The notes under the pieces are model-generated. The model did no database searches, was not told the DNA's origin, and saw only the letters and a program-made list of their open reading frames with translations. A DNA stretch of 64,000 bases. Source: Bacteroidia bacterium (GTDB lineage Bacteria; Bacteroidota; Bacteroidia; Flavobacteriales; Flavobacteriaceae). Below, piece after piece: positions 1 to 64,000 of the stretch. Within the stretch, counting starts at the first letter, position 1; every line of letters begins with the position of its first letter. A program made the translations under genes and the position numbers. The DNA is taken from contig JAUIGC010000001.1 in the NCBI GenBank assembly GCA_030429835.1, positions 1 through 64,000 on the forward strand. The letters run 5' to 3'.

Positions 1-15
1 ATTAAGTATCTTTAC

Positions 16-49
16 GGTGCCGGAAATTTATTTTTCGGCACCTTTTTTT
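16..49 (+). terminator. Rho-independent terminator of the gene upstream of the window
   Basis: GGTGCCG (16-22) pairs with CGGCACC (36-42) and is followed by seven T. It ends a plus-strand gene lying before the window. In this phylum tig (trigger factor) often precedes clpP, but that gene is not visible here. Confidence 0.85.
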
Positions 50-74
50 ACTACTAAAAATCGATTAAGAGTTT

Positions 75-755
75 ATGGATTACGGAAAAGAGTTCAAAAA
101 ATACGCCATAAAAGATCAGGGTATCAGTAGTACGTACTACGATAAAATAATGAGTAGCATGTACCCTGTAAACATGACCCCCAATATCATAGAGGAGAGA
201 CAGCTTAATGCCATTGCTATGGATGTTTTCTCCAGGTTGATGATGGATAGAATTATCTTTTTGGGCACAGGTATCAACGACCAAGTAGCCAATATTGTAC
301 AAGCCCAGTTATTGTTCTTGGAAAGTGCGGATGCCACCAAGGATATTCAGATATATATTAATTCTCCAGGCGGAAGTGTGTACGCAGGTTTGGGTATTTA
401 TGATACTATGCAATTCATAAAACCAGATGTGGCCACAATATGTACCGGAATGGCAGCTTCCATGGGAGCCGTTCTTCTTTGTGCAGGTGAAAAGGGTAAA
501 CGAAGTGGTCTAACACATTCAAGGGTTATGATTCACCAACCCATGGGTGGGGCCCAAGGGCAGGCAAGTGATATTGAGATTACTGCACGCGAAATTCTCA
601 AATTGAAGGACGAGCTCTATCAAATAATATCAAAACATTCAGGACAACCCATAGAAAAAGTTCAGGAGGATAGTGATCGAGATTATTGGATGAAAGCCGA
701 TGTTGCCCTTGAATATGGTATGATCGACGAGATTTTGGTAAGGGACAAAGAATAA
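75..755 (+). CDS. clpP: ATP-dependent Clp protease proteolytic subunit ClpP
   Basis: Serine peptidase (family S14) that forms the tetradecameric barrel of the cytoplasmic ClpXP protease and degrades unfolded or tagged proteins delivered by ClpX. The 226-residue product has the full catalytic triad: Ser129 in GMAASMGA, His154 in MIHQP, and Asp203 in DSDRDYW, assigned by family alignment. The N-terminal stretch of about 30 residues before the fold is somewhat longer than in E. coli, as is common in Bacteroidota. The ATG at 75 is the first start after the preceding terminator. clpX follows 86 bp downstream on the same strand, the usual partner arrangement. Confidence 0.97.
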   Translation: MDYGKEFKKYAIKDQGISSTYYDKIMSSMYPVNMTPNIIEERQLNAIAMDVFSRLMMDRIIFLGTGINDQVANIVQAQLLFLESADATKDIQIYINSPGGSVYAGLGIYDTMQFIKPDVATICTGMAASMGAVLLCAGEKGKRSGLTHSRVMIHQPMGGAQGQASDIEITAREILKLKDELYQIISKHSGQPIEKVQEDSDRDYWMKADVALEYGMIDEILVRDKE

Positions 756-841
756 TTTCGACCAATTACCCAGAATTTTATTTTTTTATGAAACCAAAAA
801 CCGATTTTAATCGTTAAGTTTTTGGTCAGATTATTTTTAGT

Positions 842-2077
842 ATGGCAAAGGAAAATTTAGAATGTTCGTTTTGTGGAAGGAAAAAGCCAGAAACCAATTT
901 GTTGATTGCTGGTTTGGATGCCCATATTTGCGATAGATGTATTGAGCAAGCCCATGGTATAGTTGCAGAAGAAAGCAGGCAGACCAAAACCAATGACCTA
1001 TCTTCTGAACTGACCCTTAAAAAGCCCCAGGAAATCAAGGATTTTTTGGACACTTTTATCATTGGACAGGAACGTACGAAAAAGGTAATGTCCGTGGCCG
1101 TCTATAACCATTACAAAAGACTGCTTCAGCCCTCTTCCAAAGAGGACGATATTGAGATACAAAAAAGCAATATTATCATGGTTGGCCAAACAGGTACTGG
1201 AAAGACCCTAATGGCAAAAACTATAGCAAAAATGCTCAATGTACCCTTAGCCATAGTTGATGCTACCGTATTGACCGAGGCTGGCTATGTTGGCGAGGAT
1301 GTAGAGAGTATACTAACAAGATTATTGCAAGCTGCAGACTACAATCTGGAAAAAGCTGAACGAGGAATCGTCTTTATTGACGAAATTGATAAGATTGCCA
1401 GAAAAAGCGACAACCCTTCTATTACCAGGGATGTTTCGGGTGAAGGAGTTCAACAGGGACTTTTAAAGTTGCTGGAAGGAACTACAGTCAATGTACCTCC
1501 AAAAGGAGGAAGAAAGCATCCTGATCAGAAATTTATCGAAGTCAATACTGAAAATATATTGTTCATCGCCGGCGGTGCATTCGATGGAATCGAGCGGGCT
1601 ATCACCAAAAGGCTCAATTTACAGGCTGTTGGATATAGTGCATCCAAAGCAGAAGAGAATCTTGATGAAACCAACATTCTACAATATATAATTCCAAAGG
1701 ACTTAAAGGAATTTGGGTTAATTCCTGAAATCATTGGAAGGCTTCCCGTGCTTACACACATGAATCCACTGGATGACAAAACGCTTAGGGCCATACTAAC
1801 GGAACCTAAAAATGCCATTATAAAACAGTACGAAAAACTGTTTGCCATGGACAACATTACATTTACCATTACAGATCAAGCTTTGGATTATATAGTATCC
1901 AAAGCAATTGAGTACAAACTTGGTGCAAGGGGACTTAGATCTCTATGCGAAGCTATCTTTACTGATGCCATGTTCGAAATGCCAAGTACGGAAGAGACGG
2001 AATTTAAGGTTACTAAACCTTATGCGGAACAGAAACTGTCCTATGAAACAGTTAAAAAATTAAAGGCGGTTTCTTAA
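842..2077 (+). CDS. clpX: ATP-dependent Clp protease ATP-binding subunit ClpX
   Basis: AAA+ unfoldase that recognises substrates, threads them into ClpP and can act alone as a chaperone. At 411 residues it is full length. It has an N-terminal C4 zinc-binding domain (Cys8, Cys11, Cys30, Cys33), Walker A GQTGTGKT at 115-122, Walker B VFIDE at 177-181, an RKH pore loop in GGRKHP, and a sensor-2 GARGLR near the C-terminus. The ATG at 842 gives the expected [12 protein letters not shown] start. The last codons lie inside a hairpin terminator shared with the convergent gene at 2074-2643. Confidence 0.98.
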
Positions 2078-2090
2078 ACCGCCTTTTTCT
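2062..2090. terminator. Bidirectional terminator overlapping two stop codons
   Basis: AAAGGCGGTTT (2062-2072) and AAACCGCCTTT (2076-2086) form a perfect 11-bp stem with a 3-nt loop, with T runs on both strands. The TAA of clpX (2075-2077) and the TAA of the convergent gene (2074-2076) both fall at the loop and stem base, so the hairpin encodes the C-terminal residues of both proteins. Confidence 0.9.
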
Positions 2091-2643
2091 TTTCAATCTT
2101 TTCGGGAATATTTATTGCTGTGACTTCATTCAATAAGGCCAAGCAAACCTTTCTTATTATTTTTTCATCCGTATATAAGGTATGTCCGTAATTTGGAACA
2201 ACATCCAATTCTACGTCCAATTTATTGGCCCAAATATCATCCGGTCTGTTGGCATCCTTTTCACCATATATTAAATTAAGACATACGGAAGGCTTTACAT
2301 CCTGAAATCGAATTCTTGTCGCCGAAACAGAAAAAAGAGACTTAACCGGTAAGCCTTTTTTTGCCGCATTCCAGACAATGGTACCCCCAGTACTGAACGC
2401 CAAATAATAGCAAGGAGATTTCTCTTTTTTAAGAAGATGAGCAACCGCGGTGTCAATACCTCCATTTACAAAAGCATCATGGATGTTCTGTTCGGTCTGT
2501 ACGGGCAAATCAAGATTTGCAAGTTGTTGGCTATCATAAAAGGTAATATCAAAATATTGTTGTAAATAACCTAAATACGAAGTAATCCAGAGGCCCTTTT
2601 TTGTGCCCCACATATCCGAGACAATCACTAGTTTTTCAGCCAT
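2074..2643 (-). CDS. Alpha/beta-hydrolase-like protein, function unknown
   Basis: A 189-residue protein without a signal peptide, so probably cytoplasmic. It resembles a compact alpha/beta hydrolase. There is a nucleophile-elbow-like LAFSTGGT (about residues 91-98), an acidic segment in [13 protein letters not shown], and a late histidine in VPNYGHTLY that would complete a Ser-Asp-His triad. The elbow reads F-S-T-G rather than the canonical G-x-S-x-G, so catalysis is uncertain. Its 3' end overlaps clpX by 4 nt in convergent orientation through a shared terminator. Substrate is unknown; a structure-based comparison would be needed to place it further. Confidence 0.6.
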
Positions 2644-2772
2644 AATTATAGTTTGTAAATTAACAATTTGGGAACGTGTCCTCCAAATTCATTAAATAAC
2701 GGATGATTGTATAATTTATTTGGTAATTCGTGCCAAATCTTCGATGTAAGACTTATACCAGAGAAAAACAGC

Positions 2773-4338
2773 CTAAATATCTTGACCGTCCTGAGTAAGT
2801 TCTTCTTGATATAGACTGCTAGAAGCAATATTCATGCACAGTAATTTTTCAATATAATCCCTTTTATTGGAAAGCCTAGGAATTTTATGCTGTCCTCCAA
2901 GTTTATCGTTGATTTTTAACCAATCATAAAATAGATTTTCGCGTGCAATGTGCACCTTTGGCATCTCCAACGTTGTGTTGTTATAACGCTTCGCTTCATA
3001 GTCGGAATTCATGGATTTCAAGGCATTATCCAATAATTCCGTGAAGTAATTAAGATCTTTTGGAGATTTTCTAAACTCGATTATCCACTCATGGGAACCT
3101 TTCTTTTTACCATTCATAAAAATAGGACCCGCGGTATAGTCCTTAATTTCAGTATTGGTCTTAAGGCAAACCAATTTAAGGGCTTCCTCCGCATTCTCAA
3201 TAATCAATTCCTCCCCAAAAACATTGATATGGTGTTTGGTTCTACCTGTTACTCTGATGCGATAGGGATTTTTAGAAGTAAAACGCACCGTATCCCCAAT
3301 TTTATATCGCCACAAACCTGAATTAGTGGTAATCACAATGGCATAATTCTTACCAATCTCAACCTCCCAAAGGGGAACACAACTTTGGTCTTCCGTACCA
3401 TAGGTATCCATTTGAATAAACTCATAGAATATACCATAGTCCAACATCAATAAAAGGTCCTCTGCGTTGTTCCTGTCCTGTATAGCGAAAAATCCTTCCG
3501 ACGCATTATAGATTTCATAGTACCTGAAACTCTTTCGGGGCAAAAGGGCCCTATACTGTTCTTTATATGGACTGAAACTTACGCCCCCATGAAAATAAAC
3601 CTCTAGATTTTCCCAGACTTCAAATAAATGCTCCTTACCGGTTTCCTGCAATACATTGTTCAATAAAACCAACATCCAAGAAGGCACACCGGCCAAACTG
3701 GTCACATTTTCCTGAACACTTTCCTTTATAATGGCCCCAAGTTTTGTCTCCCATTCGCTCATTAAGGAAATCTTGTTGCTAGGCGTACTACTGAACTCTG
3801 CCCATAAAGGCATGTTATCAATTAGAATGGCGGAGAGGTCTCCAAAAAAAGAACCATTGTCCTCGTACAATTCCTTACTCCCTCCCAAACGAAGACTTTT
3901 TCCAGTAAATAATTGGGAATTTTCATTATTGTTAAGATATAGGCATAACAAATCTTTTCCCGACTTATAATGACAATCCTCCAAAGCCTCTGAACTCACA
4001 GGAATGAACTTACTTTTGGCATTGGTGGTGCCACTGCTTTTTGCAAAGAGTTTTACCGTAGTGGGCCAAAAAAGATTTTGCTCTCCTTTTCTTGTTCGCT
4101 CAATGATAGGTTCAATTTCCTCATAGGATACTATGGGAACTCGTTCTTTAAAAACATTGTAGTTGTTTATCGTCTCAAAATCGTATCGGCGTCCTATTTC
4201 TGTATCCTCTGCATATTCCAAAAGATTTAACAACACCTCTTCCTGCACTTCTTCAGGATACTTTAAAAAAAGTTCTATCTGGTGATAGCGCTTTTTAAGC
4301 AACCAGGAAGCTATGGAATTGAACAGTGGAATGGACAT
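2773..4338 (-). CDS. GH3 auxin-responsive promoter family protein (acyl-adenylating enzyme-like)
   Basis: A 521-residue member of the GH3 family, related to plant acyl-acid amido synthetases in the ANL adenylating superfamily. The phosphate-loop-like motif SSGTTNAKSKFIP (about residues 101-113) and the C-terminal hinge segment GDTVRF with VTGRTKHHINVFGEELI are typical. In plants these enzymes adenylate acyl acids and conjugate them to amino acids; the bacterial substrate is unknown, so the role is inferred from family only. It has no signal peptide and is predicted cytoplasmic. The neighbouring DUF2797 gene is divergent, and this pair is common in Flavobacteriia. Confidence 0.85.
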   Translation of the reverse strand: MSIPLFNSIASWLLKKRYHQIELFLKYPEEVQEEVLLNLLEYAEDTEIGRRYDFETINNYNVFKERVPIVSYEEIEPIIERTRKGEQNLFWPTTVKLFAKSSGTTNAKSKFIPVSSEALEDCHYKSGKDLLCLYLNNNENSQLFTGKSLRLGGSKELYEDNGSFFGDLSAILIDNMPLWAEFSSTPSNKISLMSEWETKLGAIIKESVQENVTSLAGVPSWMLVLLNNVLQETGKEHLFEVWENLEVYFHGGVSFSPYKEQYRALLPRKSFRYYEIYNASEGFFAIQDRNNAEDLLLMLDYGIFYEFIQMDTYGTEDQSCVPLWEVEIGKNYAIVITTNSGLWRYKIGDTVRFTSKNPYRIRVTGRTKHHINVFGEELIIENAEEALKLVCLKTNTEIKDYTAGPIFMNGKKKGSHEWIIEFRKSPKDLNYFTELLDNALKSMNSDYEAKRYNNTTLEMPKVHIARENLFYDWLKINDKLGGQHKIPRLSNKRDYIEKLLCMNIASSSLYQEELTQDGQDI

Positions 4339-4415
4339 TTTTGGGTATCTTTAACGGCTAAAAATAGGGTATATCCCCATCATTTTCAAATTCAAATTTA
4401 AATAGCGTTTCAACC

Positions 4416-5210
4416 ATGCAGTACAAGGGTGTTTTACGAAAAATGCAAACTGAAATTGGTAATCCCATACAATATTATTTGGTTTTTGAATCGGACTTTC
4501 TAAATATGAATCAAGTCCTCAATAGCCAATTGACCATTGAGTTTATTAAATATGAATGTCTTAATTGCGGGAACGATAGAAAAATTTACCGACAGGGATT
4601 CTGCAAATCCTGTTTTTATGAAATTCCCTCTGCCGGCGATTGGATCATGCGACCTGAATTAAGTACCGCCCATTTGGACAAGGAAGACCGTGACCTGGAA
4701 TATGAAAAAAAAGTACAGTTGCAGCCACATATCGTTTATTTGGCAAACTCCAGTAATATCAAGGTGGGGGTAACCCGAAAAACACAAATACCCACGAGAT
4801 GGATAGACCAAGGTGCACACGAAGCCATTGAGATTGTGGAGGTACCCAATCGTTATTTGGCAGGAATCACGGAAGTCGCCCTCAAAGACCACGTTTCGGA
4901 TAAGACGAATTGGCGCAAAATGTTGACCAATGAGATAGAAGATCAGGATTTGGTGGATTGGCGAAATAAACTGAAAGCGTATATCCCCCAAGAAGCCCTA
5001 CCCTACTTTATAGAGAACAATACGGAAACCAATTTAGAATTTCCGGTACTTCAGTTTCCTGAAAAGGTAAAAAGCCTAAACCTGGATAAAAACCCGCAAT
5101 ATCAAGGCACCCTTAAGGGAATAAAAGGACAATACCTCATCTTTGAGGATAATACCGTATTCAATATCAGGGGAAGCGAAGGTTATTACATCGGGCTTAG
5201 CATCAATTGA
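4416..5210 (+). CDS. DUF2797 domain-containing protein
   Basis: A 264-residue protein of the DUF2797 family. A four-cysteine cluster (CLNCG and CKSCF, about residues 48-70) suggests a zinc knuckle. It is followed by a conserved core with VQLQPHIVYLANSS, KVGVTRKTQIPTRWIDQGA and ITEVALKDHVSDKTNWRKML, which resembles a GIY-YIG-like arrangement, though I cannot prove nuclease activity. No signal peptide. The gene is divergent from the GH3-family gene, and its last 8 nt overlap the convergent AsmA-like gene. Function is unknown. Confidence 0.85.
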   Translation: MQYKGVLRKMQTEIGNPIQYYLVFESDFLNMNQVLNSQLTIEFIKYECLNCGNDRKIYRQGFCKSCFYEIPSAGDWIMRPELSTAHLDKEDRDLEYEKKVQLQPHIVYLANSSNIKVGVTRKTQIPTRWIDQGAHEAIEIVEVPNRYLAGITEVALKDHVSDKTNWRKMLTNEIEDQDLVDWRNKLKAYIPQEALPYFIENNTETNLEFPVLQFPEKVKSLNLDKNPQYQGTLKGIKGQYLIFEDNTVFNIRGSEGYYIGLSIN

Positions 5211-7941
5211 CCGAATCCTTTTTAGTTTCCGTTTCCGCTTTCTTTTTGCCAAACAGGCCCTTTAACACATCTTTGGCCGCCTCTTTAACCGCTTCCTCCT
5301 TTTTGGGTGTAGTGGTAATGGTATCGGTTTGCACTTTTGTAGAATCCGCTTTTTTAGTACCTCCAAGAATACCGCCGAGCACTTCTTTGGCACCGGAGTT
5401 TTTATCCGCATCACCACTTGTAGAATCCTTTTTAGTTGTATTGGATAAAATACCCCCTATCAAATCCTTCGCCTTGTCCTTTCCTTTATTGACCAGCTTC
5501 TGTTTCTCTATTTCTACCAATTGATTGGTCAGTGTTTTTACACCTGAAGTTAAATCCGTGGTTATCTGGGGACTATTGTAAAGCCCACCTATATTGGCTG
5601 TAACGGGAATTGTAAGACTATCCAGTGCACTATCATCTATACGGGCTATCAAACTATTGATGTCCTTGCCCAAGTATTTGGCAGGTACTTGCAACGTGGC
5701 CTTGTAATCCATTTTTTGATCAAAAGTATGACCACCGTCCACGTTTATTTTGATATCCTGATACTTAATGGTAAAAGGTTTTACGGATACTAGGCCATCT
5801 TTAAAGGATAACTTCGTCTTTAACTCCTTAAGGCTCAATTTTTCCAAATTGATAAAATCCAACTTGCCATCCAATGCGGATAGCACAGGTGCCTTATCCG
5901 CGCTGATTTCCCTGGTAACAATATCGGCAAGGATATCTCCGGTCAAGGAAAGAAGATTAGGTGTAAAATCATCCTTTAAATTTCCGGATAGTGAAATATC
6001 GGAACTTAGTTTTCCCTTAAGGATACGTGCTACGGGTGCCAAAACTTGAAAGAGCTCAAGCGCCTCGAAACTTTCCTTCAACTCCAACTGATCCAAACCT
6101 AGCTTCATGGCAAACGTGGGTGTATCCTCTTTGGTAGAAACTTCTCCGCTAAAGGCTACTTTTCCATCAAACAAGGAACTAGTCATGTTGCTTAAGGTCG
6201 CCTTTTCGTCTTTTACCCTAAGGTTTCCCTTTACGTTCTTAAGAGTGATATTATCATATATTACATTATCCGCAGAAGCATTAAAGTTAGCATCCAAGAA
6301 AGATGGAATTTTAATCTTTTCTGTTGATTCCGAAGAACCTGTAGAACTTTCCCCAGAATTTTCCGAAGTGTCCTCGACCATAAAATCGTTCAGGGCAAAC
6401 GTATTTGATGTCAGGTTAAAATTTCCTTCCACATTTTCGTTATTGAAAAGATACCCCAAGAAATTATTGATGGTTCCCGTAATCATAAAATCGGTTTTTC
6501 CGGTAGCTCCATTCATTTCCTTTAAGGTAACCGATTTAGGATTGAATGTAACCGAAGTAGAATTCAGTATCACTGGGTTAGGTATTTCGTCAGATTTATA
6601 CTCAAAACCGGTCAAGGTCATCTGCCCCTCCGTTTTGGTATTCTCATATTGTTTTCTTTCTATAGTGGCCATATCAAAGGCGGTAGTCACGTCTGCATTC
6701 AACAAGCCTTTTAAACTAAGGCCAGCAGGTACGGGATATGCCTTTTCCAAATTGGCCAGGTTCATTTTACCGTCCAAGTGGGCACTGACCTTGGTATTGC
6801 CCATTAAGTCGGTTATTTTGGACGTTAAATTAAAACGGTCCTCATCGATCATAAACGATGCCTTATTGATATCCAAATAAGTATCTTCCGGTATACCCGT
6901 TGTATTATTTACGACAACATCGATGAATATATTTTTTACTGCTTTTGGTAAATCTGGATATTTAAAGGATGCATTTTCTGAATTTATTTCAATTTTGAAC
7001 TTGGGAATATGCTCTTCATCCACTACACCGTTAAAATTACCTTCCACAATAAAATCACCCGTGGTGGTTACATTCTCAATATTCTTGGAATAGGTTTCGG
7101 GAATTACGGCCAAGAAATTTTTAAAATCGGAAGAAGGGGTCTTAAAACTGATATCCATCTCCTGATTGTCCTCATTTACCTTTACGAATCCTTCAAAAAC
7201 TAAGGGTAGTTGATTCACCAAAGCTTCGTTCTTTAGAAAGGAGTATTTGTTTTCGTTCAAATCGATTCCAATCAAAGCATCCAGCTGTACCTTATTTTTA
7301 TTCAGATAATTGGTGCTATCCATTTCAAATGAAACCAAGGCATCTGTATGCGTATCCAATTCTGATGTAGCCAAGGACAGGTCTCCCGTTCCTTTGTGGT
7401 TCATATCATCAATTTGCAAGTGAATGCCCGTTGCAAAATCATCATATATTATTTTGGAGTCGTTTATTTCATAGGATTCCATATTAAATGAAAATCCTTC
7501 GTTGGCCGATCCCTCCGGGGCAGTTCCCGCATCCGACTCTGTAGATATGTCATAATTGGCATTTTCCTCTTGGTCCACCTTAATGTGCAAAAGAGCGTTA
7601 TCCACATTAAGTTTAGTGATTGAAATTGGGTCACCACTGAATTTGAACAATTGCATAATCCCCATAGAAAGTGAAACTTCCTTGGAAGCAAAAAGCGTAT
7701 CTCCCTCAAAAGGAGCCTTGTTGACCAAACTAACGTCCTTAAGGCTTACTTCTGCATTTGGAAAACTTTTGATCAAGCTTAAGTCCGCATCGGAAAAATC
7801 CAGTGTTGCATTTACAGAACTATTGACATTGTTCCTTATGATATCCCCAATCTTAGCTTCCAGAAAAAAGGGTATAGCCACCAATATCCCTATAACCAAT
7901 ATTAATATGACCCCAATTATTTTTAAAACCTTCTTTTTCAT
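5203..7941 (-). CDS. AsmA-like C-terminal domain protein (envelope, possible lipid transport)
   Basis: A 912-residue AsmA/TamB-type protein. One N-terminal transmembrane segment (about residues 6-27) anchors a long periplasmic repeat region. The AsmA_2-like C-terminal part (about 560-800) contains LSGNLKDDFTPNLLSLTGDI and is followed by a low-complexity Lys/Ser/Thr-rich tail. Family members span the periplasm and are implicated in phospholipid transport and outer-membrane assembly; that role is inferred here. It stands alone on the minus strand with a 141-bp gap to yhhQ and overlaps the convergent DUF2797 gene by 8 nt with no visible terminator between them. Confidence 0.85.
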   Translation of the reverse strand: MKKKVLKIIGVILILVIGILVAIPFFLEAKIGDIIRNNVNSSVNATLDFSDADLSLIKSFPNAEVSLKDVSLVNKAPFEGDTLFASKEVSLSMGIMQLFKFSGDPISITKLNVDNALLHIKVDQEENANYDISTESDAGTAPEGSANEGFSFNMESYEINDSKIIYDDFATGIHLQIDDMNHKGTGDLSLATSELDTHTDALVSFEMDSTNYLNKNKVQLDALIGIDLNENKYSFLKNEALVNQLPLVFEGFVKVNEDNQEMDISFKTPSSDFKNFLAVIPETYSKNIENVTTTGDFIVEGNFNGVVDEEHIPKFKIEINSENASFKYPDLPKAVKNIFIDVVVNNTTGIPEDTYLDINKASFMIDEDRFNLTSKITDLMGNTKVSAHLDGKMNLANLEKAYPVPAGLSLKGLLNADVTTAFDMATIERKQYENTKTEGQMTLTGFEYKSDEIPNPVILNSTSVTFNPKSVTLKEMNGATGKTDFMITGTINNFLGYLFNNENVEGNFNLTSNTFALNDFMVEDTSENSGESSTGSSESTEKIKIPSFLDANFNASADNVIYDNITLKNVKGNLRVKDEKATLSNMTSSLFDGKVAFSGEVSTKEDTPTFAMKLGLDQLELKESFEALELFQVLAPVARILKGKLSSDISLSGNLKDDFTPNLLSLTGDILADIVTREISADKAPVLSALDGKLDFINLEKLSLKELKTKLSFKDGLVSVKPFTIKYQDIKINVDGGHTFDQKMDYKATLQVPAKYLGKDINSLIARIDDSALDSLTIPVTANIGGLYNSPQITTDLTSGVKTLTNQLVEIEKQKLVNKGKDKAKDLIGGILSNTTKKDSTSGDADKNSGAKEVLGGILGGTKKADSTKVQTDTITTTPKKEEAVKEAAKDVLKGLFGKKKAETETKKDSVN

Positions 7942-8082
7942 ATGTTTCTATTTCTTTTTTCCATGATGGAGTTAATATCCATCCTTTTTCATAGTCATAG
8001 TTTCAATTGACTACCTAACGTTTAGCAATGTAAATACATGCTAATACATTGATACTCATAAAACAGGAAACCGCTTTAAATA

Positions 8083-8793
8083 TTATACGTCCAAATCAAT
8101 TTCTTGATTTAAGGACAACTTAAAACGCTTTCGCATTATATATACGGATAAATAGAGGAAAGGAGTGTCCAAAAGTGCTATAATTATCTTAAAAATAAAC
8201 CCACTGATAACAAGACCCGTAAAACGCTCCCAAGGTATCTCACCAAAGGAACATAAAAGTAGGACTACGGTGAAGGTATCAATGAGCTGTGATGAAAAAG
8301 TAGAAAAGTTGTTCCTAAGCCACAAATACTTCCCCTTGGTAAGATTTTTCCAAAAATGGTAAATCTGGATGTCCACAAATTGGGCAAGAAGATAGGCCAT
8401 CATGGAGGCAAAAACAGCGATGATGGTATTTCCAAAAACCGAAGTGAACAGGCCATCCCCTACCGGAGACCATGTCGTGGCCGGCACCGCATTGGCCGTA
8501 TACACAATCAATAAAGAGAAAAATGAGGCAAAAATACCAGCCACCACGATTTGATTCGCCTTCTTTTTACCAAAAATTTCAGAAATCAAATCGGTAATTA
8601 AAAAGGTTACCGGATACGGTAAAATTCCCACTGAAATTTCAAACAAAGGTGCTCCAAAAACAGTAACATCCCCAAAGGGTTTCCAAAAGAAAAACTTTTG
8701 AAATATAAGATTGGATACAACCAGCGAGGTAATAAAAAGTGCCCCTAAATAAAGATATATTCTTCTGGCCAGTAACTTATCCCTATGTACCAT
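8083..8793 (-). CDS. yhhQ: Queuosine precursor transporter, YhhQ/VUT family
   Basis: A 236-residue integral membrane protein with about six hydrophobic segments. It belongs to the YhhQ (former DUF165) family, which salvages queuosine precursors for tRNA modification. The sequence shows the family pattern SVGILPYPVTFLITDLISEIFGKKKAN, with the Pro and Asp/Glu residues in the middle of the protein, followed by LRNNFSTFSSQLIDT. The ATG at 8793 lies 1 nt after the stop of sppA, so the two are probably cotranscribed; no functional link to SppA is apparent. Confidence 0.92.
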   Translation of the reverse strand: MVHRDKLLARRIYLYLGALFITSLVVSNLIFQKFFFWKPFGDVTVFGAPLFEISVGILPYPVTFLITDLISEIFGKKKANQIVVAGIFASFFSLLIVYTANAVPATTWSPVGDGLFTSVFGNTIIAVFASMMAYLLAQFVDIQIYHFWKNLTKGKYLWLRNNFSTFSSQLIDTFTVVLLLCSFGEIPWERFTGLVISGFIFKIIIALLDTPFLYLSVYIMRKRFKLSLNQEIDLDV

Positions 8794-8794
8794 G

Positions 8795-10555
8795 TTAATC
8801 GATATTCAAGGTAAAGGGCATCCTTGCTTGAATTCCTTTTTGGTTCATAAAGGTCTTGATATCCTTTAGTACCTGATACGTCTCCTCCCCTATTTCCTGC
8901 CTGATCATATTTTCCTGTGCCTTGGCACCGGCACCAGAAATATCCTCCATGAACCTTTCAAAACCAGATTTGTATTTTGGATATTTTTTTATTCCATAAC
9001 TGTCGATTTCGGCCAACAAAGCAGCTTCATCTATGGCGTCCTCCAAGGTACCCAGTTCATCCACCAATCCTAAACGCTGTGCATCCACCCCGCTCCAGAC
9101 CCTTCCTTGGGCAATACTGTCCGCTTGGGCCATGGAAATGCCCCTGCCCTCGGAAACGCGCTTTAAAAAAGTTTGGTAAGTATCCTCTATACTTTCTTGA
9201 ACCTGGTTCCTAAAGGTTTCCCCCATGGGCTCGAAAAGTGAATATTCAACGGAGTTTTTATTTGTTCCGACCTGTTCCGCGTTGATCCCGATATCTTTGG
9301 CCAACCCATGAATATTGGGTATAGTGCCAAAAACACCTATGGAGCCAGTTATTGTGGTAGGTTCAGCAAATATTTTATCGGCCCCGGCCGCGATATAATA
9401 GCCTCCTGAAGCCGCAACGTTCCCCATGGAAACGACAACGGGTTTAACCGCCTTGGCCAATTCCACCTCCCTCCAAATAATATCAGATGTTAGGGCACTT
9501 CCACCAGGAGAATTAACACGAAGTACAATCGCCTTTACATTATCATCTTCCCGGGCCTTGACCAAAGCCTCATTGATGATACCTTGACCAATCACATCAG
9601 GTCCACCTTCACCATAGAAAATTTCCCCTTGGGCAAAAATTACAGCTATTTTATCATTGCCTGATTTAAGTACCTTTTTATTGGAATATTTGGTGTATTC
9701 ATCCAAGGTTATATAGTTTATATCCTCCCTGTCTTTCAAGGACAGGGCATCCGCAATCTTGCCTTCGTATTCATCATAAAAAAGGACACCATCGATCAAC
9801 CGGTTTTGCTGGGCATACTTTGGCAATCTTCCTCCCAGCGTATCCGCAATAACATTAAGGTCATCTTGGGCAATGTTTCTGTCCTCCGAAATATCGGCAA
9901 TCATAGAATTCCAAAGTGACTGTATCAATTCCTTGATTTGGGTCCTGTTGGCCTCACTCATTTCATTCTCTAAATAGGGTTCTACGGCGCTTTTGTATTT
10001 TCCATGGCGGATTACTTCCATCTTTACTCCTGTCTTTTCCTGTAAATCCTTATAATAAAGCACCTCAGAGGAGAGCCCCCTAAAATCCATAACACCCACT
10101 GGATTCAGGAATACCGAATCCGCTACGCTTGCCAAATAGTAGTCTTTTTGGGAGTAAAAATCGCCATAGGTATAAATGAACTTCCCAGACTCCTTGAAAT
10201 CCTTTAGTACCTTGCGCAAGGTCTGTGTTTGCGCAATACCCGCCAATAAAAAATTATTGTTGATACTTATTCCCGTTATCCTATCATCGTCCTTGGCAAC
10301 ATCTATGGCATGCAAAATTTCGTCCAACCCTTGAGACTCTTCAAACAAACCGGAGAAGGGATTTATCTCGCTACTCCCAACATAATCCGCTATGGGGCGT
10401 TGCAACTGTATTTCCAAGATTGAATTTTTCTTGATATTTACGGTGTCCTCCCCACTTCCCAAAAGTGTAAGCAAGACAAAAAACATAACAAAGACAATCC
10501 CAAAGGCGACCAGGCAACCTAGAATTGCCGCTAAAAAGTTTCTTAAAAAATTCAT
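8795..10555 (-). CDS. sppA: Signal peptide peptidase SppA, 67K type
   Basis: Membrane-bound Ser/Lys peptidase that degrades cleaved signal peptides. From the chosen ATG at 10555 the protein is 586 residues, the usual length for the tandem-domain 67K form. An N-terminal transmembrane segment (about 8-33) precedes two S49 domains. The catalytic Lys is Lys188 in HGKYKSAVEPYL, and the catalytic Ser is Ser383 in NVAASGGYYIA. The reading frame could be extended to a TTG at 10582, but the ATG puts the membrane anchor at the terminus (MNFLRNF). yhhQ follows after 1 nt; folK is divergent upstream. Confidence 0.96.
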   Translation of the reverse strand: MNFLRNFLAAILGCLVAFGIVFVMFFVLLTLLGSGEDTVNIKKNSILEIQLQRPIADYVGSSEINPFSGLFEESQGLDEILHAIDVAKDDDRITGISINNNFLLAGIAQTQTLRKVLKDFKESGKFIYTYGDFYSQKDYYLASVADSVFLNPVGVMDFRGLSSEVLYYKDLQEKTGVKMEVIRHGKYKSAVEPYLENEMSEANRTQIKELIQSLWNSMIADISEDRNIAQDDLNVIADTLGGRLPKYAQQNRLIDGVLFYDEYEGKIADALSLKDREDINYITLDEYTKYSNKKVLKSGNDKIAVIFAQGEIFYGEGGPDVIGQGIINEALVKAREDDNVKAIVLRVNSPGGSALTSDIIWREVELAKAVKPVVVSMGNVAASGGYYIAAGADKIFAEPTTITGSIGVFGTIPNIHGLAKDIGINAEQVGTNKNSVEYSLFEPMGETFRNQVQESIEDTYQTFLKRVSEGRGISMAQADSIAQGRVWSGVDAQRLGLVDELGTLEDAIDEAALLAEIDSYGIKKYPKYKSGFERFMEDISGAGAKAQENMIRQEIGEETYQVLKDIKTFMNQKGIQARMPFTLNID

Positions 10556-10626
10556 GCGGGAACAATTTTTATTAGCTTCCAAAGATAACCAATGTGAATT
10601 TGTTTTGCTTATTTTGCCTTCATATT

Positions 10627-11772
10627 ATGACAGCGACCCAAACCGTTTATTTATCCATTGGCAGTAACCTAGGCCAGAAGAGAACCAACCTACAAAAGGC
10701 CATTTTTCAAATTGGGGAACACATAGGCGAGGTTATCAAAGTATCTCCAGTCTACAACACCCCTTCATGGGGCTTTGATGCAGAAGATTTCCTAAATGCC
10801 TGTCTCGAGGTTTCTACCTCCCTCTCCCCCCACGACATTCTGCGCAATCTAATGGAAATCGAAAAAAAAATGGGAAGGGAAAGAACCGAGGAGATGGAAT
10901 ATCAAAGTAGGGTCATTGATCTTGATATTATTTATTATGGCACTGAAGTTATTGATAGTACAGAACTAACCGTTCCACATCGACGATTGGCAGAAAGAAA
11001 GTTTGTCCTGAAACCTTTGGCGGATATCGCTCCCCAATTCTATCATCCAATCGTTAACAAGGATACCCGCAACCTATTGCAGGAAAGCAGGGACAAAAGC
11101 ACACTGACCAAACTTCCCATCAAACTTTTTAAAAATAAAATCGATTTGTTTTCTGATGTTCAATTCCTTGCCATAGAGGGGAATATAGGAGCTGGAAAAA
11201 CGAGTTTGGCCACTAAAATTTCGGAAGATTTCAATGCGAAATTGATTTTGGAGCGCTTTGCGGAAAACCCCTTTCTTCCCAATTTTTACCGGGACCAGAA
11301 TAGATATGCCTTTCCTTTGGAGATGTCATTTTTGGCCGATCGTTATCAGCAATACACGGACGACACCAATCAGTTTGACCTGTTCAAAAACTTTATGGTC
11401 AGTGATTATGATATTTTTAAATCCTTGATCTTTGCCAAGGTCACACTGCAAAAAGATGAGTTTGCCCTGTACCGGAAGATTTTCAATTTTATGTACAAGG
11501 AAGTTAAAAAACCAAAAATCTACGTTTATCTGTATCAAACTACGGAGCGACTCTTAGATCAAATAAAAAAAAGGGGAAGGGACTATGAACAGAGCATTAA
11601 TGCTCAATACCTGGACAATATCAACCGAGGTTATTTGGATTTTTTAAAAACCTACCCCAAACAAAATCAATTGATTATAAATGTTTCAGAACTGGATTTC
11701 GTTAACATAAGTGAAGACTACGGAACTATCTTAGAGCATATTTCAGACTTTGCCCTGGAGCAACGGGATTAA
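10627..11772 (+). CDS. folK: FolK (HPPK) fused to a deoxynucleoside kinase
   Basis: Bifunctional 381-residue protein. Residues about 1-150 are 6-hydroxymethyl-7,8-dihydropterin pyrophosphokinase, with YLSIGSNLGQKRTNL, EDFLNACLEV, RVIDLDIIYYG and VPHRRLAERKFVL. HPPK activates the pterin before dihydropteroate synthesis. Residues about 175-381 form a deoxyadenosine/deoxyguanosine kinase-type domain with P-loop AIEGNIGAGKTSLA, ERFAENPFL, the LEMSFLADRYQQ segment and a lid segment KKRGRDYEQS. The start is ATG 10627; a GTG at 10594 in frame adds 11 residues that do not belong to the HPPK fold. This fusion is seen in other Flavobacteriia. The gene ends at a terminator shared with the methyltransferase gene. 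Confidence 0.95.
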   Translation: MTATQTVYLSIGSNLGQKRTNLQKAIFQIGEHIGEVIKVSPVYNTPSWGFDAEDFLNACLEVSTSLSPHDILRNLMEIEKKMGRERTEEMEYQSRVIDLDIIYYGTEVIDSTELTVPHRRLAERKFVLKPLADIAPQFYHPIVNKDTRNLLQESRDKSTLTKLPIKLFKNKIDLFSDVQFLAIEGNIGAGKTSLATKISEDFNAKLILERFAENPFLPNFYRDQNRYAFPLEMSFLADRYQQYTDDTNQFDLFKNFMVSDYDIFKSLIFAKVTLQKDEFALYRKIFNFMYKEVKKPKIYVYLYQTTERLLDQIKKRGRDYEQSINAQYLDNINRGYLDFLKTYPKQNQLIINVSELDFVNISEDYGTILEHISDFALEQRD

Positions 11773-11860
11773 CACAATTTTGGCAATTTATTTGCACAGT
11801 ATAAAGAAATGTACTTTCTTGGTAGACTCTTTTGAGAAACTAACTAACTCAAACTATACA

Positions 11861-11891
11861 AAAAGCCCGGCATTGCCGGGCTTTTATTTTT
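11861..11891. terminator. Bidirectional terminator between folK and the SpoU methyltransferase gene
   Basis: AAAAGCCCGGC (11861-11871) pairs with GCCGGGCTTTT (11875-11885) around a 3-nt loop, with T-rich flanks on both strands. The stop of the minus-strand gene (11884-11886) lies at the base of the stem. Confidence 0.9.
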
Positions 11892-12414
11892 TCAATTTGG
11901 ACCAGAAATCCCAAATGACCACCCCCACACTAACGGCAATATTCAAGGAATGTTTGGTTCCAAATTGTGGTATTTCCAAGACAGAATCACATATGTTTAC
12001 CACTTTCTGCTGAACCCCCTTGACCTCGTTCCCAAAAATTAAGGCATACTTACCGTTTTGGTTCGGAATAAATTCATGGAGCATCTGCGCACCTTCTGCT
12101 TGCTCTATGGCCAAACTACTGTAGCCCTCCAATTTAAGATCCTTCAACAACTCCAAAATGTCCTCTACATATTCCCATTCCACACTTTCGGTCGCTCCCA
12201 AGGCTGTTTTATGTATATCCTTATGGGGCGGTTTCGCCGTTATGCCGCAGAGATAAATCTTCTCTATCAAAAAGGCATCTGAAGTCCTAAATACCGATCC
12301 AATGTTGTTCAAACTGCGTATGTTGTCCAAAACAATACTTACTGGAATCTTATCAGATTTTTTAAACCCATCCACATCCAATCGGTCCAACTCCTCGTTT
12401 TTTAATTTTCTCAT
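11884..12414 (-). CDS. TrmH/SpoU-family RNA 2'-O-methyltransferase
   Basis: A 176-residue SPOUT-fold methyltransferase expected to methylate a tRNA or rRNA ribose using S-adenosylmethionine. Motif 1 is LDNIRSLNNIGSVFRTSDAF with the catalytic Asn/Arg. Motif 2 is ALIFGNEVKGV, and motif 3 is LEIPQFGTKHSLNIAVSVGV, which together form the trefoil-knot SAM site. The N-terminus has only a short extension, so it resembles the compact TrmL/TrmH type; the exact target is not decidable. ATG 12414 was preferred to an in-frame TTG at 12435. It is divergent from mutS, with about 100 bp between starts. Confidence 0.9.
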   Translation of the reverse strand: MRKLKNEELDRLDVDGFKKSDKIPVSIVLDNIRSLNNIGSVFRTSDAFLIEKIYLCGITAKPPHKDIHKTALGATESVEWEYVEDILELLKDLKLEGYSSLAIEQAEGAQMLHEFIPNQNGKYALIFGNEVKGVQQKVVNICDSVLEIPQFGTKHSLNIAVSVGVVIWDFWSKLKK

Positions 12415-12518
12415 GGGATACTTTTCAACTATCAACCTTAAATATCAACAAAAATTTAAATCGCATGGCGAATGCCATATATTCGTAACTATTCAACAAA
12501 AATAGACAGATAAAACAA

Positions 12519-15140
12519 GTGGCGGACAAGGGAAAAACAAAAAAGGTGACTCCATTGATGAAACAGTACAACACCATCAAGACCAAATACCCTGATGCCC
12601 TATTGCTTTTTCGTGTTGGTGATTTTTATGAGACCTTTGGAGAGGATGCGGTAAAAGCCTCCAAAATACTTGGTATTATTCTTACCCACCGAAACAATGG
12701 TGGTGACCGTACGGAACTTGCAGGCTTTCCACATCATTCCCTGAATACATACTTGCCAAAACTGGTGAAGGCCGGTCAACGCGTGGCCATTTGCGACCAG
12801 TTGGAAGACCCCAAACAGACCAAGACCATAGTTAAAAGAGGCGTTACAGAATTGGTTACCCCTGGGGTGGCCCTAAACGACGATATCCTTCATGCCAAAA
12901 GCAACAATTTTCTGTGTGCCGTACATTTTGGTAGGAAAAAAATTGGGGTGGCCTTCGTGGATATTTCTACGGGAGAGTTTTTAACTTCAGAAGGTAGCGA
13001 GGAACAAGTTGACAAACTGCTGCAAAACTTTGCCCCAAACGAAATACTGGTATCCAAAGCTCACAAAAAGGAATTTTCGGAAGTATTTGGAAATCAATTC
13101 CATACTTTCTACATGGAAGATTGGGTGTTTCAAGAAGATTACGCCCTGGAAAACCTCACCAATCATTTTAAGACCAAATCCCTGAAAGGATTCGGGATTG
13201 ACCATATTTCCCATGGAATTATAGCATCTGGCGTTGTTTTGCACTATCTCTCCGAAACCCAGCACAGGCAACTTCAGCACATCAACAGCTTACAACGTAT
13301 TGCCGAGGACGAATATATTTGGATGGATCGTTTTACTATCAAGAACCTTGAATTGTACCATTCCACGAACGAGAATGCCGTTACATTATTGGACGTAATT
13401 GATAAGACGATATCCCCTATGGGTGGACGAATGATCAAACGATGGTTAGCACTGCCCCTAAAAAATATTCAAAAAATAAAAAGCCGCCATCAAGTGGTAC
13501 AGCATTTGTGCGAAAATGAGCAAGTGTTGCACAAGCTACAGGAAAATATCAAACACATGGGGGATTTGGAGCGTCTCATTTCCAAAATTTCAACCGGCAA
13601 GGTAAATCCCAAAGAGGTTGTACAGCTTAAAAACTCCCTAGAGGCCATTATCCCCATTAAGCAAATCTCGTCCAATGCAAAGAACGATGCCCTGGCCCTG
13701 ATTGGAGATAAATTGCAATCCTGTGATTTGCTACGCTCAAAAATCATGGAAATGCTCAATGAGGAAGCACCCGTAAACATACTTAAAGGGAATGTGATCG
13801 CCGAAGGTTTTTCCGCTGAACTGGATGAATTACGGGGCCTTGCCACTAGAGGAAAGGACTATTTGGACCAGATGTTGGAACGTGAAACAGAGGCCACAGG
13901 AATTACCTCCCTTAAAATAGCGTCAAACAACGTATTCGGTTATTATATAGAGGTTAGAAATACCCATAAAAACAAGGTTCCCGATACCTGGATCAGAAAA
14001 CAGACCTTGGTCAGTGCCGAACGCTATATTACAGAGGAGCTTAAGGAATATGAGTCCAAGATCTTAGGCGCCGAAGAACGCATTACCTCCTTAGAACAAC
14101 AGTTGTTTTCACAGCTTATCGTTTGGATGCAAGAATACATCCAACCCGTACAAAACAATGCTCATCTTATTGCCCAGCTCGACTGTCTCTGTGGGTTTGC
14201 TCAATTGGCCAAGGAAAACAACTATGTAATGCCCGAACTCAGCGACTCTACCGATATTTCCATAAAGAACGGAAGGCACCCTGTCATAGAAAAACAATTG
14301 CCCTTGGGAGAAGCGTATATCGCCAATGATGTAAAGTTGGATAGGAGCAAACAACAAATCATCATGATTACGGGTCCCAATATGAGTGGTAAATCGGCCA
14401 TTCTAAGACAAACGGCCCTCATCGTGCTATTGGCACAAATGGGAAGTTTTGTTCCTGCGGAAGCAGCCCAAATTGGTTATGTGGATAAAATATTTACCCG
14501 GGTGGGCGCGAGTGACAATATTTCCATGGGAGAATCTACCTTTATGGTAGAAATGAACGAAACCGCCTCCATCCTGAACAACCTATCTGAAAGAAGTTTG
14601 GTGCTTTTGGATGAAATAGGTCGGGGAACCAGTACCTACGATGGTATTTCTATCGCTTGGGCCATTTCAGAATATTTGCATGAACATCCGGCTCGGGCTA
14701 AAACACTTTTTGCTACGCACTATCACGAGCTTAATGAAATGGCGGCCACTTTTGAGCGTATAAAAAATTACAATGTTTCCGTAAAGGAACTCAAGGATAA
14801 TGTGCTTTTCCTTAGGAAATTGACACCAGGTGGCAGCGAGCATAGTTTTGGTATCCATGTAGCCAAAATGGCGGGTATGCCCCAGCAGGTTATTTCAAAA
14901 GCCAACAAAATTCTTAAGAAGTTGGAGAAATCGCACTCCAGCGAGGAACTCACCGAAAAAATGTCTACGGTACAAAACGAAATGCAGTTGAGCTTCTTTA
15001 ATTTGGATGATCCTTTATTGGAAGAAATCAAAGAAGAAATCCTGCATTTGGACATTGATACTTTGACCCCTGTAGAGGCCTTGATGAAATTAAACGAGAT
15101 AAAACGCTTGTTGTCAAAAAAGAAGAAAGCCACCTCGTAA
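12519..15140 (+). CDS. mutS: DNA mismatch repair protein MutS
   Basis: Mismatch-recognition ATPase of methyl-independent mismatch repair, 873 residues and full length. The N-terminal mismatch-reading motif Phe36-Tyr37-Glu38 sits in [13 protein letters not shown]. The connector, lever and clamp domains follow. The ATPase has Walker A GPNMSGKS at 619-626, Walker [16 protein letters not shown] and the FATHYHEL switch. The start codon is GTG at 12519, chosen because it begins the usual [17 protein letters not shown] terminus and no ATG fits. A short helical MutL/dimerisation-type tail is present. tRNA-Gly follows 95 bp downstream. Confidence 0.97.
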
Positions 15141-15167
15141 CAAAAACTATTCTTTTGCTTTTTTTAC

Positions 15168-15197
15168 TTTGACATTTATAGAATTGTATTAAATTTG
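15168..15197 (+). promoter_or_regulatory. Bacteroidota-type promoter of tRNA-Gly
   Basis: A TTTG box (15168-15171) is followed after 18 nt by TAAATTTG (15190-15197), an exact match to the TAnnTTTG -7 element of the Bacteroidota primary sigma factor. It lies about 40 nt before the tRNA. A second TAAATTTG overlaps the tRNA start (15229-15236) and is probably coincidental. Confidence 0.75.
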
Positions 15198-15235
15198 CAT
15201 CCGCATCTTTTAGGAGATGTACGTTCTTTAAATTT

Positions 15236-15308
15236 GCGAAAATAGCTCAGTTGGTAGAGCGCCACCTTGCCAAGGTGGAGGTCGCGGGTTCGAATCCCGT
15301 TTTTCGCT
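15236..15308 (+). tRNA. tRNA-Gly (anticodon GCC)
   Basis: A complete cloverleaf is visible. The acceptor GCGAAAA pairs with TTTTCGC. The D-arm is GCTC...GAGC and the anticodon arm is CCACC-TTGCCAA-GGTGG. The T-arm is GCGGG-TTCGAAT-CCCGT, with one G-T pair. The discriminator is T. CCA is not encoded. Confidence 0.96.
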
Positions 15309-15316
15309 CAATTTTT

Positions 15317-15366
15317 ACTCCGCACGGCTACGGCTACGCTAGCCATTACTCGCGGAGTTTTTTATT
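15317..15366 (+). terminator. Terminator after tRNA-Gly
   Basis: ACTCCGC (15317-15323) pairs with GCGGAGT (15352-15358), followed by a T run. The loop contains a smaller GGCTA/TAGCC stem. Confidence 0.75.
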
Positions 15367-15382
15367 TAAAACAATAAGTCCT

Positions 15383-15422
15383 GCTCAAGTGGTGGCCCCC
15401 GATAGCTATCGGGAGGTAGACA
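15383..15422 (+). pseudogene. Relic of a tRNA-Leu 5' half interrupted by a palindrome
   Basis: GCTCAAGTGGTGG (15383-15395) matches the first 13 nt of the intact tRNA-Leu at 15497 with one mismatch, and GGTAGACA (15415-15422) matches tRNA positions 18-25 exactly. In the intact gene the two blocks are separated by AATT; here they are separated by a 19-nt insert containing a 16-bp palindrome. The rest of a tRNA is not recognisable downstream. Confidence 0.6.
15398..15413. repeat. Perfect 16-bp palindrome
   Basis: CCCGATAGCTATCGGG is its own reverse complement. It sits exactly in the D-loop position of the tRNA-Leu relic. It looks like a short interspersed palindromic repeat; no second copy was seen in this window. 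Confidence 0.8.
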
Positions 15423-15496
15423 TACCAAAGGGATAATAAAAGGACTTTGTTCTAAACTTACTGTACTACCTGTTGCCAAAAAGTGGCAACGAATAT

Positions 15497-15580
15497 GCTC
15501 GAGTGGTGGAATTGGTAGACACGCCGGACTTAAAATCCTGTGGGCATTTGCCCGTGCGGGTTCAAGTCCCGCCTCGAGTA
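15497..15580 (+). tRNA. tRNA-Leu (anticodon TAA)
   Basis: A class II tRNA with a long variable arm (GGGC-ATTT-GCCC). The acceptor GCTCGAG pairs with CTCGAGT, with a G-T first pair. The anticodon loop is CTTAAAA, the T-arm is GCGGG-TTCAAGT-CCCGC and the discriminator is A. The anticodon stem CCGGA/TCCTG has a C-T mismatch at its second pair. CCA is not encoded. Its 3' end is the likely attachment site of the downstream mobile element. Confidence 0.93.
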
Positions 15581-15583
15581 CAG

Positions 15584-15627
15584 AAACCCTTGTTAATCAT
15601 TTGATTTTCAAGGGTTTTTACTTTTTT
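15584..15627 (+). terminator. Terminator after tRNA-Leu
   Basis: AAACCCTTG (15584-15592) pairs with CAAGGGTTT (15609-15617), followed by a T-rich tail. Confidence 0.8.
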
Positions 15628-15647
15628 AGGGGGCAAAATAGGGGGCA
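15628..15647. repeat. Tandem AGGGGGCA pair beside the attachment site
   Basis: AGGGGGCA occurs at 15628-15635 and again at 15640-15647, a 12-nt period, about 50 nt past the tRNA-Leu end. G-rich short repeats at this place would suit arm-type binding sites of a tyrosine integrase; that function is inferred. Confidence 0.5.
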
Positions 15648-15780
15648 TTTATTGTAAATTAGCAGATCAACTTAGAGATATTTTTTAAATGTAATACTTG
15701 CATTATTCTTTAAACTGGCGATATAGTTGAAAAAGAAATATGCCTAAATATATTCAAGACCACTGCATTAATTAAATATT

Positions 15781-17829
15781 TTAGAGTGGTTTAATAAGTT
15801 TTCCTTCAATTAAATTAAGATTGAAGTCTAACCCTTCGGTAGCTGCTCTAAATGACTCATCAGAATTCTCAAAAGATGCAAATACTAATACCTGGGCGTC
15901 ATTATAAGTGGACAGTTCTGAAAGGAACTCATGGAAATTTTCTAAAGCTATATCTTGCTGCTTAGGCTCGTCAAACATTAGCAAGCCTGGATGATTACCA
16001 CTATGTTCTTTTGAGACTTTATACAAACTACATGTATATGCCCATATACATCGAACAAAATCACTCGCAGAGGAATCAAACCTAATGTTATAAGATTTTA
16101 TCTCTCCATTTTCCAATTTTTCATTGGCAATGGGCAGATAATTTTCTTGAGAGATATCTAAGAGTTGTGTAGGCTTACTCGTATAATTTACTTTGTTCAG
16201 AATTCTTCTAAATTGATTTGTAAGCCCTGAAAGTTTTTCTCGGTCTTTTGAGGAAAAATATTCCTTTGGAAGATTTTTCATTTGCTTCAACATGCTTTCA
16301 TATTCTTGAGACAATGAAACTATCTCATTAAGCATATCAGCAAATTCGTCTTGATATTTTGTAAAAAATTCAATTCTTTTTTTAATGTTTAGCTTCCTTT
16401 CTATTTCTAACTCTGATGGTAACCTATCATCTGCAACCAATTCCTTTTTTATTTGCCTGATGTCATGACGATGCTCTGAGATTTTATTGCGAATGATAGT
16501 TTGATTTTTCTCCTTTTCTTCGATTTTATGTTTAACTCCATCCACATAAACATCTACCATTTTCATTTGAGCTTCTATGAACGAAATATTTTCCTCTAAA
16601 TTCATAGGATTTTGCTCAATATCTGCTGGTAATAAGGAGTCTTTAACAGGCTGATTGCAGGTAGGGCAATTGTCATTTGCTGATTTCAACTTGACTTCAG
16701 CCCCAAGCTTTTTCATCTTCAGAGCTCCTTTGTTTTTTCTTAAATCTTCTGTTAGAGATTGTAACTGTGTACTGTATCGACCTAATTTGTCCTTATCAAA
16801 ACTCAATTCGGTAGATAACATTTCATAATTAAGTGATAACCTATTTACCGCATTATTTAGTGCCTCTAACCTTAGTTCATTCTCATTCAAATTGGTTGAA
16901 ACAGAAGGAATATGTTTACTTTCTATTTCTTCTAATTCATTCTCCATCACCTCCAAATAATTTGAAACAGTAATATCACTTTCGTTATGTGTCAGGAGAA
17001 TTTTAATCGCGCTAGAGTCGTTAATAATTGATGGTTTATGTTCTAAGCCAATAAGTTTACCACCACCTTTTTCAGCCAATCTATAGAACTGCCTGTATAA
17101 TGATTCCCACCTGTCATCTATTATCCTTCTATCAGAATTAAGCTTTTGTCGCTTTCTTTGATTTTCATAAACATCTAAATCAAGTAAGAATTCAACAACT
17201 CGAGCCTCCTTGTTCGTTAAACTATAGTAAGGCATGGTCGCGAAAAAATCTGACCAACCCGATTTTTGTTCAATTATGAAAGCGGACGCAACTTGCTGTA
17301 AATAGAGTTTTCTTGATTCACCAAGTTTATTTAACACATGAGGCAGCTCCCATCCTAAAAAGTCTTCGAGAAATAAATGAAACCCATAATATTCATCAGA
17401 TGCACCACCTTTATCATGAACAAACATTGGCCTTGGCTCGGTTTCGTTTATATTTTGGCTCAAAACCGCTTCTTCAAAAACATCTATTAGTTTAGAATCT
17501 CTATTCGTACTTGCAATGCTTCTTCTTAATGTAATAATTTGCCCTTGTTGATTTTCAATTTCTAACAGAACGAAAGATTGCAGTACATCATGAAAATTGT
17601 CTTTTGGGAACTCAACAACATCTTTAAGTACTGATTGCATTGTCTTCTCATTTCTGCCTCCGATCAATTCTTCAAGTCCTAAACAATAGAGTATAGCTTG
17701 GAAAAAACTACTTTTACCTGAAGTGTTATCTCCCCTTACAATGTTTAACCCGATTGTAAAATGATACTCTGCTCCAAACAGTCCTGAAGATGTATTAACC
17801 TCAAATTTTATTGCATTGATTTTAAGCAT
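15781..17829 (-). CDS. Rad50-like ABC ATPase (DUF3732-like) of an ABC-3C-type defence system
   Basis: A 682-residue SMC/Rad50-type ATPase. Walker A is GDNTSGKS at 33-40. Two coiled-coil arms flank a zinc-hook CPTC at 388-391. The C-terminal half has an SSASDF signature-like segment and Walker B GLLMFDEPKQQD (about 616-627). This layout fits the ATPase of ABC three-component (ABC-3C) conflict systems, in which an ABC ATPase senses a signal and licenses a toxic effector. It is the last gene of a three-gene minus-strand operon and overlaps the middle gene by 8 nt. Family assignment is from motif and context; an HMM search was not possible. Confidence 0.8.
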   Translation of the reverse strand: MLKINAIKFEVNTSSGLFGAEYHFTIGLNIVRGDNTSGKSSFFQAILYCLGLEELIGGRNEKTMQSVLKDVVEFPKDNFHDVLQSFVLLEIENQQGQIITLRRSIASTNRDSKLIDVFEEAVLSQNINETEPRPMFVHDKGGASDEYYGFHLFLEDFLGWELPHVLNKLGESRKLYLQQVASAFIIEQKSGWSDFFATMPYYSLTNKEARVVEFLLDLDVYENQRKRQKLNSDRRIIDDRWESLYRQFYRLAEKGGGKLIGLEHKPSIINDSSAIKILLTHNESDITVSNYLEVMENELEEIESKHIPSVSTNLNENELRLEALNNAVNRLSLNYEMLSTELSFDKDKLGRYSTQLQSLTEDLRKNKGALKMKKLGAEVKLKSANDNCPTCNQPVKDSLLPADIEQNPMNLEENISFIEAQMKMVDVYVDGVKHKIEEKEKNQTIIRNKISEHRHDIRQIKKELVADDRLPSELEIERKLNIKKRIEFFTKYQDEFADMLNEIVSLSQEYESMLKQMKNLPKEYFSSKDREKLSGLTNQFRRILNKVNYTSKPTQLLDISQENYLPIANEKLENGEIKSYNIRFDSSASDFVRCIWAYTCSLYKVSKEHSGNHPGLLMFDEPKQQDIALENFHEFLSELSTYNDAQVLVFASFENSDESFRAATEGLDFNLNLIEGKLIKPL

Positions 17830-18295
17830 TAAACAATGTCCATTTAGCTGTTATTTTATTTAGTCTACTATCCGTTATTTTATTTTTACCTATCTGTGAA
17901 AGGTAAGTCTTCTCAAAACTTAAAATTTCAACATCATTAGCAATAAGTTCATAAAGTTCATTTCCTTTTTCAGTTAAAGTATAATTACCATTTGAATAGC
18001 TACAGATTTCTTCTGCAACCGAAATATGAAGTGCCCTATTTAAAGTAGGTTCTATTCCCCAAACTGAAAAATCATTAGTGAAATTACTATTAATAAAATC
18101 TCTAAGCTCTGCTCTATTCTTTTCACTTTTTAAAGCCCAAGAAAACAAGTGCAGCTTCAATAGTTTAGAACTATTACTCCTACAAACCAATTTTAAGATA
18201 AGTACTATTTGAGCAATCTTATAAAGTGGTCTATAATCCGCAGGTAAAGGAATAGGTTTTTTTGAGAATGATATTTTCTGAATTGTTCCTTCCAT
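17822..18295 (-). CDS. Small middle component of the ABC-3C-type cassette
   Basis: A 157-residue protein starting at ATG 18295; an in-frame TTG at 18310 was rejected because it would overlap the preceding stop region. Its start is 1 nt after the effector stop, and its end overlaps the ATPase gene by 8 nt, so the three genes are translationally coupled. The C-terminal half (NGNYTLTEKGNELYELI) reads like a winged-helix element. In ABC-3C systems a small middle component bridges ATPase and effector; that role is inferred from position and size. Confidence 0.65.
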   Translation of the reverse strand: MEGTIQKISFSKKPIPLPADYRPLYKIAQIVLILKLVCRSNSSKLLKLHLFSWALKSEKNRAELRDFINSNFTNDFSVWGIEPTLNRALHISVAEEICSYSNGNYTLTEKGNELYELIANDVEILSFEKTYLSQIGKNKITDSRLNKITAKWTLFNA

Positions 18296-18296
18296 T

Positions 18297-19226
18297 TTAT
18301 TCAAAGTCAATTGGACATCTCATAATCCAATCTGCCATTACTTGATTGCATAGGTTAGTTACCATAGTCTCCTCTAAAAAAGGAAAACTTTCTTTTATTT
18401 TAGAGAATAGATTAGCTTTAATTTCCTTGAGTCTCTCATTGTTGTTATCTGTCGGAAACATACACTCCTCGATTACTTTTTCTTCAAATTGGCTTTTTAT
18501 TTTAATGAATTTTTCAAAATCCTCAGGGTAATCGTTCTCCCATCTTTTAAGTATAATATTCCCATTAAGAAAGTGCTTAACGCTTTGCTCCGTTAAATCA
18601 TCTACTTTTTTGTCGACATTATTTGCATCCTGAGTGAAACGTAAGGCGTGTTTCCTTTGAGCGTGTTCAACTAAAGAAATTTCCTTGCCTTTCCACTTCA
18701 ATTTTTCTTCCTCACTTATAGCCTCTGCGGGAGTAATGTCAATTTTATGATTAGTTACCCCTAATGCTGTAGTTATGTAAGGGGTTAAAAAGTCGATATC
18801 CGTGGGGATTACTTCAAAATTAGCATTATCAATTATAGACAAATTTAATGCTCTTATCTCATCCTTTTTTTTAGTACAATGAGCTATGATTTCATTTCTA
18901 CTATATTCTGGAGTTACGAAATACCAATGCTTTATTAAAGTGTCTCCAAGCCTTCTTTTAAGCTGCGTTTCAAAAGTCTTAAGCTTTCCTAAATCTTGAG
19001 TTATTTTATCACGCTGTTTATCATAGAGTTCTTCCTTTGTGTAATGCTCATCAGGACAATAACATTGAAAAGCTTTTCCAGTTCTGGTAAATCCCTCTAT
19101 CCCAAAATCTCCTGGTGTAGCTTTGATTTCTAAATAAACTTGTTCCTCATACTTCTGCTTGAAGCAAATTTGGCAAATCCGCTCCCACTTATCTCCATCA
19201 AAAATTCCGTATTCTGTATTTAACAT
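18297..19226 (-). CDS. Putative effector of the ABC-3C-type cassette, Mrr/REase-like N-terminus
   Basis: A 309-residue protein. The N-terminal 130 residues look like a PD-(D/E)XK restriction-endonuclease fold of the Mrr type. WERICQICF (about 14-22) gives the first helix, PGD40FGIE44G the metal-binding acids, and Q54CY56 takes the place of the usual QxK. The helical C-terminal part has no recognised motif and would be the domain that docks to the ATPase partners. It is the first gene of the operon (ATG 19226). The expected role is DNA cleavage during phage attack, inferred from family. The Lys-to-Tyr change at the active site is notable. Confidence 0.65.
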   Translation of the reverse strand: MLNTEYGIFDGDKWERICQICFKQKYEEQVYLEIKATPGDFGIEGFTRTGKAFQCYCPDEHYTKEELYDKQRDKITQDLGKLKTFETQLKRRLGDTLIKHWYFVTPEYSRNEIIAHCTKKKDEIRALNLSIIDNANFEVIPTDIDFLTPYITTALGVTNHKIDITPAEAISEEEKLKWKGKEISLVEHAQRKHALRFTQDANNVDKKVDDLTEQSVKHFLNGNIILKRWENDYPEDFEKFIKIKSQFEEKVIEECMFPTDNNNERLKEIKANLFSKIKESFPFLEETMVTNLCNQVMADWIMRCPIDFE

Positions 19227-19391
19227 TATTTTGTTGCGTACTTATGTTTTTGAATTTAATAAATATCGTAAAACTCTAAATAGATAGACATTATAAGAAT
19301 CAATAGTTTGCCTTTCAAATTAACAAATCGATGAAATGTAAGAATTTAAGGACGAAAAACACATAATGTAAACTTGTTATTTTAGTTAGAA

Positions 19392-19835
19392 TTATATCAT
19401 CCCCTCATTCGCAAAGCTATAAAATGAACCATGTGGGGTAACGATGATGTGGTCCAATACTTTGATATCCAACAATTCCCCTGCCTTGACTATTTTTTGG
19501 GTCAGTTGCATATCGGCCTGACTAGGAACTACGACCCCACTGGGATGGTTATGGGTAAGTATTATGGCTGTGGACAATGTCTTTAAGGCCGTTGCAAATA
19601 TCAAGCGTATGTCAACGATAGTACCTGAAATGCCTCCGGTGGAAATGGTACAGATTCCTTTTACGGTATTGCAGTTGTTCAAATAGACAACCTTAAAGGT
19701 TTCGAATAGTTCAATAGTGTTTCTATCCCAGGAATCCATAATAATATCGTTGGCACTACTGGCTTCGGTAATTTTTAATTGATTGGCACTTCCATTGTTT
19801 TTGTAACTGATTTGAATTTCGTTCGCTCTTTCCAT
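19392..19835 (-). CDS. Short RadC-like JAB-domain protein
   Basis: A 147-residue protein with the JAB/MPN metalloprotease-like signature: a Glu in the N-terminal half and HNHPSG followed by an Asp seven residues on (PSQAD). It lacks the N-terminal helix-hairpin-helix part of chromosomal RadC and is of the short type often found in mobile elements of Bacteroidota. Its role is not established; DNA-repair function of RadC is doubtful. ATG 19835 was chosen over an in-frame GTG at 19865. It is divergent from the Fic gene across a structured intergenic region. Confidence 0.85.
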   Translation of the reverse strand: MERANEIQISYKNNGSANQLKITEASSANDIIMDSWDRNTIELFETFKVVYLNNCNTVKGICTISTGGISGTIVDIRLIFATALKTLSTAIILTHNHPSGVVVPSQADMQLTQKIVKAGELLDIKVLDHIIVTPHGSFYSFANEGMI

Positions 19836-20005
19836 TGTTCTAAGATTTTGATGGCGAGCGTCCACCGGATTTTAAATGAATAAGCCAAATCTTCGCATTT
19901 GGCGTTTCATTTGAAATTCGGAGCTTGCAAAGCAAAATCTTGAACAAGATTGGAAGGAAGGGATTCCCGCTACAAAATATATTTAGGCCAATGAAGGGCA
20001 ACTAT

Positions 20006-20042
20006 AAACGCGAACGAACGCTTTTAGCGTTCGTTCGCGTTT
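20006..20042. repeat. Perfect 16-bp hairpin
   Basis: AAACGCGAACGAACGC (20006-20021) pairs fully with the sequence at 20027-20042 around a 5-nt loop TTTTA. It is GC-rich compared with its surroundings and lacks a T tract, so it is not a simple terminator. Confidence 0.85.
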
Positions 20043-20056
20043 CTGCGCGGTTTCGA

Positions 20057-20154
20057 GGAGGTTGAAAATTATAGAAGCCGGAAAGACGACCGAAGGCGGA
20101 CCAGCAAAAAGTGTCCGCTTGGTCCGGATTAAAGATGAAGGTTTTTCAACTTCC
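20057..20154. repeat. Nested hairpins between radC-like and Fic genes
   Basis: GGAGGTTGAAAA (20057-20068) pairs with TTTTCAACTTCC (20143-20154) with one mismatch. The enclosed segment has a second stem, GCGGAC (20096-20101) with GTCCGC (20113-20118), and an alternative CGGACCA/TGGTCCG pairing. This region lies just upstream of the iteron array. Confidence 0.6.
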
Positions 20155-20190
20155 GCAGGAACATGGAAAACATTTAAATACAAATTATCT

Positions 20191-20330
20191 GTAATCATTT
20201 TTCATAACAAAGTATAAAAAGTAATTGTTTTTCATGGAAAGTAATCATTTTGCATGCTATATTTGTAATCATATTTCATGATTAATGTCAAAAAGTAATC
20301 GTTTTTCACGCAAAGTAATCACTTTTCATG
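20191..20330 (+). repeat. Six iterons, consensus GTAATCATTTTTCATG
   Basis: Copies of 16 nt start at 20191, 20221, 20241, 20265, 20295 and 20315, each with zero to three differences from the consensus. Spacings are 30, 20, 24, 30 and 20 nt, mostly near whole helical turns. The last copy ends 8 nt before the chosen Fic start, so a bound protein would block promoter and ribosome access. Confidence 0.9.
20258..20265 (+). promoter_or_regulatory. Likely -7 element of the Fic gene inside the iterons
   Basis: TATATTTG matches TAnnTTTG and ends on the first base of iteron 4. No clear -33 box is visible. Transcription would start near 20272, leaving a leader of about 67 nt to ATG 20339. Confidence 0.5.
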
Positions 20331-20338
20331 GTAGAGTC

Positions 20339-21829
20339 ATGCCTGAAGAGGGCGTTTTAGTAGGCTATGCCTTCTTACTTCAAATTTTGGAAGAGCATAC
20401 AGGTAGACGTTTACCAACACCAGATGTTCTGGCAATGGTTACTGATAAGCAACAACGCTACAATACCGAACAATGGCAAGTGTTCGCCAATCGTTATATG
20501 CCCTCAAAAGATGAAATGTCCCATTTAACATTCGCGTTAAAATACGAGGGCATTGATTTATTAATCTTAAAGGAATTCTTTCTTTATGCCGGTGATGGCC
20601 TTGTAAAGACCATGATGAAGAACGAACCCACCAGTCAATACTCACGACGCATTTGGTTCCTATATGAATGGTTATTGGGCAAACAACTTGACATTCCCGA
20701 TTTAAAGGTAGGCAACTATGTCGAAATCGTCAATCCAAAACTTCAGTATGAGGGGCCAATTGAAAACAGTACCCGGCATCGCGTAAAAAACAATCTTCCC
20801 GGCACTCCTGAATTTTGTCCATTAATTCGAAGAACCGAGAAATTGGAAAATTTTACGGCAACCAAATTTCCTGAACTCATGGAAAAGGACTTGAAAGGAA
20901 GAAACAAGGATTTAATCCGCAGAACGGCCGCCTTTCTATTATTAAAAGATTCCAAGGCCTCTTTTGCCATCGAGGGTGAATACCCCCCGAACCTAAGAGC
21001 AAGAAATTGGGGCAAGGCTATTGGGCAGGCAGGAAAAAAACCTTTGTCCGTAAATGAATTAGAACGCTTACAGGATATTGTTATCGGCACGAAGAAATTA
21101 AAGCATATGGGACTCCGCATAGGGGAAGGCTTTATCGGCGAACATGACCGGGAAAGTTTATTGCCTATGCCCGACCATATTTCTGCAAAAGCAAGTGATT
21201 TGAATTCGCTGATGCAAGGGCTTATCGACGCCAATGAAAGACTTCAAAATAGCAGCTATGACCCTGTTTTGGCTGCGGCAAGCATCGCCTTTGGCTTTGT
21301 GTTCATACATCCTTTTTCCGATGGAAATGGCAGAATCCATAGGTATTTGATACATCATATATTGGTCAAAATGGGGTACACGAAACGGGATATGATTTTT
21401 CCAGTATCCTCAGCTATCCTGAACCGAATCGGGAAATATCAAGATGTTTTGGAGGCCTACTCCTCCCCTATACTGGATTTGATAGAATGGAAACCAACTC
21501 CAGATCATAACGTTGAAATTACCAATGAAACGATTGATCTATACCGCTATTTTGATGCCACTCGTCAAGCTGAATTTCTTTATGAATGTGTAGAAGAAAC
21601 TATCGAAAAGATTATTCCTGAAGAGTTGGACTTTTTAGAAAAGTACGACCGAATGACCAACTTTATCAATTCCGTTGTAACCCTGCCTGATACTAAGGTC
21701 GATCTCTTGATTAAATTCCTGAACCAAAATCAAGGCAAACTTTCAAAGAACAAAAGAACTAAGGAATTTGATGAATTGAGTGATGAAGAAATTGCGGCTA
21801 TTGAAGCGTTTTATGGTTCAACTTTCTAA
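20339..21829 (+). CDS. Fic family protein (class II autoinhibited AMP-transferase-like)
   Basis: A 496-residue Fic protein. The catalytic motif HPFSDGNGR is complete at 324-332, as expected for an active AMPylator. An N-terminal inhibitory motif SFAIEG (208-213) matches S/T-x3-E-G/N of class II Fic proteins, in which the Glu blocks the ATP site. A C-terminal helical region (about 430-480) may be a winged-helix element. An upstream ATG at 20285 would add 18 residues encoded by two iterons in different frames, so ATG 20339 is preferred. Its promoter is embedded in the iterons, which suggests autoregulation. The protein may be a toxin-like or stabilising factor of the element; its target is unknown. 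Confidence 0.88.
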   Translation: MPEEGVLVGYAFLLQILEEHTGRRLPTPDVLAMVTDKQQRYNTEQWQVFANRYMPSKDEMSHLTFALKYEGIDLLILKEFFLYAGDGLVKTMMKNEPTSQYSRRIWFLYEWLLGKQLDIPDLKVGNYVEIVNPKLQYEGPIENSTRHRVKNNLPGTPEFCPLIRRTEKLENFTATKFPELMEKDLKGRNKDLIRRTAAFLLLKDSKASFAIEGEYPPNLRARNWGKAIGQAGKKPLSVNELERLQDIVIGTKKLKHMGLRIGEGFIGEHDRESLLPMPDHISAKASDLNSLMQGLIDANERLQNSSYDPVLAAASIAFGFVFIHPFSDGNGRIHRYLIHHILVKMGYTKRDMIFPVSSAILNRIGKYQDVLEAYSSPILDLIEWKPTPDHNVEITNETIDLYRYFDATRQAEFLYECVEETIEKIIPEELDFLEKYDRMTNFINSVVTLPDTKVDLLIKFLNQNQGKLSKNKRTKEFDELSDEEIAAIEAFYGSTF

Positions 21830-21857
21830 TTCAAACCCATGCCATCGAAGAGAAAAA

Positions 21858-23561
21858 CTAAAACCGAATCAAACCTTCATCTTGTTTAGCCATAGGTTCG
21901 AAGATACTTTTGCCCTGCCAAATAATCTTTTGGTAATTGTCTTGAATATCCTGATCCGTTGCCCTAATTGGAAAATCGAAACCACTATCTCCTAACCACT
22001 CATTGATTGCAAATTCAGATTTTAAGATTTCCCTCTCGTTGCCTTCGGCTATTAGACCATAGAATTCCCCTGGTCGAAGACTCATTATATCGGTGGTTTT
22101 TACTCGGTCCCGTTCTTGAACGGTTTCGTTGGTACTTTTGTTCAAAGAATTGGTGTGCTTACCAAAAATGGAGGATTGATAATAGTTATCCCCATGACTG
22201 GTCGTCTTAAAAGTTTTGTCCGCCTTGCCGAATATATGGGTTATCATCTGTGCGGAATCCTTATTGACCGTTCTTCCGTAAAACTGGCTTCCCATGTTGG
22301 ACAGCATAACCTGGGCCTTGTCACTTCCGTATCGGTCTACGAGTTGGCTAAAATCTTGACAGGCCAAAACCGTCGCTACCCTATTGCTGCGGGCCGTGGC
22401 AGGGGTCTGTTCCAGTTTGTTGATATAGAGGGTGGGCAGCTCGTCCACCAATACTATCGATTTATGTTTACCCGGTTGATTCATCTTTTTTAAGGCTACG
22501 GAAATAAGCAGGGAGATTACAGGGGCATAGGTTTCGGACAAGGTGCTTTCGTTTCCGATACAAAGGAATTTTGGGTTTAGCGGGTCGTTGATGTTTAAAT
22601 CAAGGTCGTTTCCGGAAAGTATCCAGAAAATATCGGGCGTATTAAGCTTCGCCAAATTGGTGCGTAAGGTACTTACCACTCCTGCCACTTGGTTGGAGGC
22701 TTCATTTTGAACTGCCTGTTTTAAACTGGCAATAAAACCCGCAGCCTGCGGATTTTCGGATATCCGTTCCACCAGTTCCGATATATCGCTATGTAAAATC
22801 AAACTTATCACATGCGGAAGGCTACAATAGAGGGGATGCTCCGATTTCAGATACCATATAAGCCCGGTCAGCACACTTTTAGCCTCCATCATCCAATAGT
22901 CCTCGTTCTTGATGTTCTTGGGAGAAAGGTTGTACATCAGGGTCTGGGCATATTCGTGGGCATAAGCAATTTTAGGTAACAGTTCGGGTTGTAAGGGATT
23001 TGTCCGCGCACTTCTCCGGGCTTCCTTGAAATCGATAAAAATAGGTCGGACTATCCCCTCCCCTTTTTTAACCGTAGCAAATAGTAATTGTGTCAATTCG
23101 GGGGATTTAAAATCATAACATATTCCTGAATAATTTTTGGCAACAGCCTGTATCAATATGGGGTGTATCAAAGAGACCGACTTTCCACTCCCCGCTCCTC
23201 CCTGGATATAAATGCCCCGATATGGATTCTCCAAGAGTATGTTCTTCCCACCGACTGAAAACAAAAAGCCCTCCAGACTGTCCTGAACCTCATTGTGGAC
23301 AACTTCGCTTTTCTTAAATAGGGAAAGTACCCAAGCGTAAATCCGATAGGAAGTCCAACCTAGGACAAAACATGGGATAAAAAGTGCCAATGGAAAAAAT
23401 GTGGTTAGGGGAAAAGAAACAAAGAGTGCTAGAAAAAAGTGCATCCTACAGACACGCTTTAAAAACAGCAAGTAGACTACAAAGGCGACAAAGCGCATCA
23501 ACAGATGTATGATGGGGTGCGTACCTCCCATCAGCAATTCCATAAATACCGACTTGTCCAT
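21858..23561 (-). CDS. Type IV coupling protein, TraG/VirD4-like
   Basis: A 567-residue ATPase that would deliver the relaxase-DNA complex to a type IV secretion channel. Two or three N-terminal transmembrane segments (about 15-80) anchor it in the inner membrane. Walker A GGAGSGKS lies near residue 120, and a Walker B-like SIVLVDELPTLY (about 368-379) and ATVLACQDFSQL follow. It is the last gene of a mobilisation operon, starting 4 nt after the relaxase stop. Presence without channel genes implies use of another element's conjugation apparatus. Confidence 0.9.
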   Translation of the reverse strand: MDKSVFMELLMGGTHPIIHLLMRFVAFVVYLLFLKRVCRMHFFLALFVSFPLTTFFPLALFIPCFVLGWTSYRIYAWVLSLFKKSEVVHNEVQDSLEGFLFSVGGKNILLENPYRGIYIQGGAGSGKSVSLIHPILIQAVAKNYSGICYDFKSPELTQLLFATVKKGEGIVRPIFIDFKEARRSARTNPLQPELLPKIAYAHEYAQTLMYNLSPKNIKNEDYWMMEAKSVLTGLIWYLKSEHPLYCSLPHVISLILHSDISELVERISENPQAAGFIASLKQAVQNEASNQVAGVVSTLRTNLAKLNTPDIFWILSGNDLDLNINDPLNPKFLCIGNESTLSETYAPVISLLISVALKKMNQPGKHKSIVLVDELPTLYINKLEQTPATARSNRVATVLACQDFSQLVDRYGSDKAQVMLSNMGSQFYGRTVNKDSAQMITHIFGKADKTFKTTSHGDNYYQSSIFGKHTNSLNKSTNETVQERDRVKTTDIMSLRPGEFYGLIAEGNEREILKSEFAINEWLGDSGFDFPIRATDQDIQDNYQKIIWQGKSIFEPMAKQDEGLIRF

Positions 23562-23565
23562 GAGC

Positions 23566-24477
23566 TTACCTTGTAATTTGATTGTTTCTCTTAATTATCC
23601 TTTCCTTTTGAATACTCTTGGCCATTTTGATTTCATTTGAGAGAGAGCGATTTTCAATGACTTGGTTCCTTTCATTTTGTATGGCCATTTTCAACACCTT
23701 TTTCTCTTCTAGGGTACCATGCTTTAAAACCCGAAGCGTCTCAAATTTTTCCTCCAGGCCCCTCTTGTACCTGAACATATCATCAAAAGTGTCTTCGTTC
23801 CGTTGTTTCCATTGGGAACGGTCAAATCCCCCATTTACTTTTTTTCCGTTCAGGACTAGATTCTTGCCACTACGGGCATTGGCCAAGGGGCTTAGGTTTA
23901 TCCTATAATCCTTGTGCATTCTCGAAACGGTAATATGTACATGGGTCTGCAGCCCTTCTTTACGTTCCCCGCTTTTGGCCTTGCCGACCAATACCTCTTT
24001 ATCGGTTCCCTTATAATATCTTCGGTGCTCAATCTTGGCAAACCAAACAAGTTGCTTCTCGGTAATTCCCTTATTAAAGTTGTCCGCATAATTTCGCATG
24101 GCCTGTCGGGTAAACAATCGGATAACCTCATTGTAATCCTGTAACTCCTTGTCGCCTAATTCGGCAACATCCCTGATGGGTCTTTTTGCCAAGGTCGATG
24201 TAAGATGTTCCAGCTCCTTATTGCTAAAATTCAGGGTCATCGTAAAATACCGGTCCTGTTTTTTGGCCAATCCTTTGTTTTTTCCATTGTCATCGACCAT
24301 TGAAATCGCCTTTAGGGTCGTGAGCGTATTTTGTTCCTGGTCGAAGAAAAACTGTTGCCGATGCCCTAGGCCCTCCTTCTTCAGCACCTTATTTTCCTTA
24401 TTTAGGTAATGTCCGTATTTGGAGCAACTGCCCTTATTTTCTTGGGAAGTGGTATGAACGATACTTATGGGCATCAT
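23566..24477 (-). CDS. Relaxase/mobilisation protein, MobB-like (DUF5712-like)
   Basis: A 303-residue basic protein expected to nick oriT and pilot the transferred strand. A histidine pair in GLQTHVHITVSR (about 195-206) corresponds to the metal-binding HxH of HUH-type relaxases. The C-terminus is a long charged helix ending in a Lys/Arg-rich stretch. Catalytic Tyr cannot be assigned with certainty. The start ATG overlaps the BfmA stop in an ATGA arrangement; a second ATG 3 nt downstream is equally possible. It is followed by the coupling protein after 4 nt. Confidence 0.75.
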   Translation of the reverse strand: MMPISIVHTTSQENKGSCSKYGHYLNKENKVLKKEGLGHRQQFFFDQEQNTLTTLKAISMVDDNGKNKGLAKKQDRYFTMTLNFSNKELEHLTSTLAKRPIRDVAELGDKELQDYNEVIRLFTRQAMRNYADNFNKGITEKQLVWFAKIEHRRYYKGTDKEVLVGKAKSGERKEGLQTHVHITVSRMHKDYRINLSPLANARSGKNLVLNGKKVNGGFDRSQWKQRNEDTFDDMFRYKRGLEEKFETLRVLKHGTLEEKKVLKMAIQNERNQVIENRSLSNEIKMAKSIQKERIIKRNNQITR

Positions 24478-24812
24478 CCCCCAAATTTTATCCGTTCAAA
24501 AATCTTGTTCAGTTCCTCGATAAGCTTTTTGAAAAGAAAGTCGGTACGCTCTCCATTTTTGTTTAATTGCGCCTGAATAGGATACAGGATTTCCGATTCC
24601 TGGGTCTTAAAGAAGGAAACGATACGCCTATCGATGACCTTGATCATCTCGCTGGCGTTTTTCCCTTTTATCGCTTGGGGGTCGGTTCCGGTTTTTTGGA
24701 AATAAAGGATCATTTCCTCGGTAAACCTTGCAATAGTCCTGTTGTGCTCTTGGGCCAGTTTTTTGAGTTCCCTGTGGCTTCTTTCGCTTACGATAATACT
24801 CTTCTTACGCAT
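24474..24812 (-). CDS. BfmA/BtgA-like mobilisation accessory protein
   Basis: A 112-residue protein starting MRKKSIIVSERSHRELKKLA, which resembles a ribbon-helix-helix DNA-binding protein; the rest is helical and charged. BfmA/BtgA proteins bind oriT and assist the relaxase. ATG 24812 was chosen; the open frame extends upstream only through a non-ATG codon. It is the first gene of the bfmA-relaxase-coupling operon and overlaps the relaxase gene by 4 nt. The likely oriT lies upstream, at about 25042-25133. Confidence 0.8.
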   Translation of the reverse strand: MRKKSIIVSERSHRELKKLAQEHNRTIARFTEEMILYFQKTGTDPQAIKGKNASEMIKVIDRRIVSFFKTQESEILYPIQAQLNKNGERTDFLFKKLIEELNKIFERIKFGG

Positions 24813-25041
24813 GTCGGTTCCTTTTCCCAAATGTCCTTTTTTGGAACTCCGAATCCCGTGCACTAAGTTTTGTGGTGCATGTTTATCCTTCTAACTCCCT
24901 GGATATCAGAATTATTTAAAAAATGTCGAAATTTAAGAAGTGCGCAAGGCTTTTATATCATTTCATTCTGAAAATCAACTAATTGCACCGTTCGTTATAA
25001 GATAATTATAAAACGGTATAATCTTGGAAATACTTCTTAAA

Positions 25042-25133
25042 GCAGGCATAGCCTGCGTTGGCCCGCCGCAGGCGCAAGCGGGAACCACTGCATCGCATGG
25101 TTCCCGCTTGCTATCTTTCTTTTTTGAAAGATA
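25042..25133. other. GC-rich hairpin cluster, candidate oriT
   Basis: Three stems lie together: GCAGGC/GCCTGC (25042-25056), a perfect 14-bp stem GCAAGCGGGAACCA (25074-25087) with 25098-25111, and TATCTTTC/GAAAGATA (25112-25133). The cluster lies about 230 bp upstream of the mobilisation operon, where oriT is expected, and is much more GC-rich than its flanks. It could instead be a dispersed genomic repeat; no nic site is identifiable. Confidence 0.4.
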
Positions 25134-25278
25134 CGACTCCAACTTTCGTTGTTCCTTCTTTAAAAAGTAAGGACAGGGTATTATGGTGAAAGTCCAATTT
25201 ACTACTCAATTTATGGACATCAAACAGTCCTAATCAAATACATGAAACGATTAAAAATAAAAGAAAGAGATCGGTAAT

Positions 25279-25490
25279 TTAAGGTAAGGAGAATATCCCA
25301 TAAACTTGAATTACTTCACTTCACAATCTATAGTGCGCGACATACGTATGCCAATATTCTAAAAAGAAGTGGGGCGCCAAGGAATATAATTCAAGATAGT
25401 CTTGGTCACACCACAGAGACTATGACCCAGGCCTATCTAAATTCGTTTGAGACTAATATCATTGATGATTATGACTCCAGAATAATGTAG
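25279..25490 (+). pseudogene. Decayed tyrosine recombinase (integrase) C-terminal fragment
   Basis: Reading to the stop at 25488-25490, the frame gives YSARHTYANILKRSGAP and SLGHTTETMTQAYLN, which carry the Arg-His, the LGH box and the catalytic Tyr of phage-type integrases. The frame closes upstream at a TGA (25308-25310). A plausible preceding segment (RRISHKLE) lies in another frame from 25279, so a frameshift or deletion is present. The N-terminal and central parts are missing. It marks the right side of the mobile element. Confidence 0.8.
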
Positions 25491-26307
25491 TCACAAAAAA
25501 AAATTATATGTTTTTAACGTAGTACTATCCATAATTTTTACAATATAAATTCTTCATTATGAACCATTTGGAAAATAAACAATTGTCACTTTTCAACAAA
25601 TCTTGAAGAAGTACCTAATGCTTTTTAAACCATATTTTTCTTAAAATATTTTTGGAAATCAGGTGGTGAATTTGAGTTTCCAGTTAATAATTGAAGCGAG
25701 AGGAAATCAAAAACAGGAAAGAAAAAGGAGGAAGTTAACAATTTAGAATTGGAAGATTCGAAAAAATATTTGAATAGAATGATTAAAACGGTTTATAGGG
25801 AAGTACTTATATAAATTATATTGCCACACAAGCAATTTTGAAGCCTTTGATTGATTTTAGCCAATGTCTTTACTAAAATTGATCAGAGAAGAAGGTGTTT
25901 CAAAGTGAGTATCATAAAGGTAATTTGAACTCTTAACAAACCTGAAAACAGCAGTGTATAATGAATTTTGTAGTAATAAAATTAGGTATTGTTATGCTTA
26001 GTAGAATTATAAATTCAATCTTTGGGCATATGTGTAATTAATAAATCCAACCCAATAAGAATAAAAAACTTCTTTAATCTTTTTTTACCCAAATCCGGAA
26101 AGAATTTAACCTTATTATTTCGATAAATATTATGTCGAATTTTAGTTTACGAGAAATATGTTCAAACCACATGACCATTGTTAGTTGCATATCTTTTACA
26201 ATTTGCGAAATAAACGTGCCCTTTTATTAGGATAGATGTAAGTTATTAAATTTACGACTTATGATAGTCCAAACGATAGGTTTGTCATTCAATATGAGAT
26301 AAAAACT
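25491..26307. other. AT-rich gene-free stretch
   Basis: No convincing gene. Short frames of under 20 codons are interrupted throughout, which is consistent with decayed sequence at the element edge. No copy of the tRNA-Leu 3' end was seen. The last part must hold the promoter of the FG-GAP gene, but no exact TAnnTTTG is visible. Confidence 0.5.
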
Positions 26308-29300
26308 ATGAAAAGATTTTCATGGATTCTAGGTATTTGTACCTATATTTTAATAACAGGTTGTGAATCACAGGAAGACCAGAATTTATTTAAGCTATTA
26401 AAGTCCAAAAACACTGGCATTGACTTCATCAATCGTCTTACACCTAGTGACTCCATAAATATATTGGATTTTGAATATATGTTCAATGGTGGAGGTGTGG
26501 CAATTGGAGATGTCAACAATGATGGATTACAAGATATCTATTTTACTGGAAACCAGGTTTCCAGCCGTTTATACCTTAACAAGGGAAACTTAAAATTTGA
26601 GGACATTACACAATCTGCAAAAGTAGGCACGTCTGGTTGGTCTAATGGAGTGGCCATGGTTGACATAAACCAAGATGGACTTATAGATATCTATGTAAGT
26701 CGTGGAGGCCCTAGGAACACTTCTCCGAAAGACATGGCCAATCTTTTTTTTATCAATAATGGCGATGGAACATTTAGGCAGTCCGCTAATGAATTGGGGG
26801 TAGACGATTCTGGATATAGTATCCAAGCTTTATTTCTGGATTATGACAAAGATGGTGATAATGACTTATATATTCTTACCAATGCCCTTGTCGATTACAA
26901 TAGGAATACATCAAGAATCAAGGCTTTGGGCGGTGAGGCCACCAGTACTGACAGACTATACCGAAATGATGGAGTAAGAGGTTTTACAAATGTCTCTAAA
27001 GAGGCAGGAATCCTTGCCGAGGGTTTTGGTCTTGGTGTTTCGGTCTGCGATATTAATAATGATAACTGGCCAGACATATATGTTTCGAATGATTTTTTGA
27101 CCAATGACCTTCTTTATATAAACAATCAAGACGGAACATTCTCAGATAAAATAGATGTCTATTTAAGACATCAAAGTTATAATGGTATGGGTAATGATAT
27201 TGCAGATATAGATAATGATGGTAACATGGATATAATGGTGGTGGATATGCTACCAAACGATAATAAGCGAATCAAACAAAGTATGATGAAGGTCAGCTAT
27301 GATACTTATGTCCGAGACCTTTCATTGGGCTATTCTCCTCAAATGGTTAGAAATACCCTTCAACTTAATAATGGTAACGGGACTTTCAGCGAAATTGGTC
27401 AGTTAACAGGATTACATAATACTGATTGGAGCTGGGCCCCACTTATGGCAGATTTAGATAATGATGGCAAGAAGGATATTTTTATTTCAAATGGATATCG
27501 AAGGGATATCACGAACTTAGACTATATCGTTTATAGCGAACAATCCTCATATTTTGGTGGAAGTAAAAATCGTGATAGTATTAATCTAAAACGTCTTCAG
27601 GATTTACCGGAAGTTAAGCTTCCTAATTTTGTCTATAAAAATCATGGGGAATTAAAGTTTGAAAATAAGGTTAGGGAATGGGGTTTAACACAACCTTCCT
27701 ATTCAAATGGTGCGGCTTATGCAGATTTAGACAATGATGGGGATTTGGAATTAATTATCAATAATATAGATGACGAAGCCTTCATTTACAAAAATAACGG
27801 TATGGAGTTGGCCTCCAAGAAAGGCGAATCCAGAAATTTTATTGACATTAAGTTAATTGGTAATAACTCTATCGGCACTAAAGTATCGGTATTCACAGGA
27901 GAGCATCGGCAAATTCAAATGTTTTCACCTGTTAGGGGCTATTTATCCACAGTAACAGAACGATTGCATTTTGGTTTAGGATCCACATCTAAAATTGATT
28001 CGATTTATGTGCTCTGGCCCAATGACAGGCTTGAAATAATTAAAAATCCTAAGTCAAATCAATTGATGAAAGTTTTTGAAAAAAATGCACAGCCGGACTA
28101 TAGGGAAAGTCCAACTTCTCCAGAAAAATTATTTTCTGAAGTAAGTAAGGAAATAGGAATAGATTATCGCCATCAAGAGGATGATTTTATAGAATTGAGG
28201 TATCAAGCAAGTCTCTTAAAAATGAATACGAAGTTAGGCCCGGGTATTGCGGTTGGAGACGTCAACAATGATGGTCTTGATGATTTTTATGTAGGAGGGA
28301 CCGAACAAAAGAATGGAGCATTGTTTGAGCAAAATTCGAAAGGTCTTTTTGAGTCTCGAACAATTTTAGAAGAGAAAAGGGAGGATATGGCCGTATTGTT
28401 CGCCGATATAGACTCCGATTCCGATATTGACTTGATTTCTATTGATGGTGGTGGAATCGCCGATATGATTAATAAGACCTACACTGACCTTATTTTCTTT
28501 AATGATGGTGAGGGCAATTTTGAGCCTACTGAATTATTACAAAGAGAAGGTAGGGGTTCATGTGCGGAAATGGTGGATTTTGATAGAGATGGGGATTTAG
28601 ATTTGTTTATTGGGGGGAAAGTAATGAACGGATCTTACCCGAATAGTCCAAAGAGCTATTTTCTATCGAATGAGAATGGGAAGTTTAAGGATCGTACTAA
28701 CAATATTTTTGATGGAGATGGAAATCTTGGTATGGTTAGCGATGCCCTTTGGACTGACTTTAATGATGATGGTTATATAGATTTGATAGTTGTTGGTGAG
28801 TTTATGGACGTCCGCTTCTTTAAAAATAAAGAAGGGAGATTGGTAGATGTTACCCAAGAAACAGGATTAAAAAATATGAACGGATGGTGGAATAGTATAG
28901 TCTCTGGTGATTTTGATCAAGACGGAGATACAGATTATGTAGTGGGCAATCTTGGTCAGAACAGCGACGTAAAGGCGAGTCCTGAAGAACCAGTAACGAT
29001 TTATGCCAAGGATTTCGACGGTAACGGGTCAATTGATCCGCTACTTAGTTGCTTTCGAAATGGCAAAGAACATTTAATTCATCCGAGGGATGTTGTGGTA
29101 GCGCAAATTAGCCCGTTTCGCAATCGTTTTTTAGATTATGAAAGTTATGCGAATGCTACAATAGATAAAACGTTTACCGAAAATGATTTTCAAGATGCGA
29201 TCATTTTGAAAGCGACCAATTTTTCATCCACTTATATTGAAAATCTGGGTGATGGCAAATTTATGGCAGTACCTTTGCCGTTACAGGCACAATTTGCCCC

Positions 29301-29790
29301 AGTTTATGGTATTCAGGCCCGAGATTATAATATGGATGGTTTATTAGACCTGCTTTTAGTTGGTAACCATTATAGTGTTGAACCTTCTACAGGTCCATAC
29401 GATGCGTCTATAGGAACATTATTATTGGGAGATGGTGCGGGTAATTTTTCATATGTTAAACCTTTAAAAAGTGGTGTAACAATAACAGGTGATGCAAAAG
29501 GGATGGCAACTATGATTTCTGCAGACAAAAATACGTTAACATTAATTGGTCAGAATTCTAAAAAACTATTGGCGTTTTCAAACAGGACCACTCATCAATA
29601 CATTGCTGTGAATCCGCTAGAGTTATTTGTAAAGGTTCATCTGAAAAATGGAAAAGTTGTGAAATATGAATTTCCTTATGGTGAGTCATACTTAAGTCAA
29701 TCAGCTCGATTTTTGACAATTAACAACGAGGCCACGGATTTTGTGGAATTTATCACCGCAACCGGAAAAAAAAGAAATCAGAAAATTTAA
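26308..29790 (+). CDS. FG-GAP/VCBS repeat lipoprotein with ASPIC/UnbV domain
   Basis: A 1160-residue predicted lipoprotein (lipobox ITGC, Cys19), probably exposed at the cell surface. Many Asp-rich calcium-binding repeats of the type GDVNNDGLQDIYF, ADLDNDGKKDIF and VDFDRDGDLDLF indicate an integrin-like beta-propeller in the N-terminal half and a second set from about 640 to 1000. Between them, at about 530-590, lies an ASPIC/UnbV segment (QMFSPVRGYLSTVTERLHFGLG). Such proteins recur in polysaccharide-degradation loci of marine Bacteroidota, but the function is not established. It is convergent with the multihaem cytochrome gene, with 10 nt between stops. Confidence 0.88.
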   Translation: MKRFSWILGICTYILITGCESQEDQNLFKLLKSKNTGIDFINRLTPSDSINILDFEYMFNGGGVAIGDVNNDGLQDIYFTGNQVSSRLYLNKGNLKFEDITQSAKVGTSGWSNGVAMVDINQDGLIDIYVSRGGPRNTSPKDMANLFFINNGDGTFRQSANELGVDDSGYSIQALFLDYDKDGDNDLYILTNALVDYNRNTSRIKALGGEATSTDRLYRNDGVRGFTNVSKEAGILAEGFGLGVSVCDINNDNWPDIYVSNDFLTNDLLYINNQDGTFSDKIDVYLRHQSYNGMGNDIADIDNDGNMDIMVVDMLPNDNKRIKQSMMKVSYDTYVRDLSLGYSPQMVRNTLQLNNGNGTFSEIGQLTGLHNTDWSWAPLMADLDNDGKKDIFISNGYRRDITNLDYIVYSEQSSYFGGSKNRDSINLKRLQDLPEVKLPNFVYKNHGELKFENKVREWGLTQPSYSNGAAYADLDNDGDLELIINNIDDEAFIYKNNGMELASKKGESRNFIDIKLIGNNSIGTKVSVFTGEHRQIQMFSPVRGYLSTVTERLHFGLGSTSKIDSIYVLWPNDRLEIIKNPKSNQLMKVFEKNAQPDYRESPTSPEKLFSEVSKEIGIDYRHQEDDFIELRYQASLLKMNTKLGPGIAVGDVNNDGLDDFYVGGTEQKNGALFEQNSKGLFESRTILEEKREDMAVLFADIDSDSDIDLISIDGGGIADMINKTYTDLIFFNDGEGNFEPTELLQREGRGSCAEMVDFDRDGDLDLFIGGKVMNGSYPNSPKSYFLSNENGKFKDRTNNIFDGDGNLGMVSDALWTDFNDDGYIDLIVVGEFMDVRFFKNKEGRLVDVTQETGLKNMNGWWNSIVSGDFDQDGDTDYVVGNLGQNSDVKASPEEPVTIYAKDFDGNGSIDPLLSCFRNGKEHLIHPRDVVVAQISPFRNRFLDYESYANATIDKTFTENDFQDAIILKATNFSSTYIENLGDGKFMAVPLPLQAQFAPVYGIQARDYNMDGLLDLLLVGNHYSVEPSTGPYDASIGTLLLGDGAGNFSYVKPLKSGVTITGDAKGMATMISADKNTLTLIGQNSKKLLAFSNRTTHQYIAVNPLELFVKVHLKNGKVVKYEFPYGESYLSQSARFLTINNEATDFVEFITATGKKRNQKI

Positions 29791-29800
29791 GAACTAAGAA

Positions 29801-31027
29801 TTAGTCGTAGATACCGATAAGGTGTGTTCTAATATACACGGGAACTACCAAGGAGTCTTCTTGATTAAAAACTGACATAGTTTTTGATGGAATCAGGGGC
29901 ATATGGCAACTAACACAATTGTTTCCACCTGAATTTCGTTTTTCCATGCTGACACTACACTCGATTATATTGTTAGCATTTCCATGACATTGGATACACT
30001 TTGATTTGAACCATTCAATATCATTTCTTTGATTTTTATGGGGATTATGACAAGTAGTACAACTCATGGCAGTACTCCTCTTAAAACAAGGGCTTGATAG
30101 TAAAAGTCCGTATTGGTTGCCATGTACATCCAGGGAATCTTGTATAGCCAAACTTTGATTCTCTTTTCCCGTATTGTTCGTTAGTGTATCTCCTGTTACG
30201 AATTCAAATGGGTTTTTCCCAAATTCCAATTCTGTTCCTGAGTGGCAAAGGGCACACATATAAAGATTTTGCCTTTGGGTTGCATTAGAAAGTGATAAGA
30301 TATCACGCCCTGTATTTTCATTGGGATTTTTTTTATGGTAATTAACATGATCTATTGATGGTCCATGGCAGCGTTCACAATCAATTCCAAAAATTAAATT
30401 CGATTTGTCATAAATATTGTATTTGTTAAATGTTACCTTATTTTCTGCATATGTAAAATGACATTCAAGACAACGTGCTCTCACAGGTCTATTAGGGGCA
30501 TAAACGCCATTGGGATAACCAGGACTGTTGACCCAACTTCCATCCGCTTCAAAATAAGAAACTTGCAGCTGATATAATTGATTCTCCTGCCAATTGAAAT
30601 AAGATTGGCCCTTAGTCCCAGATCCAATGGCAATATCTAAACTTTTGGACTCGATTAGGGAATCAATTGGCCTCAAAAAGGTATTTTGATGGATACTCTT
30701 CTCCTTTGAAACCATGGAAAACCTAATTTCATCGTTCAGTATAAAATCATTATCAATAGTAATATTTCCTTTTACCGTAGTACTATCTGCGGGTCTAGAG
30801 GTTTTAAAATGTGTTGTTTCAAGGTGTGACCTAAAGATTTCTGGATGGCACGAGGCACATGTTTCCGAACCTGCAAAACCCTTACCGTTGTTATGTACAA
30901 TCTCGGGAATTATGGGTTGGTATTCATTAGTAGAATAGGATTTATAATATTTAAATGTCAAAAATCCAAAGATGATTAAGATCAAGCTGAATATTGGAAT
31001 CGAACGTTTCCTCGTTAAATGAATCAT
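29801..31027 (-). CDS. Heptahaem c-type cytochrome
   Basis: A 408-residue exported electron carrier. Residues about 10-27 form an N-terminal signal or membrane anchor. Seven CxxCH haem-binding motifs are present: CASCH (57-61), CLECH, CERCH, CALCH, CTTCH, CIQCH and CVSCH. Additional His residues could serve as distal ligands. The protein would sit in the periplasm, tethered to the inner membrane. It resembles the cytochrome family often encoded beside ASPIC/UnbV proteins. Redox partner unknown. Divergent from the GH5 gene across a 200-bp region containing one operator-like motif. Confidence 0.88.
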   Translation of the reverse strand: MIHLTRKRSIPIFSLILIIFGFLTFKYYKSYSTNEYQPIIPEIVHNNGKGFAGSETCASCHPEIFRSHLETTHFKTSRPADSTTVKGNITIDNDFILNDEIRFSMVSKEKSIHQNTFLRPIDSLIESKSLDIAIGSGTKGQSYFNWQENQLYQLQVSYFEADGSWVNSPGYPNGVYAPNRPVRARCLECHFTYAENKVTFNKYNIYDKSNLIFGIDCERCHGPSIDHVNYHKKNPNENTGRDILSLSNATQRQNLYMCALCHSGTELEFGKNPFEFVTGDTLTNNTGKENQSLAIQDSLDVHGNQYGLLLSSPCFKRSTAMSCTTCHNPHKNQRNDIEWFKSKCIQCHGNANNIIECSVSMEKRNSGGNNCVSCHMPLIPSKTMSVFNQEDSLVVPVYIRTHLIGIYD

Positions 31028-31160
31028 AATTTAGAAATAACTCAATTATCTGAAAATGAAAAATTTGTTTAAGAAGTTCATTAATCCTTTACCCCAAAAT
31101 AGTTTTTTTTAGTCCGTTAAATGTAAATAGGTCAATAATTGTTTTTAAAGAATAATGTTT

Positions 31161-31180
31161 TGACAAAAAAGTATTGAAAT
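31161..31180 (+). promoter_or_regulatory. Operator-like motif upstream of GH5 (site A)
   Basis: TGACAAAAAAGTATT is one of four copies of TGACAAAAWARTAYT in the mannan locus and lies 48-67 nt before the GH5 start. Confidence 0.5.
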
Positions 31181-31227
31181 ATGAGCTAATATTTGAATAA
31201 ATTGCCTTTTCACTTTAATAAAACCCT

Positions 31228-32226
31228 ATGCCAGTAATACGGTCAATTATTCCCTATATTTTAATTTTTATGGGGAGCACCATATATTCACAAGAAGTTC
31301 TGAGCAGAGTTTCTGTAAAAGAAAACTATTTTGTTACTGAAACCCAGGAGCTAATTGTTTTTCGGGGAATGAGTTCTAGTGATCCGGACAAATTGGATAG
31401 GGAAGGAATATGGACCAAAGGATATTTTGATGAAATAAAAAATTGGGGTGCTAACTTAGTTCGTTTTCCTATTCATCCAGAACGATATAAAAAAAGAGGA
31501 AAGGAAGCCTACTTCAAACTTTTGGATAAGGGTATTCAATGGGCAAGTGAAGCAGGGTTATATGTGATTATTGACTGGCATAGCATAGGAAATCTAAAAA
31601 CTGGGTTGTTCCAAGCTGAAATGTACGATACGGACTTAAAGGAAACATTCAAGTTTTGGCGTGAGATTGCAATACGGTATGGCAATAATACAACAGTTGC
31701 CTTTTATGAACTTTTTAACGAACCTACCAGTGCGCAAAATAGGTTCGGTACACTTAATTGGGAGGAGTGGAAGGAAATAAACTTGGAAATTATTGAAATT
31801 GTAAGAGCTAATGGAGGAAAGGGAATACCTTTAATTGCAGGTTTTAATTGGGCATATGATTTGACTCCAGTGAGCTCGGAACCTTTGGAGGTGGAGGGTA
31901 TCGCATATGTAAGTCACCCATATCCGCAAAAAAGAGAGAAACCATGGGAGGAAAAATGGACCAAGGATTGGGGGTTTGTAAAGGAAAAATACCCTTTGAT
32001 ACTTACAGAATTAGGATTTTGCGGTCCAGAAGATCCTGGTGCACATATACCGGTTATTAGCGACGAATCATACGCAGAAGCAATTACGGATTATTGTGAT
32101 GAAAGAGGTATTTCCTATGTGGTTTGGGTTTTTGACAAGCAATGGGCCCCTAGGCTATATGTAGATGAAAACTATACCCCTTCACGCCAAGGCCGTTATT
32201 TCAAAAAAAAGCTGAGAAGCTATTGA
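31228..32226 (+). CDS. GH5 family glycoside hydrolase (endo-beta-mannanase or glucanase)
   Basis: A 332-residue secreted clan GH-A hydrolase. A Sec signal peptide (about 1-21, cleaved before QEVL) precedes a single TIM-barrel domain. The acid/base is Glu165 in YELFNEP and the nucleophile Glu261 in LTELGF; the IDWHS segment before strand 4 is also typical. Given the mannobiose pathway nearby, it probably cuts beta-1,4-mannan or glucomannan, but cellulase activity is possible. It has its own operator-like site upstream and a strong terminator about 210 bp downstream. Confidence 0.9.
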   Translation: MPVIRSIIPYILIFMGSTIYSQEVLSRVSVKENYFVTETQELIVFRGMSSSDPDKLDREGIWTKGYFDEIKNWGANLVRFPIHPERYKKRGKEAYFKLLDKGIQWASEAGLYVIIDWHSIGNLKTGLFQAEMYDTDLKETFKFWREIAIRYGNNTTVAFYELFNEPTSAQNRFGTLNWEEWKEINLEIIEIVRANGGKGIPLIAGFNWAYDLTPVSSEPLEVEGIAYVSHPYPQKREKPWEEKWTKDWGFVKEKYPLILTELGFCGPEDPGAHIPVISDESYAEAITDYCDERGISYVVWVFDKQWAPRLYVDENYTPSRQGRYFKKKLRSY

Positions 32227-32436
32227 AAGTAATTCAATTTGTCATGTCCATTTGCCCAATAATAAGCATTCTTTCAATTCTCTTACTCTTGAACTAGACA
32301 CATTTGCACAAGTATAATATTACCATAATCCCATGGTCCTTGAATTGAATTCTTTCCGCCACAATCATTGAAAACCATCCGCAGATTCCACGAGATTCGC
32401 TTGAGCTGCGACTTAAAAGAAGTCATTACCAAATAA

Positions 32437-32462
32437 AAAAACCTCGTCAAAACGAGGTTTTT
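32437..32462 (+). terminator. Terminator downstream of GH5
   Basis: AAAAACCTCGT (32437-32447) pairs with ACGAGGTTTTT (32452-32462) around CAAA. The stem is perfect and symmetric, so it may work on both strands. Confidence 0.85.
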
Positions 32463-32575
32463 ATAACTAACAACTCAATAATTAACAATTGTCGCCTAAT
32501 TTTAACAACGGGTTGTCAAACCACGACAATTTTTTACTTATTATTCAAAAGTACGCCTGATTCAATGTATTTTGT

Positions 32576-32590
32576 AGTATTATTTTGTCA
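32576..32590 (-). promoter_or_regulatory. Operator-like motif (site B)
   Basis: On the minus strand the sequence reads TGACAAAATAATACT. With site C it forms an inverted pair about 120 bp apart in the 722-bp region upstream of the symporter gene, which otherwise holds only the terminator and no gene. Confidence 0.5.
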
Positions 32591-32708
32591 ATTCCCAATT
32601 ATATTTTAAAATCTTATCTGCTAGTATTCTAGTGATTTTATAATTGCTAAAAAAAGATTTTTTTCCAGTCATTTCGCAGAAAAAAAATGTCAATATTCTT
32701 TTCGTATA

Positions 32709-32724
32709 TGACAAAATAATACAT
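32709..32724 (+). promoter_or_regulatory. Operator-like motif (site C)
   Basis: TGACAAAATAATACAT differs from site B at one of the 15 consensus positions. It lies 120 nt before the candidate -7 element of the symporter operon. Confidence 0.5.
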
Positions 32725-32843
32725 ATTCATTTCAAGGTGTCTGGTTATTTTTGATATAATTTTTTATGGTTTTTCTTCATTATTTTTAAGAAATTTTCAT
32801 TAGGACCTGCAATAAATTAATGATATAAAAAGCATTTGGCATT

Positions 32844-32851
32844 TATATTTG
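32844..32851 (+). promoter_or_regulatory. Candidate -7 element of the symporter-epimerase-GH26 operon
   Basis: TATATTTG matches TAnnTTTG. A -33 TTTG at the usual distance is not obvious. Transcript start would be near 32858, giving a leader of about 90 nt. Confidence 0.45.
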
Positions 32852-32948
32852 AATTTGGGTGATACCTTTAATACCCTAAACTACTTTAACAGGAGTTGCT
32901 AATCAATTATGGAAGCATACTTAATTTAAACCCTATGCAATCAATGTA

Positions 32949-34796
32949 ATGCTTCGAACCACAGATATTGTAATTATAGCTATATATCTCACTGCAACGA
33001 TTATCATTGGATTGATACTTCGGAAAATGGCGGCAAAGAGTAAAGGGGACTATTTACTTGGGGGCAATTCAATTCCCTGGTATATGCTAGGGTTGTCAAA
33101 TGCTTCTGGAATGTTTGATATTTCCGGAACAATTTGGTTGGTCACCTTAATGTTTGTTTATGGGATTAAAAGTGCATGGATTCCCTGGCTTTGGCCAATT
33201 TTTAATCAGATTTTCATGATGGTTTATTTATCCAGTTGGCTCCGAAAATCAAATGTTACTACGGGTGCGGAATGGATACAAACACGCTTCGGAACTGGAC
33301 GTGGAGGAAAACTTTCCCATTTAATTGTTGTTTTATTTGCCTTATTAAGTTGTCTAGGATTTCTAGCCTATGGATTCATAGGGCTAGGGAAATTTGTAGA
33401 AATTTTTCTTCCCTGGGAATTATTGAACCCTTATGTTCCATTTGAGGTTCCCTTACGTTATGTACCTCACTTATATGGTATAATGTTCACGCTTTTTGCC
33501 ATTTTTTACACCCTTTTGGGTGGCATGCGAGGTATTGTGTGGGCAGATGTACTTCAATTTGGAATTATGACTATTTCTGCAGTAGTGATAGGGTACCTTG
33601 GATTTAAAGCGATTGGAACAAATCCTCTTAATGTACCCCAGGGATGGATGAGTCCCTTTTTCGAATGGAAACTCAATCTGGATTGGAAGGAAATTATACC
33701 CCAAGTAAACCAAAAGATAGCCTCTGACGGCTATGGGTTATTCACTGTGTTCTTTATGTTAATGGTATTTAAAGGCATATTGGTGAGTTTAGCCGGACCT
33801 GCCCCCAATTATGACATGCAAAAAATTCTATCTACAAAGTCTCCCCAGGAGGCCTCCAAAATGAGTGGCCTTGTTTCGGTAGTACTTATGCCCATACGAT
33901 ACCTAATGATTGCAGGTTTTACTGCTTTAGCCCTGATTTATTATGAACGTTTAGACTTGTTGAAAGCGACAGGGGATGTTGATTTCGAACTTCTATTGCC
34001 GTCGGCTATTCTTGAGTTTGCACCAGTTGGACTTTTAGGACTTTTGTTGGCTGGGTTACTGGCTGCATTCATGTCCACCTTTGCCGGCACATTGAACGCT
34101 GCCCAGGCATATTTAATTAATGATATTTATCTAAATTATAAAAAAGAAAAAGTAAATCCGGCCCAAGTCAAGTATGTCAATTATGGTTCAGGTCTACTTG
34201 TGGTATTGGTGAGCATAATACTGGGGTTTTTTGTTGAGGATGTCAATTCGGTTTTACAATGGCTGGTATCTGCTCTTTATGGAAGTTATGTACTTGCGAA
34301 TATACTCAAGTGGCACTGGTGGAGATTTAATGGTCATGGCTTTTTTTGGGGAATGGTATCAGGAATGATTCCTGCCCTTGTACTTCCAATTGTATTTGCA
34401 GAAACCCTAGAACTATATTATTTTCCTGTTTTATTATTGACTTCCTTATTGGGATGCTTAATCGGAACATATTCCGCTCCACCAACAAACCATGAAATTT
34501 TGTCTAACTTCTATATAAGTATTAGACCTTGGGGTCTATGGAAACCCTTACGGGAGGCCCTGAAAGAACATCACCCTAAAATAGAGAAGAATAAATATTT
34601 CAAAAGGGACATGTTTAATATTTTCATTGGTATTATTGCCCAAACCTCCTTGGTCCTATTACCGATGTACTTAATCTTCAGACAGACCTTACCTGTGTTC
34701 ATTCTTCTACCTATTTTGATTGGATGTATCTATCTTTTAAAAAAATACTGGTGGGATACTTTAAATGACACCAATGACCTTATAGATAAAGAATAA
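32949..34796 (+). CDS. Sodium:solute symporter (SSS family), probable mannobiose importer
   Basis: A 615-residue inner-membrane transporter with about 14 hydrophobic segments. The N-terminal part (SKGDYLLGGNSIPWYMLGLSN, then FDISGTIW) has the usual SSS pattern, and LLAAFMSTFAGTLNAAQAYLIND in the middle is characteristic. The neighbouring epimerase and GH26 mannanase, plus GH130 in the same locus, suggest it imports beta-1,4-mannobiose or related disaccharides, as in the Bacteroides mannan cluster. That substrate is inferred. It is the first gene of a tight operon, 9 nt before the epimerase. Confidence 0.9.
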   Translation: MLRTTDIVIIAIYLTATIIIGLILRKMAAKSKGDYLLGGNSIPWYMLGLSNASGMFDISGTIWLVTLMFVYGIKSAWIPWLWPIFNQIFMMVYLSSWLRKSNVTTGAEWIQTRFGTGRGGKLSHLIVVLFALLSCLGFLAYGFIGLGKFVEIFLPWELLNPYVPFEVPLRYVPHLYGIMFTLFAIFYTLLGGMRGIVWADVLQFGIMTISAVVIGYLGFKAIGTNPLNVPQGWMSPFFEWKLNLDWKEIIPQVNQKIASDGYGLFTVFFMLMVFKGILVSLAGPAPNYDMQKILSTKSPQEASKMSGLVSVVLMPIRYLMIAGFTALALIYYERLDLLKATGDVDFELLLPSAILEFAPVGLLGLLLAGLLAAFMSTFAGTLNAAQAYLINDIYLNYKKEKVNPAQVKYVNYGSGLLVVLVSIILGFFVEDVNSVLQWLVSALYGSYVLANILKWHWWRFNGHGFFWGMVSGMIPALVLPIVFAETLELYYFPVLLLTSLLGCLIGTYSAPPTNHEILSNFYISIRPWGLWKPLREALKEHHPKIEKNKYFKRDMFNIFIGIIAQTSLVLLPMYLIFRQTLPVFILLPILIGCIYLLKKYWWDTLNDTNDLIDKE

Positions 34797-34805
34797 CCTT
34801 CAAGA

Positions 34806-36002
34806 ATGCTGATCACGAAAAGGTATGAAGATATAAAGGTGGAGATGTTTGATGAACTGCATCGGATATTGGAGTATTGGGCCTCATACTCTATTGATGC
34901 TAAGTATAATGGTTTTGTTGGAAGACGTGATTTTTATAATAATTTAATTCCTAATGCGAATAAAGGCATCATTTTGAACTCTAGAATTTTATGGTCATTT
35001 TCTTCGGCATCAATTTTCTTAAACACGAAACAATATATGAGCCTTTGCGATAGGGCATTCCAGTATCTTAAAAGTTACTTTAAGGATGAGTTAAATGGTG
35101 GTGTTTTTTGGGAAGTACATTTTGACGGCTCACCATCAAATACTCGAAAACAAGTTTATGCTCAATCTTTTGTCATATATGCCTTGAGCGAATATTACAA
35201 ATTGACAAAAAACGAAGAAGCCAAACTATGGGCAATAGATTTATTTGAAATACTTGAAAAATATGCCAGAGACCGTATAAACCTAGGGTATTATGAAGCT
35301 TTTAACGAGGATTGGAGTCCTATAATGGACATGCGTTTAAGTGAAAAGGATTTAAATTGTGCCAAATCAATGAACACCCATTTACACCTATTGGAGGCCT
35401 ACACCAATCTTTACCAGGTTTACAAAGCTGAGTATTTAAAAAAGGCACTCGAAGAATTGATCTACCTTTTTCAAAACAAATTTTTGGAGAAAAGTTACCA
35501 TCATACACTTTTTTATAATGAGCATTGGGCTCCTTTAAGTCAAAAAATTTCATATGGTCACGACATTGAAGCAGCATGGCTCATGATCGAGGCAGCTAAG
35601 GAAATTAACGATAGAACGATGCTAAAGGAAGTAGAAAATAATTCGCATAAAATCATTTCTAAGTTTATGGATGAAGCTTTGGATAGAGCCGGAGCGGTTA
35701 TGAACGAATATAATACAACAACAAAAACATGGGATGCTGATAGACACTGGTGGCCGCAAGTTGAGGCACTGATCGGGCTTAAATATGGGTATGAGCTAGT
35801 AGGTACTTCAGAATATTTGGAGAAGTCAATAAAAATTTGGGAATTTATCAAGGGCAATCTTTTAGACTACAGGAATGGTGAATGGCATTTTAGAGTTGAT
35901 ACAACTGGACAAGTATGTTTAGATGAAGATAAAATCAGTATGTGGAAGGCCCCTTATCATTCGGTTAGGGCCTGCATTAAAATGAACCAAATTTCGCAAT
36001 GA
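34806..36002 (+). CDS. AGE-family epimerase, probable mannobiose/cellobiose 2-epimerase
   Basis: A 398-residue cytoplasmic (alpha/alpha)6-barrel enzyme. Family residues include MNTHLHLLEAYTNLY, YGHDIEAAWLMIEAA (catalytic His), DRHWWPQVEALIG and WKAPYHSVRACIKM. Cellobiose 2-epimerases convert the reducing-end sugar at C2; on mannobiose they give mannosyl-glucose, the substrate of the GH130 enzyme encoded at 47322-48512. It has no signal peptide, which fits a step after import. It overlaps the following GH26 gene by ATGA. Confidence 0.9.
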   Translation: MLITKRYEDIKVEMFDELHRILEYWASYSIDAKYNGFVGRRDFYNNLIPNANKGIILNSRILWSFSSASIFLNTKQYMSLCDRAFQYLKSYFKDELNGGVFWEVHFDGSPSNTRKQVYAQSFVIYALSEYYKLTKNEEAKLWAIDLFEILEKYARDRINLGYYEAFNEDWSPIMDMRLSEKDLNCAKSMNTHLHLLEAYTNLYQVYKAEYLKKALEELIYLFQNKFLEKSYHHTLFYNEHWAPLSQKISYGHDIEAAWLMIEAAKEINDRTMLKEVENNSHKIISKFMDEALDRAGAVMNEYNTTTKTWDADRHWWPQVEALIGLKYGYELVGTSEYLEKSIKIWEFIKGNLLDYRNGEWHFRVDTTGQVCLDEDKISMWKAPYHSVRACIKMNQISQ

Positions 36003-37261
36003 CAACAAATTTTCGAATAGCCTTTTTAATTTTGAGTATACCAATTATGGTCAGTTGTTCAACAAATACGGACTATGATTCTTATATACCTGAGATAAAT
36101 GGTGGGACCAAGGAAAATGATAGTTTACAATTTCCAGTTTTGGATTTCGAACCTGAAGAAGCGTATTTATATATGGTGAACCCTAATGCTACTTTGGAAA
36201 CCACTAGCCTATTCTATAACCTTAAATCAATTTCGCAAACAAGAATTATCCTGGGTCAACAAGATGCCTTTAGCAGTTTTTATATGAATAATGCGGGCGA
36301 TTCAGACATAAAAAAACTTACTGGAAGCAATCCTGGATTATTGGGTTCAGACTTTATGTTCATCACCGATGATTTGAACGATGGATCTATGTCCAACTGG
36401 TATTTCCAACAGGAAAATCAAATTCGGCATAATGTGATAGAGGCATTTGATATGGGCCTGGTGAACGTTTTCTGTTGGCACCTTCGAGAGCCATTTGAAG
36501 GAAAGGTTTTTTATACCGATGAAATGAGCCAATTCCAGAAAGAAAATGCCTTGAAAAGCATTTTTCCAGGAGGTGAAAATCATGCGTATTATAGACAGAA
36601 ACTAGAAAAAATTGCCTCCTTTTCAAAAAGTCTTGTAAATGCGGAAGGTCTAACGGTTCCTATAATATTTAGACCTTTTCATGAGTTTGATGGTGATTGG
36701 TTTTGGTGGGGTGCGCCTTATAGTAGTATAGATGAGTATATTCAGCTGTGGCAATTTACCATTTCTTATCTTACACGTGATCTTATGGTTGATAATTTAC
36801 TCTTTGCGTTCTCCCCGGACAATACTTTTAATTCGGAAGGCGATTACTTACAAAGATATCCAGGAGATGACTTCGTTGATATTTTAGGCATGGACAAATA
36901 TGGTGATTTTATGGCTCAAAATTCACAGGATATCGAAAGCGCTTCCCAAAAACTTCAAATTATATCCCATCTGTCTGAGACAAAAAACAAAATAGCAGCA
37001 TTAACCGAAACCGGTTTTGCATTCAATCTTGATGAACATAATGTTATATCTGATTATTATACAAACAAACTTTACAAAGCCATAGTTGGTGAAGATATCA
37101 ATATTGCCTTCATCATGTTTTGGTTTAATTCGCAAAATTCCTATTACACTCCCTTACCTGGTCTTGAGGGGTCTACTGATTTTATTAAGTTTGTCTCCAT
37201 GCCAGAAATACTGTTAGCTGATGAACTCCCCGATATGTATAATTTATCCAATGGCTTTTAG
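35999..37261 (+). CDS. GH26 beta-mannanase, lipoprotein
   Basis: A 420-residue GH26 enzyme exported as a lipoprotein (IMVSC, Cys20). Acid/base Glu229 is in RPFHEFDGDWFWWG and nucleophile Glu337 is in LTETGF. Endo-acting GH26 enzymes hydrolyse beta-1,4-mannan; some release mannobiose from chain ends, which would feed the symporter and epimerase encoded just upstream. Lipidation suggests a position on the outer membrane, inner or outer face. Last gene of the symporter-epimerase-GH26 operon, convergent with the aldo/keto reductase gene. Confidence 0.93.
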   Translation: MTTNFRIAFLILSIPIMVSCSTNTDYDSYIPEINGGTKENDSLQFPVLDFEPEEAYLYMVNPNATLETTSLFYNLKSISQTRIILGQQDAFSSFYMNNAGDSDIKKLTGSNPGLLGSDFMFITDDLNDGSMSNWYFQQENQIRHNVIEAFDMGLVNVFCWHLREPFEGKVFYTDEMSQFQKENALKSIFPGGENHAYYRQKLEKIASFSKSLVNAEGLTVPIIFRPFHEFDGDWFWWGAPYSSIDEYIQLWQFTISYLTRDLMVDNLLFAFSPDNTFNSEGDYLQRYPGDDFVDILGMDKYGDFMAQNSQDIESASQKLQIISHLSETKNKIAALTETGFAFNLDEHNVISDYYTNKLYKAIVGEDINIAFIMFWFNSQNSYYTPLPGLEGSTDFIKFVSMPEILLADELPDMYNLSNGF

Positions 37262-37292
37262 GGACTTGGACAGCATGCTTTTTCAAAAGGTT

Positions 37293-38291
37293 TTACCTAT
37301 TTAGAATACAGTCAATATAGGCTATCTCTTCCTCTTGAAAAATAAGATTATTTACAGCTCCCAGATTATTTAACAATTGATCTGCTGTACGTACCCCTAC
37401 CAATACCGAAGTTATAACCGGATTTCTTAATATCCAAGAAATAGCCATTTGGGCAAGACTCTGTCCTCTATCAAGTGCGACCGAATTCAAGATATTTACC
37501 TTTTCGAGAATCTTCTTATTAATTTCGTTCTTTTGTAAAAACCAAGACTCTTTAGCCGCTCGGGAATTTTCAGGAATTCCTTTCAAATATTTGTCAGTCA
37601 GAATTCCCTGATTTAATGGTGAAAATGCTATACAGCCAATTCCCTCCTTCTCAAGTGTATCCAAAAGCCCCTCTTCAACCTTACGGTCAAACATGTTATA
37701 ACGAGGCTGATGAACTAAACAGGGAGTACCTAAACTCTTTAAGATTTTTTGTGCCTGTCGTGTTTGATTTACATTGTTAGAGGATGATCCAATATAAAGC
37801 GCTTTTCCTTGACGCACCATAAGGTCCAATGCCATTAAAGTCTCTTCAAGGGGAGTATCGGGATCAGGTCGATGATGGTAAAAAATATCCACATAATCCA
37901 GTCCCATTCGTCTCAGGCTTTGGTCAATACTTGCCATCAAATACTTTTTCGAGCCCAGATTACCATAAGGTCCTGGCCACATTTCCCAACCAGCCTTGGT
38001 CGAAATAATGAGTTCATCCCTAAAGGATTTAAAGTCAAGCTTCAGGATTTTCCCAAAATACTCTTCTGCAGAACCGGGTGGTGGCCCATAATTATTTGCC
38101 AAATCGAAATGGGTAATACCATGATCAAATGCGGTTCGTATAATTTTCCGGGCATTCACGAAATTATCTACATGACCAAAATTATGCCAAAGCCCCAAAG
38201 ACAATAACGGCAACAACAATCCACTCTTTCCGCACCTTCTGTATTCTAAAGGTGTTTGATAACGTTTTGTATTGGGTCTATAGGGTAGCAA
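37293..38291 (-). CDS. Aldo/keto reductase, YghZ-like
   Basis: A 332-residue NAD(P)H-dependent TIM-barrel reductase. Catalytic residues are visible: Asp in ITHFDLANNYG, Tyr in the same motif, Lys in ISTKAGWEM and His in FYHHRPD. The N-terminus (PYRPNTKRY, EYRRCGKSG) is that of the YghZ/L-glyceraldehyde-3-phosphate reductase group. The start is TTG at 38291, directly abutting the TAG of the upstream esterase gene; no ATG is near. Role in the locus is unclear; it may detoxify or interconvert released sugars. Confidence 0.88.
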   Translation of the reverse strand: MLPYRPNTKRYQTPLEYRRCGKSGLLLPLLSLGLWHNFGHVDNFVNARKIIRTAFDHGITHFDLANNYGPPPGSAEEYFGKILKLDFKSFRDELIISTKAGWEMWPGPYGNLGSKKYLMASIDQSLRRMGLDYVDIFYHHRPDPDTPLEETLMALDLMVRQGKALYIGSSSNNVNQTRQAQKILKSLGTPCLVHQPRYNMFDRKVEEGLLDTLEKEGIGCIAFSPLNQGILTDKYLKGIPENSRAAKESWFLQKNEINKKILEKVNILNSVALDRGQSLAQMAISWILRNPVITSVLVGVRTADQLLNNLGAVNNLIFQEEEIAYIDCILNR

Positions 38292-39401
38292 CTATGGTAT
38301 TAATTTTTCTAAGAATGGCTTTAGCTGTATAGCCATTCCTTTATGCTCTTCAATATTGGGGTGTGATCCACAACCTGTAGGTTTATTAGTTTCAAATTCA
38401 AAAATCGATATATTCATATCCTTTGAAAAATGATTCTTTATTTGAATTAGGCAATCTAAAAGTATTTGACCTTTTTCTCCTGAAAGCATTGGTGACGTGA
38501 GTAAGACCATTTTTACATCAGGTGTCTTCTCTACCAATTTATCCACAAAATTGATATAGTTTCTAATAAATTTATTCCTATTGAAAGGGAGTCTTCCCTT
38601 CGTACCATCACCTTCCGATAGATCATTGGTCCCCAAACCAATGCACATTATATCGGGCGCCTTAGTATAGGAAAAATCGAAAATCGAATCTTTGTTTAAA
38701 TAGAGGTTATCATAAATGTCCGGCATAATAGGTTCCAATTTATTTTCATCATTCCAGTTCCTATGCATTCCGATTCCAGAAACCGCACTCAGTAAATAAT
38801 CGGCATTGAGGGAGCGAGCAACTTTGGGACCGAATGCCAAATAAGCATTGTGTTGGTCAAACCATTTCCCTGTATCGCATGGAACTTCAGAGGTATCAGC
38901 TCCCATGCCACAAGTTATTGAATTACCGATAAACTCAATCAAAAACGTATTTTCAGAATTATAAGACGTTATTGTTTTAGCAGTAGCACCTAGAAAAGCC
39001 AAGGCTCCATTTGCTGATTCAGTAGCCTTATGGAGACCGATCCTATTTGCTCCCTTTCCAGATAACCCTAAGGATATTTTATTCACGGAATCACCGTATA
39101 CCTTATATTTTTTAACAAAATCCCCATTAATCGAAACCGTTAAATAATCGTAGTGCGGATTACTAGCTTTTAGATACAGTTGAAGGGAGTCTCCATATGC
39201 CTCGAATTCAACTCCGGAAGCCGGACCAATAAGAAGTGTTTTATCATTCTGTTTTAGAACACGACCACTATACTGGAAGACATTTAAATCCGAGGCATAA
39301 AAACTAGGCTTATTTTCATTCGAATGGCAGCCCAAGAGCAATAAAATTGTCAACGATGTACTAACCCAACTCCTAAGATTAATGAAATTGAATGGCATCA
39401 T
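38292..39401 (-). CDS. CE2-like SGNH acetyl esterase, lipoprotein
   Basis: A 369-residue predicted lipoprotein (LLLLGC, Cys25). An N-terminal beta-sandwich (about 35-150) precedes an SGNH-hydrolase domain with FIGNSITCG (catalytic Ser), a Gly block GIGMHRN, GLGTNDLS (Asn) and HPNIEEHKGMA (catalytic His). This two-domain layout fits carbohydrate esterase family 2, which removes acetyl groups from mannan and xylan. Deacetylation would open acetylated glucomannan to the hydrolases in this locus. Its ATG overlaps the AraC stop in an ATGA arrangement. Confidence 0.82.
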   Translation of the reverse strand: MMPFNFINLRSWVSTSLTILLLLGCHSNENKPSFYASDLNVFQYSGRVLKQNDKTLLIGPASGVEFEAYGDSLQLYLKASNPHYDYLTVSINGDFVKKYKVYGDSVNKISLGLSGKGANRIGLHKATESANGALAFLGATAKTITSYNSENTFLIEFIGNSITCGMGADTSEVPCDTGKWFDQHNAYLAFGPKVARSLNADYLLSAVSGIGMHRNWNDENKLEPIMPDIYDNLYLNKDSIFDFSYTKAPDIMCIGLGTNDLSEGDGTKGRLPFNRNKFIRNYINFVDKLVEKTPDVKMVLLTSPMLSGEKGQILLDCLIQIKNHFSKDMNISIFEFETNKPTGCGSHPNIEEHKGMAIQLKPFLEKLIP

Positions 39402-40285
39402 AAAACTCTTCTTATACCATTGAATTCAGCCCTAAAAATACTAGGCGTTATTCCCTTCACCTTTTTAAAGACCCTATTAAAATTCGCCATATTGTTAAAT
39501 CCACATTTAAATCCAATCTCACTAATGGTCAAATCAGTTTCTATCAACCATCTTGAAGCATAACTGATACGGGTGTCATTTATATATTCAACAAAGGTCT
39601 TACCCGTTCTTTTTTTTATAAATCTATTAAAGGTGACCACCGTCATATTTACAAGTTCGGATATTTCATCGAGGGATACCTTTCTATCGTAATTCTCTTG
39701 TACATAATCATATACCTTTTTTATCTTTTTACTATTCTCAAAATCATTTAATTGAGAAACACTGGTAGATAAAAGCCTTTGATTTCTAGAGTTGGCCAAA
39801 TCATGGAGAATTGACATAAGGTCTAAAAAGTAATCGATATTGGTCGTCTTCGAAAGTCTCATTATTTTGGGAAGACATTCCTCGGAAATTTTCCTCGAAA
39901 ATAGAATACCATGGTTAGCTCTGTGAAATAAATCCCTTAACGGTTTAAAAATTGTTCTTGAAAGTAGTTTGGCGTCAAGAAGATCTTCATGGAATTGTAT
40001 GGTAATTTCATGAATAAGCTTGTTTTTAGAATTGTGCGTTTCCCAACCATGTATAAGATTGGGACCTACAAGTACCAATTCAATATCGTCAATTTCTTCA
40101 AGATTATCTCCAACGACTCGCCTAACTCCTTTCCCATTAATTATGCAATTAAGTTCATATTCCGGGTGGAAGTGAATCGGAAAGTCAAAGTCTTCCTTAA
40201 AACGGTCAAAAACGATAAAACTATCCTCTGGAGTAAGTGGAGTAATTTCTCTATGAACGTTACTTAAGGCAAATTGATGATCCAT
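39398..40285 (-). CDS. AraC-family transcriptional regulator of the mannan locus
   Basis: A 295-residue regulator. The N-terminal part (about 1-150) is a cupin-like sensor with the FPIHFHPEYELNCIING pattern, suited to bind a small sugar. The C-terminal part (about 190-290) has two helix-turn-helix units: VSLDEISELVNMTVVTFNRF and TISEIGFKCGFNNMANFNRVFKK. It is cotranscribed between the lipoprotein epimerase and the esterase, 12 nt after the former. It is the only regulator seen in the locus and is the best candidate for binding TGACAAAAWARTAYT, which is inference. Confidence 0.92.
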   Translation of the reverse strand: MDHQFALSNVHREITPLTPEDSFIVFDRFKEDFDFPIHFHPEYELNCIINGKGVRRVVGDNLEEIDDIELVLVGPNLIHGWETHNSKNKLIHEITIQFHEDLLDAKLLSRTIFKPLRDLFHRANHGILFSRKISEECLPKIMRLSKTTNIDYFLDLMSILHDLANSRNQRLLSTSVSQLNDFENSKKIKKVYDYVQENYDRKVSLDEISELVNMTVVTFNRFIKKRTGKTFVEYINDTRISYASRWLIETDLTISEIGFKCGFNNMANFNRVFKKVKGITPSIFRAEFNGIRRVL

Positions 40286-40297
40286 GAAATAGGTAAT

Positions 40298-41665
40298 TTA
40301 TTTTTTTCTATTTTCTTGTGTTTCCAACATTTCCTTGCAATTGACTAGTGCCCTATAATTGTGGTAGGCCCCTTTCCAAATATGTCCCTTGCGATTTAAC
40401 TCTGTTTCCGGTCTTTTATCCAGCCCCCACTCATACCATCCACCGTGCTTTTTATCCATTAGGTAATCATTTGTATACTTCCAAAGCGTATTAAAATGTT
40501 CATAATAATTCAAAGAATCATTGGGAAAGTAATGGTGCATTAGCAAAAGGCTATTTAGCCCCTCTGCTTGTGACCACCAATTTTTATCATCATTAACGAT
40601 AGTTATAGATTCCTCATTTTTAAAGTAATAGCCCCCATCGTAGAACCCGCCAACTTGGTTATCCCATCCATTCCTTAATGAATGATCGACCATTTTTTTA
40701 CCTTTTTTCAACGTTTCGTCAAATTCCCAATTACCTAGAACATGTGAGGCTTCCAGCATTAAGTAGGCCGTTTCAACATCATGTCCGAATGAGACATGGT
40801 CCAGAAAATAGTGCTTTGATATCGAATCTTTGGGGCTTTCTACAAATGTCACGGGTTTCCAATCTTTTTCAAAGAATAAATTCATGTAGTCTTTTTCATT
40901 TGTAATTGTGTCCCTAATAAGTGTTAACAATTCCTTTATCCTTTCTTCAAGAATTTCATCCGGCCATACTTTGTACAAGGTAGTAAAGGCCTCCAATAGA
41001 TGTATACTGCTGTTTTGGTCTTTATAGCCAACATCGGAAATGGATGGAAAGCCTTTTCTTCTCTCAATTGGGGTTCCATTAACATTTAATGACTGAAAAT
41101 ATCCTTTATGAATACTATCGTGGCTATGGTTCTCCAGCCAATTAAAGGTTGACTTTGCCAAATTAAGTGCCTCTTCATTCTCTGAGGCCGCATAATACAT
41201 CGACAATCCATAGATAGCAAAAGAGTTACCATAGGCAGTTTTTTCATTACCAAAATTTAGGATAGGTGTTCCATCACTGGTCACTAAGTTATAAAACCCT
41301 CCGTTAACGGTATCCCACATAAAATCCCTTAGATATTCATAGCCATGATGGGCATATTTGAGATACTCCTCTTTCATAGAGGGAACTTTTTCCGATGCCA
41401 TTGAAGCAGTCCATAAGTGCCTGGCTTGGGTGACAATCATTTTTTCGGATTTATCACCAACCTGAAAATCATAGGATATATTACTGAAGTAACCACCATT
41501 GATCGTATCCAGTACCAAAGGATACCATCTTTCCAATAGACCTTCCCTCGCAGCTTTGTCAAATTCTAAAAGTAGGGTACTGTTCTGGGACTGTGCATGC
41601 TCATTTGAGGTACATCCGAGTGTTAGCCCGAAAAGGAGGAGAATTGCGATAATGTTTTTCCACAT
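40298..41665 (-). CDS. AGE-family epimerase-like protein, predicted lipoprotein
   Basis: A 455-residue AGE-family (alpha/alpha)6-barrel protein. It carries SSIHLLEAFTTLY, SFGHDVETAYLMLEASH, DDKNWWSQAEGL and KGHIWKGAYHNYRAL, the same blocks as the cytoplasmic epimerase encoded at 34806. Unlike that enzyme it has an N-terminal signal with lipobox LTLGC (Cys18), so it would sit in the periplasm or on the outer membrane. Known AGE epimerases are usually cytoplasmic, so this location is unusual. Activity (epimerase, isomerase or binding) is not proven. First gene of the minus-strand operon with araC, esterase and reductase. Confidence 0.85.
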   Translation of the reverse strand: MWKNIIAILLLFGLTLGCTSNEHAQSQNSTLLLEFDKAAREGLLERWYPLVLDTINGGYFSNISYDFQVGDKSEKMIVTQARHLWTASMASEKVPSMKEEYLKYAHHGYEYLRDFMWDTVNGGFYNLVTSDGTPILNFGNEKTAYGNSFAIYGLSMYYAASENEEALNLAKSTFNWLENHSHDSIHKGYFQSLNVNGTPIERRKGFPSISDVGYKDQNSSIHLLEAFTTLYKVWPDEILEERIKELLTLIRDTITNEKDYMNLFFEKDWKPVTFVESPKDSISKHYFLDHVSFGHDVETAYLMLEASHVLGNWEFDETLKKGKKMVDHSLRNGWDNQVGGFYDGGYYFKNEESITIVNDDKNWWSQAEGLNSLLLMHHYFPNDSLNYYEHFNTLWKYTNDYLMDKKHGGWYEWGLDKRPETELNRKGHIWKGAYHNYRALVNCKEMLETQENRKK

Positions 41666-41740
41666 ATTATGAAGCTATTTACAATAAATATAAAATATTC
41701 TTTATTGCTTAAAGATTCTTGAAATAATTGTACTCCAAAA

Positions 41741-41760
41741 TGACAAAATAGTACTATGAT
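41741..41760 (+). promoter_or_regulatory. Operator-like motif in the divergent epimerase/GH9 region (site D)
   Basis: TGACAAAATAGTACT matches the motif seen at sites A-C and lies 33 nt before the GH9 start, in the only intergenic space between the two divergent operons. Confidence 0.55.
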
Positions 41761-41792
41761 GCAATTTTATAATCCTACTACTTTTAATCCGC

Positions 41793-44297
41793 ATGAAATT
41801 TTTACCCTCAATTCTACTTTTACTACAATTCGGAACGGCTGTTGCCCAACTTCAGTACGATTCAATAACTACCCATTTTGTGATTAACGATTTGGAATAT
41901 TTGGAAAGGACGGGTGTAAATGTAATGCTTGCCCATGATTTCTATCCCGAAAGTCATCAAGGAGGTGTGGGCATAATTCAAAATGGTGTCCGGGTTGCCA
42001 CAAATGGGGACCTTAGATTGGAGTCCGCTCCAGGTCAGTGGCAACCTGTACCAAAGGTTGGGGAGAGATTGGTAGATCGTAGGAATCAAGAAATTAGCGT
42101 TGTTATGTCCTATCCGGATAAAAGCAAGGACAAAATAGGCTTTAACCCTATCGATTATCCTGACTTAAATTTTTCCTATACCCTAAAAATAAAACCTGCG
42201 GGAACTTCATTTAAAATAATAGTTGATTTGGACAAACCTTTACCAGAGGAATGGATTGGCAGAGTGGGTTTAAATATCGAACTTTTTCCTGGGCTTCTAT
42301 TTGGAAAGTCTTACTACATGGATGATTCCTTTGGTATTTTCAACCGACAGGCCAATGGTCCGGGGAAAACAAATAAATATGGCATCTACGAACTTGAGCC
42401 CATGGCTACGGGATCACGGTTGACAATAGCTCCAGAAAATTCCGAACAAACCATGACAATTGTAAATGTCGATGGAAGCCCTTTACAATTATTGGATGGT
42501 CGGGCACAACATAGCAACGGGTGGTTTATAGTTCGTTCATTAATACCATCTGGAGCTACAAAGAATGCCATTGAATGGTTAGTTGAACCAATTGCAAAAG
42601 AAAACTTTGTGTACGACCCAATTGTACAAGTTTCCCAAGTGGGCTATCATCCCAAACAAAATAAGGTCGCCGTCATTGAAACGGATATAAATGATGTACC
42701 AAGAGTGCTATCCTTATTTCGAATAAACGAACAAGGTGGTAAGGTTCAAATCTCTTCCGACATACCTGAATTATGGGGTGATTTCTTAAGATATAGATAT
42801 TATCAATATGACTTCACCCAAATAACAGAGCCTGGAATTTACCAAATTCAATATGGAAATTTCATGACCAGTCCTTTTCAAATTTCAGAATCCGTTTTTA
42901 CCAGAAATGTTTGGCAACCCACCTTAGAATATTTTTTGCCTGTTCAGATGTGTCATATGCGAGTAAAGGATAGATATAAGATTTGGCATGGACTATGCCA
43001 TATTGATGATGCAAGGATGGCTCCAATTAACATGAATCATTTTGATGGGTATCTCCAAGGTCCACAGACTTTCACAGCCTATGAGACCGGGGAGCATGTA
43101 CCTGGTCTCAATGCTGGGGGCTGGCATGACGCAGGTGACTACGATATACGTATTGAATCCCAATCCGCTACCGTACATGGGCTCTCACAAATATACGAGC
43201 TTTTTAAAATAGATTATGACAATACCACTATTGACAGGTCAGCTCAACGTGTGGATATGCTTACTCCTGATGGAATACCTGATATTCTTCAACAAATCGA
43301 GCACGGGGTCATTTCAATTGTAGGTGGGTACACTAATATGGGTAGATTTTATCGTGGACTAATTGTTCCGACCCTAGATCAGTATAGATTATTGGGAGAC
43401 CCTGTAAATCATAGTGATGGCAAGGATTATGATGGCAGGAATGTAAGTCAAGAATTTCAATGGGGAAAAATGGGGGAACCAGATGATCGATGGGTATTTA
43501 CTGAATCCAATCCACGCCGTGAAATTTCAACTGCTGCAGCGCTAGCGGCTGCTGCAAGGGTACTAAAAATTCACAACCCTGTCCTTTCCAATAGCTGTTT
43601 AAGGATTGCCGAGGACATTTGGTCACTTTCCAAAAAGGAAGATCCTTTATTGAGAATGGGTTTGGCCGTTGAACTTTTTCAGACCACAAGTGCCAAAAAA
43701 TACAGAGAATATATTCTAAAAAATGAAGAAAGCATCATTAATAATATTGCAAATACCGGATGGTTAGTAGGTCCAATATTACCGCATTTGAATGATGTGG
43801 ATTTTAATACAAAAATTGAGACTGCAATCAAGTCATACTTTAAGAAAATTGAGGAATTAGGAAAAAGGACCCCTTATGGTATACCCTATGAGCCTAATAT
43901 TTGGGGGGCTGGTTGGGGTATTCAAAGCTTTGGGGTAAAACAATATTTTCTGCACACAAGTTTTCCTGATATTTTCCCGAACACTTATATGTTTAACGCC
44001 TTGAATTTTATTTTAGGCGTCCATCCCGGAGTGAACACTTCTTCGTTCACTTCGGGTGTGGGATCTAAATCAATAACGCAGGCTTATGGGGTAAACAGGG
44101 GCGAGTTTTCGTATATCCCTGGAGGCATTGGTTCCGGAACAGCTTTGATTCGACCCGATTTTCCAGAATTATTGGAATGGCCATTTCTATGGCAACAAAC
44201 AGAATATGTTCTTGGAGGGGGTACTACGGATTACTTGCTACTTGTTTTAGGAACCCAGAAGTTACTCACAGATACTATTAAAACTACTAGCAAATGA
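41793..44297 (+). CDS. GH9 family glycoside hydrolase
   Basis: An 834-residue secreted protein. A signal peptide (about 1-19, AVA before Q) is followed by an N-terminal beta-rich region with no obvious match (to about 270), a CelD_N-type Ig-like domain (VSQVGYHPKQNKVAVI onward, about 285-365) and a GH9 (alpha/alpha)6 domain. The catalytic base motif DAGDYD is at 446-451. NPRREISTAAALAAAARVL and a late Glu in WQQTEYVLGG (probable acid) are present. GH9 enzymes are endo- or exo-beta-1,4-glucanases, so this supports glucomannan or mixed-linked glucan as substrate. First gene of the GH9-GH26-GH30 operon; ATGA overlap with GH26. Confidence 0.88.
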   Translation: MKFLPSILLLLQFGTAVAQLQYDSITTHFVINDLEYLERTGVNVMLAHDFYPESHQGGVGIIQNGVRVATNGDLRLESAPGQWQPVPKVGERLVDRRNQEISVVMSYPDKSKDKIGFNPIDYPDLNFSYTLKIKPAGTSFKIIVDLDKPLPEEWIGRVGLNIELFPGLLFGKSYYMDDSFGIFNRQANGPGKTNKYGIYELEPMATGSRLTIAPENSEQTMTIVNVDGSPLQLLDGRAQHSNGWFIVRSLIPSGATKNAIEWLVEPIAKENFVYDPIVQVSQVGYHPKQNKVAVIETDINDVPRVLSLFRINEQGGKVQISSDIPELWGDFLRYRYYQYDFTQITEPGIYQIQYGNFMTSPFQISESVFTRNVWQPTLEYFLPVQMCHMRVKDRYKIWHGLCHIDDARMAPINMNHFDGYLQGPQTFTAYETGEHVPGLNAGGWHDAGDYDIRIESQSATVHGLSQIYELFKIDYDNTTIDRSAQRVDMLTPDGIPDILQQIEHGVISIVGGYTNMGRFYRGLIVPTLDQYRLLGDPVNHSDGKDYDGRNVSQEFQWGKMGEPDDRWVFTESNPRREISTAAALAAAARVLKIHNPVLSNSCLRIAEDIWSLSKKEDPLLRMGLAVELFQTTSAKKYREYILKNEESIINNIANTGWLVGPILPHLNDVDFNTKIETAIKSYFKKIEELGKRTPYGIPYEPNIWGAGWGIQSFGVKQYFLHTSFPDIFPNTYMFNALNFILGVHPGVNTSSFTSGVGSKSITQAYGVNRGEFSYIPGGIGSGTALIRPDFPELLEWPFLWQQTEYVLGGGTTDYLLLVLGTQKLLTDTIKTTSK

Positions 44298-45289
44298 AAA
44301 ATTGCATTTATTGTTTTATCACATTCTTTACTGTTGGAAGTCTTCAGTCGCAGACCCCGCCTGTGAACAAAAATTCTACCAAGGAAGCGCAAAGGTTGTT
44401 AAATTATATATACACTTTGGGAGATAGAATCCTAACAGGGCAACATAGTTATAATGAAAATCCCAGCTCTTTTTACAATGTTGCCACGGAGATTACTGGA
44501 GAGGAACCTGCCGTGTGGGGTACTGATTTTTATTGGAATAGAAATCAAAATCCAGGTGATAGAATAGTTGAGGAGGCAATTAAAAAACATGCCAACGGCA
44601 ATATAATTACCCTTATGTGGCATGTCGGTCGACCTCATGATACTCCTCCTTTCACTTGGCGCGAAAGTGTACAAGGGGAGATAAGCGAAAAGGATTGGCA
44701 AGCTTTGCTTACACCAGGTACAAGTTTACATAAACGCTGGGAAGAACAAGTCGACCAAATCGCTTTGCCCCTTAAAGAACTACAACGGAAAGGTATCCCC
44801 GTACTTTGGAGACCATACCATGAAATGAATGGAGTTTGGTTTTGGTGGGGGAACAAAAAGGGTGACAACGGATTTAAAAAACTTTGGATTCAACTGTATG
44901 ATAGAATGGTAAATGTCCATCATCTAGATAATTTGATTTGGGTCTGGAATGCGAATGGTCCTAGAGATATACCTGGTGACGAAGCATATGATTATCTTGA
45001 TTTCTTTCCCGGTCATGACTATGTTGATATTTTAGCCACTGATGTGTATCATGGCGATTATGAACAAAAAGACTACGAACAGTTAGTTAAGTTGGCTCAA
45101 GGAAAGCCCGTAGCCTTGGGTGAGGTCGGTAAACTACCGAATCGTACTATACTTAATTCACAACCTAAATGGTCTTGGTTCATGGTCTGGTCGAACTGGA
45201 TTACGACTGCCAATACCCCTGAAAATGTTAAGGATATATATGAATACACAAAAACAATTTCTAAAAATGACATTGACATATCAAATTAA
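44294..45289 (+). CDS. GH26 beta-mannanase, second copy
   Basis: A 331-residue GH26 enzyme with a Sec signal peptide (about 1-20, ending SQ) and no lipobox, so probably periplasmic. Acid/base Glu177 is in LWRPYHEMNGVWFWWG and nucleophile Glu277 is in VALGEVGKL. It differs clearly from the lipoprotein GH26 at 35999, which suggests a division of labour between cell surface and periplasm. Starts within an ATGA overlap with GH9 and overlaps the next gene by 23 nt. Confidence 0.92.
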   Translation: MKNCIYCFITFFTVGSLQSQTPPVNKNSTKEAQRLLNYIYTLGDRILTGQHSYNENPSSFYNVATEITGEEPAVWGTDFYWNRNQNPGDRIVEEAIKKHANGNIITLMWHVGRPHDTPPFTWRESVQGEISEKDWQALLTPGTSLHKRWEEQVDQIALPLKELQRKGIPVLWRPYHEMNGVWFWWGNKKGDNGFKKLWIQLYDRMVNVHHLDNLIWVWNANGPRDIPGDEAYDYLDFFPGHDYVDILATDVYHGDYEQKDYEQLVKLAQGKPVALGEVGKLPNRTILNSQPKWSWFMVWSNWITTANTPENVKDIYEYTKTISKNDIDISN

Positions 45290-47225
45290 TTTGAAATACC
45301 TTATCTGGATTTTATTTATTTTGTCTCCACTTCATGCCACATCCCAAACCGAGTTCACGACTTGGGGAAATATTACGGGAATTCGGGTGGACAATCAACT
45401 TATGGAATTCAATTCGAGCCTAGTTGTCGTAAGCGATGATTTTAACGAAAGAAAAACTAGAAAAGAGGGACAAAGAATAAATTTCACACGCACCGAAGGT
45501 CACAAGATATTCACATTTGAAATGGAAAACCTTCGTTGGTTAGAAGATATTTCGACAACTGGTAATGGCATCTCCACTATAGACATTGAATTTTCATCTG
45601 AAAAAGACACCCTTTTAAATGGTGCCTTTTTTAGAATTGAACTGCCTAAGGAGTTCGGTTTAGACACGAAATTTGATATAAAGGGACCAACCTCCATGTC
45701 CTTAAGGGATATTACAAAGCCCATCGATAAAGCCCAGTATAAATCACCTGTTTCTTCGTTATCTATCGCTTCAAAAAACAGAAAGCTTGAGATTTCCCTG
45801 GAAAAGGTTACGGATATCAGCATCAGGGCCTTGGATTCGATACGTCCAAAAGTTGAACTTAATTTCAGAATTGCCGGAGGGACTATTAAAGCCGATTCCA
45901 TTTACAGGAACAGTTTTTCGATTGCGGCCTCCGGGGCTATTGATAAGTCACCAATATCGTTAAAATTATTTCCTGATCAGCTAGGTGAAAGATTTGATGG
46001 AATCGGCGGTAATTTTAGGCTTCAAAATCCTAACTTGGATCCACAAGTAATCGATTATAGTCTCAAAAATTTGAGGGTATCTTGGTCAAGGGTTGAAATG
46101 CCGTGGCATTTATGGCACCCAGAACGCAATATTGACCCTACTACCGCTGCCAAAAATGGAAACTTGCACCCTAAAGTCGAAGCGGCAATGAAGATGGCCC
46201 AACGGCTTGACAAGATGGGAATTCCCGTTATTTTGGCAGCATGGTTTCCCCCAGAGTGGGCAATTAATGGGACTCGTTCCAGAGGAGAAAATCCAGATGG
46301 CACTAGGGGAAATACATTAGACCAGGACAAGAAAAGTGCAATATATAAGTCGATTACGGACTATATTCTATATTTAAAAAACACCTTCGGAGTAGAAACG
46401 GTCATGTTTTCTTTTAATGAATCAGATTTGGGAATCGATGTACGCCAAACACCCGAGGAACATAATATACTAATAAAGGAATTGGGAAGTTATTTTAGGT
46501 CTCGAGGAGTGAACACTAAATTTCTATTGGGAGATACCGCCGACGCGAACGGTTGGGAATTTACAACAAAGGCCTCCTTAGATCCTGAAACAAGGCCCTA
46601 TATAGGTGGCGTATCATTTCATTCCTGGCGAGGTTGGACCATTGAAAACCTAGTAAAATGGTCGGATATTTCAAAAAGAGTAGGATTACCTCTTTTTGTT
46701 GGAGAAGGAAGTATTGATGCTGGTGCATGGCGTTACCCCCAAATCTTTGAAGAACCTACATATGCTCTAGATGAAATCGATGTTTATTTAAAAATTTTGA
46801 ATGTTGCACAACCATTGACTATTCTACAATGGCAACTGACAGCGGATTATTCACCCATGTCCGGTGGTGGCATTTTTGGAAATGAAAAAGAGGATTTATA
46901 TCCTACCCAACGATTCTTTAATTTAAAACAATTGGGCAGTACACCAGACAATGTCTTCTCTATACCTTCAAAAAGTGACAACGATTGGATAACCTCCGCT
47001 GCTTTCCTAAATAAACAGAAGAGCAAAATTGCCATTCATTTAGTCAACAAGGGTGCCACAAGAAATATAACCATTGAGGGAATACCTAATAGAATAAAAA
47101 GGGTTAAGATGTATAAAACCAATACGCAAAAATCCTATGAACATTCCGAGACAATTCCTGTTGTCGATGGAAGTATTACTCTTTCATTGGAGGGAGCAAG
47201 TTATATTTCATTAATTAACGATTAA
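45267..47225 (+). CDS. GH30-like clan GH-A glycoside hydrolase
   Basis: A 652-residue secreted protein from ATG 45267 (a further ATG at 45240 would give a non-signal N-terminus). The signal peptide ends near ATSQ. An N-terminal beta domain (about 30-225) is followed by a TIM barrel opening with ERFDGIGGNFRLQ, with the acid/base pair Asn384-Glu385 in FSFNESD and the nucleophile Glu480 in FVGEGSIDAG. A C-terminal beta-sandwich closes the protein, as in GH30. Exact family and specificity are uncertain; it could remove xylosyl, glucosyl or mannosyl units. Last gene of the operon, followed by a terminator. Confidence 0.6.
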   Translation: MTLTYQINLKYLIWILFILSPLHATSQTEFTTWGNITGIRVDNQLMEFNSSLVVVSDDFNERKTRKEGQRINFTRTEGHKIFTFEMENLRWLEDISTTGNGISTIDIEFSSEKDTLLNGAFFRIELPKEFGLDTKFDIKGPTSMSLRDITKPIDKAQYKSPVSSLSIASKNRKLEISLEKVTDISIRALDSIRPKVELNFRIAGGTIKADSIYRNSFSIAASGAIDKSPISLKLFPDQLGERFDGIGGNFRLQNPNLDPQVIDYSLKNLRVSWSRVEMPWHLWHPERNIDPTTAAKNGNLHPKVEAAMKMAQRLDKMGIPVILAAWFPPEWAINGTRSRGENPDGTRGNTLDQDKKSAIYKSITDYILYLKNTFGVETVMFSFNESDLGIDVRQTPEEHNILIKELGSYFRSRGVNTKFLLGDTADANGWEFTTKASLDPETRPYIGGVSFHSWRGWTIENLVKWSDISKRVGLPLFVGEGSIDAGAWRYPQIFEEPTYALDEIDVYLKILNVAQPLTILQWQLTADYSPMSGGGIFGNEKEDLYPTQRFFNLKQLGSTPDNVFSIPSKSDNDWITSAAFLNKQKSKIAIHLVNKGATRNITIEGIPNRIKRVKMYKTNTQKSYEHSETIPVVDGSITLSLEGASYISLIND

Positions 47226-47251
47226 TAGCTGACTGAAGCTAACCATTATAG

Positions 47252-47287
47252 ATCTGGAAGAATTTTTCCCACTTCTTCCAGATTTGT
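47252..47287 (+). terminator. Terminator of the GH9-GH26-GH30 operon
   Basis: ATCTGGAAGAA (47252-47262) pairs with TTCTTCCAGAT (47273-47283), followed by TTGTTT. Confidence 0.8.
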
Positions 47288-47321
47288 TTAATAAAAATGG
47301 TATAATAATCATCCAACCCTA

Positions 47322-48512
47322 TTATTGGAATTCTTCATTGCGCTGTATTAAATCGTGGATAGCAGCTACCGAATTATTGGAATATAACTTATCTTCAGGT
47401 GTACTTTTACAGTAGTCTAGAAGAATTTTTATATGTGAGGTCGCCACGTGCATCCGAGTATCCGATGATGCATAATAAATAAACACTTTACCATCCTCAT
47501 CAGCAATCCATCCATTGCAAAATAGAACATTTCCTACATCACCGATAATCTCCTGATTATTTGGCGCCATAAGATATCCACCAGGTTGGTATATGACTTT
47601 GGTGATATCTTTTAAATCCGTCATGAACATATACAGGACATATCGAAGTCCTGCAGCAGTATTTCTAACCCCATGTGCCAAATGCAACCAGCCTTCAGTA
47701 GTTTTTATTGGTGTTGGCCCTTGGCCATTTTTTAATTCGTACACAGTATGATACATTCGGTTGTTGATAATAATTTCATCCTTTACTTCAGGATAAGACA
47801 TATCATGTATATATCCTAACCCTATTCCTCCTCCAGAACCTGCTAGAATAAAATCATCCTGTGGTCTTGTATAGATTGCATATTTACCATCAACAAACTC
47901 GGGATGCAATGTTACGTTGCGCTGTTGGATAGTCGTTGAAATTAAATCAGGTAGACGCTCCCATTTCTTCAAATCCTTAGATCTAATTATGCCTGCATTC
48001 GAAATTGCAGCGACCAAATCCGAGGAAGGAGCATTAGTATCTTTTCTCTCAGTACAAAAAATTCCATATATGTATCCGTCCTCGTGTTTGACTAGGCGCA
48101 TATCATAGACATTGACATCTGGATTTTCAGTTTGTGGAAGTAGTAATGGTTTTTTCCAAAATCTAAAGTTATCTATACCATTTTGACTTTCTGCAAAGGC
48201 AAAATATGATTTTCTATCCGCACCTTCTACCCTAACTGCGAGTATATATTTATTATTCCACTTAATTGCACCAGCATTGAACGCAGCATTTACGCCTATT
48301 CTTTCAATCCCATAAGGATTTGTTGATGGGTTTAAATCATATCGCCAGTGTATAGGAATGTGTTCAGCTGTAATCACCGGATGATGGTAACGATAAATAA
48401 TCCCATTGGATTTCAGCTCCCTTTTATTTTTACGAGTAATTAAAGCATTATAATCGTCAAAAATCTTTTGAAATTTTACTAAGGGCTGAAGATGGGTAAA
48501 ATTATTAATCAT
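47322..48512 (-). CDS. 4-O-beta-D-mannosyl-D-glucose phosphorylase (GH130)
   Basis: A 396-residue cytoplasmic five-bladed propeller enzyme that phosphorolyses mannosyl-glucose to mannose 1-phosphate and glucose. It closely resembles the GH130 subfamily 1 enzyme of the Bacteroides mannan pathway: RIGVNAAFNAGAIKW, VRVEGADRKSYFAFAES, NVYDMRL with catalytic Asp137, RNVTLHPEFVDGKYA, GWLHLAHGVRNTAAGLRYV and IYYASSDTRMHVATS. No signal peptide. It completes the route from mannobiose with the symporter and epimerase at 32949-36002, although it lies in a separate minus-strand unit. Confidence 0.93.
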   Translation of the reverse strand: MINNFTHLQPLVKFQKIFDDYNALITRKNKRELKSNGIIYRYHHPVITAEHIPIHWRYDLNPSTNPYGIERIGVNAAFNAGAIKWNNKYILAVRVEGADRKSYFAFAESQNGIDNFRFWKKPLLLPQTENPDVNVYDMRLVKHEDGYIYGIFCTERKDTNAPSSDLVAAISNAGIIRSKDLKKWERLPDLISTTIQQRNVTLHPEFVDGKYAIYTRPQDDFILAGSGGGIGLGYIHDMSYPEVKDEIIINNRMYHTVYELKNGQGPTPIKTTEGWLHLAHGVRNTAAGLRYVLYMFMTDLKDITKVIYQPGGYLMAPNNQEIIGDVGNVLFCNGWIADEDGKVFIYYASSDTRMHVATSHIKILLDYCKSTPEDKLYSNNSVAAIHDLIQRNEEFQ

Positions 48513-48975
48513 TGTGTAATAAATTTATTTACATAGCATTCCGAAATTGTACGAAAAATCTGTTTACATATTCCTGATATCATTGTGATTAAGACCTCAG
48601 TCTAAAAATTTAAAATATTTGTTCTAATCTTAAATCTAATAATCGTAAACACAATGACGGCAATAACTATTCAAAGTTCTAGTTTGTTTTCAATGATATA
48701 AAAAATTAACTCACGACAGACATAAAATAAAATCACCGAACCAAACCCAATGTATTCCCATTCCGCTATTTTTGTACAAAAAAGTACAAAACTAACTATA
48801 TTCAGTTTCTCGAATAAAGATATAAGTCTAATCCAAGTGTTATTAATACTTTCTGATCAAAAGCACACAATATATAAGCTAGGAATTGCTTTGTTCCTGA
48901 GGATTATTAATTTCGTCAAAGAAATCTTTTTTCTGAAAATCAAGTAGATTCATAAAAATTCAAATCTTAAAATGT
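48513..48975. other. Gene-free region upstream of GH130
   Basis: No credible gene. A 65-codon frame at 48750-48947 is Ile/Phe/Lys-rich and unlikely to be real. TGTACAAAAAAGTAC (48773-48787) resembles the PUL operator motif with a 1-nt insertion and is nearly palindromic. Confidence 0.4.
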
Positions 48976-49010
48976 AAAAGGACCTCGAATAGATACATCA
49001 AGGTCCTTTT
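48976..49010 (-). terminator. Terminator of the susCD operon
   Basis: AAAAGGACCT (48976-48985) pairs with AGGTCCTTTT (49001-49010), directly after the SusD stop on the minus strand. Confidence 0.75.
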
Positions 49011-49031
49011 CAAAGCTAACTCCAAGGCTAA

Positions 49032-50591
49032 TTAATATCCAGGGTTCTGGTCCAAATTAGGATTGATGTCTATTTGAATTCTCGGTATTGGTAACAATTC
49101 ACGTCCTTGAGGTATTGTAATTCCAAACTTGCTGGCCATATACTCACTTACTTGACCGGTCCTCCTTAAGCAAAGCCACAAAGAAAACTCCCCGCCAAGT
49201 TCATGGCGGTATTCGTCAAAAATAGCGTCCATAATATTTCCAGATGGTGCAGGAGCAGTTCCTCCCCATGCGCGATTTCTCACACGCATTAAAGTCTGCA
49301 TTGCTAAACCATCATTTCCACTTTTATGATAGGCTTCGGCCAAACTAATTAATACTTCCCCGTAGCGAAGCCAAATATGATTTTGTCCGCTAAAAATATT
49401 TGGGCCGTTCCATCCACTTATAACAGGATTTCTCCATGTTTTTACGGCATAATAACCAGTTCTTCCTGGTGATCCGTCCGTGCCTAACCAAGGCTCAGTT
49501 TTAGTACCCAGGGTATTAATTCCGTTATAATTTGCCTGAATGTTAGGATAATCGGAGATATTAATTAAAGGATCCGGATGTTCTTCTCCTGGGGCAATTA
49601 TGGTAAAATCCCTTCTTAAATCTCCAAGCTCAAAAGATTCGTATAATGCCTCTGTTGGGATACCGCCATATGACCCCCCATTAATTTCCGATGGCATATT
49701 AAATGACTGCAGAAATGTTTTCTCTTCATTCCTATTCCATCCTAAGTCACCGTTATCATTGAATTGAATTTCGAATAATGACTCTTTACCATTTTTGTTA
49801 GCGAGTGCATGAACATCTAAAAAATTTTCCTCGAGAAAAAAGTGTCCCTCCAATTGTTCAAATGCTTCAACGGCATCATCATATCTTCCCAACCACATGT
49901 AAACACTACCCAACATAGCATAGGCAGTTCCTTTGGTAACCCTTCCTTTTTCTAAGTCATAGCTCCAAGGCAATCTTTCTGCTGCATCCTCTAAGTCTAA
50001 AGCCAATTGGTTCCAAACTTCTTCTTCCGTATTTCTAGGAGCAAAAAAATCAGAGTCCCCCGTTGTAGGTTCCAATATTAGGGGTACACCCCCCATGGTA
50101 CCTGTAAGATAATAATAGAATATACTTCTTAAAACTAACGCCTCTCCTATCAATCTATTACCTAAAGCTTCGTCAATATTTCCTGCATCTATAGCAGGTT
50201 GCAAATTGGAGAGCGCCACATTGGCCCTTCCAATCCCATAATAATGTACCGGCCATAATTTTCCTGATATTTCATTATCGGGATTTAATTCGAACTGCCT
50301 AAACTCTTCGTCCAAACCATTACCCTTCCAGTCTTGTGTTAATCTGTCCAAAGTTTGAATGGCTTTGGTATTATATTCATTAGGTATTCCATCCGGTCCC
50401 CCGTAGGCTCCTTGAAATGCATCATATATTCCAGTTATAGTTGCAACGGCAGTAGATTCGGAAGTATAAACCGTAGCATCACTGACCCCATCAGTTTTGG
50501 GATCTTGTAGGGCATCGTCAGAGCAGCTATAAATTACCACTCCAATGATAATTAAAGCAAACAGAATGTTTAAAATTTGATTTTTTTTCAT
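49032..50591 (-). CDS. SusD/RagB-like glycan-binding lipoprotein
   Basis: A 519-residue surface lipoprotein (VIYSC, Cys23) of the SusD/RagB family, which captures oligosaccharides and forms the lid of the SusC channel. TPR-like helices (about 30-330) include the GEALVLRSIFYYYL segment and AYAMLGSVYMWLGRYDDA; the C-terminus has the usual IWLRYGEVLISLAEAYHKSG and NRAWGG. Starts 10 nt after the susC stop, so the pair is one operon. Mannan or glucomannan binding is inferred from the locus. Confidence 0.95.
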   Translation of the reverse strand: MKKNQILNILFALIIIGVVIYSCSDDALQDPKTDGVSDATVYTSESTAVATITGIYDAFQGAYGGPDGIPNEYNTKAIQTLDRLTQDWKGNGLDEEFRQFELNPDNEISGKLWPVHYYGIGRANVALSNLQPAIDAGNIDEALGNRLIGEALVLRSIFYYYLTGTMGGVPLILEPTTGDSDFFAPRNTEEEVWNQLALDLEDAAERLPWSYDLEKGRVTKGTAYAMLGSVYMWLGRYDDAVEAFEQLEGHFFLEENFLDVHALANKNGKESLFEIQFNDNGDLGWNRNEEKTFLQSFNMPSEINGGSYGGIPTEALYESFELGDLRRDFTIIAPGEEHPDPLINISDYPNIQANYNGINTLGTKTEPWLGTDGSPGRTGYYAVKTWRNPVISGWNGPNIFSGQNHIWLRYGEVLISLAEAYHKSGNDGLAMQTLMRVRNRAWGGTAPAPSGNIMDAIFDEYRHELGGEFSLWLCLRRTGQVSEYMASKFGITIPQGRELLPIPRIQIDINPNLDQNPGY

Positions 50592-50601
50592 TGCTTATTT
50601 T

Positions 50602-53600
50602 TTAGAATTGTAAATTAACTCCTAGTGTTAGTGAGGATGAAATAGGATACTGACCTGCATCTATTCCTCTTGTTTGGGCGTTGTTCACCCCATTAATATC
50701 AGCATTTTGACCTACTTCCGGATCATATCCCGAATAACCAGTCCAAGTTGCCAAATTTTGTCCACTCAAATACACTTTGGCACTGGTCATGCCTAGCCTT
50801 TCGGTCAAATTATTTTGGAAATTATATCCTAAACGAAGATTTCTTAGTCTGAGAAAAGAACCATCTTCCATATAATAATCGGAAGCCCTACCATTCTGGA
50901 TTTCACTGTCATTGCCAATTGCCCTAGCATAAGTAGTACTTGTTCCAGGACCTGTCCATCTTCCATTATAATAATCAATTCCTATATTTGTAAAAGCGTC
51001 TGCTAAGCCATATCCACCGGCAGTTTCCAATTCCAACCTTGTAAAATTCATTATTTCACTTCCATAGGAACCATAAATATCGATTCCTAAATCCCAATTC
51101 TTGTAACTAAAATTCATGTTTAGTCCTCCAAAGAAATCAGGTATAGGACTTCCGATAATTTCCCTATCGTCACCATCCACACGACCATCTCCATTTAAAT
51201 CCTTAAACCTTCTATCCCCTGGTGCTGTATTCTCCGATTGATAAAAGTCAAACCCTGCAGCTTGCGCGGCGGCATTAGCAGCATCAATCTCGTCTTGGGT
51301 TTGAAACAATCCGTCAGCCCTAAATGCGTAATACGAACCAACTTGTCCTCCAACTTCCGAACGTGTAAGACCAAACCAAAAGTTAGCCGTACTGAAACTT
51401 GGAACGAATTCCGAATTCAGAACCACAAAATCCTGTTGCGAAGTCAACTCAGTTATTTCGTTATTTAATAAAGTTAAATTGGCTGAAATATCATAAGTAA
51501 AATCCCCATCTATTTTTCTATGTCCCAATAAGAATTCGAATCCCTCATTCACCACACTTCCTGAATTAACGGCTCTGAAACCAAACCCATTTTGAATAGG
51601 GATAGGTTCCCTGAATAAAAAGTCTGAAGCCTCCTTTTTAAACCAATCGACCGTTAAATAAATGCTTCTATTGAAAAATTCAGCCTCCAATCCTATATCA
51701 GTCTGTATTTGTGATTCCCATTTTAAGTCTGGATTTGGCAATACCAAAGGATATAGCCCTTGGGACGTGGTTCCCCCAAAATCATAATTAGCATCATTAT
51801 TTGCGTTCCCAGCAGAGTAAAATACGGCAAATTGGAATGGATCTATTCCAAAGAAGCTACCTGTTTCCCCCCAACTTCCACGAATCTTTAATATATCGAA
51901 AATACTATTGTCCATAAAAGATTCTTCGTCTATATTCCAACCTGCAGCTACTGAAGGAAAAACTCCCCAAAGATTATTAGCCCCAAATGTGTCTCCCACA
52001 CCATCCCTACGAATGGTACCAGTGATATAATATTTACTGTCAAAATTATAATTCAAGCGACCAAAATAACTTGCCAAAGTTCTTCTAGTTCTATACCCTT
52101 CTACAATTTGAATATCCGCTGCTTGGGATATATCCCTGATATCGTTGTTCAAAAATCCGGCACCCCTATTTCGAACTCTTTTAAAATAATTTCTTTGCCC
52201 GGAAATACCACCCAACAGATTTATTTTGTGTTTACCGACTTCCTTGTTATACTCCAAAAGCAATTCTCCCAATACTTCATTATTCACATTTGTTTGCACA
52301 TCAAACAACGCTGAGGTATTTAAATCCACGTTAACCTGACTCCTATAATATTGGGGAGTGAAGTTTTGACCGAAAAAGGTATTTGAGTTACCACCAACGG
52401 TAAGCTTCGCCGTAAAATCTTTGAAAAAATCGTACTCCAACCCCATGTTCAATTGTACATTGGTACTACCATTATCATTTTCATTTTGAAGCGCATTACC
52501 AATTACATTGGTGCTACCCCTGAACGTTTGCTGTGTGATATCAGGATAGCCACCATAATTACCCATTCCATCAAAAGGAATATTAGTACCATTGGTATTA
52601 CCTTGGGCATTTACTGCATCAGCATCCGCTAAATGGGGTACATTACCTAATAACTTAACTATATTATAGTATCCCTGATTTAATTGCACAGTACTTTCCG
52701 TATAGGCATATTTTATATCCCCGTTCACCCTAAAATTTTCTGTTACGTCAAACTGGCCGTTTAGACCGGCATTGTACCTTTTATAGGAGGAACCGACAAC
52801 CACACCATCTTCTTCAATGTAACCTCCCGTGAAAGCAAATCTGGAATTTTCGCCACCCCCACGCACTGTCAAATTGGTGGATGTACGAAAACCGCTGTTA
52901 TAAGCAAAATCCTGCCAGTCCACGTTGGTCAAACTCGAAGGGTCATTCCAACCTACATAAGGAACTAACTGTTCGTTTGGTTGGTCTGGACCATTATTTT
53001 CTTGGGATAGATTGACGGCAAAATTTGCAAATGTTTGGGCATCCAAAACATCTAAAAACTTTGGCTGCAATCTAAACCCAGACCATGAATCGACTTCAAA
53101 GGTGACTTTACCATTTGTCCCTTTTTTAGTTTCTATAATTACCACTCCATTACTTGCACGAACTCCATAAATAGCTCCAGCGGAAGCATCTTTTAAAACT
53201 GAAATCGATTGTATATTATTAGGATTCAAATATGAAATATCTTGAATTGGATATCCATCCACTATGTACAAAGGTGTTGTATTAGTGAAAGACCCTGTTC
53301 CCCTAATATTGACGGTAACCGAAGCGCCTGGGGCACCTGAATTTGATACAATTTGAACGCCTGATGTCCTACCCTGTAAAGCTTGATCGACTGTGGAAGT
53401 AGGAAATTTTGCCAATTCTTCCCCCGAAACTACACCAACAGCACCTGTCAAATCCTTTTTGGTTGAAGTACCATATGCAACTACCACTACTTCATCGAGG
53501 CTTTCAAAATCTTCTTGAAGATTTACATTAACAGTATTTCGATTATTGACTGCAATTTCCTGTTTGGTATATCCAATGTAGGTAAATACCAAAATGGCAC

Positions 53601-53799
53601 CAGCAGGCACATTGTCTATTACATAATTACCATCGAAATCGGATTGGGTCCCATTGGTTGTACCCTTTACCACGACGTTGGCACCTGGCAAAGGGCCATT
53701 GGCATCAGAAATGGTTCCGGTGACGGTTTGACCATATGATAAAGAACCAACTAAAAAAGCAAGACTTACTAAAAGTTTTCTAAATAAAGGTATTTCCAT
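50602..53799 (-). CDS. SusC/RagA-like TonB-dependent outer-membrane transporter
   Basis: A 1065-residue TonB-dependent receptor. Signal peptide about 1-23, then a carboxypeptidase-regulatory-like domain (about 24-100, TVTGTISDANGPLPGANVVV), a TonB-box region DEVVVVAYG, a plug domain with VNIRGTGSFTNTTPLYIVDG, and a 22-strand barrel typical of the family. It imports oligosaccharides across the outer membrane with TonB energy. Paired with the SusD gene; a possible -7 element lies about 110 nt upstream. Confidence 0.96.
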   Translation of the reverse strand: MEIPLFRKLLVSLAFLVGSLSYGQTVTGTISDANGPLPGANVVVKGTTNGTQSDFDGNYVIDNVPAGAILVFTYIGYTKQEIAVNNRNTVNVNLQEDFESLDEVVVVAYGTSTKKDLTGAVGVVSGEELAKFPTSTVDQALQGRTSGVQIVSNSGAPGASVTVNIRGTGSFTNTTPLYIVDGYPIQDISYLNPNNIQSISVLKDASAGAIYGVRASNGVVIIETKKGTNGKVTFEVDSWSGFRLQPKFLDVLDAQTFANFAVNLSQENNGPDQPNEQLVPYVGWNDPSSLTNVDWQDFAYNSGFRTSTNLTVRGGGENSRFAFTGGYIEEDGVVVGSSYKRYNAGLNGQFDVTENFRVNGDIKYAYTESTVQLNQGYYNIVKLLGNVPHLADADAVNAQGNTNGTNIPFDGMGNYGGYPDITQQTFRGSTNVIGNALQNENDNGSTNVQLNMGLEYDFFKDFTAKLTVGGNSNTFFGQNFTPQYYRSQVNVDLNTSALFDVQTNVNNEVLGELLLEYNKEVGKHKINLLGGISGQRNYFKRVRNRGAGFLNNDIRDISQAADIQIVEGYRTRRTLASYFGRLNYNFDSKYYITGTIRRDGVGDTFGANNLWGVFPSVAAGWNIDEESFMDNSIFDILKIRGSWGETGSFFGIDPFQFAVFYSAGNANNDANYDFGGTTSQGLYPLVLPNPDLKWESQIQTDIGLEAEFFNRSIYLTVDWFKKEASDFLFREPIPIQNGFGFRAVNSGSVVNEGFEFLLGHRKIDGDFTYDISANLTLLNNEITELTSQQDFVVLNSEFVPSFSTANFWFGLTRSEVGGQVGSYYAFRADGLFQTQDEIDAANAAAQAAGFDFYQSENTAPGDRRFKDLNGDGRVDGDDREIIGSPIPDFFGGLNMNFSYKNWDLGIDIYGSYGSEIMNFTRLELETAGGYGLADAFTNIGIDYYNGRWTGPGTSTTYARAIGNDSEIQNGRASDYYMEDGSFLRLRNLRLGYNFQNNLTERLGMTSAKVYLSGQNLATWTGYSGYDPEVGQNADINGVNNAQTRGIDAGQYPISSSLTLGVNLQF

Positions 53800-54402
53800 G
53801 ATTAATTGTTGTTAGGTTGGGCGATTAACTTCATATTATTGATTTAAAAAACAGGGCGTGTTAAAAAATAAATTTGACAATTATTGCCCACAAATTTTTT
53901 AGAATATTCAAAAATATGACATGTACTATGGGGAGACTTAACAAAATTTAATCAATTGTTGATACTATTTTAACATAGGAATTCATTTGTGTAGGGCTAT
54001 TTGAACAACCAATAAAATCATCTTACCATTGGTAGGAAGGAGGAAAGAAAATGAGCATTCAGAAAATATAATGGACGGTGGATTCAATTTTTCCTTATTA
54101 AAATTTTTGTCAGTTTAGAGAAAGGTATACCACATGGAATCAAACACTTGATAATAGCTTTTAAATCCAAAACCACCTTACAGGAAAATCTTTCTAGGCG
54201 AAAAACTAATTTTTCAGTCAAGGAGTAAAGACTGTAAAAACGATATATAAGGTTTAAATTTTTTAGGAGTTTAGAGCCTTTCAAATATACTCAAGAGGAC
54301 CATCATCTAATTTCAAAGAGATAAATAATACATATATCATTCAGAAATCATAAATTCCTAAAAACCTTGTGCTTCATTATTTTTTGAGTCGCTTCTGGGT
54401 AT
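53800..54402. other. Gene-free region upstream of susC
   Basis: On the minus strand TATTTTTG (53916-53909) matches TAnnTTTG and could be the susC -7 element. Next to it TGACATGTACTATG (53917-53930) looks like the PUL motif with internal bases missing. A 66-codon frame at 54084-54284 has no recognisable features. Otherwise nothing is seen. Confidence 0.45.
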
Positions 54403-55497
54403 TTATGATTTTGATTTTTCAATTGTAGGTCTGTCCTGCCAATAGGAAGCTAGTATAGATCCCGTGATGTTCATTAATGGACCAAAAACTGCCGGAGCCA
54501 ATCCCATTGTGGCAATTTTTCCCAAGGCATTGGCAAGTCCTGAGGCCATACCTCCATTCTGCATTCCTACTTCTAGGGCTATTGTTCTGGCATCGCGTTC
54601 GGAAAGTCCGAACATAAGGGCATAGCCATATCCGATACTGTACCCTGCCAAATTGTGTATTAACACAAAAACCATAAGAGATACTCCTATTTCCAATAAA
54701 CTATCCCGACCGGCTGCGGTAATAATGATGATAATCAAACCGATAGCGAACATCGAGGTCAAGGGCATAACTCGATTAATCCATTGGGTTCCCCTAGCGA
54801 GAAACCTGTTAAACAATAATCCAGCGCCAATAGGTATAATAATCATTTTAATAATTGTCCACATCATAGACAAAATGTCAATTTCAACAAATTGACCTGC
54901 CAAAAGCTTCATGAGAATTGGCGTCACAAAAGGGGCAAGTAATGTGGCAATCGAAGTGATGGTAATAGATAACGCTACATTGGCCTTAGCCAAATAAGCC
55001 ATAACATTAGAAGCTACTCCACTGGGCGAACATCCTATCAAAATAATGCCAGCTGCAATTTCCGGAGAAAAATTGCTTGTCGTTGCCAAAAGAAATCCTA
55101 TAATCGGCATAATTAGAAGTTGCGCTGAAACCCCAATCAATACTCCTTTTGGAGACTCAAAAACTGTAGCAAAGTCTTTAATGCTCATTGTAGTTCCCAT
55201 ACCGAACATAATGATTTGAATTAAAGGTATAATTAGTACGGTTAGTTTTAAACTGCCCATTTCGGTAAAGAAATCCGGATAGTATAATGAAATGGAAATT
55301 CCTGCAAAAATCAGTATGGCGAAGACAAACCCCTTAACGCTTTTATACCCACTAAATCCAAATGCCAGGGTTAAAAAGAATCCTAAAAATAACCATCCTG
55401 AATCAGATATTCTTCCAATAAATATCATGTAAACTATGGCAATTAGCAACAAAATGGATATAACCAATGCCATAGGATAGAGGGTAGACTTTTTCAT
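54403..55497 (-). CDS. Bile acid:sodium symporter (BASS) family transporter
   Basis: A 364-residue inner-membrane protein with about ten hydrophobic segments. Conserved BASS features are GCSPSGVASNVMAYLAKANVALSI and ALEVGMQNGGMASGLANAL, which line the sodium and substrate sites. Bacterial members carry organic acids, keto acids or sterols. As last gene of a unit with an enolase-superfamily protein, RraA-like and NTF2-like proteins, it may move a sugar-acid or keto-acid product; the substrate is unknown. Starts 6 nt after the NTF2-like stop. Confidence 0.88.
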   Translation of the reverse strand: MKKSTLYPMALVISILLLIAIVYMIFIGRISDSGWLFLGFFLTLAFGFSGYKSVKGFVFAILIFAGISISLYYPDFFTEMGSLKLTVLIIPLIQIIMFGMGTTMSIKDFATVFESPKGVLIGVSAQLLIMPIIGFLLATTSNFSPEIAAGIILIGCSPSGVASNVMAYLAKANVALSITITSIATLLAPFVTPILMKLLAGQFVEIDILSMMWTIIKMIIIPIGAGLLFNRFLARGTQWINRVMPLTSMFAIGLIIIIITAAGRDSLLEIGVSLMVFVLIHNLAGYSIGYGYALMFGLSERDARTIALEVGMQNGGMASGLANALGKIATMGLAPAVFGPLMNITGSILASYWQDRPTIEKSKS

Positions 55498-55503
55498 TCC
55501 AGG

Positions 55504-55941
55504 TTACAGTTTATAGGCTTGACGCGCCAATAGTTTCCATTGTCCACCAACTTTGTTAAAAATCAATAGTGCCCCAATATTTACATCAACCTCTACCCCT
55601 TTATCTCTTCCTTTAGCCTTAAATATATGTCTCACTATCCCCGTATTTTCATAAATTGATATGCTTTGGTCAATAGGGGTAATGGACAAAAATTCGAATG
55701 GGCCGTTCATAATTGCCTCAATAAACTCCGTTCGATTTTCGATGATTCCGCTGGAATGGCCATACGTAAGTTCTTTAAGTGTAAGAAATTCCAAATCCCC
55801 CTTTTCCTTATGGACCATTGCGTAATAAAGTTTATGCACCGTTTTTAGCAGAGCTTTTTCTTCAGCATTTGAAATTTGCGCATGGGTAAAGTTCGAATAA
55901 AAAGAGAGGGTCAATACTAAAATTTTTATCCAATACTTCAT
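55504..55941 (-). CDS. Exported NTF2-like (DUF4440-type) protein
   Basis: A 145-residue protein with a signal peptide (about 1-21, ending THAQ) and a single NTF2-like cone fold, judged by the YYAMVHKEKGDLEFLTLKEL opening and the GGQWKLLARQAYKL final strand. Such domains bind small molecules or form catalytic pockets; no catalytic residue can be named. Located between the RraA-like and BASS genes on the same strand. Confidence 0.75.
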   Translation of the reverse strand: MKYWIKILVLTLSFYSNFTHAQISNAEEKALLKTVHKLYYAMVHKEKGDLEFLTLKELTYGHSSGIIENRTEFIEAIMNGPFEFLSITPIDQSISIYENTGIVRHIFKAKGRDKGVEVDVNIGALLIFNKVGGQWKLLARQAYKL

Positions 55942-55975
55942 AATAAATAATTTAAACCGAATAATTCAATTGGTA

Positions 55976-56911
55976 TCAATGCTGTTCTACATGTAAGTAA
56001 TCTTGTAATTCCTTTCTGGTCATCGGCAATTTGTCATCTGGATATGCATCTAGCCATTTTTTGAAGTCATCGTTAATTTCTTTTGTCCACTTCGTATCGA
56101 TTTCTCCTGGTGTATATTTTTTCTCTCTAAGTCTTTGAAATCCAAAAAGGTCCTTTAACCCAACTACCTCTGAAGAAAGTACTAATTCAGAAGCCAAATG
56201 GGATGGAATAAAAATTGTTCCATGTCGATTGGCAAGAACGACGTCACCAGGTAAAACTGTAGTCCGACCGATTCTAATAGGCGTATTAATATGCGTGAGC
56301 ATTTCTTCTTGTAAATAAGAAGGGTCCGCTCCTCTATACCAAGCATTAAAACCTTGGATATCCAAAAGACCGGCAACATCTCTAACCCCTCCGTCAAAAA
56401 TCACCCCATTTTTAGCATTTGCATAAATAGCGTTTCCAAGATTTGAACCAATAAGCGTTCCATCGATTATTCGTCCATATCCATCAGCCACATATACATC
56501 TCCGGGAACCAATAACTCTATGGGCCAGGAATTGCTTCCTCCGATGGTGTCCCGACTCTCTTCGGCTCCTTTTAACTTTATTAGTTGTTTTAGGTCTGGT
56601 CTATTTGGCATGTATTGTGCAGTGACTACTCTACCCGTCATCACACTGTCTTGATGCAAAATTTGCCAATCTCCCTCATATTGGTTATGAAATCCACGTC
56701 CCCTTAAAAAGCCCCACGCTTCCTCTATCTGTATATTCTTCATCCGTTGTAAAATAGCGTCGGATACCTTAGGCCGACCATCTTTAAAACGTTCCCCCTT
56801 CCACGAGGAGGTTAATTCCTGAATATATGAAGGAGAGGCTGTAACGCTTTGGGATTGACCTTTCAACTGAATAAATGCAAAAATGTAGATTAGAAATATT
56901 TTTTTAATCAT
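55976..56911 (-). CDS. RraA-family protein, exported
   Basis: A 311-residue protein with a signal peptide (about 1-20, ending SQS). The core carries the RraA/HMG-aldolase pattern GNAIYANAKNGVIFDGGVRDVAGL, where Arg-Asp are the pyruvate-enolate and metal-binding residues of class II aldolases or decarboxylases of this fold, followed by INTPIRIGRTTVLPGDVVLANRHG. RraA homologues with a signal peptide are uncommon among known cytoplasmic forms. In this cluster it may act on a keto acid formed by the enolase-superfamily enzyme; this is inference. Confidence 0.85.
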   Translation of the reverse strand: MIKKIFLIYIFAFIQLKGQSQSVTASPSYIQELTSSWKGERFKDGRPKVSDAILQRMKNIQIEEAWGFLRGRGFHNQYEGDWQILHQDSVMTGRVVTAQYMPNRPDLKQLIKLKGAEESRDTIGGSNSWPIELLVPGDVYVADGYGRIIDGTLIGSNLGNAIYANAKNGVIFDGGVRDVAGLLDIQGFNAWYRGADPSYLQEEMLTHINTPIRIGRTTVLPGDVVLANRHGTIFIPSHLASELVLSSEVVGLKDLFGFQRLREKKYTPGEIDTKWTKEINDDFKKWLDAYPDDKLPMTRKELQDYLHVEQH

Positions 56912-56948
56912 GGTTAAGTAATAGTTTTTAAAACTGGCAATTCATAAT

Positions 56949-58448
56949 TTAGCTATATGTTCTATCATGTGAACGAAGTTCATTCCATTCTTTTGTCGGT
57001 GCAAAAAAGCTTTTATCGCTTGGATGCAGGTGTTGTTTTATTTCTTCCTCATTTAATTCTATACCTAATCCAGGAGCTGTCAAAGGAACTGTAGCAAAAC
57101 CTTTTTCAATCATTTTAAAGCCACCGACTGTTTTTACTAGGTTTTCCCACCAAGGTAAATCTACCGAATGATGCTCAAGCGCCAAGAAATTTTGTGTAGC
57201 CGCGGCGCAATGAACGTTGGCCATAAAGGAAATGGGTGTCCCCGCTTGATGCATGGCCATGGCTACACCGAATTCTTCTGCATAGTCGCCGATTCTCTTA
57301 GTTTCCAAAAGTCCTCCGGAAGAAGCAAGATCTGGATGCACAATGTCCACGGCTCTTTGCTCTATCAGGGGTTTAAAGTCCTTTAGGAGATAAATATCTT
57401 CACCCGTGGTAGTTGGAGTTTCAATGGAGTTTGTAATCGTCTTCCACTGTTCCGTGTATTGCCAAGGTACCATATCCTCAAACCAAGCCAAGCGGTATTT
57501 TTCTAAAGCTTTAGCAAGGCGAATATTATTGTTTAAATCAAAGTGACCATAATGATCTGTTGATATCGGAATTTCGTATCCTACCATATTTCTTACATCC
57601 TCTACGACGGATTGTAAATGTTCCAATCCTTTCTCCGTTATCTGTATTTGTGTAAACGGATGCATCGTATTGGCATAGGACATCATATTGCGCTGGTCAC
57701 CCCATTGTGCTAAATTACCATTTTCATTTTGCCAAAACTTACCATTGACAACGGTATCCTTTTTACCCTTAAGCTCCCCAATGGAAACATCCATCTTCAA
57801 CCAAGTATAACCTTGTTCTCTAACCCTGAAATCAATTAATCGTTTCTGTTCTTCAGGAGATGTGGCCTCGGGTGTATCCGCATATAATCGAATTTGGTCG
57901 CGATACCTACCTCCCAGTAGTTGCCAGGCCGGTACATTATAAGCTTTACCGCAAAGATCCCATAATGCCATCTCCACTGCACAGACTCCCCCAGCCTGTC
58001 TTGCCGGTCCACCAAACTGCTTGATGATTTTAAATATTTTTTCTACGTTACAAGGGTTTCTTCCGAGAATACGACTTTTAAGCATCAAGGCGTATCGAAC
58101 ATCCCCAGCGTCCCTAACTTCCCCAAGGCCATAAATCCCTTGATTCGTATCAATACGAATAATGGCAGTTCCTCCCATAACATTGGTCAGGACATATCTC
58201 ATATCCGTAATCATTAGTTGCGAGGGTGCGGATGCCCGTTGCACATTTATAGTACTTTGTGCAAGGGTATCTTCCAAGGAATAACCCATAAATCCTGCCA
58301 ATGAAAAACCTCCTAATGCCGTTTTTTTTAGAAAATTTCTGCGGTTTTCACCTATTGATGGATCCTCTATCTCTTTTTGTTTCAAGTCTAGATAAGCTTT
58401 TTCTTCCCTCTTGAATTGATTAATTAGTGTATTTAAGGTGTTTTTCAT
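56949..58448 (-). CDS. Enolase-superfamily (mandelate racemase/sugar-acid dehydratase-like) protein with Tat signal
   Basis: A 499-residue enzyme. A long N-region ends in a twin-arginine motif NRRNFLKKTALGGFSL (about 36-51), so export as a folded protein is expected. The catalytic domain has an N-terminal capping domain and a barrel with GYTWLKMDV, ISTDHYGHFD, WFEDMVPW, TTTGEDIY and AMHQAGTP, giving the metal-binding Asp/Glu/Glu and the His of the mandelate-racemase group. Sugar-acid dehydration is the likely chemistry; the substrate cannot be deduced. First gene of the unit ending with BASS. Confidence 0.85.
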   Translation of the reverse strand: MKNTLNTLINQFKREEKAYLDLKQKEIEDPSIGENRRNFLKKTALGGFSLAGFMGYSLEDTLAQSTINVQRASAPSQLMITDMRYVLTNVMGGTAIIRIDTNQGIYGLGEVRDAGDVRYALMLKSRILGRNPCNVEKIFKIIKQFGGPARQAGGVCAVEMALWDLCGKAYNVPAWQLLGGRYRDQIRLYADTPEATSPEEQKRLIDFRVREQGYTWLKMDVSIGELKGKKDTVVNGKFWQNENGNLAQWGDQRNMMSYANTMHPFTQIQITEKGLEHLQSVVEDVRNMVGYEIPISTDHYGHFDLNNNIRLAKALEKYRLAWFEDMVPWQYTEQWKTITNSIETPTTTGEDIYLLKDFKPLIEQRAVDIVHPDLASSGGLLETKRIGDYAEEFGVAMAMHQAGTPISFMANVHCAAATQNFLALEHHSVDLPWWENLVKTVGGFKMIEKGFATVPLTAPGLGIELNEEEIKQHLHPSDKSFFAPTKEWNELRSHDRTYS

Positions 58449-58854
58449 AAGATTTTATTTTGCCACATCATGTCATTTAAATATTGACGAGCCTCCACTT
58501 GTTTTATTTAAAACCTTGAACTTAAAGGCTTCAGGTGGTTATTTTAGATTATGCCGATTAAAAAACTACGGTGTATATATTTCAATTGCGCATCATATAT
58601 GCATATAATTGTCCGACATATTTAACCAACCTTAAGGTGTAAAATTTTTTAAATATATAGATAAAAATAATGCGATATATTGAAGAATAAACAATAGACG
58701 AACAATATAAATAAAAGAATCATATTAGAACTGAATCATATCCTTATGTTCACAGGATTTTCAATTGCTTTAGGAATTAGGAAACAATGGATGCTGAGTG
58801 TATTGATTTTAAAGCTTCAATGCAACTACGCTCTTTAGAGCATTGCCTTATGGT
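58449..58854. other. Gene-free region
   Basis: An AT-rich 406-bp intergenic stretch. It holds the promoter of the enolase-RraA-NTF2-BASS unit, but no exact promoter motif was identified and no gene is seen. Confidence 0.4.
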
Positions 58855-59721
58855 CTATTTTTTTAAACTTCTTAAGTAAGCTATACTTTCTGGAATCTGT
58901 TGAATTATTCTACTGCTTTCATCCTCAATAAAATAGTGTTCAACACCTACTTCTTGGGCAGCCCTGATGATACCGGGTATATCGAGTTCCCCCTCCCCCA
59001 GCGTTACATCGTTTTCCGGATCGGTTAGTCCTGTATGATCTTTTAATGTCCCTTTTTTTAGATCTTTGAGGTGCATTAATTTCCATCTATTTGGATACTT
59101 TCTAAGTAAATGGGCGGGATTTCCACCTCCAAATTGTACCCAATAAATATCCATTTCAAATGAGACATATTCCGGGTTTGTATTTTCAATAATGTAATCT
59201 AGTAAGGTTCCGTCTTCATAATCTATGAGCTCATAGCCATGGACATGATAACAAAAGGTCAGATTGTTCTTCTTAAGGTTTTTTCCAATCTCATTAAAGT
59301 CCTTCACCGCTTTTTCTGCGTCTTCAAAACTAAAACTTCCAGTTTTATGGGGTATCCATGCACACATAATATACTTTGCACCATAAACTTTTGCTCGCTC
59401 GATTATAGGTCTGGGGTTGTTCAATAAATCCTCATAACCACTTCCCATTGAAGGAATTTTCAGACCTCTTGCCTCACACAGTTTTTTATATTCCAGTGCA
59501 TCCATTCTATTTCCACCTCCTTCTATTGAAGTAAACCCCATACTTTGAATGGTGTCTAGTGTTTGGGCTACCCCATTGGGAAAACTTCTTCTAAAAGTAA
59601 ATGGGGCTATACCTAAGTCCTCGGTGAAAAGTGGAATACTAGATTCCTGTCCATTTACGGAAGAAATAACAGCCATTAAGCAAAGGACTAAAACAGAAAT
59701 CCTTGATATTGATTTTCGCAT
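58855..59721 (-). CDS. Secreted sugar isomerase/AP-endonuclease-2-like TIM-barrel protein
   Basis: A 288-residue protein with a signal peptide (about 1-25, ending VNGQ) and a xylose isomerase-like TIM barrel. Metal-ligand residues are plausible in FCYHVHGYEL, FEMDIYWVQ, LMHLKDLKKG and YFIEDES. Related exported proteins take part in 3-keto-glycoside cleavage in Bacteroidota. ATG 59721 was chosen because the upstream extension lacks a signal and runs into the GMC gene. Starts 16 nt after the GMC stop. Confidence 0.82.
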   Translation of the reverse strand: MRKSISRISVLVLCLMAVISSVNGQESSIPLFTEDLGIAPFTFRRSFPNGVAQTLDTIQSMGFTSIEGGGNRMDALEYKKLCEARGLKIPSMGSGYEDLLNNPRPIIERAKVYGAKYIMCAWIPHKTGSFSFEDAEKAVKDFNEIGKNLKKNNLTFCYHVHGYELIDYEDGTLLDYIIENTNPEYVSFEMDIYWVQFGGGNPAHLLRKYPNRWKLMHLKDLKKGTLKDHTGLTDPENDVTLGEGELDIPGIIRAAQEVGVEHYFIEDESSRIIQQIPESIAYLRSLKK

Positions 59722-59737
59722 TTGAAATAGATTTTTA

Positions 59738-61456
59738 TTATATGTTTCTTTTTTTAAGTTCGGCAATGGCATAATTTGCCGCTCTGGCGGTGATAGCCAT
59801 AAAAGTGAGCGTTGGATTCTGCGTACTGCCACTGGTCATACAAGCACCATCTGTTACAAATACGTTTTTGCAACTGTGTAATTGATTCCACTCGTTCAAA
59901 AGGGATGTCTTAGGGTCATGTCCCATACGCACCCCACCTACCTCGTGAATATCAGACCCGGGCAAAGCATGGGAATCTCTCGCCTCAATATTGGTGAAAC
60001 CTGCTTTTTCAAACATTTCTATGGATTGCTCAACGTAGTCTTTTGTCATTTTTTCATCATTTTCCGTCCAATCACATGAAACGACCAGTTGGGGGATTCC
60101 ATACTTATCCTTTAAATTGTCGTGCAAGCGAACATGATTACTTTCAATAGGTACACATTCCCCCATCATCCAAGTACTGACGTGCCAATTATCCCATTTC
60201 GGCTTAAGGATATTCTCCCGCAATTCATCACCAATAATACCCTCTGTTTCCGTTTTTCTTCCCCTACTTCCGGAAACTCCAATGGCATACCCTCGTAAGA
60301 AGTCAGTCTCTTGCTTAAAAACATTTCTAAATCTTGGCATATAAGCATGACTTGGGTTTCCTCCATCGGTCGTTTTGTCCTTAAACCCTTCATATTCCGC
60401 ATTTGCCTTTCCTCGGTAATTATGCCAAGTAATGTATTTACCTAATAATCCATTATCATTACCTAAACCATCCGGAAATCTCTCTGAGGTGGAATTCAGA
60501 AGAATTGCATTGGAATTGAAGGTGGAGGCATTGACAAAAATTATTTTTGAATAAAATTCAATCATTTCACCTGTCGTAGAATCAATAACCCGTACGCCAG
60601 TTGCCTTACCCCTTTTTCTTTTTTTATTGTTATGAATAATGGAATGTACGACCGAATTGGGTCTCATCGTAAGATTGCCACTTTTTTCAGCCCAGGGAAG
60701 TGTAGTTGAGTTGCTACTAAAATAACCTCCATAATTGCATCCCCGGTTGCACATGCGCTGATTTACACATTTAATTCTTCCTTGAGCTCTGTGAAGGGGT
60801 TGAGGGTCGGTTAAATGAGCACACCTAGCTTGAATTAAATGTCTGTCATTACCGTAATTTTGCTTTAAGCTTTCCTTAAAATATCGCTCTATACAACTTA
60901 ATTCAAAACCTGGCATGGTAATACTATCTGGTAATTCCGGAAGTCCATCGTTACCACCGGCCACACCGGCAAAGCGCTCAACATGGTCGTACCAAGGGGC
61001 TAAATCCTTATATCGAATGGGCCAATCTACGGCAAAGCCATCTCGGGCGGGACCTTCAAAATCATAATCGCTCCATCGTTGTGTTTGCCTGGCCCACAAA
61101 AGTGATTTCCCACCTACATGGTAGCCTCTAAACCATTGAAATGGCTTTTCTTGAACATATTCTTGTTCATCGTCCTTCATTTGCCAATGTAAAGTCGATT
61201 CGTTGAGCCTTCTTGCGTTTTCATGGTTAACTCTTTTTTCCAAAGGCACGGTACCTCTGTACTCAAAATCCCAAGGCGCTTTTGAAGCTGTTGGGTAATC
61301 AAGTATATGCTTTACATCCCTTCCACGTTCTAGCACCAAAGTTTTGAGACCTTTTTCACAAAATTCCTTGGCCGCCCAGCCGCCGGTTGCTCCTGAACCA
61401 ATGACAATTGCATCGTAGGTTCTTTTCTTTTCTGAGTCTATTGCTAAATGTGCCAT
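59738..61456 (-). CDS. GMC-family FAD oxidoreductase
   Basis: A 572-residue flavoenzyme. FAD-binding GSGATGGWAAKEFCEKGLK lies at the N-terminus. The C-terminal active site has the His of IHEVGGVRMG and the Asn of STQNPTLTFMA. It lacks its own signal peptide; the adjacent subunit 3 gene (1 nt upstream) has a Tat-like leader, so the pair may be co-exported as in gluconate and glucoside dehydrogenases. Oxidation of a sugar hydroxyl, possibly at C3 of a glycoside, is inferred from this pairing and from the DUF1080 neighbour. Confidence 0.9.
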   Translation of the reverse strand: MAHLAIDSEKKRTYDAIVIGSGATGGWAAKEFCEKGLKTLVLERGRDVKHILDYPTASKAPWDFEYRGTVPLEKRVNHENARRLNESTLHWQMKDDEQEYVQEKPFQWFRGYHVGGKSLLWARQTQRWSDYDFEGPARDGFAVDWPIRYKDLAPWYDHVERFAGVAGGNDGLPELPDSITMPGFELSCIERYFKESLKQNYGNDRHLIQARCAHLTDPQPLHRAQGRIKCVNQRMCNRGCNYGGYFSSNSTTLPWAEKSGNLTMRPNSVVHSIIHNNKKRKRGKATGVRVIDSTTGEMIEFYSKIIFVNASTFNSNAILLNSTSERFPDGLGNDNGLLGKYITWHNYRGKANAEYEGFKDKTTDGGNPSHAYMPRFRNVFKQETDFLRGYAIGVSGSRGRKTETEGIIGDELRENILKPKWDNWHVSTWMMGECVPIESNHVRLHDNLKDKYGIPQLVVSCDWTENDEKMTKDYVEQSIEMFEKAGFTNIEARDSHALPGSDIHEVGGVRMGHDPKTSLLNEWNQLHSCKNVFVTDGACMTSGSTQNPTLTFMAITARAANYAIAELKKRNI

Positions 61457-61457
61457 C

Positions 61458-61979
61458 TTATACCGTTTCTATTTCAACGCAGCCATGGTAATATCCCGGT
61501 GCCATTTTATACTTAAAATAGGTTGTCATCACCTCCTTCGAAGTTCTAAAACCCCTAATTGTTTCGTTTTTCATAAATTCAAAGAATTCCCTTTCCAACA
61601 TATTTACTGCGTTTGATTTCGCCAACAAAATCGATTTGCGTTCATCTGGATTGCAGGAAACAAAAGGTTTCCCAAAGGTTTCAGAGGCAGATTCATTAAG
61701 GTCATTTAACTGCTGTTTAAAACTCTCTTGAATTTCTTTCTCATAACAATCGGCCAATAAGCGCTGAATATATTTGTCCACACCAACCGATAGGGCTCCT
61801 ATTTGGTCGCCTTGGGGAATTATAGTATCCACTACCGAAGACAGAATCTTTTGATCATCATCCACATACAAGTTGGGTATATTCACGTCAGAAGGTCCCC
61901 AACCATTCGCCCAAGTGGGCAAGGAAACCAAGCTGAGGGAACCCATCAGCAAATTTTTAAGTGATTTACGTCTATCCAT
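61458..61979 (-). CDS. Gluconate 2-dehydrogenase subunit 3 family protein
   Basis: A 173-residue small subunit with a leader starting MDRRKSLKNLLMGSLSLVSL, a twin-arginine-like signal. The mature part matches the subunit 3 family (TIIPQGDQIGALSVGVDKYI and a C-terminal APGYYHG). In known systems it escorts the GMC flavoprotein through the Tat pathway and stabilises it. It is the first gene of the subunit-3/GMC/isomerase unit. Confidence 0.85.
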   Translation of the reverse strand: MDRRKSLKNLLMGSLSLVSLPTWANGWGPSDVNIPNLYVDDDQKILSSVVDTIIPQGDQIGALSVGVDKYIQRLLADCYEKEIQESFKQQLNDLNESASETFGKPFVSCNPDERKSILLAKSNAVNMLEREFFEFMKNETIRGFRTSKEVMTTYFKYKMAPGYYHGCVEIETV

Positions 61980-62232
61980 AATAAGAATTAAATTTTTAAA
62001 CTATTATCTTAAAATTATCAGAATGGTAAATTTTTGCAATTTATACCATGAAGTGCTAAATAAATGGAACCAAATTATCATAATCACATAAAATATTGTC
62101 ATTCACTATTGATTCGGATGAGATAAAATGATTTGCGAATTCTAATACTCCTAAGGGTAGCCATAAAATTGGTTTAGGCGCATTTCAATTTGGGAAAATT
62201 GATGTTACTTACCAATGGCCAGCAGATAAGTG

Positions 62233-63090
62233 TTAGTCCAAATACTGCATTGGCAATTCCTTTAAGGGCTTTATTCTAATGTCTTGATAAAATATCTCAG
62301 CACCTTCCGCTTGGAGCTGTATTTTACCTTTAGTTAGGGGTATTTCTTGATTGCCTTCACCATATTGTGAAGAATTATACAGAACCATAACTTTTTTTCC
62401 ATTAACTACGTGGATGGCAGTACTTCCGAAGCAATAAAGATCAATAGTATTCCATTCCCCACTACGTTTCTCAGCATTTACTGATTTACTAGCATGTCTT
62501 CCTTGTGGTAGTTTATGTGAAAAGTGAATCAGGTTCCCTGTAGGATCATACATATAATCCCCACCTTTATTACTTACTGGAATGTCAAAAGTTGCACCCG
62601 CACAACCCCAGTAATCACCTGTGTCTCCTTCCTGAATCTGAAATTCCTGTGATCTCATCCAAAATCCACTATCTGCTCCGTGCTCACCGACAGCATGATA
62701 CAGTATGCCACTGTCTCGAGGACTATTTTCTTTTGGAGGATATTTGTTTTTACCCCATTTAAATTTTAAGTGCAGATGATAATTTTCAAATTCCTCATGA
62801 GTTGAAATTCCGCCAAATCTTTCACCAGAGATATGCAACGTCGGCTTACCTTCCAGTAGGATTATTTTAAAAAGACCATTGGGATCATTGTTTAAACCCA
62901 GTCTTGTTCCGCTAGTCCATTCGCTCCACTCCCCTTTTGTATATTTTGCTCCTATATAAGTATCCCAATTGGACAGGTCCTTTCCATTCAGTAATAGCTT
63001 CCATCCTCCTTGGGAATTTTGGGAAATCAAAATGGAATTGAACAATACAAACAATAGAATCACGGAGCGGATTTTTTTATTGAATAACAT
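62233..63090 (-). CDS. DUF1080 (3-keto-disaccharide hydrolase-like) protein
   Basis: A 285-residue exported protein with a jelly-roll fold of the DUF1080 family. A signal peptide of about 22 residues (ending LISQ) is followed by GWKLLLNGKDLSNW, typical of the family start, then FENYHLHLKFKWGKNKYPP, DSGILYHAVGEHGADSGFW and a closing IFYQDIRIKPL. Members hydrolyse or hydrate 3-keto-glycosides. ATG 63090 was chosen over an in-frame TTG at 63129. It stands alone, upstream of the GMC unit on the same strand. Confidence 0.88.
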   Translation of the reverse strand: MLFNKKIRSVILLFVLFNSILISQNSQGGWKLLLNGKDLSNWDTYIGAKYTKGEWSEWTSGTRLGLNNDPNGLFKIILLEGKPTLHISGERFGGISTHEEFENYHLHLKFKWGKNKYPPKENSPRDSGILYHAVGEHGADSGFWMRSQEFQIQEGDTGDYWGCAGATFDIPVSNKGGDYMYDPTGNLIHFSHKLPQGRHASKSVNAEKRSGEWNTIDLYCFGSTAIHVVNGKKVMVLYNSSQYGEGNQEIPLTKGKIQLQAEGAEIFYQDIRIKPLKELPMQYLD

Positions 63091-63344
63091 GTTGTGTATA
63101 AAAAAGTTAATATTACAATTAAATGTCAATCGATAAAAGCAAGCTTGGCTCCCTTCCTTATTAATTGATAATTTATCTACCTAAAAAAACAGTATTTCTA
63201 CCAATACTGGTTCGATTAATTCTTAAACTTAAATTTTTATTAGGAACAACAATAAAAATTCATCACTCCTAAAATTTTCGAACTCTTATAATTTTTTCAT
63301 TTAGTATTAAAACTATTCATGTACATTAAATAAAATAACCTCTT

Positions 63345-64000
63345 ATGACAAATTTTTATAAATTCTTTAAATTAAAATTGAGTGCCTCCTTCATATGTTC
63401 TTGCTTAATTATGTTTACAATTATATCCTGTAAAGAAAAGCGAAAGGACATACAAGAAATGGAAAAGGTGGCCGTGGCAGATACACCTTTCTTCAAACCC
63501 AATCCACAATTCATTGAGAAAGTAGAGGTAAACAAATTGGAATTAGGGCAACCCGCACCCGATTTTAATCTCCCGGGAATTGATGGAAAATTTCACAATC
63601 TGGCCGAATACACCTCGGAAGTGTTAGTTATTTTGTTCACATGTAACCATTGTCCGACGGCCCAGGCCTATGAAGATCGGGTGATTGCATTTGTTGACGA
63701 CTATAGTGATAAAGATGTGCAGTTGGTGGCCATATCGCCTAATAGTCCAATTGCCGTTCAATTGGAGGAATTAGGCTATACAGACTTGAGCGATAGTTTC
63801 GAAGAAATGAAGATTAGGGCAGAAGACAAGAAATACAATTTTCCATATTTATATGATGGGGACACGCAGTCGGTCTCATTGAAATATGGTCCAGTCGCAA
63901 CGCCTCATGCATTCGTTTTCGATAAAGACAGAATTTTACAATATGTAGGACGGTTGGATAGCATCGAGAAACCGGGTTCTGCCAACGCTGAGGACTTACG
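63345..64000 (+). CDS. Redoxin/thioredoxin-like lipoprotein (partial, runs off the window)
   Basis: An open frame from ATG 63345 continues past 64000, at least 218 residues. A signal with lipobox ending IISC (Cys about 29) precedes a peroxiredoxin-like thioredoxin fold with APDFNLPGIDGKFHNL, an active-site-like FTCNHCPTAQAYEDR (CxxC) and cis-Pro segment GPVATPHAFVFDKD. It probably reduces periplasmic or surface proteins. The C-terminus is not in the window. Divergent from the DUF1080 gene. Confidence 0.85.
   Translation, partial: MTNFYKFFKLKLSASFICSCLIMFTIISCKEKRKDIQEMEKVAVADTPFFKPNPQFIEKVEVNKLELGQPAPDFNLPGIDGKFHNLAEYTSEVLVILFTCNHCPTAQAYEDRVIAFVDDYSDKDVQLVAISPNSPIAVQLEELGYTDLSDSFEEMKIRAEDKKYNFPYLYDGDTQSVSLKYGPVATPHAFVFDKDRILQYVGRLDSIEKPGSANAEDL

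Follow-up and report, generated by a model that had tools for sequence, protein, structure and literature searches.

In the mitochondria of the fungus Allomyces, at the atp6/ORF360 locus, a mobile endonuclease gene duplicates and restores the end of its host gene. Free-standing GIY-YIG endonucleases near tRNA genes are already known in phages. The GIY-YIG enzyme SegB of phage T6 makes its cuts inside tRNA genes and thereby causes the tRNA-segB segment to be amplified in tandem, by RecA-type homologous recombination and with microhomology between the tRNA 5′ end and segB (PMC13096335). The homing endonucleases of phage T4 have been reviewed (PMC2988022), and bacterial group I introns occur in tRNA genes (PMC3984707).

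Here, we describe a locus in the genome of a Bacteroidia bacterium (G000; assembly of 3.56 Mb, 82.6% complete) where a tRNA-Leu fragment split by a hairpin lies upstream of an intact tRNA-Leu(UAA) gene, and we compare it with these systems. The window, the whole stretch of DNA analysed, is 64,000 nucleotides long; positions without a genome label refer to it.

A hairpin-split copy of tRNA-Leu

Two blocks of the tRNA-Leu 5′ half stand in their native order at 15383–15422, arranged as GCTCAAGTGGTGG-CCCCCGATAGCTATCGGGA-GGTAGACA (Table 1). GCTCAAGTGGTGG matches nt 1–13 of tRNA-Leu at 12 of 13 positions and GGTAGACA matches nt 18–25 at all eight; the AATT of the D-loop between them is replaced by the 19-nt insert CCCCCGATAGCTATCGGGA, with its palindrome core at 15398–15413. 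The split copy claimed in a preliminary description of this DNA is thus real. When the 187-nt spacer was shuffled with its dinucleotides preserved, the two blocks never came up in order (0/2000), and the 12/13 match alone was obtained 9 times in 2000 (0.45%). The empty sites and the occurrence of the chimeric unit in other genera, described below, are far stronger support than this shuffle test.

Table 1. Features around the split tRNA-Leu copy in the window, and tandem GIY-YIG arrays in other genomes
Feature	Position	Strand	Basis or remark
tRNA-Gly(GCC)	15236..15309	+	ARAGORN; Rfam tRNA 75.9 bits; upstream neighbour in nearly all listed relatives
Inverted repeat ACTCCGC...GCGGAGT with T-run, terminator-like, 3′ of tRNA-Gly	15317..15364	+	sequence
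Old tRNA-Leu 5′ end (nt 1–13, 12/13)	15383..15395	+	left copy of 13-nt direct repeat with 15497–15509
Hairpin insert CCCCCGATAGCTATCGGGA in D-loop, just 5′ of D-loop GG	15396..15414	.	sequence; tRNA-Asn fragments L189, L190, L191, L209
Rest of tRNA-Leu fragment (nt 18–25, GGTAGACA, 8/8)	15415..15422	+	GGTAGACAC in most relatives
Inserted spacer, 74 nt, without ORF	15423..15496	+	right part 15438–15499 92% identical in G297
Second hairpin GTTGCCA-AAAAG-TGGCAAC near right end of insert	15472..15490	.	sequence, folding; kept with changes in G030, G010, G297
Intact tRNA-Leu(UAA)	15497..15581	+	ARAGORN; Rfam 55.7 bits; nt 1–13 are the right direct-repeat copy
GIY-YIG tandem array	G232:C1 541821-543977
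GIY-YIG tandem array	G197:C1 1215154-1216969
GIY-YIG tandem array	G287:C8 82366-83230

An Rfam scan of 15100–15700 gave nothing above threshold besides tRNA-Gly and tRNA-Leu. Motifs of the form GTTCTT(T)AA, resembling an antitermination boxA, were seen 5′ of tRNA-Gly (15209–15230) and in the leaders of three of the GIY-YIG units described below (L189, L191, L196). Two GGGGGCA repeats directly follow the tRNA-Leu terminator (15629–15647). Farther downstream, at 15781–24477, is a block of mobile-element-like genes, judged by eye to be AAA ATPase-like, RadC-like, Fic-like, TraG/VirD4-like and relaxase-like; no tRNA-Leu 3′ repeat bounding this block was found in the window.

Empty and filled sites at tRNA-Leu(UAA)

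The relatives compared here are of the same genus, Maribacter; the sequence of G030 agrees with that of Maribacter sp. 4G9. In two of these genomes, G031 and G005, the site is empty: the spacer AATAAGTCC joins straight to TGCTCGAGTGGTGGAATTGG, the start of an intact tRNA-Leu. These sites (L017 and L018, respectively) identify AATAAGTCCT, to the left of 15383–15395, as the native flank. Their spacers also contain the inverted repeat found 3′ of tRNA-Gly, which therefore belongs to the ancestral spacer. In G000, G030 and G010 the site is filled: the left flank is as in the empty sites, followed by the hairpin-split fragment and, later, the intact tRNA-Leu. As the same left flank runs directly into tRNA-Leu in G031 and G005, this genome carries a 114-nt insertion (15383–15496) that duplicates tRNA-Leu nt 1–13 and leaves the tRNA intact. 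The layout of the unit is fragment, hairpin, fragment and 74-nt spacer. The preliminary description had proposed insertion of a tiny palindromic element into a duplicated tRNA. The palindrome-interrupted copy holds, but a bare 16-bp palindrome as the insert does not, given the 114-nt unit and the empty sites.

A genome of another genus, G297, has a spacer 92% identical over 62 nt at its tRNA-Leu locus (E = 1.9e-19). The flanks on both sides of the insertion are unlike those in G000, and the upstream mutS genes are 76% identical. In a mutS tree, which was partly resolved with many weak forks, filled and empty genomes were interleaved. The unit is patchy, occurring in 3 of 36 genomes of the genus and 2 of 301 of the family. 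Each of the three filled genomes of the genus has its own changes in the unit, which is thus drifting within the genus. Exact deletion between the two 13-nt repeats could also account for some of the patchiness.

Distribution of the palindrome and of the chimeric unit

We found one copy of the palindrome in the window and three in the assembly. Of 60 genomes, 24 have it, and the reversed control pattern matched none of the 60. Within the genus, 50 of 67 palindromes are away from tRNAs. In five genomes it stands 5 nt before tRNA-Phe as a leader, and no tRNA fragment adjoins it (L003, G000:C315 23231-23246; L118; L135; L143; L149). It is also central to repeat families unrelated to tRNA, such as CTAAATCCATT-palindrome-ATTAGCGAC and CGAGATGT-palindrome-ATGGCGAA (L107–L110, L119–L124, L140–L142 and others). 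The palindrome is therefore not specific to the system of tRNA genes and GIY-YIG genes described below. The preliminary description would have been contradicted had the two blocks been common by chance near the palindrome in places without tRNA similarity; this was not so, and the listed flanks of the palindromes away from tRNAs contained no tRNA-Leu blocks.

In a scan of GTDB species genomes, the chimeric unit was found between tRNA-Gly and tRNA-Leu, directly 5′ of tRNA-Leu, in 13 records, each from a genome other than this one. They include two Maribacter, Muriicola marianensis, another Muriicola, Robiginitalea, Robertkochia, 'Cytophaga' FL35, a Crocinitomicaceae MAG and other Bacteroidota MAGs. 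The alternative suggestion of the preliminary description, a conserved chimeric repeat, was right in that the unit is conserved. It stands directly 5′ of tRNA-Leu in 13 of the 15 scan matches. The other two, in Geomonas (L087) and an Armatimonadetes genome (L091), have no tRNA and were set aside as chance matches. A generic search for split tRNA-Leu copies in 398 genomes of the order returned only G000 and one chance match.

The fragment and palindrome of these units are nearly constant, and the spacers, 12–75 nt long, fall into unlike groups. In the Muriicola/Robiginitalea group, for example, most pairs share the 40-nt unit at 100% identity, with spacers that are 29–77% identical. Muriicola marianensis has two units in tandem. 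One contig with a Bacteroidota-type tRNA-Gly/tRNA-Leu pair and the unit (L096) is from a MAG labelled Acidimicrobiia and was probably mis-binned. The hairpins of L088, L096 and L097 are nested palindromes (TCCCGATA-TCCCGATAGTTATCGGGA-GGGA), as if one had grown within another.

Small GIY-YIG genes beside tRNA genes

Following the palindromes through the genus brought GIY-YIG genes to light. In five genomes (G022, G011, G003, G029 and G032), a tRNA-Met fragment split by the palindrome adjoins a gene for a GIY-YIG protein (PF01541) of 98–99 residues. In G014 and G010, the palindrome splits a 5′ fragment of tRNA-Arg(CCT), which is followed by a GIY-YIG gene and then by the intact tRNA-Arg. This is the layout seen here at tRNA-Leu(UAA), except that the gene is present. 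All three states of the tRNA-Arg(CCT) site were found in the genus: empty (G005, G031), GIY-bearing (G014, G010) and ORF-less (G000, G030, G007). The ORF-less 5′ unit of this genome (G000:C194 2879-3139, L171) has GGCCTCGTA and then the hairpin CCTACCTAAAGGTAGATAGG. About 100 nt downstream of the same tRNA-Arg(CCT) is a 16-nt repeat of its 3′ end, which looks like an integrase scar.

The proteins encoded beside tRNAs scored above the cut-off for PF01541. We built a profile from a ten-row alignment, in which nearly all core catalytic positions were invariant (Y10, Y21, G23, R31, H35 and E69). The profile family was present in 188 of 247 good family genomes, a count of all members, of which only a part adjoin tRNAs, and many members were in arrays of fixed period. 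Among 57 sampled GIY-YIG loci, 42 were within 500 nt of a tRNA and 40 had tRNA fragments; the chance expectation for such adjacency is at most about 2%, as estimated from ~45 tRNA genes per genome. The targets are Asn, Met, Arg (four kinds), Phe, Leu(CAA), Pro and Asp, with Ala in loci of the genus. At least eight other tRNA species are flanked by units built like the one at tRNA-Leu(UAA), with a 5′ fragment carrying a hairpin in or beside the D-arm, a spacer and the intact tRNA. Many of these units have a GIY-YIG gene, which encodes 80–100 residues and is on the same strand as the tRNA, often in tandem arrays. Regular arrays of three to six genes with fixed spacing (for example, 381 nt) were observed, several with identical scores (Table 1). 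Weaker matches away from tRNAs, that of this genome included, look like another, ordinary GIY-YIG clade.

When an Arg-type protein was compared with a phage collection, no match was found, and a Met-type protein matched ten Rhizobium phage records at about 39%. A search of a plasmid collection with the GIY-YIG protein and a search of PHROGs with the family protein gave no match. The nearest solved relatives are small GIY-YIG proteins of the UPF0213 type (PDB 1ZG2, E = 2e-14; 1YWL, 1e-11).

Anatomy of the split fragments

A perfect stem of at least 6 bp was present at the break in 28 of 43 distinct 5′ tRNA fragments, compared with 47 of 860 random positions. The breaks cluster at nt 10–15, 22–24 and 27, and the tRNA sequence continues past the hairpin. 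Some fragments have two hairpins, one on each side of the D-stem (L217, L200, L211). The hairpin sequence differs between units (TCCCGATA..., CCTGCC..., CCCGCC...). The tRNA-Asn fragment is broken as TCCTCCTTAGCTCA-TCCCGATAGCTATCGGGA-GGTTAGAGC and is followed by a GIY-YIG gene and then tRNA-Asn; it has the identical palindrome at the same D-loop point as the tRNA-Leu(UAA) fragment, just before the D-loop GG. This design of a palindrome in the D-arm was found at tRNA-Asn, Arg, Met, Ala, Pro and Leu(CAA), in most cases beside a GIY-YIG gene. Other ORF-less units were found at tRNA-Met (L126, two of 96 nt) and tRNA-Ala (L079, 85-nt period). In Robertkochia, the leader of an ORF-less unit at tRNA-Leu(CAA) (L235) is homologous to that of the adjoining GIY-YIG unit.

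Relation of the tRNA-Leu(UAA) unit to the GIY-YIG family

We compared the tRNA-Leu(UAA) unit with the features of the family. It has a hairpin-split 5′ fragment located 5′ of an intact copy of the same tRNA, and relatives with empty sites (G031, G005) indicate that the tRNA was restored. A GIY-YIG gene is not inside the unit, whose 74-nt spacer has no ORF. We therefore went no further than to class it as a unit of like build that lacks the ORF. None of the genomes examined had a GIY-YIG gene at tRNA-Leu(UAA), and a search of 400 genomes for tRNA-Leu(UAA) fragments with their break at nt 24, where the GIY-bearing tRNA-Leu(CAA) units have theirs, found none. The sole GIY-YIG match in this genome, whose assembly is 82.6% complete, was weak (7e-12) and away from tRNAs. 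We connect the unit with the GIY-YIG family because of the shared anatomy, because 12 of 14 genomes with the tRNA-Leu(UAA) unit have GIY-YIG genes of the family, and because in two of these genomes, Robertkochia and Muriicola, such a gene is at tRNA-Leu(CAA).

Discussion

We lean towards reading 15383–15496, by sequence comparison, as an ORF-less, drifting or decaying unit of a homing-endonuclease-like family of GIY-YIG elements of Bacteroidota that target tRNA genes and restore them. Under this reading, the tRNA-Leu(UAA) gene would have received a unit after its nt 13. With the unit would have come a palindrome, which interrupts the D-loop in the former 5′ end, then a short spacer, and finally a new copy of nt 1–13, so that a functional tRNA-Leu would have been rebuilt. 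Autonomous members have a gene for a GIY-YIG nuclease of 80–100 residues on the same strand between the split fragment and the intact tRNA. The nuclease would make a break in or close to the D-arm of a tRNA gene that has no unit, and repair of the break from an occupied allele would copy the unit in. The essential tRNA gene would be restored by the tRNA segment that the unit carries. The hairpin may make the displaced fragment unlike the target, which would reduce both re-cutting and collapse by recombination between the repeats; it would also shorten the homology able to delete the unit. Units could then amplify in tandem or lose the ORF, and the tandem arrays are compatible with repeated events or with recombination. 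The tRNA-Leu(UAA) unit itself may have arisen from, or been moved by, a GIY-YIG element in this way.

The palindrome might instead be independently mobile, like a REP or MITE: the tRNA was duplicated in tandem, and a genome-wide palindromic repeat later entered the spare copy. Its presence in several non-tRNA repeat families of the genus, the variation of hairpin sequences among units and the nested palindromes in G030, L096 and L097 agree with this, and insertion into a loop could have been the original arrival route of each hairpin. However, the same palindrome occupies exactly the same D-loop point 5′ of tRNA-Leu in several lineages whose spacers are unlike, it is also at the equivalent point of tRNA-Asn where GIY-YIG genes are adjacent, and no Y1 (REP/IS200-type) transposase (PF01797) was found in this 82.6% complete assembly, so we consider an independently mobile palindrome unlikely. 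A functional leader, in which the pre-tRNA-Leu transcript keeps the split 5′ copy and this copy controls how the transcript is made, folded or processed, could explain why the 40-nt unit is better conserved than the spacers in Muriicola/Robiginitalea. The RNA also folds better than shuffled sequences (z = −2.8 for a stretch that includes the tRNA itself). But a leader is quite unlikely in view of the very patchy distribution with absence from close relatives, and the unit in this genome is drifting, with substitutions in both blocks and beside the palindrome; its tRNA parts could, moreover, be preserved by gene conversion from the adjacent tRNA.

Two further explanations were considered. tRNA genes are usual integration sites of tyrosine-integrase elements, conjugation-type genes lie just downstream (15.8–24.5 kb), and the 3′-end repeat at tRNA-Arg(CCT) resembles a scar, all of which would suit an attachment-site scar left in tRNA-Leu by a genomic island or prophage. 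Here, though, the repeat is of the tRNA 5′ end (nt 1–13), the 3′ end has no second copy anywhere in the window, and such a scar would explain neither the palindrome in the D-loop nor the occurrence of this layout next to GIY-YIG genes; we regard it as very unlikely. An ordinary decayed tandem duplicate or a chance similarity has hardly any probability. Although tRNA genes do duplicate and decay, and the 12/13 match alone was not beyond the reach of shuffling, both blocks in order were never obtained that way, nt 1–25 alone are present, and the palindrome and its position recur across lineages.

We are evenly divided on a broader proposal: that these units form an undescribed class of chromosomal selfish elements in Bacteroidota, whose small GIY-YIG genes would home into many kinds of tRNA gene, carry a copy of the 5′ or 3′ part with which the tRNA is rebuilt, neutralize the displaced fragment by a D-arm palindrome, build up tandem copies and leave behind units without an ORF, like that at tRNA-Leu(UAA). 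If this is right, many Flavobacteriaceae carry selfish genes that are aimed at essential tRNA genes and survive by rebuilding their targets. It would make free-standing GIY-YIG homing testable in bacterial chromosomes, account for tRNA fragments and tandem nuclease genes that are puzzling when genomes are annotated, and give the amplification of tRNA by SegB in phage T6 a natural counterpart.

Comparison with known systems

Literature searches for the exact sequence of the palindrome and its variants returned nothing, and the open-licence literature, which leaves out most subscription journals, held no description of GIY-YIG units that restore a tRNA and are marked by a hairpin in the chromosomes of bacteria. 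The widespread family of small tRNA-adjacent GIY-YIG genes in marine bacteria is apparently undescribed; the titles of the UPF0213 structures (1ZG2, 1YWL) mention neither tRNA genes nor repeats. A group I intron was considered, which would likewise be mobile DNA in the same tRNA, with homing endonucleases in some cases. It was rejected: the tRNA-Leu(UAA) is uninterrupted, the insert is outside it, and the Rfam scan had no group I match. Short palindromic repeats between genes are also a feature of REP elements, RAYT/IS200-type systems and other small palindromic elements; here, in contrast, the hairpins take fixed positions within tRNA fragments and go together with GIY-YIG genes, and no Y1 transposase was found in this assembly.

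The closest cases in the literature are phage SegB and the element of fungal mitochondria. The Bacteroidota units resemble SegB of T-even phages in that a free-standing GIY-YIG gene is beside tRNA genes. Unlike segB, the Bacteroidota genes are chromosomal and encode putative nucleases of 80–100 residues without a PHROG match; their units carry a hairpin-split tRNA fragment and restore a single tRNA, and the tRNA-Leu(UAA) locus has no ORF. The atp6/ORF360 element of Allomyces differs in its genomic setting, that of fungal mitochondria, in its protein-gene target and in having no D-arm hairpin. It is similar in that a replacement is supplied for the displaced part of the host gene, and the essential gene thus survives.
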